A stretch of 44,567 nucleotides of DNA from positions 1 to 44,567 of the forward strand of contig CALVCT010000062.1 in the NCBI GenBank assembly GCA_944326055.1, in the 5' to 3' direction. Origin of the DNA: an uncultured Erysipelotrichaceae bacterium (GTDB taxonomy: Bacteria; Bacillota_I; Bacilli_A; Erysipelotrichales; Erysipelotrichaceae). The position numbers and the translations under genes are program-made. Below are positions 1 through 44,567 of this stretch, piece after piece (the first letter of the stretch is position 1; each line of letters opens with the position of its first letter). Below the pieces are notes generated by a model that saw only the letters and a list, made by a program, of their open reading frames with translations, had not been told where the DNA came from and did no database searches.

Positions 1-208
1 TACCTTAAAGGTAGCGCTATCTATTATCTTATACATATGGGATCCAATAAGCTACAAGCGATATCCTTGATGAATATCGTTAGTACCATTACTTAATATC
101 ACAGGTATCTGAGCTCTGGAATAATCACACTGACAGAGACAGGCTATGACTGCCTTATTTTACGCCATTATGTTACGAATTAGAGGCTAAATAAGCTTTG
201 CAAGAAAA

Positions 209-229
209 GGTTTTACATGAGCTAAAACC
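209..229. repeat. Small inverted repeat (7-bp stem)
   Basis: GGTTTTA at 209-215 pairs perfectly with TAAAACC at 223-229 across a 7-base loop. It lies directly next to the stronger hairpin at 233-258, downstream of the minus-strand MazG-like gene. The two together may form a double terminator, but neither is followed by a good T-run. Confidence 0.4.
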
Positions 230-232
230 AAT

Positions 233-258
233 GAGGCAAGGTGCTTATACCTTGCCTC
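233..258 (-). terminator. Perfect 10-bp hairpin, possible terminator of the MazG-like gene
   Basis: GAGGCAAGGT at 233-242 pairs with ACCTTGCCTC at 249-258 around a 6-base loop. On the minus strand it lies about 200 bases downstream of the stop at 459. The sequence after the stem has only a weak T-rich stretch (TTGGTTTT). It is therefore a stable hairpin with uncertain terminator activity, and it could instead serve a gene that has been lost. Confidence 0.4.
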
Positions 259-458
259 TCGAAAATGCAATTTAACTGCGTAACATTTCAAAGTAAGCTA
301 CTATCTGTTTAGACTATTCTTTCTGTTTATTTGCAAAAAGTTCCGTAGCAAGCATAGAAATTGGTACCCTTTCCGTAAAAACTACTCGTTTTTGTCTGCG
401 ACAATAAGATAGATTTTTACTTGTTGGGAATATCCTAAACCCTTAGGCAACTTGAAAT

Positions 459-806
459 TTACTGATCTGTTTTGTCATTTCTCTTATTCAAGATGAACTG
501 CTCCAAATTTGTTTTATGGTTATATTTTACAGAAGCCGCTTTATCCTTGTTGATGATAATGTTATTCATATCAAGCCCATTTAATGCAGCAATAGCTACA
601 GTATAATGTATCACATCGGCTAATTCATTACCCAATTGAGTCTGTAAATCTTCCTTATCAGTTGATTTTCTTCCAGCCTTTTTGTTTAGGACCTCGGCCA
701 CCTCGCCTATTTCTTCCACCAGTTTCATAAATAAACTTTGGTCGATTCCACCATTGCTATAATGGTCAAACAAATATGCCTGTAGTTCTTCTATAGTGAC
801 TTTCAC
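459..806 (-). CDS. MazG-like nucleotide pyrophosphohydrolase
   Basis: A 115-residue single-domain all-alpha NTP pyrophosphohydrolase of the MazG-like family. These proteins hydrolyse (d)NTPs to the monophosphate and pyrophosphate, often as house-cleaning enzymes. The metal-binding signature is visible: EExxE at residues 31-35 and ExxD at 61-64 (ELADVIHY). I chose the GTG start because GGAGG lies 9 bases upstream; the ATG a few bases earlier runs into a stop after two codons. The gene stands alone, has its own promoter (840-868), and sits in DNA poor in GATC compared with the core. MazG-like genes are common cargo of integrative elements, so it may be a remnant of one. The substrate cannot be read from the sequence. 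Confidence 0.85.
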   Translation of the reverse strand: MKVTIEELQAYLFDHYSNGGIDQSLFMKLVEEIGEVAEVLNKKAGRKSTDKEDLQTQLGNELADVIHYTVAIAALNGLDMNNIIINKDKAASVKYNHKTNLEQFILNKRNDKTDQ

Positions 807-839
807 AACATAATTCCTCCGTCAAATATTATGCTGTAC

Positions 840-868
840 ATCGTAGCACACATATATGAATTTTCCAA
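840..868 (-). promoter_or_regulatory. Promoter of the MazG-like gene
   Basis: On the minus strand TTGGAA (868-863) is separated by 17 bases from TACGAT (845-840). A TG dinucleotide lies one base before the -10 box, as in extended -10 promoters. It is about 20 bases upstream of the Shine-Dalgarno sequence at 816-820. Confidence 0.5.
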
Positions 869-1180
869 TCACAATACTGCTCTGTACGGAGTAGCAGAGC
901 CAGCCATCCGCATCAACGATTAAGATAAAAGGACTTCGCGCTCGCATAGTAGTGTATTCCCTTATATCTATCCGTATCGTTTTATTTCGCCACAAGAAAC
1001 TCGCAGCACCATTTGGGCACCATTTACCGAAAAAGCACCACTAACACAGGCGATAAAAAACGCCGATAACGCGAAAAAGCATAGAGTTTATGCGGGCTTC
1101 CGGCGCTTTCTAATCCATCAACCGACCTAAAATCATCTTGCGGTAGAGTGAAAAATTCTATTATTTTTTATAATATCAGG
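869..1180. other. Gene-free, foreign-looking spacer
   Basis: No credible gene is seen. The segment around 1000-1110 is richer in CG dinucleotides than its surroundings, has no GATC, and contains short direct repeats (GCACCA, CGAAAAAGCA) plus a small GGCG/CGCC stem at 1049-1064. A minus-strand frame of about 44 codons stays open to a stop at 1024 but has no start codon and was not called. It looks like the edge of an accessory element next to the gltX terminator. Confidence 0.45.
1006..1081. repeat. Cluster of short direct repeats
   Basis: GCACCA occurs at 1006-1011, 1017-1022 and 1035-1040. The first two copies are extended to GCACCATTT. CGAAAAAGCA occurs at 1028-1037 and again at 1072-1081. 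Such clusters can be recombinase or replication-protein binding sites, or chance. No integrase lies in the window to support either role. Confidence 0.4.
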
Positions 1181-1185
1181 CAAAG

Positions 1186-1236
1186 AAAAAGGAGTGTTGG
1201 CCTGAGTTATTCACTCGAGGCTTTTACACACTCCTT
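1186..1236 (-). terminator. gltX terminator, probably bidirectional
   Basis: AAGGAGTGT (1189-1197) pairs with ACACTCCTT (1228-1236). Inside lies a second stem pairing the GCCTGAGT side with the ACTCGAGGC side. On the minus strand the stem is followed by TTTTTCTTTG, as in an intrinsic terminator. It begins 7 bases after the gltX stop and separates gltX from the foreign-looking flank. Confidence 0.8.
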
Positions 1237-1242
1237 CTTTCT

Positions 1243-2697
1243 TTACGATAATTTTTTAAGAGCGATATCGATACGTCGCAGAGTTTCACTTTTACCTAAG
1301 ATACAAGATAATTCGATCGCTCCACCTGGTGTGAAGGCCTTTCCACTGAGAGCTACTCTTATAGGATACATGAGGACACCATTTTTGACCCCCATCTTTT
1401 GAGCTAGGTCGACAAGGCCTGTATAGATCGTATCATGATCATATGAGTCGATGCTTTCAAGGAAACTTCTCGCTTCTATAAGAGAGTTTCTAGCTATCTC
1501 AGGATCAGTCTTCATCTTTTTGTTGCGATAAAGTTCAATGTCATAATCTGGTAGTTCATCAAAGAAATCGAGCATTTCTTCGATCTCACTCAAGATATTC
1601 ACACGCTCTTTAAGAATATGAGCGATAGCTTTATGATCATATGGACCTTTCACAGCTTTTTTGATATATGGATCGACAAGTTCAGCATAGCGATCAAAAT
1701 CCATTTCTCGCATGTAGACGCCATTCATCCATTTGAGTTTTTCTATATCGAAGATCGCACCTGAGGTACCGATCCTTTTGACATTGAATGCTTGCGCTAA
1801 CTCATCTAGTGAATAGATCTCTCTTTCCTCCTCTGGTGCCCAACCCAAAAGAGCTATATAGTTGAGGATGGCCTCTGGCAGGTAACCCTTAGCTACAAGA
1901 TCTTGGAAAGATGCATCGCCATTTCTTTTTGATAGTTTGTGATGTTCATCTTTCATGACAGGTGGACAATGGATATAGCGAGGCTTTGGCCATCCTAGGG
2001 CCTCATATAGTAGATTATACTTTGGTGTACTTGATAGATACTCGTTGCCTCTTACGACATCAGTGATCTCCATAAGATGGTCATCGATGACATTAGCGAA
2101 GTTATATGTAGGGAAACCATCTGACTTAAGCAATATCATCTCATCTAATGTCGCGTTATCAACTGTTATCGTACCGTAAACTTCATCATCAAAAGAGGTC
2201 TCCCCGTTTGGGTCGATATTTTGTCTTATAACGTACGGTTCGCCACTTGCGACACGTCTTTCGATCTCTTCTTTCGATAATCTCTTGCATGGATCACGAT
2301 AGATGAAAGATTCACCTTTAGCTTCTGCAACTTCTTTTTGCGCTTGGATGTCTTCTTCATGACAGAAGCAGATATGGGCCTTTCCCATCTCTACAAGTTT
2401 CATTGCATATTCTTTATATAATCCCTGTTTTACTCGTTCTGATTGGACATATGGTCCATATGGACCTCCGACATCTGGTCCTTCATCGTGCTTTAAACCA
2501 CAGGCTTTGAGCGTATCATAGATGATGTCTGTAGCGCCTTCGATCAAACGCTCTTGGTCTGTATCTTCGATACGCAATATGAATTTACCGTTTTCATTTT
2601 TCTTTGCCACAAGATATGCATAGAGCGCTGTCCTTAGGTTTCCGATATGCATATATCCGGTAGGACTTGGGGCAAATCTCGTTCTGATCTCTTTCAT
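1243..2697 (-). CDS. gltX: Glutamyl-tRNA synthetase
   Basis: A 484-residue class I aminoacyl-tRNA synthetase that charges tRNA-Glu (and, in many Firmicutes, tRNA-Gln for later amidation). The ATP-site HIGH motif is at residues 17-20 as HIGN, within PSPTGYMHIGN. The KMSKS-type loop is KLSKR at residues 254-258. Cysteines 110, 112 and 137 lie where many GltX proteins carry a zinc-binding insertion. Length is normal. The ATG start is preceded by AGAGGT. The gene is transcribed alone, divergently from ktrB, with a hairpin terminator just past its stop. Whether it is discriminating or non-discriminating cannot be told here. Confidence 0.97.
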   Translation of the reverse strand: MKEIRTRFAPSPTGYMHIGNLRTALYAYLVAKKNENGKFILRIEDTDQERLIEGATDIIYDTLKACGLKHDEGPDVGGPYGPYVQSERVKQGLYKEYAMKLVEMGKAHICFCHEEDIQAQKEVAEAKGESFIYRDPCKRLSKEEIERRVASGEPYVIRQNIDPNGETSFDDEVYGTITVDNATLDEMILLKSDGFPTYNFANVIDDHLMEITDVVRGNEYLSSTPKYNLLYEALGWPKPRYIHCPPVMKDEHHKLSKRNGDASFQDLVAKGYLPEAILNYIALLGWAPEEEREIYSLDELAQAFNVKRIGTSGAIFDIEKLKWMNGVYMREMDFDRYAELVDPYIKKAVKGPYDHKAIAHILKERVNILSEIEEMLDFFDELPDYDIELYRNKKMKTDPEIARNSLIEARSFLESIDSYDHDTIYTGLVDLAQKMGVKNGVLMYPIRVALSGKAFTPGGAIELSCILGKSETLRRIDIALKKLS

Positions 2698-2723
2698 TTC
2701 ATTACCTCTTTTTTAACTTAAAT

Positions 2724-2752
2724 ATTCTAATATCAAATCTTCATAAAGTCTA
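2724..2752 (-). promoter_or_regulatory. gltX promoter
   Basis: On the minus strand TAGACT (2752-2747) is 17 bases from TAGAAT (2729-2724). It gives a short leader with AGAGGT before the gltX ATG. Its -35 box directly abuts that of the opposing ktrB promoter. Confidence 0.55.
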
Positions 2753-2781
2753 TTGTTTTATTGTAATCACTGATATAGAAT
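2753..2781 (+). promoter_or_regulatory. ktrB promoter
   Basis: TTGTTT (2753-2758), a 17-base spacer, then TAGAAT (2776-2781). The predicted transcript start is about 2788, so translation must begin at or after that point. This rules out the GTG at 2783. Confidence 0.6.
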
Positions 2782-2800
2782 AGTGCTCATGGGTGGATAT

Positions 2801-4177
2801 ATGCAGAAGTTTCGTACTTACCTTTTTTCTAAATTCAAAGCTCCGACTATATTGACTATGAGCTTTGCATTTTTGATATTAACAGGCGCGATACTCTTGT
2901 GTTTTCCGTTTGCTAATGCTAGAGAACCGATGGGTTTTATCGACAATCTATTTACAGCGACGACTTCAACTTGCGTCACAGGTCTGACCGTCACATCGAT
3001 CGGTGATCAGTATAGTACGATAGGACATATCATCATATTGCTTTTGATCCAATTTGGTGGACTTGGCCTTATGACTTTTATTTCGATCATTCTGATCTAC
3101 TTACATAACAATCTAGAACTCAAAGAACGTTCTTTATTGAAAGACGCTTTGAATAAGTTGGATTATCATGATATTAGATCTTATATCCGTGATATCTTCA
3201 AATTTACGATCGCTATCGAACTCATCGGTGCACTGATATTGATGACACAATTCATACCAGAATATGGTCTTATACAGGGTGCGTGGACTAGTATCTTTCT
3301 AGCTGTCAGTGCCTTCTGTAATGCTGGTATCGATATCTTCCCTGGTACATCATCACTGATACCATACAACGGTAATTTTGTCATCATCCTTACGATCGCA
3401 GGACTTATCATCTCTGGTGGTCTTGGCTTTGCTGTATGGATCGATTATAAGAAGAAATTAGGAAATTTTCTTGCTCTTAAGCGCAAGATAACGATGTATG
3501 CATATAAATTGCGTTTCAATACGAAGCTAGCTGTTATGATGACGATCATCATCTTGCTTTCTGGTACTGTCTTTATCTTTATCAGTGAATTTGATGGTGC
3601 ACTGAAGGACATGTCACTGATCGATAAGATGCTAAATGCTTTCTTCAATACGGTCACACTTAGGACGGCAGGCTTCTCATCCTTTGATTATACGATCATC
3701 AATAGGGCTACAAAGATGATCATGATCATCATAATGTTTATTGGTGGATCCCCAGGAGGAACTGCTGGTGGTATCAAGACGACGACTTTCTTTTTGTTGA
3801 TGTATGCACTATATTGCGAACTCAAAAAGTCGCGCTATATGAATGTCTTTGGCAAACATATCAAAAAAGCCAATTTCATCAGTGCATATGCGATATTCAT
3901 GATGTATCTCATCGTCTGTATCGTCGCTTTGACGATCATGATGATGATCGAAGACTTTAGTTCTTTAGATATCTTATTTGAGATAGTAAGTGCTATTGGT
4001 ACAGTTGGTCTGACTGTGGGTATCACAAGTAGTCTATCTGTAGTCAGTAAATTGATCATTATCGCTTTGATGTTTATCGGACGAGTAGGTCCGATCACAA
4101 TAGCTTATGCACTAAGAAATAATGCAAAACGTGATATGAATCTACGTTATCCAGCAACGGATGTAATAGTGGGGTGA
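2801..4177 (+). CDS. ktrB: Potassium uptake channel subunit (KtrB/TrkH family)
   Basis: A polytopic membrane protein of about 458 residues that forms the K+-translocating pore of a Ktr/Trk system. The four pore-loop repeats are recognisable: STCVTGLTV near residue 60, AFCNAGID near 180, LRTAGFSSFD near 290 and AIGTVGLTVG near 405. The gating loop GSPGGTAGGIKTTT follows the third repeat. ATG 2801 was chosen because GGGTGG lies just upstream. An in-frame ATG at 2789 falls exactly where the promoter would start transcription and is an alternative leaderless start. ktrA follows after 4 bases, so pore and regulatory subunit are co-expressed. KtrB fits better than TrkH given the pairing with a single short KtrA. 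Confidence 0.93.
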   Translation: MQKFRTYLFSKFKAPTILTMSFAFLILTGAILLCFPFANAREPMGFIDNLFTATTSTCVTGLTVTSIGDQYSTIGHIIILLLIQFGGLGLMTFISIILIYLHNNLELKERSLLKDALNKLDYHDIRSYIRDIFKFTIAIELIGALILMTQFIPEYGLIQGAWTSIFLAVSAFCNAGIDIFPGTSSLIPYNGNFVIILTIAGLIISGGLGFAVWIDYKKKLGNFLALKRKITMYAYKLRFNTKLAVMMTIIILLSGTVFIFISEFDGALKDMSLIDKMLNAFFNTVTLRTAGFSSFDYTIINRATKMIMIIIMFIGGSPGGTAGGIKTTTFFLLMYALYCELKKSRYMNVFGKHIKKANFISAYAIFMMYLIVCIVALTIMMMIEDFSSLDILFEIVSAIGTVGLTVGITSSLSVVSKLIIIALMFIGRVGPITIAYALRNNAKRDMNLRYPATDVIVG

Positions 4178-4181
4178 AGAT

Positions 4182-4853
4182 ATGAAAAAGACTTATCTAG
4201 TATTAGGACTTGGGATCTTCGGATCTTCAGCAGCTAAAGAATTGACAAAATATGGACAAGATGTCATCGCTATCGATAAGGACATGGCTTGTGTTGAAAG
4301 GCTAGATGAATTCGTCACTCAAGCTGTCTGTCTAGATTTTACTGACATCGATGAGTTAAGAGCTGTCGGCGTTGCTGATGCGAATGCAGCTATCATTGCG
4401 ACTGGCAGTCGTCTTGAAGAGTCTATCTTAGCGATCATGAACCTCAAACAACTTGGTGTTCCTTTTATCTTAGCTAAGGCAAAAAACAAGCGCTATGGTG
4501 AGATCATGAGCAAATGTGGCGCTGATAAGATCGTTTTGCCAGAGAAAGAAGCTGGTATAAGGATGGCTAAGACTTTATTGGCGTGGAACGTTATCGATCT
4601 CATGGATATCGATAGTGATTATTCGATCATGGAGATCAAAATCCCTGCATCATGGGTCGGAAAATCTCTGATCGATCTTGATATCCGTAATCGTTATGGA
4701 ATGAATGCTCTTGGTATAAAGTCAGGAGCAGAACATAAGTTATCGATCAATCCTGATCCATCATATGCTTTTGGAGCAGATGATGCAGTGCTTGTCGTTG
4801 CACAAAAGGACATCTTCAAACATTACGATGAACTACTAAAAGAAAGAGGATAA
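4182..4853 (+). CDS. ktrA: Ktr/Trk potassium system regulatory subunit, RCK protein
   Basis: A 223-residue cytosolic RCK protein that forms a nucleotide-gated ring on the KtrB pore. The Rossmann nucleotide-binding motif GLGIFG is at residues 9-14 with the acidic D32 at the end of beta-2. The N-terminal TrkA-N domain spans about 1-130 and the TrkA-C domain about 140-220, typical of single-unit KtrA. GGGGTGA precedes the ATG. The gene lies 4 bases after ktrB and is followed one base later by the TSCPD gene, so all belong to one operon. Confidence 0.94.
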   Translation: MKKTYLVLGLGIFGSSAAKELTKYGQDVIAIDKDMACVERLDEFVTQAVCLDFTDIDELRAVGVADANAAIIATGSRLEESILAIMNLKQLGVPFILAKAKNKRYGEIMSKCGADKIVLPEKEAGIRMAKTLLAWNVIDLMDIDSDYSIMEIKIPASWVGKSLIDLDIRNRYGMNALGIKSGAEHKLSINPDPSYAFGADDAVLVVAQKDIFKHYDELLKERG

Positions 4854-4854
4854 A

Positions 4855-5115
4855 ATGCAAACATTCGAATATATACCAACTGGCGTGTGCTCACGCAAGT
4901 TCATCTTCGAGATCGAAGGTGATAAGATCAAAGATTTAAAGGTCATTGGTGGTTGTAATGGTAATCTGAAAGGGGTCAGTAGTCTTTTAAAAGGCATGGA
5001 TATAAATGAAGTAATTACCCGTCTTAAAGACATCCATTGTGGTAATAAAGAAACTTCATGTCCAGATCAAATAGCACGAGCCTTGGAAGACTATGTAACT
5101 CATGTCGAGAGTTAG
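4855..5115 (+). CDS. Small four-cysteine TSCPD-domain protein, function unknown
   Basis: An 86-residue protein matching the TIGR03905-type TSCPD family, named after a conserved Thr-Ser-Cys-Pro-Asp motif seen here at residues 67-71. Four cysteines (12, 34, 62, 69) are positioned as in that family and could bind a metal or Fe-S centre, but no function is established. A related domain occurs at the end of some vitamin B12-dependent ribonucleotide reductases. The start follows an AGAGG site overlapping the end of ktrA. Its last bases overlap the start of the first ABC exporter gene, so it is translated within the same operon. Family assignment is good; role unknown. Confidence 0.85.
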   Translation: MQTFEYIPTGVCSRKFIFEIEGDKIKDLKVIGGCNGNLKGVSSLLKGMDINEVITRLKDIHCGNKETSCPDQIARALEDYVTHVES

Positions 5116-6895
5116 ATTCATCTTCGATCATCTTGGAAACTATAAACTACCACTTTTGATCTTACTTTTTGTAACGATCATCTATGCAGGGATCAATCTG
5201 ATCCCAAATCTAGTAATCAGCTTCTTGATCGATAATGTCATAAACGGTGAAGAAGTCAATTCTTTTGTACCGCAGATTCTTGACAGTTTACTTAATGGTA
5301 CGGCATATATCAAAGAAAACATTTGGATCATTGCGGTACTTTTGGTGTTTATCTATCTTTTGGTCGCACTTTTTATGAACATAAGGCAAAGGCTTCAAGG
5401 TGAGATAGCTGAGAATTTATGTGAGGAGATACGTAATGATCTCTATTCGCATATTCAACTGTTGCCCTATAGTTATCATGTCAAGGTCAAGACCGGAGAA
5501 CTTATCCAAAAGTGCACTTCTGATGTCGACATGGTCAGGCGTTTTTTCAGCGGACAGTTTGCAGAGATTTTTTATATCTTGAGCACGGCCCTGATCGCTC
5601 TTATCGTCGTTATCAATATCAATGCCAAGTTATCACTTTTCATGATGATCAGTCTTGTGATCATCTTCATATATTCATATATCTTCTTTAAACAGGTGCA
5701 AAAACAATTCAGACTCTCTGATGAAGAAGAAGCGGTCTTATCTACAGTCATTCAGGAATCGCTTAGTGGCATCAGAGTGATCAAAGCGTTTAACAGAGAG
5801 CTATATGAGATCGAAAGATTCGCTAAAGAAAACAAAAAATACCAAGATGTCACATTAAAGATGATCCATTATCTTGGAGGATATTGGTCTTCATCTTATG
5901 TTATATGTCTTTTTGGTATCCTTCTTGTTGTCGTGATGGGCGTCTTTGAGGTAAGAGCTGGCACTTTAAGTGTTGGTAATCTCACTGTCTTCATCTCCTA
6001 TCAAACAACAGTCCTATACTCGATGCGTCAATTAGGTCGTATCTTGTCTGACTTCGGTAAACTCACAGTTTCTATCGATCGTTTAGATGGCATCTTAAAG
6101 GAAGAAGCAGAAGATATAAATGATGGTATAGAGACTGACCTTAAGGGAGATATCGCCTTTGATCATGTATCTTTTGAATATGATGATGATCATCGTAAAG
6201 TCTTAGATGATATAAATATGACGATCAAAAAAGATGAGACGATCGCGATCATTGGCCCGACTGGTTCTGGAAAATCAACACTAGTTTCTTTACTTTCAAG
6301 GCTGTATGAGCCAACAAGTGGCAAGATAACGATCAGTGGTGTCGATATCAGAGATATCAAGAAGGGTTATCTGCGCGACAATGTCGGTATCATTTTGCAA
6401 GAGCCATTCCTTTTCTCACGATCGATCATGGATAACTTAAAGATCGTTGATGATAGAGCAAGTGAAGAAGAGGTCTATGAGGCAACTAGACTAGCTGCTG
6501 TGCATGATGTCATAACAGAATTCGACAGAGGCTATAAGACTTTAGTCGGTGAAAAAGGCGTGACCCTCTCCGGCGGTCAAAAACAAAGGATCGCGATCGC
6601 TAGAACACTGATGAAGAAGACGCCGATACTGATCTTTGATGACTCGTTGAGTGCAGTCGATACGGAAACTGACGCAACTATCAGAGCAGCTATCAGATCA
6701 CTTTCTGGCAATATGACGACTATCATCATTACTCAACGTGTTGCTTCTGCGAAGGATTGTGATAGGATCTTTGTATTAGAAGATGGAAAGATCACTGATA
6801 GTGGTACTCATGATGAACTCATCAATCGTGAAGGTCTATATAAGCGTATAGACGAGATCCAAAGTCAGATCGTCTTAGATGAGGAGGTGAGATGA
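5102..6895 (+). CDS. ABC exporter half-transporter, subunit with degenerate ATP site
   Basis: A 597-residue ABC half-transporter with an N-terminal six-helix membrane domain (about 15-320) and a C-terminal ATPase. Walker A is GPTGSGKST (385-393), the signature LSGGQ is 489-493 and Walker B is ILIFD (509-513). The residue after Walker B is Asp514 rather than Glu, and the switch His is replaced by Gln545. This Asp/Gln pair is the hallmark of the non-catalytic subunit in heterodimeric exporters such as TM287/288. It overlaps the partner gene by an ATGA-type junction and starts inside the TSCPD gene. The substrate is unknown; such pairs export drugs or peptides. Confidence 0.92.
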   Translation: MSRVRFIFDHLGNYKLPLLILLFVTIIYAGINLIPNLVISFLIDNVINGEEVNSFVPQILDSLLNGTAYIKENIWIIAVLLVFIYLLVALFMNIRQRLQGEIAENLCEEIRNDLYSHIQLLPYSYHVKVKTGELIQKCTSDVDMVRRFFSGQFAEIFYILSTALIALIVVININAKLSLFMMISLVIIFIYSYIFFKQVQKQFRLSDEEEAVLSTVIQESLSGIRVIKAFNRELYEIERFAKENKKYQDVTLKMIHYLGGYWSSSYVICLFGILLVVVMGVFEVRAGTLSVGNLTVFISYQTTVLYSMRQLGRILSDFGKLTVSIDRLDGILKEEAEDINDGIETDLKGDIAFDHVSFEYDDDHRKVLDDINMTIKKDETIAIIGPTGSGKSTLVSLLSRLYEPTSGKITISGVDIRDIKKGYLRDNVGIILQEPFLFSRSIMDNLKIVDDRASEEEVYEATRLAAVHDVITEFDRGYKTLVGEKGVTLSGGQKQRIAIARTLMKKTPILIFDDSLSAVDTETDATIRAAIRSLSGNMTTIIITQRVASAKDCDRIFVLEDGKITDSGTHDELINREGLYKRIDEIQSQIVLDEEVR

Positions 6896-8727
6896 TGGCT
6901 GAAAAGTTTGAAGAAAAAGATTTTACTGAAGAAGGTTTTAATTTTCAGATCTGGGTCAAGATGGCCAAACTGTTCAGACCATTCATGGGCTTTTTAGCAA
7001 TCCAAGCACTATTACAGATCCTTATGGCGCTGATCGATGTCCTCATCCCATATCTCAACAAAGAAGCTATCGATACTTATACGAGCACAAGTGCCGCTTT
7101 AGATAGCTTATGGGGCTTTATCATCTTCTATGTCGTGATCATTTTGATCACTGGTGTTCTCAATCTCCTTTATTTCCGTGTTTGTGGAAAGACAGAAATG
7201 GGTTTTGGCGGTGATCTTAGAGACAAGTGCTTCCGTAAATTACAATCTCTATCCTTCTCTTATTTCGATACGACGCCGACAGGTTGGTTGATGGCACGTA
7301 TGACATCAGATATATCTAGGCTTGCAGAGATCTTAGCTTGGTCATTGACCGAACTGGCATGGGGCATCCCTGTCATGATCTTTTCAGGTTTCGTCATGTT
7401 TACGACGAATGTCAATATGACTTTGATCGTTTTAGCAGTCGCACCGATCTTAGCTATTCTTTCATACTATTTTCAGATCAGACAGCTCAAAGCTTATCGA
7501 CAAGTAAGAAAGGCTAATTCAAAGATCACTAACGATTTCAATGAAGGGATCAATGGCGCTAAGACCACAAAGACATTGAATCTGGAAGAACACAATTTTA
7601 ACGAATTTAAACAAGATACAGCAGAGATGAAACGTGTTTCGATCAAAGCTGTACATCTTGGCGCTACTTTTAGACCTTTGGTCCAGTTTATCTCTTCGAT
7701 CGCGATCGCAGCTATCATTTGGATAGGCGGAGACTTGGCTAATAGTGGTCTCATTGGCTTTGGAACGCTCATGATGTTCATCCAATATGCGCAACAATTC
7801 TATGAACCTGTCAGAATGGTCGCGATGCTACTATCAGAGTTCCAAATGGCACAGGCTTCTGGTGAACGTATAGTCTATCTTTTAGAAAGCGAGCCAACGA
7901 TCGTTGACAGTGATGAAGTGATCGCTAAATATGGCACGATCTTTGATCCAAAACCGGAGAATTATGAGTCGATCAAAGGCGATATCGAGTTCAAGGATGT
8001 CGATTTCAGCTATATTGAAGGTGAGAAAGTATTGGAGAACTTCAATTTGAAGATCAATGCAGGAGATACGATAGCTCTTGTTGGTGAGACTGGATCTGGA
8101 AAATCGACTATCGTCAATCTGATATGTCGCTTCTATGAACCAGTAAGTGGAGAATTACTCATCGATGGTACTGATTATCGTGAACGTTCGATCGGATGGC
8201 TACATTCAAAATTAGGATATGTTCTACAAGCTCCTCATCTCTTTAGTGGCACGATCAAGGAAAACGTTCGTTTCTCTAGGCTTGATGCAACTGACGAAGA
8301 GATTATCGAAGCATGTAAGCTCGTAAATGCCCACGATTTCATCATGAGTTTCGAGGATGGCTATGATACTGATGTAGGAGAGGGTGGATCTAGACTTTCA
8401 ACAGGTCAAAAACAATTGATCTCCTTTGCGAGAGCTGTATTGGCTGATCCAGCGATCTTCGTTTTAGATGAAGCTACTTCAAGTATCGACACTGAGACAG
8501 AGAAGATCATTCAATATGCGATAGAAAACATCATGAAGGAAAAGACTTCATTTGTAGTAGCGCATCGTCTCAGTACGATCGTCAATGCCGACAGGATCTT
8601 GGTCATCAAAAATGGTAAGATCATCGAAGATGGTAAGCACAATGAACTCTTAAAGCTTCATGGATATTATTATCGTCTTTACACTAACCAGTTCAATGAA
8701 GATCTTAAAGCAAAACTGTTGGCTTAG
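6895..8727 (+). CDS. ABC exporter half-transporter, catalytic partner subunit
   Basis: A half-transporter of about 610 residues with membrane helices over about 30-330 and an ATPase with Walker A GETGSGKST (about 398-406). The signature is LSTGQ (about 501-505) instead of LSGGQ. Walker B FVLDE has the catalytic Glu (about 526), and the switch His is kept in AHRLST. Its altered signature would face the Asp-type Walker B of the partner, while its own complete Walker site faces the partner's normal LSGGQ. That gives one degenerate and one consensus site. ATGs at 6892 and 6895 are both possible; GGAGG at 6883-6887 is better spaced for 6895. The N-terminal acidic extension is short. A terminator follows. 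Confidence 0.92.
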   Translation: MAEKFEEKDFTEEGFNFQIWVKMAKLFRPFMGFLAIQALLQILMALIDVLIPYLNKEAIDTYTSTSAALDSLWGFIIFYVVIILITGVLNLLYFRVCGKTEMGFGGDLRDKCFRKLQSLSFSYFDTTPTGWLMARMTSDISRLAEILAWSLTELAWGIPVMIFSGFVMFTTNVNMTLIVLAVAPILAILSYYFQIRQLKAYRQVRKANSKITNDFNEGINGAKTTKTLNLEEHNFNEFKQDTAEMKRVSIKAVHLGATFRPLVQFISSIAIAAIIWIGGDLANSGLIGFGTLMMFIQYAQQFYEPVRMVAMLLSEFQMAQASGERIVYLLESEPTIVDSDEVIAKYGTIFDPKPENYESIKGDIEFKDVDFSYIEGEKVLENFNLKINAGDTIALVGETGSGKSTIVNLICRFYEPVSGELLIDGTDYRERSIGWLHSKLGYVLQAPHLFSGTIKENVRFSRLDATDEEIIEACKLVNAHDFIMSFEDGYDTDVGEGGSRLSTGQKQLISFARAVLADPAIFVLDEATSSIDTETEKIIQYAIENIMKEKTSFVVAHRLSTIVNADRILVIKNGKIIEDGKHNELLKLHGYYYRLYTNQFNEDLKAKLLA

Positions 8728-8742
8728 ACTTAAATTAAAGTT

Positions 8743-8770
8743 AAAATCTAGCTTAATGCTAGATTTTATT
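8743..8770 (+). terminator. Terminator of the ktr-ABC operon
   Basis: AAAATCTAGC (8743-8752) pairs perfectly with GCTAGATTTT (8758-8767) around a 5-base loop, with T-rich sequence following. It starts 15 bases after the ABC gene stop and ends just before the lspA promoter. Confidence 0.8.
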
Positions 8771-8771
8771 A

Positions 8772-8777
8772 TAGAAT
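8772..8777 (+). promoter_or_regulatory. -10 box of a probable lspA promoter
   Basis: TAGAAT at 8772-8777 follows directly on the terminator. Transcription would start near 8784, only about 2 bases before the ATG at 8786. No good -35 box is seen, so the call is tentative. Confidence 0.35.
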
Positions 8778-8785
8778 AATGGAGC

Positions 8786-9268
8786 ATGTTAGTAAGTTAT
8801 TTGATACAGATCGTTTTGATCGTTTTATTGTTTGCTTTAGATCAGCTGTCCAAGCTTTTGGTAACGATGAATATGTCGTTGGGTTCATCGATCACGATCA
8901 TTGATGGCTTTTTCAATATCACATATGTACGTAATACAGGAGCAGGATTTTCGATACTTGAGGGACATATGGAGTTTTTTTATGCGATCACGATCGTCGC
9001 CTTGATCTTTTTGATCTACCTTTTGATCAGATCGCAAAAAGATCCATGGTACTCAAAGATATCTTTCGTTCTAATGATCGGTGGTACTCTTGGCAATTTT
9101 TATGACCGTTTAGTGAACCGATATGTCGTCGACTTTTTAGATTTCGATATCTTTGGTTATGATTATCCGATCTTCAATCTAGCTGATGTCTTCTTAGTCA
9201 TTGGTGTTGGACTTTTCATCATAAGTTATATTCTTGAAAGAAAAGAAAGGAACCGCTATGAACTATAA
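8786..9268 (+). CDS. lspA: Prolipoprotein signal peptidase (signal peptidase II)
   Basis: A 160-residue four-helix membrane aspartyl protease that removes signal peptides from lipid-modified prolipoproteins. Family motifs are present: LDQLSK, VRNTGAGF, GGTLGNFYDR (usually GNLIDR), and the catalytic aspartates in VVDFLDF and FNLADVFLVIG. The only plausible start, ATG 8786, has GGAG just one base upstream, too close for a normal RBS. A TAGAAT box at 8772 suggests near-leaderless initiation. It overlaps the RluD-type gene by 11 bases. A candidate substrate, a lipoprotein, is encoded at 20188. Confidence 0.95.
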   Translation: MLVSYLIQIVLIVLLFALDQLSKLLVTMNMSLGSSITIIDGFFNITYVRNTGAGFSILEGHMEFFYAITIVALIFLIYLLIRSQKDPWYSKISFVLMIGGTLGNFYDRLVNRYVVDFLDFDIFGYDYPIFNLADVFLVIGVGLFIISYILERKERNRYEL

Positions 9269-10166
9269 GCTTGAAGTAGTGTGTGATGAAAAGGTGCGTC
9301 TTGATGCCTATATCGCTAAAGTGACGGACATATCTAGATCGAAAGTACAAAATCTGATCAAAGAAAAAAAGATTATCCTCAATGACCATATCGCGATCGC
9401 TAAAGAACCTGTATCTCAAGGTGACATCATCGAATTTACATATGAAGAGCCAAAAGAGATCGATGTAAAGCCATTTAAGATGGATCTTAAGATCATTTAT
9501 GAAGATGAAGATCTCTTGGTCATCGATAAGCCTAAGGGACTTGTTACACATCCAGCACCTGGCAACTATGACAACACACTCGTCAATGGTCTCAAGGCCT
9601 ACACCGATGAGTTAAGCGAAGTCAATGGCAGCTTTAGGCCAGGTATCGTCCATCGTCTTGATAAAGATACCTCAGGACTTCTCGTGGTCGCTAAAAATGA
9701 CAAGGCACATGTCTTTTTAGCCCAAGAATTGAAGACAAAAGAGTGTTATCGACGTTATTATGCGATCTGTAGAGGTATCATCGAGCATGATGAAGCTGTC
9801 ATCGATGCGCCTATAGCTCGTGATAAAAAAGATAGACAGAAGATGGCTGTTTTAGCAAACGGTAAAGATGCGATCACTGAATTTAAGGTCTTAGATCGTT
9901 TTGATGATTCAACATTACTCGATGTTGAACTCAAAACAGGACGCACTCATCAGATCCGTGTCCATATGGCATATATCGGACATCCTGTACTCAATGATCC
10001 AAAGTATGACCCAAAACACGTCTTTTCTACGATGGGACAGTATCTGCACGCTTACTATCTAAGCTTTATCCACCCAACAAAAAAAGAACGTATGACTTTT
10101 ACGACAGAGATGCCAGTATACATGCAAGAATATATCAAGAGGAAAAAAGATGAACGAGTCATATAA
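9258..10166 (+). CDS. rluD: 23S rRNA pseudouridine synthase, RluD/RluA family
   Basis: A 302-residue protein with an N-terminal S4 RNA-binding domain (about 1-75) and a RluA-type catalytic domain. The catalytic Asp is in HRLDKDTSGLLVVAK, and the RTHQIRVHM motif follows downstream. By family it converts uridines in 23S rRNA helix 69 or a related site; the exact site is not deducible. ATG 9258 was chosen because AGAAAGG lies 7 bases upstream; an upstream TTG lacks an RBS. Gene order lspA-rluD is typical of Firmicutes. Its 3' end overlaps the rhomboid gene. Confidence 0.93.
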   Translation: MNYKLEVVCDEKVRLDAYIAKVTDISRSKVQNLIKEKKIILNDHIAIAKEPVSQGDIIEFTYEEPKEIDVKPFKMDLKIIYEDEDLLVIDKPKGLVTHPAPGNYDNTLVNGLKAYTDELSEVNGSFRPGIVHRLDKDTSGLLVVAKNDKAHVFLAQELKTKECYRRYYAICRGIIEHDEAVIDAPIARDKKDRQKMAVLANGKDAITEFKVLDRFDDSTLLDVELKTGRTHQIRVHMAYIGHPVLNDPKYDPKHVFSTMGQYLHAYYLSFIHPTKKERMTFTTEMPVYMQEYIKRKKDERVI

Positions 10167-11346
10167 ACTATACCAACTTATGCACTTCTTTGTGATGAAA
10201 TTCTCCTACAGGATCTTGAATGTACAAGGTCAAAAGAACGATGAACTTTTTTTGATCTCACCATCACATAGCTTATATCCACTGATAAGGATCACACTAT
10301 CATCTATTGAACAGGTTACTTTTGATAAAGATCGCTTGCATATGATAGCTGACAACATCTTTTATCAGATGCATATAAAGACTGGGCGTCTTTTGGATAT
10401 CCACATCTTTCAAGATGAGATCTTGGATCACGAAGAGTTCGATTCCGTCGCACTAGATCTTGATTATTACGCGGGACTGGAACTCAATGATATCTATCCT
10501 GGCATCAAAAGCGTCTTGCATAAAGTAGCTGATCCTTCAAAAGAGATCGAGCGCATAATGCGCGATTTAGCTGAGTATAGTAAAGCTAGTAATGTTCAAA
10601 AAAAGAAGATCAAAAGACGCGATCTTCCTATCGTGACATATGTGACGATCGCGATCTGTCTTATCTTTTTTATCTTGACTTTTCTACTAGAACGTAATTA
10701 TGCCAGTGTCGATTCTCTTATCGCTTTAGGGGCTAATTATAAGACTTTTACTGTAGGTCTACATGAATTCTGGCGTCTTTTGACAAGTGGGTTTTTACAC
10801 AGTGGCATCTTTCATTTGATATTCAATATGTTGTCGCTGTATAGTCTTGGACGTATCATGGAGCCATCGATGGGTTCACTTAAATTCGCACTTACGCTTT
10901 TTGGATCACTTATCGTTGCTTCTTTGACTTCTTTAGCTTTTAGCGATAATACGATATCTGTAGGTCTCAGTGGGGGTCTTTATGGACTCTTCGCGATCTA
11001 TCTTATCAATGCGTATTATTCACACACACTAAGTAGTCAAGGAGCCATTCAAGTTATACTGATAAATGTCTTGATCAATTTCATAGGCGGTGTTGATTTC
11101 ATGGCTCATATTGGCGGACTTATAGCCGGCATCGTCTTCTATTTTATCTTTCTAAAGAAACAAAATGTCATTATCTACTTATGCTTACTAGTCGTCCTTG
11201 TTTGGCGTGTCTATATATTGAAGACTCCGTATACGATATACGGCGGAACCGATCTTGCGGTCGTTGAGATCTATCGCGATCTTGGACTTGAGGGGCATGC
11301 AGATAGGATACAAAGCGAACTATTTACAGTATGGAGTGAGAACTGA
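10150..11346 (+). CDS. gluP: Rhomboid intramembrane serine protease, GluP/YqgP-like
   Basis: A 398-residue rhomboid protease with a soluble N-terminal domain (about 1-155) followed by the membrane core. The catalytic dyad is Ser274 in GLSGG and His320 in AHIGG. The oxyanion-region HxxxN motif is at 222-226. In Bacillus subtilis the homologue YqgP cleaves membrane proteins, including a magnesium transporter with FtsH; its N-terminal domain binds metal. Here that domain is divergent and its role is inferred by size and position. The ATG lies within the end of rluD, and the stop overlaps the comEB start (TGATG). Confidence 0.9.
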   Translation: MNESYKLYQLMHFFVMKFSYRILNVQGQKNDELFLISPSHSLYPLIRITLSSIEQVTFDKDRLHMIADNIFYQMHIKTGRLLDIHIFQDEILDHEEFDSVALDLDYYAGLELNDIYPGIKSVLHKVADPSKEIERIMRDLAEYSKASNVQKKKIKRRDLPIVTYVTIAICLIFFILTFLLERNYASVDSLIALGANYKTFTVGLHEFWRLLTSGFLHSGIFHLIFNMLSLYSLGRIMEPSMGSLKFALTLFGSLIVASLTSLAFSDNTISVGLSGGLYGLFAIYLINAYYSHTLSSQGAIQVILINVLINFIGGVDFMAHIGGLIAGIVFYFIFLKKQNVIIYLCLLVVLVWRVYILKTPYTIYGGTDLAVVEIYRDLGLEGHADRIQSELFTVWSEN

Positions 11347-11837
11347 TGAAGAGAGAAAACGTCATTGATTGGGATGAGTATTTTATGGGCCTAGCTCATC
11401 TAAGTGCGAAACGCAGTAAAGACCCAAATACACAAGTCGGTGCCTGTATCGTTGACAAGAGACACCGTGTCGTTTCGATAGGTTATAACGGCATGCCTTT
11501 TGGTTGCGATGATGATGTCTATGCTTGGGAAAGAGAAGGTGACTACTTAAAGACGAAATATCCATATGTCGTTCATGCAGAGCTCAATGCGATACTCAAT
11601 GCTTCAAGGCCATTGGATGATTGTGTTTTATATGTTTCTTTATTTCCGTGCAATGAATGTGCTAAAGCCATCATTCAAAGTGGCATCAAAGAAGTCGTCT
11701 ATGAGGATGACAAGTACGCAGATGAGAAGACGACCATCGCTTCTAAACGTATGATGAGGGATGCTGGTATCTCACTTAGGAGACTCGACTATCGCGTTTT
11801 AGTCGATATCAAAAAGCTAGGCTTAAATGAAGATTAA
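11346..11837 (+). CDS. comEB: dCMP deaminase, ComEB family
   Basis: A 163-residue zinc deaminase predicted to convert dCMP to dUMP for thymidylate synthesis. The zinc site is visible as HAE at residues 77-79 (catalytic E79) and PCNEC with C102 and C105. The N-terminal motif SKDPNTQVGACIV is typical. In B. subtilis the gene is comEB, between comEA and comEC. Here it has moved away: comEA and comEC lie at 33-35 kb. Its start overlaps the rhomboid stop, so it is translationally coupled. Confidence 0.93.
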   Translation: MKRENVIDWDEYFMGLAHLSAKRSKDPNTQVGACIVDKRHRVVSIGYNGMPFGCDDDVYAWEREGDYLKTKYPYVVHAELNAILNASRPLDDCVLYVSLFPCNECAKAIIQSGIKEVVYEDDKYADEKTTIASKRMMRDAGISLRRLDYRVLVDIKKLGLNED

Positions 11838-11842
11838 AATTG

Positions 11843-11851
11843 TGGTAGAAT
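11843..11851 (+). promoter_or_regulatory. Extended -10 promoter upstream of nusB
   Basis: TGG followed by TAGAAT (11846-11851) ends 7 bases before the nusB ATG at 11859. The predicted transcript start is at or next to the A of the ATG. The -35 region is weak. Confidence 0.4.
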
Positions 11852-11858
11852 CATATAT

Positions 11859-12230
11859 ATGAAAAGACATGAAGCTAGAGAAAAACTGATCATCAGTGTC
11901 TATCAGTATCTATTGCTTGGTGGATCATTAGATGAATTAGTTCACAAAAATTTTGATGAAGAGATCATCGATCCATATACTGAGACGATCAAAGAAACGA
12001 TCTTAGAAAAGAAAAATGAATATATCGAGCGTATAACGTCTCATCTTAAGAATTGGACCTTCGATCGCCTTGGTTATCTTGATCAGGCTATCTTACTTGT
12101 AGCGATAGCAGAACTAGATCTTAAAGAGAACGATAAAGCGGTCATCATCGACGAAGCGGTATCGATAGCTAAGACCTATTGTGATGAGAAGTCATACAGT
12201 TATATCAATGGAGTGCTTGATAAGATATGA
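11859..12230 (+). CDS. nusB: Transcription antitermination factor NusB
   Basis: A 123-residue all-helical RNA-binding protein that joins NusE (S10) on boxA to promote antitermination in rRNA operons. The N-terminal KRHEAREKLIISVYQYLL and C-terminal AVIIDEAVSIAKTYCDEKSYSYINGVLDKI-type helix are characteristic of the family (shown here in outline). No Shine-Dalgarno sequence is visible before the ATG; a TAGAAT box just upstream suggests a leaderless transcript, or coupling to comEB 21 bases upstream. The stop overlaps the xseA start. Confidence 0.93.
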   Translation: MKRHEAREKLIISVYQYLLLGGSLDELVHKNFDEEIIDPYTETIKETILEKKNEYIERITSHLKNWTFDRLGYLDQAILLVAIAELDLKENDKAVIIDEAVSIAKTYCDEKSYSYINGVLDKI

Positions 12231-13555
12231 GAACGGTCAGTGTCTATGACCTTGTACACTATCTAAAGAATACTCTTGATTCTGATAAACGGATCCAAAA
12301 CATTTTAGTAAGTGGTGAGATCAGTAATCTTACGAACCATTTCAGTGGTCATCTTTATTTTACACTTAAAGATGATAAGGCAAAGATCAGCTGTGTCATG
12401 TTTCGTAGTAGCGCTAGTAAGCTCTTATTCATTCCTAAAAACGGTGATCATGTGGTCATCAGGTGCAATATCTCAGTATTTGAAGCTACAGGACAGATGC
12501 AGGCTTATGCTTTAGAGATGAAACCTGATGGCATCGGAGAACTCTATTTGCGCTATGAAGAACTAAAAAGAAAGTTAGCTGATGCAGGCTATTTTTCTGA
12601 AGAACATAAGATAAAAGTAACTTCTTACCCGATGCATGTTGCGATCTTGTGTGGCGATAGATCTGCTGCTTTAAGTGATATCATGACTTGTTTTAAAAGA
12701 AGATGGCCGATCTGTCACTATGATATATACCCCGTCTTAGTGCAAGGTGAAGGGAGCGCTAAAGATATCATCGATACACTTAAAATAGTCGATGACAAAG
12801 ACTATGATGCGATCATATTAGCTCGTGGTGGTGGCTCTTTAGAGGATATTTGGTCTTTCAATGATGAAGGATTAGCAAAGACGATCTATGAACTTAAGAC
12901 TTTCATCGTTACTGGTATCGGCCACGAACAAGACTTTACGATCGCAGATTTCGTTGCTGATCTAAGAGCACCGACACCAACAGCTGCTGTTGAGCTCATA
13001 ACGCCTAATATCAAAGATATATTGGTCGATATTAAAGATTACCACAAGCGTCTTAAAGTCGCTTTTGATCGTCGTTTAAAAAGCGCAAAGACCGATCTTG
13101 AGACTATAAAGGGCAGTATCATCTTTAAAGAGCCAAGTTATATCATCAAAAAACAAGCACAATACTTCGACAATCTCTCACTTCGGATGATCAATCACGA
13201 AGTCAGATTAAAAGATATGAATAAGCAAATATCTTTAAAGATAATATCGATCGCTCATGCCTTGCATCTAAGATTAGACCGTGTAACGAACCTCTTAGAA
13301 AATAAAGAAGAGTTGATGAAACGAGTCATCGACCAGCGCAAGATCGATAAAGAACTCTTACTTAAACGCTATGAAACTCTTTTAAGAGCTTATAGTCATG
13401 AAAAGACTCTTGAAAGAGGATTCAGTATCGTTATGAAGGATGATAAAGTACTAAAAGATGTCTCTGATCTTAAGATTCAAGATGAGATAGAGATCAGATT
13501 ATATAAAGGAACGCTCAAAGCAGAGATAAAGGAGATCAAAGATGGCAAAGTTTGA
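12227..13555 (+). CDS. xseA: Exodeoxyribonuclease VII large subunit
   Basis: A 442-residue catalytic subunit of exonuclease VII, which degrades single-stranded DNA from both ends. It has an N-terminal OB fold (about 1-100), a catalytic domain containing LARGGGSLEDIW and GIGHEQDFTIADFVADLRAPTP, and a long coiled-coil C-terminus that binds XseB. Length is normal for Firmicutes. The ATG overlaps the nusB stop (ATGA), and the end overlaps xseB by 14 bases, so the subunits are translationally coupled. Confidence 0.95.
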   Translation: MRTVSVYDLVHYLKNTLDSDKRIQNILVSGEISNLTNHFSGHLYFTLKDDKAKISCVMFRSSASKLLFIPKNGDHVVIRCNISVFEATGQMQAYALEMKPDGIGELYLRYEELKRKLADAGYFSEEHKIKVTSYPMHVAILCGDRSAALSDIMTCFKRRWPICHYDIYPVLVQGEGSAKDIIDTLKIVDDKDYDAIILARGGGSLEDIWSFNDEGLAKTIYELKTFIVTGIGHEQDFTIADFVADLRAPTPTAAVELITPNIKDILVDIKDYHKRLKVAFDRRLKSAKTDLETIKGSIIFKEPSYIIKKQAQYFDNLSLRMINHEVRLKDMNKQISLKIISIAHALHLRLDRVTNLLENKEELMKRVIDQRKIDKELLLKRYETLLRAYSHEKTLERGFSIVMKDDKVLKDVSDLKIQDEIEIRLYKGTLKAEIKEIKDGKV

Positions 13556-13742
13556 AGACAGAATGAAAAGATTAGAAGAGATCGTAACTATCTTAGAGAA
13601 GGGTGATGAAGACCTCGACAAGTCTTTGAAACTTTTTGAAGAAGGTCTTCAATTATCTAAGCAGTTGAAAGACGAGCTCAAAGAATATGAAAAGAAGATC
13701 GAGGAGCTGACAAAAGATGACTCTGGATCTGAAACGATTTGA
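13542..13742 (+). CDS. xseB: Exodeoxyribonuclease VII small subunit
   Basis: A 66-residue helical-hairpin protein that binds in several copies to the XseA coiled coil and is needed for stable exonuclease VII. The sequence FEDRMKRLEEIVTILEKGD followed by LDKSLKLFEEG is the family signature. GGAG precedes the ATG. It overlaps xseA upstream and ispA downstream, keeping the usual xseA-xseB-ispA order. Confidence 0.94.
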   Translation: MAKFEDRMKRLEEIVTILEKGDEDLDKSLKLFEEGLQLSKQLKDELKEYEKKIEELTKDDSGSETI

Positions 13743-14559
13743 GAGATTCAAAGATGAATATCTAGCTAAACTTACATCATCGACGATAAGAGAAGCTATG
13801 ATATATAGTCTCGATGGTGGTAAGCGTTTTAGAGCTAGACTCATCTTTGCGCTTTTAAAGACAAGATCTATCGATGAAAAAAGAGGCTACCACTGTGCTT
13901 TAGCTTTAGAGATGATCCATGCTTATTCTTTGATCCATGATGATCTGCCATGTATGGATGATGATGATATGCGAAGAGGAAAAGCTTCATGCCATATCGC
14001 TTTTGGTGAAGCGAGTGCAGTACTGGCAGGTGATGCTCTATTGACTGAAGCTTTTCGTGTCATAACTTTAGATGAAGACCTAACGGCTGCCCAAAAAGTT
14101 TCGATCATCAATGACTATAGTTCTTTAGCTGGAGCTGAAGGTATGGTCTATGGTCAAGAGCTCGATCTTAAAAGTGAAGGTAAAGAACTCACTAAGGAGG
14201 AGATCATCACGATCGAAAGATACAAGACTGGTTGCCTTTTTAAAGCCGCTACTAGAGCAGCAAGTCGAATCCTTGAAGATGATGACCTCACTTTCTATGA
14301 TCGACTAGCTGATGAACTTGGTATCGTCTTTCAAATGCAAGACGATCTTTTCGATCTCACACGATCCACAGAAGAACTCGGTAAACCTGCTTGCTCAGAT
14401 CTTAAAGATGAGAAAGCTACAGCCTTAGCGATCTTTGATATATCTGAGCTTAAAGATGAACTAGATAGGCGTTTTGCGTATATAATAGGGGAGATAGAAA
14501 GTCATTTCATAGAGAACTTTGATATCTTAGGACTTATTCAAGAATTGAAAGACAGATGA
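13717..14559 (+). CDS. ispA: Polyprenyl (farnesyl/geranylgeranyl) diphosphate synthase
   Basis: A 280-residue prenyl-chain elongating enzyme that condenses isopentenyl diphosphate with allylic diphosphates. The first Asp-rich motif is DDLPCMD (residues 75-81) and the second is DDLFD (209-213). Both are intact, so the enzyme should be active. It supplies precursors for undecaprenyl phosphate and quinones. It starts within xseB and overlaps the DXS-like gene by ATGA. The intact state of this enzyme contrasts with the degenerate DXS homologue that follows. Confidence 0.94.
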   Translation: MTLDLKRFERFKDEYLAKLTSSTIREAMIYSLDGGKRFRARLIFALLKTRSIDEKRGYHCALALEMIHAYSLIHDDLPCMDDDDMRRGKASCHIAFGEASAVLAGDALLTEAFRVITLDEDLTAAQKVSIINDYSSLAGAEGMVYGQELDLKSEGKELTKEEIITIERYKTGCLFKAATRAASRILEDDDLTFYDRLADELGIVFQMQDDLFDLTRSTEELGKPACSDLKDEKATALAIFDISELKDELDRRFAYIIGEIESHFIENFDILGLIQELKDR

Positions 14560-16391
14560 TCGACATCAAAGAGATTAAATCGTTAGATCAGCTAAAGGAT
14601 CTAAAAGATGATGAAATGAGCGAACTTGCTGAAGAAGTCCGCGATTTAATGATCGAATCCGTAGCTAGGAATGGTGGCTACCTTGCAAGTGAGCTTTCTT
14701 TAGTTGAGATAGTTATCGCTATTCTTAAATCGTTTGATCTTAAAAACGATAAGATCATTTTTGATGATAGTCATGGCGCATATACATATAAGATCTTGAC
14801 AGGCCGCTATGAGGGTTTTAAGAGGTTAGGGAAATGTGATGGTGTTAGCCATTATCTAGATCCTAGTGAAAGTAAATACGATGGCGATGATATCGTCTAT
14901 GGCCTATCATTAGCTGTCTCCTTAGCGGAAGCAAAGACTTTAGCTTTAAAGAAGAAGAATGGTCATGTCGTCTGTGTCATTGGTGATGAGGCTATCTTAT
15001 CGAAAGATGCTTTTGAGGTGTTACGCGATATCGGTAAGATGCACGATAGATTGATTATCGTCCTTAATGACAATGCTGATTATCGAAAGAAAGTCACGAC
15101 AAGTGTGCTTCAGCGTTTCCTCAATGATCTGCGTGATAATAAAGAATATCTCGCTCTTAAAAAAAGCCTCAAAACGTCTTTGAATAAAAGTGAGGCTGGA
15201 CGTAGTGTTGCGGAAAAGATAACGATGGTCAAAAATTCCATCAGAGCGCAGGTTATAGATGGAGGCATCTTCTCTTTGCTTGGTATCAACTATATCGGTC
15301 CTATCGATGGCCATGATCTGAAGATGCTGCTAAAGGCTCTTTCAAAAGCGAAGTCTGAAGATGGTCCTATCGTTATCCATTGTCTCTCTAAGAAGGGGCG
15401 TGGTTATCCAATGCTTGAGGAGGGTCTCAAAGTCGATACAGGATTATCTAAACCTTTTGATGCAAAGACCGGAAGGCGATTAGCTGTTACACCTAACGAT
15501 CATCTGAGTTATGACGAGATCATTGCATTATCGCTTGAAAAACTCATTAAACGATCAGATGAAGTCATTGCACTGATCTCTCATATAAATGATGACGAAG
15601 CTTATCGTAAATTATACGCTCGTTATCCTGAACGCATCTTTAAGATCGATGAGATATCGTTAAGTGTAGCGATGTGTTACACATTAGCTAAGGCTGGATA
15701 TAGACCTTTCTTACTATTGGATTCTCGCTATATAGCAGAGTATATAGCCTTGATCAAAGAACTTATCATCCGTTATAAGATCCCTTGTGTCATTGGATTA
15801 AAGAATGCTGGTGTGATCGCGAATGAAGGCGATCATCGTCAAGGAATCTATGATATATCGTTGCTTTCGTCTTTTGATGATGTGACGATCGTAGAAGGAC
15901 ATAGTCATCGAGAGATCGTGAACCTCTTCTATCTTGGTTTTTTACATAACGGACCTTATTTTATTAGGATCCCTGATGTTACTATCGCACTAAGCCAAGA
16001 TGACACAAAACTGATCGAATATGGTACTTGGACATATCTAAGGAAAGTCAAAGATTCTCGTGGCGTGATCATCGCTTATGGAACTGATCTTGATGTGCTG
16101 CTCAAAGAATTGACGATCAATGATATCCCTTATGATCTCATTGATGCTAGGTTCATTTTACCTCTCGATACTAAGATCTTAGATGACTTAAGAAGAGAAG
16201 ACAAGAAGATCATCGTCTATAGTCTTGATCATCATCGAGGTGGTATTGCCGATCTTATAAGAAGATATCTAGCTGATAGCGATATCGTCTCATTAGCTAT
16301 CGATAGACCTGTGATATCAGCAGACATGCGTGCTATCCGCAAAGAGTTAAAGATGGACTGGAAAGATATCGATGAGGTGTTGAAGAAATGA
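14556..16391 (+). CDS. DXS-like thiamine-diphosphate-family protein with degenerate active site
   Basis: A 611-residue full-length homologue of 1-deoxy-D-xylulose-5-phosphate synthase at the normal dxs locus, between ispA and recN. The fold is clear: KILTGR, INYIGPIDGHD and ILNDN-like VLNDN are kept. Key residues are not. By alignment with the E. coli enzyme (numbering from memory), H49 becomes Y42, the GHS motif becomes GLS (116-118), GDG becomes GDE (143-145), E370 becomes I367, Y392 becomes D389, R420 becomes N417, D427 becomes E424, H431 becomes R428 and R478 becomes D474. H80 (H73) and H299 (H253) remain. The frame is open throughout. It may be a pseudoenzyme, a repurposed enzyme or a decaying dxs. 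I give no gene symbol for that reason. Confidence 0.85.
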   Translation: MIDIKEIKSLDQLKDLKDDEMSELAEEVRDLMIESVARNGGYLASELSLVEIVIAILKSFDLKNDKIIFDDSHGAYTYKILTGRYEGFKRLGKCDGVSHYLDPSESKYDGDDIVYGLSLAVSLAEAKTLALKKKNGHVVCVIGDEAILSKDAFEVLRDIGKMHDRLIIVLNDNADYRKKVTTSVLQRFLNDLRDNKEYLALKKSLKTSLNKSEAGRSVAEKITMVKNSIRAQVIDGGIFSLLGINYIGPIDGHDLKMLLKALSKAKSEDGPIVIHCLSKKGRGYPMLEEGLKVDTGLSKPFDAKTGRRLAVTPNDHLSYDEIIALSLEKLIKRSDEVIALISHINDDEAYRKLYARYPERIFKIDEISLSVAMCYTLAKAGYRPFLLLDSRYIAEYIALIKELIIRYKIPCVIGLKNAGVIANEGDHRQGIYDISLLSSFDDVTIVEGHSHREIVNLFYLGFLHNGPYFIRIPDVTIALSQDDTKLIEYGTWTYLRKVKDSRGVIIAYGTDLDVLLKELTINDIPYDLIDARFILPLDTKILDDLRREDKKIIVYSLDHHRGGIADLIRRYLADSDIVSLAIDRPVISADMRAIRKELKMDWKDIDEVLKK

Positions 16392-18043
16392 TCAAAAGCA
16401 TCTACATAAAAGACTACGCGATAATCGATCGTACGCGACTAGAATTCGTCGATGGTTTTACAGTTTTCATCGGTGAGACAGGAGCTGGAAAGTCGATCAT
16501 CGTTGGAGCTATCAATCTTTTGATCGGCGGAAGAGCGGATAGTTCTTTTATCAGACAAGGCCAAGATAAAGCGGAAGTCGAAGGTATCTTTACGATCGAT
16601 GACAGAATGGGGGCTATCTTAGATGAAGCAGAGATCGAACATGACGACGAGATCATCGTCTATCGTAAGATCCAGAATGATGCTAAAAGTACGATAAGAG
16701 TCAACGATCGAGCTGTTACATTAAATTTCTTACAAAAACTGTTTAAAACGACTGTCGATATCCACTCACAGAAGGATTCTCAATTCCTACTTAAGGCACA
16801 AAACCATCGCTTACTATTAGATCTCTATCTTGATGATAAAGAGCTTTTAAAGGAAGTAAACGATAGTTATGCTCGATATATTGAAAATAAGAGACTTTAC
16901 GAGGGGTATCTCAAGATGAATGATAGTGAAAGTGATATCGAATACTATCGTTATCAGATCAAAGAGATCGAAGATGCTAAACTTGATCTGAATGAAGAAG
17001 AAGAACTCTTAAGAAAAGAAAAACTTTATAAAGATCATAAGATCTATCTAGACCATCTTGAAAGAGCCTTAGCTTTATATAGTGCAGAGGACGGCATTGC
17101 TAGCCGCCTATATGAAGCGCAAAAAGAATTAGATTTCGATGACGATGAGATCAAAGAGATAAAAGAGAAGATCAATGACGATTATTATGAACTAGAGGAT
17201 CTATTTGAACGTTTGAAAGATTTCCTACGGAAGATCGATATCTCAGAAGAAGAGATCGACACAGTTCAAGAAAGACTCTTTACGATCAATAAACTCAAGC
17301 GTAAATATCGAAAAGAGATCTCAGATATCTTAAAGCTCAAAGACGATCTTAAGGAACGTATCGAAGCATATGAGAACAGACAAGCGATCTTAGATGAATA
17401 TGAGAGGGCCATAAAAAGCTCATACGATGCTTATTTAGAAAAAGCTGAGATATTATCATCAAAACGAAAAAACGCTGCAAAAGCTCTTAAAAGGGACATT
17501 ATAAAAGAGATGGATGGCTTAGAACTTAGATACTTCGATCTCGATGTCATCTTCAAAAACAAAGAAGCAAGTAGCGATGGTATCGATGATATCGAGTTCT
17601 ACATCTCGACTAACAAAGGTGAGGCACCAAAGCCTCTTATCAAAATAGCCAGTGGTGGTGAGATAAGCCGTATCTTATTGGGACTAAAAGCACTCTTTAC
17701 AAAGGCAAGTGGTATCAGACTTGCAATATTTGATGAGATCGATACCGGCGTTAGTGGCAAAGCAGCTTTTGCTATAGGCGAAAAGATGTCAAAGATCAGT
17801 AAAGACACTCAAGTCATAGCTATTACTCATCTAGCGCAAGTAGCAGCTTTTGCGGATGAGACTTGTTTCGTCTTTAAAAGTGAAGATGCCGTACACACAA
17901 CTTCTTCTATCAGTCATCTAGATGACGATAAGCTGGTACAAGAGCTAGCGATGATGGCAAGTTCAGATATAACTAATAGTTCTAAGGAAGTTGCTAGAGA
18001 ATTACTAGCTAGAGCTCGTGAGATCAAAAATGCATCCAAGTGA
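16388..18043 (+). CDS. recN: DNA repair protein RecN
   Basis: A 551-residue SMC-like ATPase that acts early in double-strand break repair. Walker A GETGAGKS is at residues 29-36. A coiled-coil middle (about 150-380) is followed by the C-terminal ASGGEISR signature and the Walker B stretch LAIFDEIDTGVSGKAA. Length is standard. It overlaps the DXS-like gene by ATGA. The tlyA and argR genes that usually lie between dxs and recN in Bacilli are absent here. Confidence 0.95.
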   Translation: MIKSIYIKDYAIIDRTRLEFVDGFTVFIGETGAGKSIIVGAINLLIGGRADSSFIRQGQDKAEVEGIFTIDDRMGAILDEAEIEHDDEIIVYRKIQNDAKSTIRVNDRAVTLNFLQKLFKTTVDIHSQKDSQFLLKAQNHRLLLDLYLDDKELLKEVNDSYARYIENKRLYEGYLKMNDSESDIEYYRYQIKEIEDAKLDLNEEEELLRKEKLYKDHKIYLDHLERALALYSAEDGIASRLYEAQKELDFDDDEIKEIKEKINDDYYELEDLFERLKDFLRKIDISEEEIDTVQERLFTINKLKRKYRKEISDILKLKDDLKERIEAYENRQAILDEYERAIKSSYDAYLEKAEILSSKRKNAAKALKRDIIKEMDGLELRYFDLDVIFKNKEASSDGIDDIEFYISTNKGEAPKPLIKIASGGEISRILLGLKALFTKASGIRLAIFDEIDTGVSGKAAFAIGEKMSKISKDTQVIAITHLAQVAAFADETCFVFKSEDAVHTTSSISHLDDDKLVQELAMMASSDITNSSKEVARELLARAREIKNASK

Positions 18044-18941
18044 GGCGATCAAGAACTATCTTCTAGATCTTTCTCTAAAGAAAGCGCATATGGAACGAAC
18101 TTACAAAACGTATCGTCATGCTCTTTATCTTTATCAAATGTATTTAGAAGAGGAGGGCATCGATAATATCGAAGATGTGACGCTCCATGATATCGAAGGT
18201 TTCATCCATAGATATCAAGATGAGTACGCAAGATCATCTATCAACCTCTACAAAGTCGTGATACGAAATCTGCATCATTTTTTGAATGAACGCTACGATA
18301 TAAAAGATCCCAGTATCAATCTATCTGTAAATAAAGCAGATCGATCATTGCCTGTTTATTTGACTCTTGATGAACTTAAGCGATTGATGGCCACTTTCAA
18401 CGATCAAGATCATATGGATATATACAAGCACACGATCTTAGAAATGATCTACGCTTTAGGTCTAAGGGTCAGCGAGTGCTGTGGCTTACTACTCAATGAT
18501 GTCGATCTAGAAGCAAAACTCGTGAGGATCATAGGCAAAGGTGATAAAATGAGGATAGTTCCTATCCCCGATGGAGCAATAACTCTGATCAAGAAATATC
18601 TTACTATTCGCGCGCTTTGGCTCAAACCATCTAGTAACCTCAAACAATACTTCTTTATCAATCATCTGTCACATAGGCTAAATCCAGTCTATGTTGAAAG
18701 GATCTTAAATGAAGCGTGTATCAAAGCTGGTATTGATAAGCATATCTCACCACATAAATTAAGGCATTCTTATGCAACGCATCTCTTGCAGGGAGGAGCT
18801 GACCTAAGGGCGCTACAAGAACTTCTAGGACATTCAAGTATCTCAACTACTGAGATCTATACTCATATCAACGAAGAAAGACTGAAGGATGTCTATCTAA
18901 ATAGTCATCCGCTTGCAAAGGAGGATAAAAATGAACAATAG
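18030..18941 (+). CDS. xerD: Tyrosine site-specific recombinase XerD
   Basis: A 303-residue tyrosine recombinase for chromosome dimer resolution at dif. It has a SAM-like core-binding N-terminal domain (about 1-95) and a catalytic domain with the full set of residues: R146 in ALGLRVSE, K170, H242 and R245 in [13 protein letters not shown]268 in LGHSS and Tyr277. I chose ATG 18030, with GTGAG upstream, over GTG 18018, which has no RBS; both lie inside the recN end. Position next to deoB matches B. subtilis xerD (ripX)-drm, so this is the housekeeping enzyme, not an element integrase. Confidence 0.92.
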
Positions 18942-20115
18942 GACTTTCGTGATCGTTGTCGACAGTTTAGGTATTGGATCTGATGAGAGATCATATCTAT
19001 ACGGCGATGATGGAGCTAATACACTAGGGCACATGTTTGAAGCAACGCAAGGACGCTATAAAATACCAACACTGCAAAAGCTCGGACTATGTAATCTTAT
19101 CGATGTCAAAGGCAATGAACGCGTGGATCATCCTTTAGCTTATATCACAAAGATGCATGAAGCGTCGATCGGAAAAGATACGATGACAGGGCATTGGGAG
19201 ATGATGGGACTTTGGATAAACAGTGCTTTCGTCTCATTTACCGATACCGGTTTTCCAAAAGAGCTCATGGATGAATTAGAAAAAAGAACCGGGCATAAGT
19301 TCATTGGTAACTATGCTGCTAGTGGCACTGAAATATTAAAAGAGCTCGGGGAAAGACATATGCAGACGGGTGAACTCATCATCTATACATCTGCTGATTC
19401 AGTCTTACAGATCGCTGCTCACGAAGAAGTTACGGGTCTTGATGAACTATATCGCGTTTGTGAGATCGCCCGTGAGATGACTCTAGAAAGAGATGAATGG
19501 AAAGTCGGTCGTATCATCGCTCGTCCGTTCATTGGACAAGATAAAGACCATTTCGTTAGGACACCACATCGTCATGATTATACAGTCTCACCTTATGGTA
19601 GAACAGTGCTCAATAGTCTTAAAGATGCAGGTCGCGATGTCATCTCTATCGGTAAGATCAATGACATCTTCAATAAAGAGGGCATTACTAGAGCCATCCA
19701 TTCTGATTCATCACATGAAGGTATGTTGCAGACGATCGAAACTGCAAAAGAAGATTTTAATGGATTATGTTTTGTCAATCTCGTTGATTTTGATGCGAAA
19801 TGGGGCCATAGAAGAGATCCTGAAGGCTATGCAAAAGAACTTGAAGATTTTGATGGTCTGTTAAAAGAACTGCTTGAAGTATTGCGTGAAGACGATCTTT
19901 TGATCATTACGGCAGATCATGGAAACGATCCGACATGGAAAGGAACTGATCACACAAGAGAGTTCGTACCACTGATTGTCTACCGTAAAGACCAAAAGGG
20001 AGGAGGACATCTAGCACTCCGTGACACTTTTGCTGATATTGGAGCGACAGTTGCTTTAAGACATGTGGTTGAAAATCCTGGACATGGTACATCTTTCCTT
20101 GAAGAGATCATCTAA
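18931..20115 (+). CDS. deoB: Phosphopentomutase
   Basis: A 394-residue alkaline-phosphatase-fold mutase that interconverts (deoxy)ribose 1- and 5-phosphates in nucleoside salvage. The metal-binding Asp11 in VVDSLGIG, the activating threonine in [10 protein letters not shown] (T84) and the metal cluster [18 protein letters not shown] are present. AAGGAGG just upstream fixes the ATG at 18931. It overlaps the xerD end by 11 bases and is followed by an intrinsic terminator, so it closes the lspA-to-deoB gene string. Confidence 0.95.
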
Positions 20116-20117
20116 AT

Positions 20118-20146
20118 AAGCTAGGTGCTAGACACCTGCTTTTTTT
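20118..20146 (+). terminator. Intrinsic terminator after deoB
   Basis: AGC-T-AGGTG pairs with CACCT-GCT (one bulged base), followed by a run of seven or more T. It ends the long plus-strand operon 2 bases after the deoB stop. Confidence 0.85.
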
Positions 20147-20157
20147 GAGATCGGCTA

Positions 20158-20166
20158 TGCTATAAT
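20158..20166 (+). promoter_or_regulatory. Extended -10 promoter of the lipoprotein gene
   Basis: TGC directly followed by a perfect TATAAT (20161-20166), with no strong -35. The transcript would start near 20173, just before the AGGGGG ribosome binding site. Confidence 0.65.
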
Positions 20167-20187
20167 GGAACTACAGGGGGAAAAGTC

Positions 20188-21756
20188 ATGAAAAACATGC
20201 GCTCATTCTTGAAGTCGTTGATCTTTTGCAGCATATTGTCTTTGATATTGACTGGATGCACGTTAAATATAACGGTCAAGCAATCTCTAAAAGATGATCT
20301 ATCATCGATCACTAGAGATAGCTATTTTGGTCCGATATACAATAATGACGATCTTTTAAATTTCTTTATATCACATGGGTTCATACCTGATATCGAAGAA
20401 CTTGTAGATCAAAAAAGCTCAGATACCAATATCAAAGGTCTTGATACTTATAAGATTTCTTTTTTGGGCGATAGTAATATATATCGATATCGTATCATGA
20501 CTGATCCTAATGCTTCCCTTGATCACTATGAGATCAAAAACGGTGAATATATTGAAGGGATCTCATGTGCAGAAGATAACTGTATCATCGACTTTAGAGA
20601 CATGTTTACAATCCATGATAATATCATCTTCAGTAAAGATTTTGATGCCGAGATATTAAATCTTATCGAAGATAATGGACTTGATTTCATGCCTAATCAT
20701 CAATTTGATTCTTTCGGTTTTGGTTTTTTTATCGATCATAAGACTATCGAATCGATACTCGAGATCATGGGGATCGAAGTTATTGATACAAAGATCGAAG
20801 AGCCAAGATTTAAAGATACTTATCAAGACATCACTTTTAAGCTCGCTGACGGCTCATTGATATCTCTAGTGCAAATATACGAGAATTGGTCAGATAAAGC
20901 GTTATTGTACTCTGATGAGGAAATTAAAGATGATCTTGTAAGGCGTTTTTATCTTCAAAATGACTTCACTTTAGTAGACAAAGAAGGGAAGGAACATGAT
21001 CTAGAAGACATCGGCATTTGGATCAAGAACTTTATTATCACAAAATGCGAAAGGGAGGATGTGCTTAAGATCTTACGTTCGATGGATTGGATGCATTATG
21101 ATGCTCTTGTCTACGACCCAGATTATGATGTCTATAATATTGAATCTTCAGAAAATACCTTTTATGACTTATTAGACAAAAAGATACCTGGTTCTTTAGA
21201 CTCAGAGACTTTTGACAGTAGTGATGGCCATCTATTATGTATGATGACACTTATCCATAATAAGTTTAGATACAATGATATGGATCCAGAGGAATTCGTC
21301 TCCTTCATCGGCGATTTATATCCAATAGATATCGATTATCTTGTTGCGAAAGCTGGCTTAGTGATCAGAAACCAAGGAAAGATAAATAAAAATGATTATC
21401 AAGAAGTTCTAAAAGATCAACAAAGATCAGATAACTTTGCGATCACGCTGCTCAAAGTATTAAATAAGAGTTCGAACAAGGACGATTACATCATAATCAG
21501 ATCGATAGACAATAAGACAGAAACATATAAGAACTTACTAGCTGATGGCACATATGAATTAGATGTAGATGGTAATATTATCGAATATACCAAAACCACA
21601 GAGACACTTGAAGTCTTTGATATCTATGGCTACAAAACATATACAGTTGATGAATTCTTTGATAAATATAGTTTAGATTCTTATATAACATTAGATCTTA
21701 ACTTTGGAAGAGACTTCAAATACCAAAGCATATGGGGAAGAGATAAACAAAAATAA
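20188..21756 (+). CDS. Orphan lipoprotein, function unknown
   Basis: I do not recognise this 522-residue protein. It begins with a lipoprotein signal peptide: MKNMRSF, a hydrophobic stretch and the lipobox LTGC with Cys24 or so as the lipidated residue. The rest is hydrophilic, rich in Asp, Glu, Tyr and Ile, with no transmembrane helix, and shows no repeat or enzyme motif I can name. It would be anchored on the outer face of the membrane after LspA processing. It is monocistronic, with its own extended -10 promoter, an AGGGGG RBS 7 bases before the ATG, and a shared terminator at 21798. GATC-rich coding sequence like its neighbours suggests a resident gene. Confidence 0.85.
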   Translation: MKNMRSFLKSLIFCSILSLILTGCTLNITVKQSLKDDLSSITRDSYFGPIYNNDDLLNFFISHGFIPDIEELVDQKSSDTNIKGLDTYKISFLGDSNIYRYRIMTDPNASLDHYEIKNGEYIEGISCAEDNCIIDFRDMFTIHDNIIFSKDFDAEILNLIEDNGLDFMPNHQFDSFGFGFFIDHKTIESILEIMGIEVIDTKIEEPRFKDTYQDITFKLADGSLISLVQIYENWSDKALLYSDEEIKDDLVRRFYLQNDFTLVDKEGKEHDLEDIGIWIKNFIITKCEREDVLKILRSMDWMHYDALVYDPDYDVYNIESSENTFYDLLDKKIPGSLDSETFDSSDGHLLCMMTLIHNKFRYNDMDPEEFVSFIGDLYPIDIDYLVAKAGLVIRNQGKINKNDYQEVLKDQQRSDNFAITLLKVLNKSSNKDDYIIIRSIDNKTETYKNLLADGTYELDVDGNIIEYTKTTETLEVFDIYGYKTYTVDEFFDKYSLDSYITLDLNFGRDFKYQSIWGRDKQK

Positions 21757-21797
21757 ATGTTGTATAATATATATTATGCGAAGTAATTGCTATATAA

Positions 21798-21822
21798 AAA
21801 AGCGAGCTTTGAACTCGCTTTT
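21798..21822. terminator. Bidirectional terminator between the lipoprotein gene and hup
   Basis: AAAAGCGAG (21798-21806) pairs with CTCGCTTTT (21814-21822) around 7 bases. A-rich and T-rich flanks on both sides let it serve both converging transcription units. Confidence 0.8.
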
Positions 21823-21835
21823 GATTTATCTTATA

Positions 21836-22117
21836 TTACTTAACAGCGTCTTTTAATGTCTTTGAAACTTTGAATGTAACTGCATTATGTGCAGGAACTT
21901 CAACTTTCTCTTTAGTATGTAGGTTCATAGCCATACGTGTCTCTACATGTCTAGTACCAAACTTACCAAATCCCATGACATCGACTGATCCGCCGTCTTT
22001 GATAACATCAGTGATCGTGCTGAATACTGATGTGACGACTTGTGAAGCTTTATTTAAAGATAGACCTGTTTCTTCTGCAACTCTTTCAGCTAAGCCTCTT
22101 TTTGTTAGATTTGCCAT
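21836..22117 (-). CDS. hup: Histone-like DNA-binding protein HU
   Basis: A 93-residue nucleoid protein that bends and compacts DNA as a dimer. The N-terminal helices (LTKRGLAERVAEETGL) and the beta-arm region around FGKFGTRHVETR fit HU/IHF. The usual arm-tip RNP sequence is changed to TRMAMNLHTKEK. CCTCCTT on the plus strand gives a strong AAGGAGG site 9 bases before the ATG, and a near-consensus promoter lies upstream, as expected for an abundant protein. It is monocistronic. Confidence 0.95.
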   Translation of the reverse strand: MANLTKRGLAERVAEETGLSLNKASQVVTSVFSTITDVIKDGGSVDVMGFGKFGTRHVETRMAMNLHTKEKVEVPAHNAVTFKVSKTLKDAVK

Positions 22118-22147
22118 TTTAAATTTCCTCCTTTTAATGACTCATTG

Positions 22148-22176
22148 ATTATACTATATAGGTAGTGTCATTTCAA
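22148..22176 (-). promoter_or_regulatory. Strong hup promoter
   Basis: On the minus strand TTGAAA (22176-22171), exactly 17 bases, then TATAAT (22153-22148). This is the best sigma-A type promoter in the window. Confidence 0.8.
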
Positions 22177-22207
22177 TAAAAACACCGAGTATATATAATA
22201 TGTGAAT

Positions 22208-23146
22208 CTATAACATATTAACTATACGTTCTTTTAGTTTAAGCAATATGTCATTTAATCCATCATTATTTAGGTCCTTGACACCAGCTGCATTATCATG
22301 TCCGCCGCCACCATAGAGTTCAGCAATGTCATTGACTCTATAGCCCTTTTTTGAACGTAAAGAGCCATCGTAAAGACCCTTCTCATTCTTTGTGAAAAGA
22401 GCCCAGATTAGGAAATCTTTCACGCCATTTAATTCTGCGATCTGAAATCTAGCTGTCGAATCGCTGATATCGAACTTGTCATAATCTTCCTTATCAAGGA
22501 CAACATATGCAAGTCCGTTATCATAAGTGACCTTCCCTCTTAGATAAGTTCTAAAATCGAAGATCTTTTGCGATTGTGAAAATACTTCTTCACTGATTTC
22601 ATTGAGTGATATACCAGTCTTTGCCAAGAGATATGCTGATTTAAGCGTCTTTGCTCTACAACTCGCTGTCTTAAAACTTAAAGTATCAGTGAGTATTCCT
22701 GAGTAGAGATAATGTGCTGCTTTCTTATTGAAAGATGTGCCATCAAAACCATCTAAGATCTCCGTTACAAGCTCGCAAGCAGATGCTGCATCTGGATCTG
22801 TGAAGTTATAACTAGCATATTCATCAACGATTGGATGATGGTCGATCTTGATCGAAACTTTAGCTCTCTTCCATCTATCATCATCGATCCTTTCTTTGTT
22901 TGAAGTATCAGTGATGATAGCTAAGCTCTCTTCGATCGTTTTATCATCGACTTCATCGACAAATGGATAGATATCATAAGTCTCTTTACCTAGAGCATAG
23001 ACTTTTTTTTGAGGAAAATTGTACTCAATCCACGCTTTGAGACCTAATTGTGAACCAGCAGCGTCACCATCAGGTCTTATATGACGAAAGATCGTTATGA
23101 CGTCATGCGCCATTATCTCATCGATGATGACTTTTCTATCATTCAT
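22208..23146 (-). CDS. nrnA: DHH/DHHA1 phosphoesterase, NrnA-like
   Basis: A 312-residue phosphoesterase of the bifunctional oligoribonuclease/PAP phosphatase type. Family members degrade nanoRNA and pAp, and some act on pApA or pGpG. Metal ligands are visible: H22, D26 and D28 in RHIRPDGDAAGS, D80 in IITDT and the DHH triad at 102-104. The C-terminal DHHA1 substrate loop is GGGGHDNAAG. No membrane or PAS domain is present, so this is not GdpP. Its ATG overlaps the ackA stop, so the two are coupled. Confidence 0.92.
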   Translation of the reverse strand: MNDRKVIIDEIMAHDVITIFRHIRPDGDAAGSQLGLKAWIEYNFPQKKVYALGKETYDIYPFVDEVDDKTIEESLAIITDTSNKERIDDDRWKRAKVSIKIDHHPIVDEYASYNFTDPDAASACELVTEILDGFDGTSFNKKAAHYLYSGILTDTLSFKTASCRAKTLKSAYLLAKTGISLNEISEEVFSQSQKIFDFRTYLRGKVTYDNGLAYVVLDKEDYDKFDISDSTARFQIAELNGVKDFLIWALFTKNEKGLYDGSLRSKKGYRVNDIAELYGGGGHDNAAGVKDLNNDGLNDILLKLKERIVNML

Positions 23147-24339
23147 AGACCTAATAATCTTTGTGTATCTCTTGCGATGACGACTTCTTCATTAGTCGGA
23201 ACGATATATACCGCTACTTTGCTGTCAGGCTTAGATATCAAACATTCTTCGCCTCGTATCTTAGCATTCTTATCATAATCGATCACAAGTCCTAATGGTT
23301 CCTCTAACTTTTCTAAGATCATGCGGCGCATATTTGTATCATTTTCACCAAGACCTGCTGTAAATGAGATCGAATCAACATGTCCAAGTTGCATGACATA
23401 ACCACCAAGGACATTGATGACACGATTGACATAGAGCTTTTGAGTCAATATAGCGCGCTCATTTCCTTCAGAAGCAGCTTTTTCAACATCTCTAGCATCA
23501 GATGAGATACCTGAAATACCAAGCATGCCAGATTTTTTATTGAGATATGTATCCATATCGTCTGGTGTACAGCCAAGTTTCTTCATCATATAGAAGACGA
23601 CAGTTGGATCAAGATCACCAGACCTTGTGCCCATCATAATACCGCCTAAAGGTGTAAGACCCATCGATGTATTGATACATTTACCACCTTTTATAGCAGT
23701 GATCGAAGCACCGTTGCCTAAATGACATGTGATCTGATTTAATTCTTTAACATCCTTGCCCATAAGTTCTGCCGTTCTTTGTGATACGTATTGATGAGAT
23801 GTACCATGAGCACCATATCTTCTAACTTTGTAGTCTGTATACCATTCCATTGGCACTGGGAACATATAAGATTCAGGACCCATTGTCTGATGGAAAGCTG
23901 TATCAAATACAAAAACATGCCCGATCTCAGGTAGAGCTTCTTTGAAAGCGCGATAGCAGACTAAATGTGCGGGATTATGTAGTGGAGCAAGGTCACATAG
24001 TTCATCGACCTTAGCAACTACATCATCATCGACTTTGACTGATTGATCAAAATATGCGCCACCTTGGACGATTCTATGTCCTGCACCATTGATCTCTTTT
24101 AGATCATGAACAATATTGTGCTCAATAAGTGCATTCAATAGCAATTGCACAGCTGTTGCATGATCTTTTATAGGTAGATCCTTCGTAAACTTTTGGCCAT
24201 CTACTTTGATAGTGAAGATGCCCATTTCAAGTCCTATCCTTTCAGCAATTCCGGATGTAAGGACTTTCTCTTGTGGCATCTCGAATAGTTGGAATTTCAA
24301 TGATGAACTTCCAGCATTGACAGCGATAATCTTTGACAT
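23143..24339 (-). CDS. ackA: Acetate kinase
   Basis: A 398-residue ASKHA kinase that makes ATP and acetate from acetyl phosphate, typical of fermenters. The N-terminal VNAGSSSLKFQLF, FDTAFHQTM and the glycine-rich phosphate loops (HLGNGASITAI, FTAGLGEN) are intact. GAGGAGG before the ATG at 24339 fixes the start; an upstream TTG would lie across the RBS. It sits where ffh is expected after ylxM, and its stop overlaps nrnA. Confidence 0.96.
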   Translation of the reverse strand: MSKIIAVNAGSSSLKFQLFEMPQEKVLTSGIAERIGLEMGIFTIKVDGQKFTKDLPIKDHATAVQLLLNALIEHNIVHDLKEINGAGHRIVQGGAYFDQSVKVDDDVVAKVDELCDLAPLHNPAHLVCYRAFKEALPEIGHVFVFDTAFHQTMGPESYMFPVPMEWYTDYKVRRYGAHGTSHQYVSQRTAELMGKDVKELNQITCHLGNGASITAIKGGKCINTSMGLTPLGGIMMGTRSGDLDPTVVFYMMKKLGCTPDDMDTYLNKKSGMLGISGISSDARDVEKAASEGNERAILTQKLYVNRVINVLGGYVMQLGHVDSISFTAGLGENDTNMRRMILEKLEEPLGLVIDYDKNAKIRGEECLISKPDSKVAVYIVPTNEEVVIARDTQRLLGL

Positions 24340-24350
24340 TTCATTCCTCC

Positions 24351-24668
24351 TCATTTCAGATCTTCTAAGCGATCGATATATCTAACGATCTCGGGATCGT
24401 CGATCTTTTCTTTGATCTTTTCTATTAAGTATGATCTCTTGTGGGCTAGTTCTACAAGTTTAAGCTTCTCTTCATAGAGATCTAATTGCTTATAAGCACG
24501 ATTGATCATATCGGCAACAGCTGTCTTTGAGACCTTTGACCTTTCTGCGATCTCAGCCATCGTCATATCTTCTTCAAGATATAGACCAAGGATCTCATTT
24601 TGTCTTTGTGTCAATAACTCACCATAGTAATCAAGCAAGTCGTTGTCGTGTATCTTATCACGATTCAT
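24351..24668 (-). CDS. ylxM: YlxM-family helix-turn-helix protein (SRP operon)
   Basis: A protein of about 105 residues with a sigma-70 region 4-like helix-turn-helix: LTQRQNEILGLYLEEDMTMAEIAE then SKTAVADMINRAYKQL, given here in two parts. YlxM modulates the signal recognition particle pathway in some Firmicutes. ATG 24668 has GAGGA upstream and lies inside the ftsY end, so translation is coupled. The usual downstream partner ffh is missing here; ackA follows instead. Confidence 0.9.
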   Translation of the reverse strand: MNRDKIHDNDLLDYYGELLTQRQNEILGLYLEEDMTMAEIAERSKVSKTAVADMINRAYKQLDLYEEKLKLVELAHKRSYLIEKIKEKIDDPEIVRYIDRLEDLK

Positions 24669-25620
24669 CAGATAGATCCTCAATGATACTATATAGATAC
24701 AGATCGAGATCGAAGAGTCTTAGATCTTCTTTCGTCTCACCAAGTGTGATGAAATATACTGGTACACCGATCAAGTCTTTGACAGCAATAACTATACCGC
24801 CTTTAGAAGTGCCATCCATCTTCGTTAAGATGATACCACTAAGATCTGTGGCTTCATTAAAGAGAAGGCCCTGTGATAGACCGTTTTGTCCGGTATTCGC
24901 ATCAAGGACGAGCCATGTGTTGTGTGGTGCGCCATCGATCTCACGTGAGACGACCTTTTTCATCTTGGCAAGCTCATTCATCAAAGAGATCTTGTTCTGA
25001 AGGCGACCTGCTGTATCACAGATCAAGATATCGATATCGTGCTCTTTGGCATAACGACAACCGTCGACGAGAACACTACTTGGATCACGATTCTCTACGC
25101 CTTTGACGATCTCGACATCAAGCTGTTTTGCCCATTTATCAAGTTGTTCAATGGCACCAGCTCTAAATGTGTCACCAGCAACAAGGCAGACTCTTTTACC
25201 CATATTCTTAAAATAATTAGCGAGTTTAGCTGCTGTTGATGTTTTACCGCTACCATTTACGCCTACCAGTAAGATGACAGTTGGTCCATCCTCGTTGTAT
25301 ACGATCTCTTTTTCATCTTTACCATATATCTCTTTTAGACATTCATGTAAGATTTTGAAGATATCTTTTTGGTTAAGGACGTAGTATTTATTTACTTCCT
25401 CTTGGACTCGGTCAACGATCTTTTGTGCTGTCTTATAGCCAAGATCAGCTTCTAGGAGCGTGATCATCAACTCTTCAATAAAAGTGTCACGATCGATATT
25501 ACCTGTAGTAATGACTTTCAATCTCTGACCGATAGCTTTGTTCGTATTGGCAAATCCGCTAAGGTAACGTTTTTGGTCTTTTCCAGTAAGTTTGTTTTTG
25601 ATATTTTCTAAAAATCCCAC
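24658..25620 (-). CDS. ftsY: Signal recognition particle receptor FtsY
   Basis: A 320-residue SRP-receptor GTPase that docks Ffh-ribosome complexes at the membrane. The NG domain is complete: P-loop GVNGSGKTST, AGDTFRAGAIEQL, DTAGRLQN and TKMDGTSKGG. The acidic A domain of the E. coli protein is absent, as in many Firmicutes. It begins right at the smc stop, giving the conserved order smc-ftsY-ylxM. Confidence 0.96.
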   Translation of the reverse strand: MGFLENIKNKLTGKDQKRYLSGFANTNKAIGQRLKVITTGNIDRDTFIEELMITLLEADLGYKTAQKIVDRVQEEVNKYYVLNQKDIFKILHECLKEIYGKDEKEIVYNEDGPTVILLVGVNGSGKTSTAAKLANYFKNMGKRVCLVAGDTFRAGAIEQLDKWAKQLDVEIVKGVENRDPSSVLVDGCRYAKEHDIDILICDTAGRLQNKISLMNELAKMKKVVSREIDGAPHNTWLVLDANTGQNGLSQGLLFNEATDLSGIILTKMDGTSKGGIVIAVKDLIGVPVYFITLGETKEDLRLFDLDLYLYSIIEDLSDES

Positions 25621-28556
25621 TAAGCTTCCTCCTTTTCATCGATCATCTCGATCGCATCGACAAGCTTGACTTTCAAGATCTCTGAGATACCACGTTTAGG
25701 CATTGTAACACCATATAACACATCACATTGGACCATCGTTCCTGGACGATGAGTAATGACGATGAATTGTGTATCATCAGAATAATTCTTGACATATTTC
25801 GCAAACCGCTCGACATTGGCTTGATCTAAAGCAGCTTCTACCTCATCAAATAGCACAAGAGGTACTGGTCTGACTTTAAGTATCGTAAACAATACACAGA
25901 TCGCTATAAGTGTCTTTTCGCCGCCCGAGAAAAGTCTGATCGAACGTACTGACTTGCCTGGTGGCTGCACATCGATATCGATACCAGTATTCAATAAGTC
26001 TTCAGGATCTTCTAAGATCAGTTTAGCTTTACCACCGCCAAAGAGCGCTTTAAAAGTCTCTGGAAGCTCGTCATTTATCTTATCGAACATCTCTTTGAAC
26101 TGCTCTTTCATGATCTCATCCATCTCTGATATCGCATTGAGAATTTTATCACGAGAAGCTAAGAGATCATCATAGTTCTTCTTAGTAAATTCATATCGAT
26201 CATTTACTTCAGTATACTGTTCTGGAGCATCCATATTGATATTTCCAAGAGCTTCGATCTCATGACGTAATCTTTTAACTTCATCTTTCGCATTTTCAAG
26301 CGGCACATCCTTGACATTCTCTATTGCATTCTCATAAGTCATTTCATATTCGCTTGCTAGTCTTTTGATATCTGTGTCAAGTTTTGTCGAAAGTGCAGCA
26401 CTTTGTGAGATCAAGACCTTCTCTTTTTCTCGTGCTTCTTCTAAAGTTCTTCGGATCTGACGTATCTGTTGATCTTTGCGGTCGATATCGTTGTTTAATT
26501 TGTTTCTTTCATTTGTCAATAATTTGATATCGCTGTTTAGATTATCACGCAAAGAGTAAGCTTTGTTTAACTCATTGATAATATCATCAGCGATATCGAT
26601 ACTATTACCCATATTATCAGGGTCTATCATCTCTATCTCATTCTTTAGTTTTTCATATTTCGATCTTTTTACCTGCACTACGGGTTCAAGCTTAGCCAGT
26701 GTGATGCGCTTTTCAATGATCACTGATTCAAGATTTTCCTTTTTCCTGACTAACTCATGATAAGCCTTGAGTGCGATCTCAGCACTTGCTCTATATGAAT
26801 CGATATCTTTGATGATCGTATCTAACTCACTTTGAGCTGTAACGATCGATGTCGCATTTTTCATCTTGCCACCAGTCATCGATCCTCCACGATTTATCAC
26901 ATCACCATCGAGAGTGACGATCTTGACATTATGATCTAATAAGCGACTTAGCTCATTTGCTGCTTGTAAAGTATCAGTAACTAAGACGTTAGAAAGAAGT
27001 GCTTGTTTGATTATATCGTATTCACTAGCGCATGTGACAAAATCACACGCTTTACCGATATAGCCTTCTGTTCTTTCAGCGATAAGCTCTTGATTTGTGG
27101 ATAGTGTGCGAACACGCATGACAGAACAAGGTAAAAAAGTGGCGCGTCCTGCTCGGTTACGCTTTAAAAATTCGATCGCTTTGCGTGCGCTGGCTTCATC
27201 TTTTGTGACGATATTATAGACAGCTCCAGCTAAAGCCGTATTAATAGCTTCTTCATAGCCCTTCATCGCATGCAACTCTTGTCCAACGACGCCCATAACG
27301 CCATAAAAAGAGTCCTTATTAGTCATGATCGCTTTAACACCATTTTGACCAAGCGATGCGAAAGGATCTCTTAAGAGATTTTCAAGCAATTCTTTTCTAT
27401 TTTCAAGTCGACGTATCGTATTCTGTGCTTCATCTTTTTTGATAGAGCTCTCAGCAAGTTTATAGACGATATCTTCAAGTTCATTATTAGAAAGTTCGAT
27501 ATCAGCCTCTAATTCATCATAGCGACTCTTACGATCTTCGTATTCGATCTTCGCTTCTTCAAGCATCGATCTAGTATTAGCTAGCCTAGTTTTCTCATCA
27601 CCTACTTCGATCGCATATCGACGTTTTTCATCTATCTCGACTTTTCTTGTATCTAAGACTCTTATTTCATCCAAGACTTTCATCAGGCGCTCTTGTTTAG
27701 CGTTGAGCTCTTTTTCAATCTCGCGCAGTTCCTCTTTAGCTTGGACATTGTTGTTTTCGTGCACTTGGATCGTTGCCTGATCTAAGGTGATCTTAGTCTC
27801 TAGATCGTAAGATGACTTTTTGAGCTCATCGACTTGCGTTTTCAAAAGTGTGATCTCATCGACCAATACAGCTATCTCGATCTCTTCAAGTTGTGCTTTC
27901 TTCTCTCGATAGATCTCAGCTTTTCGTGCCTGTCTTTTAAGCGGTGATACTTGCTTTTCAAGCTCACTTAAAAGATCATAGGTCCGATCTAGATTATCTT
28001 TTGTCCTTTCTAATCTATTTAATGATTCGATCTTTCTCTTTTTGTATTTGGCAACACCTGCAGCTTCTTCAAAGATCGCTCTTCGATCATATGGTCTAGC
28101 CTCTGCAAAAGCATTGATATTGCCTTGCGAGATCATGCTTAAACTATCTTTACCAAGACCGCTATCTAAGATAAGATCGATAATGTCTTTAAGCCGTACA
28201 GGATGATGATCGATGAGATATTCAGCATCTTGGTCAGTGTTATAGATACGCCTAGTAACTTCGATCTCTTCACTTTCACTATTTAGATAATGTTGTGTAT
28301 TATCAAACACAAGAGTCACTTCTGCAAAGTTCTGTGCCTTCCTTCTCTCTGAGCCACTAAAGATGACATCCGTCATCTTCTCACCGCGTAAAGATCTGAC
28401 ACTCTGCTCACCTAAGACCCATCTGATCGCATCAGCGATATTAGATTTACCACAACCATTAGGTCCGACGACACCAGTCATATTATGATCGAAATCGATA
28501 ATCGTTCGATCTGCGAAGGACTTGAAGCCCTGCATCTCAATCCTCTTTAAAAACAT
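25620..28556 (-). CDS. smc: Chromosome segregation ATPase SMC, short form
   Basis: A 978-residue condensin ATPase that organises the chromosome with ScpA and ScpB. Walker A GPNGCGKSN is at residues 31-39. Coiled coils flank a hinge (about 395-540, with GVMGVVGQ and the glycine-containing INRGGSMTGGK end). The C-terminal head has FSGGEKTL and Walker B VPLVLFDEVEAALD. It is about 200 residues shorter than the B. subtilis protein, the loss falling in the coiled-coil arms; mycoplasmal SMCs have similar length. ATG 28556 was preferred to TTG 28559, since GGAGG is 6 bases further upstream. It starts a new transcription unit. Confidence 0.95.
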   Translation of the reverse strand: MFLKRIEMQGFKSFADRTIIDFDHNMTGVVGPNGCGKSNIADAIRWVLGEQSVRSLRGEKMTDVIFSGSERRKAQNFAEVTLVFDNTQHYLNSESEEIEVTRRIYNTDQDAEYLIDHHPVRLKDIIDLILDSGLGKDSLSMISQGNINAFAEARPYDRRAIFEEAAGVAKYKKRKIESLNRLERTKDNLDRTYDLLSELEKQVSPLKRQARKAEIYREKKAQLEEIEIAVLVDEITLLKTQVDELKKSSYDLETKITLDQATIQVHENNNVQAKEELREIEKELNAKQERLMKVLDEIRVLDTRKVEIDEKRRYAIEVGDEKTRLANTRSMLEEAKIEYEDRKSRYDELEADIELSNNELEDIVYKLAESSIKKDEAQNTIRRLENRKELLENLLRDPFASLGQNGVKAIMTNKDSFYGVMGVVGQELHAMKGYEEAINTALAGAVYNIVTKDEASARKAIEFLKRNRAGRATFLPCSVMRVRTLSTNQELIAERTEGYIGKACDFVTCASEYDIIKQALLSNVLVTDTLQAANELSRLLDHNVKIVTLDGDVINRGGSMTGGKMKNATSIVTAQSELDTIIKDIDSYRASAEIALKAYHELVRKKENLESVIIEKRITLAKLEPVVQVKRSKYEKLKNEIEMIDPDNMGNSIDIADDIINELNKAYSLRDNLNSDIKLLTNERNKLNNDIDRKDQQIRQIRRTLEEAREKEKVLISQSAALSTKLDTDIKRLASEYEMTYENAIENVKDVPLENAKDEVKRLRHEIEALGNINMDAPEQYTEVNDRYEFTKKNYDDLLASRDKILNAISEMDEIMKEQFKEMFDKINDELPETFKALFGGGKAKLILEDPEDLLNTGIDIDVQPPGKSVRSIRLFSGGEKTLIAICVLFTILKVRPVPLVLFDEVEAALDQANVERFAKYVKNYSDDTQFIVITHRPGTMVQCDVLYGVTMPKRGISEILKVKLVDAIEMIDEKEEA

Positions 28557-28579
28557 CAAAGTCCTCCATCAACCACAAG

Positions 28580-28588
28580 ATTATAGCA
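28580..28588 (-). promoter_or_regulatory. Extended -10 promoter of smc-ftsY-ylxM
   Basis: On the minus strand TGC followed by TATAAT (28585-28580). The transcript would start near 28573 and give a short leader that carries GGAGG before the smc ATG. No clear -35. Confidence 0.6.
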
Positions 28589-28597
28589 CAAAAGAGC

Positions 28598-30808
28598 TTA
28601 GTCTTTCTTTCTATCTTGCATCATGAGCGATCTATATATGACTTCATTGACCTTGCCAGCACTCTCATCTGTAAATCTTAGATAATGACCGATCGTATGG
28701 GAGCGTTCTAATAAAGTACTCTTGCTTTCTTGTATGTAAGTCTTTTGTTTATCATTTTTGATCTCAAAGGTCTCACCTTTCATATCGATAAGCTCCAATC
28801 GATCATCATTCTCATACCTTTCAAAAGGTGATCTCTTAAAATACATTAGATCTCGCTTACCATATTCATAAGCGTAGATCGGTGGAATGAAGCCATAACG
28901 TTCCTTAAAGCTTTCCAATAAAGATTCGATAAAGACATCCGAGATCTCTAAAGAAAGGATAAGCGCACTAGCTCCATGAGCCATATAAAATGCCACAGAA
29001 TAAGAGTTAGCGATATTTAGAGTATAATAAGCGATCTTACCTTCATCAAGGTCTGCAAATTCACTGATCGTTGAGCGATCTTGTAACCGAGGACCATTCA
29101 TACTTTCGATATTTGAATTGATGAGATAAACATCGTCATACTGTCTTGCTAGGTCAAGATCATGCGTAAGATAGATCGCATGGAGCCTCTTGAAGTTCTT
29201 GGCAGCCTGTAGTTGTTTCTCGCATGAAACTTCAATGATATATGGTACATGAAGATCATTGTGCAGTTCATAATCGATAAAACCTTTTCTTTTTCTGATT
29301 TTTATATCGATTCGTTTTTGATCTAGATCAGATAATATCTCCCTTCGAAGCTCATTGATCTTAGATATAGGGATGAAAACTTCATCAAGTTCTCCTTTGA
29401 TCTCTCTTACTTCATAAATCGTGTCGCCCAGTTTAGAAAGTTGTCTGATGATGGTATCCTTATCTGTAGGACGATTCTGCGCCTTTTCCATGATCGGTCC
29501 ATATCTTTCTATGGTGTTTTTTCCATCATCTACTCTTAGATATAATCTACTTCCTTCTTTAGCTTCATAGTAGATATCGATCGGTATCTTTTTTGGCTCT
29601 TTGCTTAAGATCTCTTTCATTAGATGCTCATCAGAAGTCAGATATACTTTAGAACCTTTTTTGATCTTGTCTCGATAGTCAAAAGCAACGATCTCTCCTT
29701 TATGCGCCATATTCTGAAGTAGATCACGCTTATAGATCTTCTTTGCAACAAGACCATGTTCTTGATCTCCATCGATGATACGAAGACCATCATTCTGTCT
29801 TATGTCTTCACTAAAACGTATGTAGATCCTATCCTTTTTTTGATCGATCACTTCACCAACTTCAATGCCTATGTGGTTGGGTCTTTTAGAACCGATTATG
29901 TCTTCATCTTCACTTTGATATCCTTTAGTAAATCCACGATTGAAGAGGACTTTTAGATCACGCAGTCGTCGTTCACTGATCTTATACTCTTTCTTTGCAT
30001 AATATGCATCGATAGCTTCTCGATAAGTCCTTGTTACTAAAGCGACATAAGCACTTCTTTTCATGCGACCTTCGATCTTAAAAGAGGTCACGCCCGCTTC
30101 GATAAGATCAGGTACCAAATCGATGAGATTTAAGTCTTTAGGACTTAAAAGATATTGGCCATCTGTTTTCACATCTATATCTTTAGTTTTATCATGCAAG
30201 CGATAGCGCATCCTGCAACATTGTGAACAGATCCCACGATTGCCGGATCTTTGATGTAATATCGATCCCATTAGACATTGACCACTATACGAGACACATA
30301 ATGCACCATGGACGAAAACCTCAGTATCTATATCTAAAGAGCTAATAGCTCTTATCGTATCAAGGTCAGATTCTCTAGCGATGACGATCCGATCGACGCC
30401 TAACTCTTTCATTTTCATCGCACCTTTTAGATCGTGGATATGAGCTTGTGTTGAAACATGGATCTCGATATCAGGATAACAATTCCGCAAGATATCGATA
30501 AGTCCGATATCACTGACTATCAGTCCATCGACCCCATTATCGTATAGGAAATCGACTTCTTTTAAGACATTGGTGATCTCTTGTTCGTACAACATCGTAT
30601 TTAGTGTGACATAGACCTTAACATCACGCAGATGAGCGTATTTAAGGGCTTCTAATAATTCATCATGACTAAAATTAGCCGCAAAAGCTCTAGCACCAAA
30701 TCTTTTTAATGCCAAATATACAGCATCGGCACCATTCTCAACAGCGGCGATGAGTGCATCCATCGAGCCTGCTGGAGCTAAAAGTTCAATCTTCTTCTTT
30801 AAATTCAA
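28598..30808 (-). CDS. U32-family peptidase-like protein (RlhA-like, long form)
   Basis: A 736-residue U32-family protein. The N-terminal TIM-barrel-like part opens with ELLAPAGSMDALIAAVENGADAVY, split across the typical motif, and contains the cysteine cluster CVSYSGQCLMGS ... GICSQCCR that in E. coli RlhA and relatives holds an Fe-S cluster. The long C-terminal half resembles the extension of large Firmicutes U32 proteins. RlhA hydroxylates 23S rRNA C2501 using prephenate; whether this one does is not known. The TTG start is supported by AGGAGG 8 bases upstream. It overlaps sdaA by 23 bases. In B. subtilis U32 genes sit between mltG and udk; here the gene lies elsewhere. Confidence 0.85.
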   Translation of the reverse strand: MNLKKKIELLAPAGSMDALIAAVENGADAVYLALKRFGARAFAANFSHDELLEALKYAHLRDVKVYVTLNTMLYEQEITNVLKEVDFLYDNGVDGLIVSDIGLIDILRNCYPDIEIHVSTQAHIHDLKGAMKMKELGVDRIVIARESDLDTIRAISSLDIDTEVFVHGALCVSYSGQCLMGSILHQRSGNRGICSQCCRMRYRLHDKTKDIDVKTDGQYLLSPKDLNLIDLVPDLIEAGVTSFKIEGRMKRSAYVALVTRTYREAIDAYYAKKEYKISERRLRDLKVLFNRGFTKGYQSEDEDIIGSKRPNHIGIEVGEVIDQKKDRIYIRFSEDIRQNDGLRIIDGDQEHGLVAKKIYKRDLLQNMAHKGEIVAFDYRDKIKKGSKVYLTSDEHLMKEILSKEPKKIPIDIYYEAKEGSRLYLRVDDGKNTIERYGPIMEKAQNRPTDKDTIIRQLSKLGDTIYEVREIKGELDEVFIPISKINELRREILSDLDQKRIDIKIRKRKGFIDYELHNDLHVPYIIEVSCEKQLQAAKNFKRLHAIYLTHDLDLARQYDDVYLINSNIESMNGPRLQDRSTISEFADLDEGKIAYYTLNIANSYSVAFYMAHGASALILSLEISDVFIESLLESFKERYGFIPPIYAYEYGKRDLMYFKRSPFERYENDDRLELIDMKGETFEIKNDKQKTYIQESKSTLLERSHTIGHYLRFTDESAGKVNEVIYRSLMMQDRKKD

Positions 30809-31976
30809 GGGCTAATCCTCCTAGTCCTGTCTCTCTTAGTTCAGGTGATATCTTCTTACCTGTATAATTCATTGAATTAACGACCATGTCAAAAGAGACA
30901 CTATGATTGTGATACTTCGAGATATTGGTCGCAAGCTTGACAGCATCATAAGCCCTTAAGATCGCAACAGCATTTCTTTCAATACAAGGTATGATCACAT
31001 AGCCAAAGACCGGATCACAGGTTAGACCAAGATGATGTTCGATACCGACTTCTGCTGCATATTCGATTATCTCTATATCTTCATGAGCTAGATAAGCAAT
31101 AGCACTAGCTGCTAAAGCACAAGCCGTACCGATCTCTGCCTGGCACCCTCCAGTCGCCCCAGATATCGAAGCATTCTTTTTAATGACATCAGCGAATAGA
31201 CCACCTACCGCTAATGCTTCTGCCACTTCTTTCTTTGTGTATCCTTCATCATACAAAGAGCTGTAGACAAAACTGGCAACGACCCCACAAGAACCTAAAG
31301 TAGGTGCTGTGCAAACGGTCCCTCCATCTGCATTCTCTTCACTAGCTGCATAAGCATAAGCTAAACGTTTAAGATCGATATCTCCTTTCATATCGCCTTC
31401 TTTTTTTAGATAGTGGGCACTACGATAGACATTAAGTCTCTTATTTAACAGGCCCTCTTTACTAAGACCTCTAGTGACGCTTGCACACATGACATCGATA
31501 CAACTCATTAGATGATCGATAATGTCAGGCTCATAACGCAAGATGTAGCTTAAAATATCGATGCCTTCATCACATAGATAAGCTTTGATATCACAGATGT
31601 GATCTAGCGGATAGATCTCCTTCTCATCGCCAATATCGATGCCATCTACTTTTATCGCACCTCCACCAAGCGACTCGACACGCCAGACCATCTCCCTATC
31701 CTCATCATCATATCCTTTGATGATCATGATGTTGCGTGTCTCTTTATCTAAGTCATAGATGAAATGCACTTCAACTTTATCTCCTAAGATCTCTTTGATG
31801 ATCTCGTCAGTCTTATGTCCTTTACCAGTAAGAGCTAAAGAACCATAGAGCTCCACATCATAATGTTTGCATGGCCCATTATATTTAATAAATAATTCGA
31901 CGGCTCTTTTTGGCGCGATCGTGTGTGATGAACTAGGTCCTTTACCGATTCTAAAGATGTCTTTGATCGCTTGCAT
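30786..31976 (-). CDS. sdaA: L-serine dehydratase, iron-sulfur type, single chain
   Basis: A 396-residue fusion of the beta (about 1-140) and alpha domains of Fe-S L-serine ammonia-lyase, which converts serine to pyruvate and ammonia. GPSSSHT is near the N-terminus. The Fe-S cysteines are in GCQAEIGTAC and TCDPVFGYVIIPC, and ETGLGGLAL closes the protein. The usual TAPTNGAAG loop reads CTAPTLGSCG, with two extra cysteines, a clear deviation near the active site. It is shorter than the E. coli enzyme (454). ATG 31976 follows GGAG and lies inside the holA end. With ackA it suggests amino-acid fermentation. Confidence 0.88.
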   Translation of the reverse strand: MQAIKDIFRIGKGPSSSHTIAPKRAVELFIKYNGPCKHYDVELYGSLALTGKGHKTDEIIKEILGDKVEVHFIYDLDKETRNIMIIKGYDDEDREMVWRVESLGGGAIKVDGIDIGDEKEIYPLDHICDIKAYLCDEGIDILSYILRYEPDIIDHLMSCIDVMCASVTRGLSKEGLLNKRLNVYRSAHYLKKEGDMKGDIDLKRLAYAYAASEENADGGTVCTAPTLGSCGVVASFVYSSLYDEGYTKKEVAEALAVGGLFADVIKKNASISGATGGCQAEIGTACALAASAIAYLAHEDIEIIEYAAEVGIEHHLGLTCDPVFGYVIIPCIERNAVAILRAYDAVKLATNISKYHNHSVSFDMVVNSMNYTGKKISPELRETGLGGLALEFKEED

Positions 31977-32967
31977 GATACTCCTCCATTAGATCAACGA
32001 TAAATAATTCAAATCTTTCATAGTCATCAAGACCTGAGTTAGATTTTAGTGTCTGCTCAAGGGTCCCCAGACGATCTAGTATATCTAGAAAATCAGTGTC
32101 TTGATAACGATGCAATGTATCAAGAGTCAAACGGATACGAAACTCTTTTGAAGCAGTTCTTTTCATCATCTCTTGTGTACCAAAACCTTTTTTATCATAA
32201 TATTGGATCTCATTATAAAACCTTAATTGACTCGCCAAAAAAGCAATAAGATAAAAGACGGAGCTACCTAAAGCTTTGAAATCACGAGTTACCATGATTG
32301 CTTTACTAATATCTTTGGCAAAGATCGCATTTGAGAGGTCAAAGATCGCATCTTCGATACTACGATCACATATCTTCTTGATGACATCTTGATCGATAGG
32401 ATCAGGATATAGTGACAATACCTCCACATTAGCGATCAATTTCGTCAAAGATCCAGCTGCATAACTGACTAAAAGTTCACGATCTTTTTGAGTCAAAACT
32501 AAGCCATAATCCTTTAATATCGAAGCGACCTTTACTCGAAGATCACCATCAGATCTGCATGTCTTATGCACGATCTTATCTTTGTACTTCTTGAGCAAAG
32601 GATCGGTAGAACTATACTCTTTAGTCTCGCTATACATGATGAAATCGACTAGAGATAAAGGATCATCAAAATATCTTTCGATCTTTTTGATCGTTTTATC
32701 ATTCTCGTTTTTATCGATTCTCTCTTCATCTTTTTCCCCTTTTTTTCGTCTTGGCTTTAAAAAAGGTGGATCACGTAAGATGATAGCTTTCTTTTCCACA
32801 AGAAAAGGCAAGGTCTCAAGTTCTTCAAGTAAGGTATCGATATCGAAATTTCTGGCATTACCATCCATACGTACGACCGCCGTCTTGTCTATATCATGCT
32901 CAGCAAAGATCTTTTCGATCTCTTTTTTTATCAAATATACTTCATTGCCATCAAATAAATATATCAC
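31951..32967 (-). CDS. holA: DNA polymerase III delta subunit
   Basis: A 338-residue clamp-loader subunit that opens the beta clamp. The N-terminus MIYLFDGNEVYLIKKEIEKI and the LVSYAAGSLTKLIANVEVL region fit HolA. The GTG start overlaps the comEC TGA stop (GTGA). AGGG lies close upstream, and a TATAAT box ends 6 bases before the GTG. Position after comEC is conserved in Firmicutes. Confidence 0.92.
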   Translation of the reverse strand: MIYLFDGNEVYLIKKEIEKIFAEHDIDKTAVVRMDGNARNFDIDTLLEELETLPFLVEKKAIILRDPPFLKPRRKKGEKDEERIDKNENDKTIKKIERYFDDPLSLVDFIMYSETKEYSSTDPLLKKYKDKIVHKTCRSDGDLRVKVASILKDYGLVLTQKDRELLVSYAAGSLTKLIANVEVLSLYPDPIDQDVIKKICDRSIEDAIFDLSNAIFAKDISKAIMVTRDFKALGSSVFYLIAFLASQLRFYNEIQYYDKKGFGTQEMMKRTASKEFRIRLTLDTLHRYQDTDFLDILDRLGTLEQTLKSNSGLDDYERFELFIVDLMEEYHASDQRHL

Positions 32968-34802
32968 TGCCCTATTATAACAAATCCATCATTCTTCTTT
33001 AGAATGAACTTATCAAAATAAAGTTTGAATGCGATATCACCATCTTCTTTTGTCGTAAGATATGGGACTTGCCACCTTTCTAAAGTAGTGATCGTCTCAT
33101 CACTAGGATGACCATATTGCCCGCTGGTCGAAGCTACAGCTATATCGATATCATAGTTCATAAATAAGATATCATCACTGCCAGTCTTTGAACCATGATG
33201 TGAAAGCTTCAAGACATCAACATCGATAAAAGGTTCTCTTGAAACGATGTCTCTTTCAACATATCTCGAGATGTCACCAGTAAAAAGAAAGCCGATTCCA
33301 TTGAAGTATAGATGATAGACCAAACTGTCGTCATTAGCATCGTTATATATCCCTTTATTCAAAGAACGTAGGTATATCTCTTCAAGTCTCACATCGACAT
33401 GATCAAAAACGATCTTGTCAACTTTATAATCTTTGATCACATCAGCGATATTCGCACTATGATCACTGTCTCCGTGTGTGATGATGAGACGATCTATCTC
33501 ATAGATCCCTTCTTCTTGTAGGAAACGATCGAGTTTATAATAGTTATAAATATTACCCGTATCGATGAGAACGACTTCTCTATTAGCAAACGTCTTGATA
33601 AGTATCGCATCACCCTGCCCAACATCAATGAAAGAAACAGAAGGTGCTAGATTTGAGATATTTGAACTTATAAAAAGGAATGTTATGATCAGCTTCATGA
33701 TCTGGGAATCGATCTTAAATGATCTTATGAGCAGATATAGTAAAAAGATCATGGTAAGTGATATCTTCCCTCTTAGACTTATCATTAGATAAGGTGCTAT
33801 TACATCGATCTTAGAAAATATCACTTCCAAGACTTGATACAAAGGTCTGATAAATAACGCAATGATACCTAAAGTATCGAAAGTGATGATAAAATTCATA
33901 AAGAAACGATAGAAGATGATCTGAAATAGCGATAAGCTACCAAAGAAGTATGACTGTACTAGCATCATCACCATCTTAAAGTTAAAGATCGTTTTAAATT
34001 GAAAGATCGATCTTATCAGTACAGGAATGATGAAACGATAACTTTTGATCGCGAAAGGATCGTAGATCAAAAGTGTAATGATGCTGAAACTAAGTGCGAT
34101 CTTTTTATCCTTGATCTTTAATTTGTATATCTCAAAAATAAAGACACGGATGACACGATAATCGATGCCAAACAACAATATGACAATGATCATCGCAATG
34201 GCAAAAGAGTGCTTATTGGTCTTAAACAGTTTGATTATCGCCTTTAAAAAGAAATAAGTTGATAGTGAATATGAGATATCTGAAAAATAAGAACTGTCAT
34301 AATCATAATAACTAAAGATAGTTCGTCCAAGAAAATCTTTTAGAAAACTGTCTTCTTTATCCATCAACAGATCAAAAAGATGACCACGAAAAGTCAGGCT
34401 TTCAGATAGCTTCATCACTTCATCGCTGGTATATAAGATCGAATCATCTTTATCCTCAACATCACTATCGTCGAGCTTCTCAACTTTGATGATGTCATCG
34501 ATCGTAAGATCATTATGTCCATATATTTTAATATCATATAAGATATTTGAAGCAATGATCGATCCAGTCTTGACTTCTTTGACATAAAAATAAGCTCCGT
34601 GATACAGATCGGTCGATAGTCTAAGAAGGATTAAAAGGATGACAAAAAGGAAGATCAGTATTTCTTTTATACCTGTCCTATATATGATGAATACAAAACT
34701 TATAAGTAAGAGAAAGATGTTTTGTGTATAAAGTACCAGGAGTAAAGGGACAACGATGACAAAGATATCATCAAAGAGAAATCTTATCTTTGATCTTAGC
34801 AT
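32964..34802 (-). CDS. comEC: ComEC/Rec2-family DNA-uptake channel protein
   Basis: A membrane protein of about 612 residues that moves single-stranded DNA into the cytoplasm during transformation. It has N-terminal helices, a short soluble region, a multi-helix competence domain (about 180-400), and a C-terminal metallo-beta-lactamase-like domain with SFIDVGQGDAILI, LIDTG, THGDSDH and LSHHGSKTG. It is shorter than B. subtilis ComEC (about 776), mainly in the membrane part. The start is uncertain: ATG 34802 (weak GAGAAG upstream) or GTG 34823 seven codons earlier. It overlaps comEA, and holA starts on its stop. Confidence 0.9.
   Translation of the reverse strand: MLRSKIRFLFDDIFVIVVPLLLVLYTQNIFLLLISFVFIIYRTGIKEILIFLFVILLILLRLSTDLYHGAYFYVKEVKTGSIIASNILYDIKIYGHNDLTIDDIIKVEKLDDSDVEDKDDSILYTSDEVMKLSESLTFRGHLFDLLMDKEDSFLKDFLGRTIFSYYDYDSSYFSDISYSLSTYFFLKAIIKLFKTNKHSFAIAMIIVILLFGIDYRVIRVFIFEIYKLKIKDKKIALSFSIITLLIYDPFAIKSYRFIIPVLIRSIFQFKTIFNFKMVMMLVQSYFFGSLSLFQIIFYRFFMNFIITFDTLGIIALFIRPLYQVLEVIFSKIDVIAPYLMISLRGKISLTMIFLLYLLIRSFKIDSQIMKLIITFLFISSNISNLAPSVSFIDVGQGDAILIKTFANREVVLIDTGNIYNYYKLDRFLQEEGIYEIDRLIITHGDSDHSANIADVIKDYKVDKIVFDHVDVRLEEIYLRSLNKGIYNDANDDSLVYHLYFNGIGFLFTGDISRYVERDIVSREPFIDVDVLKLSHHGSKTGSDDILFMNYDIDIAVASTSGQYGHPSDETITTLERWQVPYLTTKEDGDIAFKLYFDKFILKKNDGFVIIGQ
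32974..32982 (-). promoter_or_regulatory. Possible extended -10 promoter directly before holA
   Basis: On the minus strand TGT then TATAAT (32979-32974), followed by 6 bases and the holA GTG. It lies within the last codons of comEC (encoding Val-Ile-Ile), so it could be coincidental. Confidence 0.3.
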
Positions 34803-35244
34803 ATGTCTTCTCTTTGATCCCACTTACTTCCATGATCTCTTCTAAATAACTAAAACCACCATTTCTTTCGCGGTATTCGATGATCTTTTCAGCTGTCGCT
34901 TTTCCGATACCAGTAAGCGTATCGAGCTCTTCGATAGTTGCACTATTTATAGAGATCTTCTTTTCTTCAGCTATTTGACCAACAACGATAACTTGATATG
35001 GGTATAGTGACCTCGTCAAGTTCAAAGATGATGTATCAGCGTCATCTAGAAGTATCGCCTCCATTAGGACATCTTCAATCGTCTCGCCTTTCTTTACTTC
35101 ATAAACTCCAGGGTTTTTCACAGCTCCCTTGACTTCTATTTCGTAAGTTTTTTCTTCATCGTTAATATCATAAGAGTTGACGCTGACAAATGATGCCAGC
35201 GTCAAAAAGAAGAAGAGTATCGTAACTATCGTCCTAATAAGCAT
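34771..35244 (-). CDS. comEA: Competence DNA-binding protein ComEA
   Basis: A 157-residue membrane-anchored DNA receptor. An N-terminal signal anchor (about 4-22) is followed by a SLBB-like region (EVKGAVKNPGVYEVKKGETI) and a C-terminal helix-hairpin-helix pair (SINSATIEELDTLTGIG ... IEYRERNGGF) that binds DNA. The only good ATG overlaps the stop of the upstream surface-protein gene and has no clear RBS, so translation is probably coupled to that gene. comEB is absent from its usual place after comEA. Confidence 0.94.
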   Translation of the reverse strand: MLIRTIVTILFFFLTLASFVSVNSYDINDEEKTYEIEVKGAVKNPGVYEVKKGETIEDVLMEAILLDDADTSSLNLTRSLYPYQVIVVGQIAEEKKISINSATIEELDTLTGIGKATAEKIIEYRERNGGFSYLEEIMEVSGIKEKTYAKIKDKISL

Positions 35245-37822
35245 TTTCTACAGCTGTTGGTACGATATAGGTATAGCGCCTTTTTATAGATGGTTCATCA
35301 GGTGGGATGATCAATAATTCATTGATCCGATAATAATCGACATGACCTTCGACCTTTTCTTTATTATCTATACTGAATGACGATCCATCAATTCGATATC
35401 CTGTTGGAGCTACCTTTTCATTTAAGATGATCTTTTCGTCATATGCGAGATCTTCGATGTAGATATGACCTTTTTTAACTTCTTTTTTTACACTGAAAAG
35501 ATAACTGTTACTTATTGGGTCATATACTTTGATCTCATATGTTCCATCATTTAATCCTGTGATATTGATTGGAAAGTCTGGTTTTAGCGCTCTTATCGAT
35601 TGACCGTCTTTAAAGATTTTGATCACCTTCTCACTATCTACATTTTCAAGATCACCTTCATTGATATTCAAAGCACCAGAGACATAGTAACCAAGAAAGA
35701 TATCATCAGTCTTTGAATCTTTATCGATAAGTACTTGGTGTGTAGCAGGATCTTTTTGTTTATAGATCTCAAAGCCAGCACCATTCAACAAGATATTCTG
35801 CTCAGAGTTAGTCTTATGAATGGCAATATCAGCTTCGATTTGTTTATTTTGGTAATTGATATTATAATAATCAGCCTCTTCCATATCACAAGGATCGAAG
35901 ATAAGGCATGGTGTTTGACTACCATATTCATAGCCTTTAGCCGGCATGGATTCACAGATAAGATATCTTTCATTTGCGAATAGACCATCAAAGGAAAGCG
36001 CGCCATCGTTTTCTGTATAAGCCTTAGCAATGTACGTTGCTTGTATGGTTCCCTTGCTTTCATCTAAGATAGTATCATCGCCCGTTGTGACGTAGATATC
36101 AGGTCTTTCTATGACTTCATATATGCAATAGTCATTTTCTCGCGCTTCTATCATCGGATTTCCGATATCATAGATAAGACGCTTTCGCCTTATGATATAT
36201 TGAGTATCTTCGATGATGATACTATAGTAGATATCATCTTTCATTGATAAGACTTCTAAGCTATCGGTAAGATCTTCTTGATCCTTGATGACTCTAACAT
36301 CAGAAAGCGGGTATAGTTCATAGCTTTCTTTTTGGACATAAGTACTCATTCCTTCAAGCATAAAAGGTAATGAATCATGATCCAGTTTTTTAACGATATA
36401 GCTATCAAGATGTTGGACCTTATCAAAAAGGAAGCTTTCACCATCAGATGTCATACCTTGAGCATCTATGAATAATAATTCTTGATCATCATCGACCTCA
36501 AGATGATCATTGAGATCATGTCTTTCGTTAACTGCGATAAAATAGACCTTCGAACCTGTATCTTCGATTTTTGATATAGTGAATTCAGTATCGTTGATAT
36601 AGTAGTCTGATTCCATATCATACTTTTGGATATTTACTTTAAATGATCGTCTAGGATTGATCTTCTTATAAGTGAAAGTCGTATCTTTCTTAATCTCGAT
36701 AAGCTCAGGTTCATCATCGATGATGTAGCGACTATCGCCCTCGATCTCTTGGATAAAATAATATCCAGCTTCAAGCGACAGTTCTGTTTCTCCTTTGACG
36801 ATTATTGGACTTACACCTTCCGCTTCTTTATCGATGATATAGCCACCGTCGCTTTCTTTAGCATGATATAAAGCAAATTTGATCTCGGCGTCGATCTTAT
36901 TATCAAGATCATCGACTTTTACTATCTTGAGTTTTCCTTCATCCTTGATAACTTCGATGTTAAGTGAAACCTCGCTATAAATCTTAGGTGCGATATCATC
37001 GAATCTATATAAGAACTGCACATGACTATCAGGCCGATATACTTCCCCAAAGTGGATTTCTTCTAAAGTGATAGGTTGTTTGAGGGTCAAATCGATATTC
37101 TTTATACTGGGCTCATCGTTAGTGATCTGAAATGTAAGTTTATCACCTTCGATCCTTATATCTTCAATACCATTACTAACTTCTATCTCATAGATATCCT
37201 CATCTAAGACTTTGTTTTTATCGATAAGTGTAACAGTATCGCCTACTTTATAACCATCGTTTTGCGCAAGATCAAATTCTGGTACGATGTCTTTAACATC
37301 CATATCTTCGACCATCGTTCTTATCGTTTCAACTTCGTCTTTGAAAAGTTCATAATCGGAACTCTCATGATCAAGATCGAATACATAATCAGCATAACTG
37401 AAATCTGAACATGGTAATGCTTCCCATAAGAGATAAGTCGCCGCAGCATATACGGCTGTCGTTTCATATGTAGGTTCAGGTTCAAGGATATTGTATGCAG
37501 CAACGATCTTTGACATCTCTAACGTTCTTTTCCTGTCGAATAGTGAGTGATCTCCTTTTGTATCAGTGTAAGTATGTTGTGCACCAAAAGATCGATAAGG
37601 ACTGATACAGAAATAAACTTCATCTTCGACCTTATTGTAGATCTTATGGATATCTACTTCATAGGCGTATGGCTCACTTAGATACATCGTATATTTGCCT
37701 TCCATATCGACATGCCATGTATCGCTTTCTGATGCAAAATGATCTGTAGAGTATATCTCGATAGGAAATAATGAGCTGATCACGATAAAGATGAGTGATG
37801 TGATAAGAAATGACCTTCGCAT
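35234..37822 (-). CDS. Secreted SpaA/CnaB-repeat protein with thioester-like N-terminal domain
   Basis: An 862-residue exported protein with a signal peptide (about 1-26). Residues about 40-180 resemble the thioester (TQXA) adhesin domain: Cys72 in YFCISP and YAAATYLLWE at 125-134. The thioester-forming Gln position holds Thr129. Several SpaA/CnaB-like beta domains follow, e.g. about 296-388 (K302, E359), about 592-660 (YLICESMPAKGY) and about 663-826 (K670, E802 in NEKVAPTGY). The Lys/Glu pairs could form isopeptide bonds. The C-terminus ends without LPXTG, hydrophobic helix or charged tail. GGAGGG precedes the ATG. It overlaps comEA by 11 bases. Probably a surface or pilin-like adhesin; how it is retained is unclear. 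Confidence 0.8.
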   Translation of the reverse strand: MRRSFLITSLIFIVISSLFPIEIYSTDHFASESDTWHVDMEGKYTMYLSEPYAYEVDIHKIYNKVEDEVYFCISPYRSFGAQHTYTDTKGDHSLFDRKRTLEMSKIVAAYNILEPEPTYETTAVYAAATYLLWEALPCSDFSYADYVFDLDHESSDYELFKDEVETIRTMVEDMDVKDIVPEFDLAQNDGYKVGDTVTLIDKNKVLDEDIYEIEVSNGIEDIRIEGDKLTFQITNDEPSIKNIDLTLKQPITLEEIHFGEVYRPDSHVQFLYRFDDIAPKIYSEVSLNIEVIKDEGKLKIVKVDDLDNKIDAEIKFALYHAKESDGGYIIDKEAEGVSPIIVKGETELSLEAGYYFIQEIEGDSRYIIDDEPELIEIKKDTTFTYKKINPRRSFKVNIQKYDMESDYYINDTEFTISKIEDTGSKVYFIAVNERHDLNDHLEVDDDQELLFIDAQGMTSDGESFLFDKVQHLDSYIVKKLDHDSLPFMLEGMSTYVQKESYELYPLSDVRVIKDQEDLTDSLEVLSMKDDIYYSIIIEDTQYIIRRKRLIYDIGNPMIEARENDYCIYEVIERPDIYVTTGDDTILDESKGTIQATYIAKAYTENDGALSFDGLFANERYLICESMPAKGYEYGSQTPCLIFDPCDMEEADYYNINYQNKQIEADIAIHKTNSEQNILLNGAGFEIYKQKDPATHQVLIDKDSKTDDIFLGYYVSGALNINEGDLENVDSEKVIKIFKDGQSIRALKPDFPINITGLNDGTYEIKVYDPISNSYLFSVKKEVKKGHIYIEDLAYDEKIILNEKVAPTGYRIDGSSFSIDNKEKVEGHVDYYRINELLIIPPDEPSIKRRYTYIVPTAVENAY

Positions 37823-37828
37823 AGTTTT

Positions 37829-37887
37829 CCCTCCTTACTTGTATAAAAGAGTAAGTTTTAAAACTACCCTCAAGTTTTAATAAACTT
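37829..37887 (-). promoter_or_regulatory. Leader of the SpaA-repeat gene: SD-flanking stem and palindrome
   Basis: Plus-strand CTTACT (37834-37839) pairs with AGTAAG (37850-37855), so the RNA has a 6-bp stem whose 3' arm touches the GGAGGG ribosome site (37829-37834). A perfect 12-base palindrome AGTTTTAAAACT lies at 37854-37865, and AAGTTT/AAACTT (37872-37887) spans the upstream stop. The leader shares the AAGTAAGGAGG motif with the gene before it. Confidence 0.4.
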
Positions 37888-38578
37888 CGATCATTTTTAT
37901 CGTCTCACCCAAGTCATGATAAAACTTAACAGGGTATGATCCTGGAGTCATTAGATCGACAGAACTGTAATCGATACTTACCTGCATATTAGAATCGACA
38001 CTATTTGCAAGTAGAGCATTTAGTTCAGCTACACTAGCAGCTGTTCTTATACTTAGATCTGCCACTTCGATATAAGGGTCCTTTTTCTGTATCTCTATTA
38101 CCTCTTCGTGATATATGATTTCCTCTGTAAGATCATCTGTCTGACTTCCTACATTGTCGATCTTTTCTGTATCCCTATCCTCTTCTTTTTCAATATAGAT
38201 CGGCTTTTCGATAACTTTTTCGATCGTGACGATCTCTTTTTCTTTCTTTCTAACGAGTAAATCATATTCAACATACACTCTTTTATCTTCATCATATATC
38301 ACGACCGCTTCTATCACTTTTGGACCCACATCTTCAGCTATCGTCACACCTTCAATGATGAGCTCATAAGGCATGAAGCTTTTGATCTCAAGATTGCTTG
38401 AAGGAAAAATCTGATCGCCCTCATAGACTATAAGTTCTTGATCTTTAATGATAATGATCGGCTTTATATCAGGATCTATTTTCATGATCTTTGCTTCATC
38501 TTTGTGCTCAAGATAGTAAAAGATCGCAAATAGTAAGATTGTCAAAGTAGAAAGTAAGAAGATGCACTTTTTAAGCAT
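37877..38578 (-). CDS. Membrane-anchored protein with two Ig-like domains, unknown function
   Basis: I do not know a named family for the whole 233-residue protein. A signal anchor (about 3-24, no lipobox) places the rest outside the cell. Residues about 40-108 and 175-233 look like short bacterial Ig-like beta domains; the last ends with MTPGSYPVKFYHDLGETIKMIEV, shown here only as a type. Between them is a charged linker rich in Lys-Glu pairs (about 109-170), probably a rigid stalk. GGAGG lies 6 bases before the ATG but is buried in a hairpin. The SpaA-repeat gene follows after about 55 bases, so the two likely act together at the surface. Confidence 0.7.
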   Translation of the reverse strand: MLKKCIFLLSTLTILLFAIFYYLEHKDEAKIMKIDPDIKPIIIIKDQELIVYEGDQIFPSSNLEIKSFMPYELIIEGVTIAEDVGPKVIEAVVIYDEDKRVYVEYDLLVRKKEKEIVTIEKVIEKPIYIEKEEDRDTEKIDNVGSQTDDLTEEIIYHEEVIEIQKKDPYIEVADLSIRTAASVAELNALLANSVDSNMQVSIDYSSVDLMTPGSYPVKFYHDLGETIKMIEVY

Positions 38579-38610
38579 AAAAAACCTCCTTACTTATAAA
38601 TAAGGAGGTT
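38579..38610 (-). terminator. Terminator-like hairpin that contains the next gene's RBS
   Basis: On the plus strand AACCTCCTTA (38583-38592) pairs perfectly with TAAGGAGGTT (38601-38610) over an 8-base loop. Read on the minus strand, the stem comes 16 bases after the greA stop and is followed by six T, as in an intrinsic terminator. The GGAGG of the next gene (38589-38585) is the 3' arm, and its ATG (38578) follows the T-run directly. Confidence 0.7.
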
Positions 38611-38625
38611 ATATCGAAGATCACT

Positions 38626-39093
38626 TTATTTTATCGATAAGATCTTGACATCATATGGTATGTCGACATTGACAGTCACAGTCGCTCCTGCTCTTTGATC
38701 TAGGATAGCTTCAGCTAGCGGTGTGACATTAGATAATTTACCATTCAATGGATCAGATTCGATCGTACCAACGATCGTATAAGTATTGACCATCTTTGTA
38801 TCTAACTCTTCGATCTCCACAGTCGAGCCGACGCGCACATAGCGATTATCAGCATTATCTTGGATGATCACAGCATTTTTGATCTGTGCTTCCAATAATT
38901 TTATACGTGCTTCATTTTGTGATTGACGTTCTCTTGCTGCATCATAATCAGCGTTTTCCGAAAGGTCGCCCTGTGCCCTAGCTTCACGAAGTTCATCGAT
39001 GATGATCTCTCTTTCGACTTGTTTTAAGTTATTGAGCTCATCTTTTAATTTCTGAAGACCTTCTTCAGTTACATATACTTTCTCGTCTGCCAT
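38626..39093 (-). CDS. greA: Transcription elongation factor GreA
   Basis: A 155-residue factor that stimulates transcript cleavage in backtracked RNA polymerase. The N-terminal coiled coil carries the acidic tip (REARAQGDLSENADYDAARE), and the C-terminal FKBP-like domain follows. GGAGG precedes the ATG. It comes after udk as in B. subtilis, with a hairpin just beyond its stop. Confidence 0.96.
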   Translation of the reverse strand: MADEKVYVTEEGLQKLKDELNNLKQVEREIIIDELREARAQGDLSENADYDAARERQSQNEARIKLLEAQIKNAVIIQDNADNRYVRVGSTVEIEELDTKMVNTYTIVGTIESDPLNGKLSNVTPLAEAILDQRAGATVTVNVDIPYDVKILSIK

Positions 39094-39127
39094 ATTTCCT
39101 CCGATTTCTAAAAGATTTTACCACTTT

Positions 39128-39748
39128 CTAATATAAGATACTAGCAATTTTCGTCATCAGTAAGTCGATGGCGACATAGTTTTGACCGCCTTCAGGGATG
39201 ATGATATCTGCGTAGCGCTTGCTAGGTTCGATAAAACGTTCGTGCATCACTCTTACGACGCTCATATATTGATCGATCACTGAATCAATAGTTCGTTCGC
39301 GTTCTTTGACATCTCTTTTTAAACGCCTGATGAAACGCACGTCAGCAGGTGTGTCAACAAAGACTTTGATGTCAAGAAGTTCGCGAATACTCTCATCTTC
39401 TAAAACAAATAGGCCTTCTAAAATGATGACATCTGCGCTCTCTACATGTTCTGTTTTATCAGTACGAGTATAAGAAACATAATCATAAATAGGCTTTTCA
39501 ATAGCCTTGCCTGCGATCAGCATTTTAAGTTGACGTATAAGAAGATCGTGATCGAACGCAAGTGGATGGTCATAATTGACTTTTAATCGCTCTTGCATAG
39601 TCATATTGCTTTGATCATTATAGTAGTCATCTTCTTTTATACGTATGACAGTATTATACTCATCAAAAGCATCTAGAAGCTTACAAGCTATCGAAGTCTT
39701 TCCTGAGGCACTACCGCCTGCGATCCCGATGATCAGTGGTCTTTCCAT
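39128..39748 (-). CDS. udk: Uridine kinase
   Basis: A 206-residue P-loop kinase that phosphorylates uridine and cytidine in pyrimidine salvage. The P-loop GIAGGSASGKTS is at about residues 8-19, followed by YDHPLAFDHDLL and YDYVSYTRTDKTEHV. AGGAGAG is close to the ATG. mltG-udk-greA is the conserved Firmicutes order. Confidence 0.96.
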   Translation of the reverse strand: MERPLIIGIAGGSASGKTSIACKLLDAFDEYNTVIRIKEDDYYNDQSNMTMQERLKVNYDHPLAFDHDLLIRQLKMLIAGKAIEKPIYDYVSYTRTDKTEHVESADVIILEGLFVLEDESIRELLDIKVFVDTPADVRFIRRLKRDVKERERTIDSVIDQYMSVVRVMHERFIEPSKRYADIIIPEGGQNYVAIDLLMTKIASILY

Positions 39749-39757
39749 ATGTCTCTC

Positions 39758-40816
39758 CTAATAACAATCCAAATATCTATCTACATTGGCTTGGTGTTCT
39801 GCATAATCTTTAGCATAATAGACTGTACCATCACCACAAACATCAGCCATAAAATACAGATAATCACTTTCTTCAGGATCAAGTACTGCTTCTAAAGCAT
39901 CAGCACCTGGATTAAGAATAGGTCCAGGCGTAAGACCATAATACATATAAGTATTATAAGGTGAATCATAATCAGGATTATATTCACACGAGCGCCAATC
40001 ATCTTCATTCCTATCGATATCCATCGCATAGCAGACTGTAACGCTGCTTTGAAGAGGCATATCCATCGCAAGTCTATTGATGAAGACACCAGCTATAAGG
40101 CGCATGTCCTTAGGCTTAGCTGCTTCATATTGGACGATGGAAGCTAGAGTAAAGACTTCGTGGATCGATAGTTCACTAGTTTCAAAAGAGGATAAATGAT
40201 CTTCATAAAAAGTCAAGGTCGCATCTAAAAAGCGTCTAGTGATCGTATCGAAGTCACTATCACGATAGAACTCGTAAGTTTCAGGGAAAAGATAGCCTTC
40301 TAATAGATAGCGCGTATCATTGTTGAATATATCCTCGGTCAAAAAAGGATATTCGCTCATATAAGATCTAACGACTTCTTCGTCATTCCAATAAGCTAAA
40401 AGCTCATCAGCATCTACCCCTAAACTTCCTTCTAATCTACTTGCCATATCCTTTAGCCAATCGCCTTCAGGAAAAGTGATCATCACTGTGTTTTGGATGG
40501 CGTTTGAGGGATCTGTGATATAGTTGACGATCTCATTGATAGTGTTATCACTTGATAAAAGATAGTCACCAGCCATAAGATCAGTATCTAAGAAGAATCT
40601 CGCATAATAATATGCAATGTCACTATCTTTGATGATACCAGCATCTTCAAGCTCACGAAAAACACTTCTTGTCGATTCCGCTTCATCGATCGTTATGACC
40701 TCTTCGATACCAGTCATCGGTGGTTCTAATCGATCCTTGATATAAAAAGCCAAAGCACCAATAATGATAACCAAGGCGATAACGATGATGATTATGACCT
40801 TATAGATCTTCTTCAT
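39758..40816 (-). CDS. mltG: Endolytic murein transglycosylase MltG
   Basis: A 352-residue membrane-anchored YceG-like enzyme that cleaves nascent glycan strands near the membrane. It has one transmembrane helix (about 5-27), a LysM-like region, and the catalytic core around LASIVQYEAAKP with the catalytic Glu, then VFINRL. The usual LQSDPTV reads LQSSVTV, and TPGPILNPG and a late AEHQANV are kept. Loss of the Asp-Pro is unusual. The start follows GGGG and lies inside the DUF1292 gene end. It implies peptidoglycan synthesis. Confidence 0.92.
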   Translation of the reverse strand: MKKIYKVIIIIVIALVIIIGALAFYIKDRLEPPMTGIEEVITIDEAESTRSVFRELEDAGIIKDSDIAYYYARFFLDTDLMAGDYLLSSDNTINEIVNYITDPSNAIQNTVMITFPEGDWLKDMASRLEGSLGVDADELLAYWNDEEVVRSYMSEYPFLTEDIFNNDTRYLLEGYLFPETYEFYRDSDFDTITRRFLDATLTFYEDHLSSFETSELSIHEVFTLASIVQYEAAKPKDMRLIAGVFINRLAMDMPLQSSVTVCYAMDIDRNEDDWRSCEYNPDYDSPYNTYMYYGLTPGPILNPGADALEAVLDPEESDYLYFMADVCGDGTVYYAKDYAEHQANVDRYLDCY

Positions 40817-41042
40817 CTAATTCCCCATCAAAAGTATTGAACACTTCTTCGATCATCGCAAATTCCTCAGGATCTTCGACCGGTTCGATATTACCATTTT
40901 CATCGTAGATAAAAGGTAGATATTCTTCACTACCTTCCTCATGACAGATGACATAATGTTTTTCATCAGCATCAAAAGTAAACAAGATCGCCATCTTGAT
41001 CTCATTTCCTTCTTCATCTTTGATATATATGTAATTTTCCAT
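40800..41042 (-). CDS. DUF1292 family small acidic protein (YrzB-like)
   Basis: An 80-residue acidic protein of the DUF1292 family (YrzB in B. subtilis), in its usual place after ruvX. Typical features are the EDEEGNEIKMAILFTFDADEKHYVI-like start (in outline) and a tail rich in Asp and Glu. Its function is not established. GAGGT precedes the ATG, and its end overlaps mltG. Confidence 0.88.
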   Translation of the reverse strand: MENYIYIKDEEGNEIKMAILFTFDADEKHYVICHEEGSEEYLPFIYDENGNIEPVEDPEEFAMIEEVFNTFDGELDEEDL

Positions 41043-41050
41043 CTTGACCT

Positions 41051-41476
41051 CTACTTTATGCTATCTAAATATGATTGGAGGATGTTCAAAGCAGCCAAAG
41101 CATCGACTCTTTCCTTACGTTTCTTGGCTTTATTCGATGTCTTGGTCATTGCGATCGTATTTAAGGCTATGCTAGTCGTCAATCGCTCATCCCACATCAC
41201 GATATTCAGCTCTTTATCTCTTTCTAACAAAAGCTCCTTAAATCTAAGAGCTCTTTGGCCACTGACTCCGATATCGCCATTCATATGTCTTGGCAAACCT
41301 ATCACTACTTCATTTGTTGGCACGCTTGTTAGATAAGACAAAGTCTTATCAGCCAAACCAGCAAGATCACTTTCATTATAACGCCATGTCTCCTTAGAAA
41401 AAGCGATCTTTCTATTACTATCAGAGATCGCGATACCTAAAGTCACAGTGCCTAGATCTAGACCTACTATCTTCAT
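41051..41476 (-). CDS. ruvX: RuvX/YqgF-type RNase H-fold nuclease
   Basis: A 141-residue RNase H-like protein, linked to Holliday junction resolution and to 16S rRNA 5'-end processing. VGLDLGTVTLGIAISD, GLPRHMNG and WDERLTT are the family motifs with the catalytic acids. The ATG overlaps the ireB stop. The order ireB-ruvX-DUF1292 is conserved in Bacilli. Confidence 0.95.
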   Translation of the reverse strand: MKIVGLDLGTVTLGIAISDSNRKIAFSKETWRYNESDLAGLADKTLSYLTSVPTNEVVIGLPRHMNGDIGVSGQRALRFKELLLERDKELNIVMWDERLTTSIALNTIAMTKTSNKAKKRKERVDALAALNILQSYLDSIK

Positions 41477-41730
41477 TTATGCTCTAGATAGAAACGGACT
41501 AACTCTTCAATGATCTCATAGCGTTCAACGCTTTGGATCTTTGATCTAGCGTTATTATGTGACGAGATATAAGCTGGATCATTGGAAATAAGATAGCCAG
41601 TGATCTGATTAGTCGCATTGTAGCCACGTTCCTTGAGCGCACTTTCGACTTCACATAATAATTGTTTGATATTCTCGCGTCTGATCAGATCAGCGTGGAA
41701 AGCCATCGTTTGATCGATTTCTTTAGCCAT
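41473..41730 (-). CDS. ireB: IreB-family regulatory phosphoprotein (DUF965)
   Basis: An 85-residue protein of the IreB/UPF0297 family. In Enterococcus faecalis IreB is phosphorylated by the PASTA kinase IreK and affects cephalosporin resistance. DQTMAFH near the N-terminus and the NQITGYLISNDPAYISSHNNAR region are diagnostic (shortened here). GGAGG precedes the ATG. It leads the ireB-ruvX-DUF1292-mltG group and suggests a PASTA kinase elsewhere in the genome. Confidence 0.94.
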   Translation of the reverse strand: MAKEIDQTMAFHADLIRRENIKQLLCEVESALKERGYNATNQITGYLISNDPAYISSHNNARSKIQSVERYEIIEELVRFYLEHK

Positions 41731-41750
41731 ACTTTGCCTCCTATAAAGAT

Positions 41751-41779
41751 ATTCTACAATATCTAGATGATGAAATAAA
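41751..41779 (-). promoter_or_regulatory. Promoter of the ireB operon
   Basis: On the minus strand TAGAAT (41756-41751) with a weak TTTATT 17 bases upstream (41779-41774). The leader carries AGGAGG (41742-41737) before the ireB ATG. It lies between the alaS terminator and ireB. Confidence 0.5.
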
Positions 41780-41783
41780 GCAT

Positions 41784-41813
41784 AAAAAAGATGTCAGGCG
41801 CTCACCTGACATC
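41784..41813 (-). terminator. Intrinsic terminator of alaS
   Basis: GATGTCAGG (41790-41798) pairs with CCTGACATC (41805-41813) around 6 bases, with CTTTTTTA following on the minus strand. It lies 4 bases past the alaS stop. Confidence 0.9.
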
Positions 41814-41816
41814 ATC

Positions 41817-44435
41817 TTATCCTAAGATATTCTTCTTTATCTCTTCGAGTTTTCTATCGAGGTCTATAGCTAAGCCTCCACCTTGGGCAACATCGTCTCG
41901 ACCACCACCTTTGCCAGATGTGATCTCACAAGCCATTTTGATTATCGCACCCGCTTTCTTTCCTTTAGCTATAGCTGCATCACTGCTAGCACAGACGAAA
42001 GTGATCTTGTCATCTTTAACATTGCTGATGAACACCAATCCATCTTTGAGCTTGTTTCTTAATGCCATCGCAAAGTCTTTTAGCTTGACATCACTATCTT
42101 CAAGATCGATCAAAAGGTGTTCGATACCATCTTTTTCGATCGCTTTCTTTATCAATTCATCAGCCTCATAGTTAAGCATCGCGCTCTTGAGCCTCTTGTT
42201 TTCTGATGTTAGTGTTTCAAGAGACGTAAGCAATGAAGAGATCTTATCGTCTAGTGCAGCCGTTCCCTTTAGACCAAGCATATCGGCGATCTGCGCTAAA
42301 TGTATTTCTTCATCTTTAAAAGCTTTATAAGCTTCCATCTTCGTTACGCATTCGATACGCCTGATGCCGGAACCTATCGATTCCTCATTCAATATCTTAA
42401 AGACACCTAACTCTGCAGTGCTACTTACATGTGTACCACCACAAAATTCTAAAGAGACATCACCCATCTTGACGACGCGGACCTTATCTTCATACTTCTC
42501 ATCGAATAGTGCGATCGCGTCAAGTTTCTTAGCTTCATCGATGTCATATAATTTAGTTTCAACAGGTAGGTCTTCCATGATATAAACATTTACTTCCTCT
42601 TCGATACGTTTGAGGTCTGCATCAGCGATCTTTTCAAAATGTGTAAAATCAAAACGAGCGTATGTATCAGAAACATAAGATCCTGCTTGCTTGATATGAT
42701 CTCCTAAAACTTTGATCAAAGCGCTTTGTAAGAGATGGAGTGAAGAATGATTTGCTCTGATCTTCATACGCCTTTCACCATCTATCGATAGATGGAGCTC
42801 ATCCCCTTCTTTGATCTTGCCATCCAATACCTTGACATGGTGTAAGAATTCACCGTTAGGTGCTTTTTTGACATCTAAGACTTCGGCTTTGAAGCAGCTA
42901 TTTTGGATGGTTCCTGTATCAGCGATCTGTCCACCACTTTCAGCATAGAAGACTGAACGGTCAAATACGACATCACATATCTCCTCACTTGAATCGATAC
43001 GTTTTCCATCTTTGAAGATAGCTGTTACTTTAGCATCACATTCATTCAGATCGTAACCTAAGAAAGTAAAATCAGCTTTGAAAGCAAGTAGATCTTCCGA
43101 TTGATTGTGCATCGATTCTTCTTGTGATCTTGAAGAGCGTGCCAGTTCTTTTTGTCTTTGCATGGCCTTATCGAAGCCTGCCATATCGACTTGTAGACCT
43201 CGATCTTGAGCGATCTCTTGAGACATCTCTTTTGGGAAGCCATATGTATCATATAATTTAAAGACGACTTCACCAGAAAGTACCCCATCTTTGACATCGT
43301 TAAGTGCTTGATCAAGCAAGCGCTCACCATTACTCAGTGTCTCTAAGAACATTTCTTCTTCTTTCTTGATCAGTTTCTTTAACATGTCTTTTTTATCGCT
43401 TAGATATGGATAAAAGTCTTTATTTATATCGATGACAGTATCGACTAATTCATACATAAAGGAATGGTTGATATCAAGAGTTCTACCATAGCGGCATGCT
43501 CGACGTAAGACTCTCCTCAAGACATAACCACGGCCTTCATTTGAGAAAGTAGCACCATCAGCTAGAGCAAATGTAACAGTTCTGATATGATCAGCGATGA
43601 CGCGATAAGCCATCTTATACTCGCCATCGTATGGGTGTTTGCTGAACTCTTTTGTCTTTTCGATGAGTGGCAAGAAAAGATCGGTATCAAAGTTCGTCTC
43701 CCCATCTTGAACGATCGAGACAAGACGTTCAAGACCCATACCTGTATCGATATTTTTCTGTGGTAGTTCTTTAAAGTCCTTACGATCTACGCCTTCTTTA
43801 GCATCATATTGTGAGAAGACGACGTTCCAGACCTCGATATAACGATCGTTGTCTGCCTCTTCAAAGAAGAGCTTCTCGCCAAGATGATCTGGATCATACT
43901 TCTCTCCTCGATCGTAGAAGATCTCTGAATCAGGCCCGCATGGACCTTCACCGATCTGCCAAAAATTGCCTTCTGTACGCAAGATGTGATGAGGATCGAT
44001 ACCGATGACTTCGGTCCAAATTCGATAAGCTTCATCATCGTCAATATAGGTCGTAACATAAAGGCGCTCTTTATCTAGTTTTAGCCACTTGTCGCCAGTT
44101 AAGAATTCCCAAGCAAACTTGAGAGCTTCTTCTTTAAAATAGTCTCCGATCGAAAAGTTACCTAACATCTCAAAGAAAGTATGATGTCTAGCCGTCCTTC
44201 CGACATTCTCAATGTCATTTGTCCTAATACATTTCTGAGCGTTGGCGATCCTTGGAACCCTTGGTCTCTCACGACCATCAAAATACTTCTTGAGCGCTGC
44301 TACGCCAGCGTTGATCCAAAGCAGACTTGGATCATTGATCGGTACAAGACTAGCGCTTGGTTCGATCATATGTCCTTTAGACGCAAAGAAGTCCAAGAAC
44401 AGTTTTCTTACTTCATTACCCGTTAAGCTCTTCAT
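41817..44435 (-). CDS. alaS: Alanyl-tRNA synthetase
   Basis: An 872-residue class II synthetase with the normal AlaS layout: aminoacylation domain (about 1-240), tRNA-recognition domain, editing domain with the HSSLH zinc motif and CGGTHVSSTAELG, and a C-Ala domain ending in a DHHA1-like region with GKGGGRDDVAQGGG. All parts are intact, and length matches family. GAGGT lies just upstream of the ATG. It has its own terminator. No T-box is visible in the 130 upstream bases available. Confidence 0.97.
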   Translation of the reverse strand: MKSLTGNEVRKLFLDFFASKGHMIEPSASLVPINDPSLLWINAGVAALKKYFDGRERPRVPRIANAQKCIRTNDIENVGRTARHHTFFEMLGNFSIGDYFKEEALKFAWEFLTGDKWLKLDKERLYVTTYIDDDEAYRIWTEVIGIDPHHILRTEGNFWQIGEGPCGPDSEIFYDRGEKYDPDHLGEKLFFEEADNDRYIEVWNVVFSQYDAKEGVDRKDFKELPQKNIDTGMGLERLVSIVQDGETNFDTDLFLPLIEKTKEFSKHPYDGEYKMAYRVIADHIRTVTFALADGATFSNEGRGYVLRRVLRRACRYGRTLDINHSFMYELVDTVIDINKDFYPYLSDKKDMLKKLIKKEEEMFLETLSNGERLLDQALNDVKDGVLSGEVVFKLYDTYGFPKEMSQEIAQDRGLQVDMAGFDKAMQRQKELARSSRSQEESMHNQSEDLLAFKADFTFLGYDLNECDAKVTAIFKDGKRIDSSEEICDVVFDRSVFYAESGGQIADTGTIQNSCFKAEVLDVKKAPNGEFLHHVKVLDGKIKEGDELHLSIDGERRMKIRANHSSLHLLQSALIKVLGDHIKQAGSYVSDTYARFDFTHFEKIADADLKRIEEEVNVYIMEDLPVETKLYDIDEAKKLDAIALFDEKYEDKVRVVKMGDVSLEFCGGTHVSSTAELGVFKILNEESIGSGIRRIECVTKMEAYKAFKDEEIHLAQIADMLGLKGTAALDDKISSLLTSLETLTSENKRLKSAMLNYEADELIKKAIEKDGIEHLLIDLEDSDVKLKDFAMALRNKLKDGLVFISNVKDDKITFVCASSDAAIAKGKKAGAIIKMACEITSGKGGGRDDVAQGGGLAIDLDRKLEEIKKNILG

Positions 44436-44503
44436 ATTTACCTCGTATTATCTATATAGGTCAGATAGATAATATTTTCCTTTCTGGCCAACTAATATAA
44501 TTT

Positions 44504-44539
44504 ATTAAGCATAATAGTCGGCCAATTGTTATGCTTAAT
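44504..44539. repeat. 11-bp inverted repeat upstream of alaS
   Basis: ATTAAGCATAA (44504-44514) pairs perfectly with TTATGCTTAAT (44529-44539) around 14 bases. The loop contains CGGCCAATT, and a similar TGGCCAACT lies just outside the repeat, nearer alaS. There is no T-run. It could be an operator, the end of an upstream unit, or part of an RNA leader cut by the window edge. Confidence 0.45.
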
Positions 44540-44567
44540 GTGTGTACTGTGGATTTGTATCTATTTT

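Follow-up and report, generated by a model that had tools for sequence, protein, structure and literature searches.

Gene content and organization of the locus

The window analysed in this work is a stretch of 44,567 nt, corresponding to one contig of a 1.38-Mb genome (completeness 98.5 %) of an uncultured Erysipelotrichaceae bacterium. All genes of its udk-to-holA block were called on the minus strand (Table 1), and these calls agree with the first-pass annotation in placing two surface-protein genes between udk-greA and comEA-comEC-holA, i.e. those of a 233-aa protein with Ig-like domains (Ig) and of an 862-aa TIE-type adhesin (TIE). As in the comEA-comEC operon of Bacillus, comEA is followed by comEC and ComEA carries both an SLBB/oligomerization domain and an HhH domain (cf. 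PMC9747964); unlike in that operon, two surface-protein genes precede comEA and comEB is absent.

The block alaS–ireB–ruvX–DUF1292–mltG–udk–greA–…–comEA–comEC–holA is syntenic across the family, so that a conserved position is by itself weak evidence of a functional link. Similarly, gene overlaps are commonplace in the block (11 nt for TIE/comEA, 53 nt for comEA/comEC and 4 nt for comEC/holA) and the first of them is thus, on its own, weak evidence of coupling. The proposal that this overlap ties translation of the SpaA-domain protein to comEA starts from a real feature and is plausible, but the arrangement is an ordinary one. GATC sites occur at 13.1 per kb in the TIE gene and 22.8 per kb in the Ig gene, versus 15.2 per kb in the rest of the window, and the GC content of the pair is 0.36, against 0.385. 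The core-like GATC density noticed previously is therefore found again; as an argument for residence, it is compatible but weak.

Table 1. Positions of the features discussed (window coordinates, or locus and coordinates for other genomes)
Feature	Position	Strand	Remarks
udk	39128-39748	-	
greA	38626-39093	-	Upstream neighbour; hairpin between greA and Ig gene
Terminator-like hairpin	38583-38610	-	12-bp stem, loop of 4 nt, U-run; greA/Ig intergenic
233-aa Ig protein gene	37877-38578	-	N-terminal TM helix; two Ig-like domains linked by a charged, disordered stalk
862-aa TIE-type adhesin gene	35234-37822	-	Pfam SpaA, orthologue TED, profile matches 6FWV/6FX6, Foldseek
Predicted thioester domain	36947-37717	-	About residues 36-292; Cys72 and Gln269; accessory TQXXPhiW Gln replaced by Thr129
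Predicted CnaB/SpaA domain 1	36656-36937	-	K302, E359, N389
Predicted CnaB/SpaA domain 2	35840-36643	-	Large insert; K400, E624, N659; C623 and C639
Predicted CnaB/SpaA domain 3	35318-35833	-	K670, E802, N834
C-terminal tail LLIIPPDEPSIKRRYTYIVPTAVENAY	35237-35317	-	IPxTG, sometimes a TM helix, at this place in mobile/paralogous SpaA proteins
comEA	34771-35244	-	TM, SLBB/oligomerization domain and HhH; initial 11 nt shared with TIE gene
comEC	32964-34823	-	
holA	31951-32967	-	Last gene of apparent operon
Other greA-comEA inserts (g56, G137)	L221:1267-5952, L222:1180-5839, L223:1153-6969		
Joins of Ig N-terminal membrane part and ComEC C-terminal part	L235:2947-3501, L236:878-1480, L231:3263-3876, L237:3250-3620		
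Eroded ComEA SLBB/oligomerization domain (g3 subclade)	L126:9906-10355, L229:2194-2652, L233:194-646		
Mobile-type SpaA/TIE loci	L116:4491-8311, L216:3572-12375, L218:1087-6919, L220:320-5392		
SpaA proteins beside WXG100-like genes (G003, G007)	L112:3073-9338, L113:5884-12188		
SpaA protein upstream of type IV secretion-like genes (G005)	L111:1-8999		
1142-aa SpaA-domain protein and its G008 relative	L107:2100-5528, L108:4038-6863		

Architecture and reactive residues of the TIE protein

By its sequence, the 862-aa protein is a TIE-type adhesin, with a predicted signal peptide, a class II thioester domain (TED) and three CnaB/SpaA domains. Pfam SpaA was matched in four stretches of the protein, and Pfam TED in two of four orthologues. 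A profile built from these four sequences retrieved the TIE protein of B. anthracis (6FWV, E 2.5e-12) and the TIE thioester domain of S. aureus (6FX6, E 2e-8), and the same two proteins came first and second in Foldseek. As the single AlphaFold model is weak (pLDDT 62), the domain assignments rest on sequence profiles and conserved residues. The first-pass annotation had described an 862-residue SpaA-repeat protein; the SpaA domains stand, the N-terminal thioester domain had been missed.

Residue conservation was scored on 17 aligned comEA-linked TIE proteins. In class II TEDs, the bond joins the Cys of a [YFL]C motif to a Gln located 170-205 residues later (PMC6194298). Cys72 lies within FCIS, which fits the bond-Cys motif [YFL]C-Phi-zeta (FC in 17/17), and Gln269, found 197 residues further on and hence within the expected spacing of ~170-205, is likewise invariant (17/17); the thioester would be expected to form in the window protein. 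Another motif, TQXXPhiW, is reported in all predicted TEDs, and its Gln is distinct from the bond Gln and is not needed for bond formation (PMC6194298). This accessory Gln is replaced by Thr129 in the window protein and by Ala in G008 and G002, and retained in the other 15 aligned sequences; no further reactive-motif residue has been lost in the window protein or the two proteins nearest to it. Taking it for the thioester Gln, and the bond consequently for lost in the window species, was considered and rejected, the bond Gln being the conserved Gln269 (PMC6194298).

The isopeptide triad of the first CnaB domain is invariant in the seven members having this domain, which is missing from ten g3 members, and that of the second is invariant in 17/17. 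In the third, K and E are found in 17/17 and N in 16/17 (N834 being Asp in G138). The dN/dS ratios, indicative only since dS is near saturation, were 0.106 and 0.126 for the TIE gene in two pairs and 0.121 for comEC in one pair, i.e. signs of purifying selection on the TIE gene. That the two genes are decaying leftovers without present function could be argued from the repeated losses reported below, the missing accessory Gln in the window lineage and the lack of an anchor. Against this, the Cys/Gln pair and the isopeptide triads (N834 apart) are invariant, dN/dS is well under 1 and full-length open frames persist in many lineages at 25-65 % identity, so that this explanation, already disfavoured, is very improbable.

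The Ig protein and possible retention of TIE on the cell surface

The predicted model of the Ig protein comprises a TM helix (residues 2-30), an Ig-like domain (41-112), a disordered stalk (115-169) and a second domain (171-233), and its Foldseek neighbours have Rib, internalin K and Big_3 folds, which bears out its earlier description as a membrane-anchored protein with two Ig-like domains on a charged stalk. It has no Pfam match of its own; its orthologues, present in 9/9 genus genomes, give weak matches to Big_3/Bact_surface_Ig-like.

Neither an LPXTG motif nor a C-terminal membrane helix was found in the 862-aa protein, and none of the four full-length g1 TIE proteins has a C-terminal hydrophobic segment. 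Searches for sortase (PF04203) were negative in all nine genus genomes and detected the B. subtilis, C. glutamicum and L. lactis controls. The TIE protein of G132 still ends in IIIPNTGCSKRY, and shorter remnants occur in other members. Given a TIE protein devoid of a wall-sorting signal in a genus where no sortase was found, the adjacent membrane-anchored Ig protein would be its likeliest dock. The g3 tail IPKTCIGD was also considered as a sorting motif and discarded: its last residues overlap the beginning of comEA (MYRRL), which is read in a different frame, and conservation of the tail therefore carries no independent weight. The possibility of a SpaA::ComEA frameshift fusion was dropped because ComEA would then face the cytosol.

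Comparison with known systems

The closest known protein, judging from its published description, is TIEpLS20, i.e. p34 of the conjugative plasmid pLS20 of Bacillus subtilis, which is needed for efficient conjugation and whose Cys mutant is inactive (PMC8092201). Both proteins have a signal peptide, a class II TED (Cys68/Gln256 in TIEpLS20, Cys72/Gln269 here) and CnaB domains, lack an LPXTG or TM anchor, and are linked to DNA transfer, genetically for TIEpLS20 and by locus for the window protein. TIEpLS20 is plasmid-borne and conjugative, whereas the window gene is chromosomal, heads comEA-comEC and has a membrane-anchored Ig partner; moreover, no toast-rack C-terminal domain was identified in the window protein, unlike in TIEpLS20. 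TIEpLS20 works without sortases, as the window protein probably would too, and its authors raise the question of what retains it at the cell surface (PMC8092201). If our proposal is true, a membrane-bound Ig partner would answer how anchorless TIE proteins stay on cells.

BaTIE and SaTIE (6FWV, 6FX6; PMC6194298) share with the window protein the order of TED and CnaB domains and the class II Cys/Gln spacing, but are anchored by sortase through an LPXTG motif and have a TM helix; neither feature, nor the TQXXPhiW Gln, is present in the window protein. CnaB/SpaA domains are also common to sortase-assembled SpaA-type pilins, from which the window protein differs by having no sorting signal, by belonging to a genus where no sortase was found and by scoring well under the NF033902 cut-off.

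A hairpin separates greA from the pair

The terminator-like hairpin downstream of greA (z -4.6 in the window) contains in its 3' arm the AAGGAGG that is the Shine-Dalgarno sequence of the Ig gene, 6 nt before the ATG. A comparable hairpin follows greA in 26/30 relatives carrying the Ig gene and in most carriers immediately precedes the Ig start codon; none was found after udk (0/29), mltG (0/28) or holA (0/20), the other breaks being after ireB (13/28) and ruvX (5/12). In g3, g39 and g62, the stem is ~10 bp long with AGGAG in the loop region, versus the 12-bp stem with AAGGAGG in the 3' arm in the window. Over 18 aligned sequences, 96.5 % of the cells pair and five pairs are changed on both sides, which was matched by 0/500 shuffles and collapsed in slid controls, the relatedness of the sequences being a caveat to this covariation. 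No Rfam family matches the hairpin; a PyrG_leader match (E 0.78, far below gathering) was judged to be due to chance. Such a covarying hairpin without Rfam match, uniting a terminator-like stem and U-run with the ribosome-binding site of the leading comE-operon gene, also occurs at L196, L197, L195, L232 and others.

As the hairpin separates greA from the pair, the latter falls on the comE side, and the Ig and TIE genes would stand at the head of the comE operon, with co-transcription predicted from the gene overlap, the terminator-like boundary after greA and the deletion scars described below. In G144, where Ig and TIE have been lost, the same hairpin type precedes comEA, which indicates that it belongs to the operon and not to the Ig gene. 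Uniting terminator and ribosome-binding site, the hairpin offers a concrete control point for a DNA-uptake operon and could act as an attenuator, with termination and ribosome binding in competition. The fuller reading, in which a covalent thioester adhesin and its membrane dock are built into a natural-transformation operon switched by this conserved hairpin and bond competent cells to a surface bearing DNA, appears unlikely as a whole; the hairpin would then be at once the greA terminator and the ribosome-binding site of the first gene, and ribosome binding could favour read-through.

Distribution and evolution of the pair

We surveyed 273 genomes of the family plus fetched loci. The order greA–Ig–TIE–comEA–comEC–holA was found in about 20 species of three genera (g1, g3 and g39), greA–Ig–TIE–comEA being complete on one contig in 15 of them (four g1, eleven g3) and broken off where contigs end in the five others (G002, G138, G157, G168 and G132). 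Such recurrence at the same place is not a matter of chance. Ig without TIE lies between greA and comEA in ten species of four genera (G001, G003, G005, G007, G156, G170, G161, G143, G131 and G235), and TIE without Ig was never seen at this locus in the genomes surveyed. Most other sampled genera have comEA directly 3' of greA and no pair. The genes had initially been regarded as resident, with a search of related genomes for the pair beside comEA put forward as a check and its absence from all relatives as a refutation; its persistence next to comEA in about 20 species upholds residence. Named relatives retrieved by an alignment-based scan were three MAGs of uncultured Erysipelotrichaceae/Bacillota, and a scan of named genomes with a single protein gave no match.

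Other genes also occupy the greA-comEA gap in the family, i.e. PEMT, GH3-like and GGDEF/HD genes in genus g56 (G217, G218) and, in G137, a gene for a 1938-aa TM surface protein with Flg_new repeats.

In a tree of the neighbouring genes, whose deep nodes are unevenly supported and which has few columns for some taxa, the carriers form one group of g1, g62, g39 and g3. One gain followed by repeated TIE losses would fit best: while comEA stayed, TIE was lost at least seven times and Ig twice, so that the adhesin is at most accessory. Vertical inheritance of the pair is established at the sequence level.

In mobile-type loci of the family, sortase genes lie next to genes for SpaA/TIE proteins with C-terminal IPxTG-like motifs, and some of these loci also encode Ig-domain proteins; they are a possible source module. 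In the TED tree, comEA-linked proteins cluster with two mobile proteins (0.97); the resolution of this tree is low, the mobile copies being candidate ancestors. Together with the TIEpLS20 precedent (PMC8092201), these loci and this clustering would suit a domesticated mating-pair module of a conjugative element, still acting in cell-cell contact for conjugation or aggregation. However, there are no mobility genes at the locus, inheritance has been vertical over several genera, the sorting motif and sortase have been lost and the TED tree gives no direction of transfer; we regard this origin and role as improbable.

Natural deletions and competence genes

In four g3 genomes (G152, G154, G155 and G167), a deletion has brought the beginning of the Ig gene up against the last part of comEC. 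TIE and comEA are missing, as are the Ig ectodomain and the greater part of comEC; the hairpin is kept and the remnant leads into holA. The join is in frame in G154 and G167 (184- and 200-aa fusions leading into holA) and out of frame in G155. From their differing junctions and tree positions, the deletions imply at least three independent events. They fit a single transcription unit that is controlled by signals located upstream of Ig and extends as far as holA. No genome surveyed has an intact Ig/TIE pair with comEA/comEC lost. The loss of comEA/comEC is thus accompanied by that of the pair, a pattern that contiguity alone could also yield since deletions remove contiguous genes.

The window's genome contains comGA (E 1.3e-80), comGB, a short ORF whose start is typical of a ComGC-like pilin, and then comGD- and comGF-like genes; with these comG genes present, the uptake pilus is probably intact. 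In a g3 subclade that has lost Ig/TIE and kept comEA, ComEA retains its HhH part but has a badly eroded SLBB/oligomerization domain; other genera without the pair keep this domain.

Putative role of the pair

The gene order, the domain architecture, the conserved reactive residues, vertical inheritance, signs of purifying selection and the terminator-like boundary after greA are directly readable in the sequences. Co-expression of the pair with comEA and docking of TIE on Ig are likely inferences. That the two are surface proteins, as stated in the first-pass annotation, is upheld; that they form a joint surface structure linked to DNA uptake or attachment, as also suggested there, is a possibility. 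We propose, with a probability of roughly 0.4, that the pair forms the first genes of the comE operon and that TIE, docked on Ig, holds the competent cell at a DNA source during uptake. The 862-aa protein would be secreted as a TIE adhesin, and its class II thioester domain, extended on CnaB domains that isopeptide bonds make rigid, would form a covalent link with an amine of another surface. With the membrane-anchored Ig protein serving as dock, the pair would keep the competent cell against a surface or a neighbour supplying DNA, and uptake itself would proceed through the ComG pilus, ComEA and ComEC. Maintenance of the two genes together and in place in ~20 species suggests that attachment and DNA uptake may go together. 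Since most of the family lacks the pair and has comEA right after greA, DNA uptake has no general need for it.

Known roles of TED adhesins are host attachment and, in one case, conjugation (PMC8092201); a search of a library of open papers retrieved none tied to natural transformation. The role of the pair in DNA uptake is set against a slightly less probable competitor, i.e. an ordinary adhesin for host or mucus colonisation using the comE operon just as an expression site, the link to comEA being positional and unconnected with DNA uptake. Colonisation is the function of most TED adhesins, TIE has frequently been lost with comEA kept, unrelated genes fill the same gap (G137; G217, G218), TIE/SpaA paralogues occur elsewhere in the genus, and an adhesin without any such link could equally show the synteny and the shared deletions. 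What argues for DNA uptake instead is that the pair lies downstream of the greA hairpin and heads the comE operon, an arrangement conserved over three genera, and that 4/4 deletions of comEA/comEC also took the pair, none sparing it. If the link between the pair and uptake is real, the transformation programme of gut commensals would include surface contact.

Other SpaA-domain proteins

The window's genome encodes a second SpaA-domain protein of 1142 aa, which has a relative in G008 and ends in a Cys-containing tail, ELTCAEKYGDGYIWSDxYxAC. In G003 and G007, TM-anchored SpaA proteins of 1.45 kaa adjoin WXG100-like (type VII secretion) genes, and in G005 a TM-anchored SpaA protein is encoded just upstream of conjugative type IV secretion-like genes.
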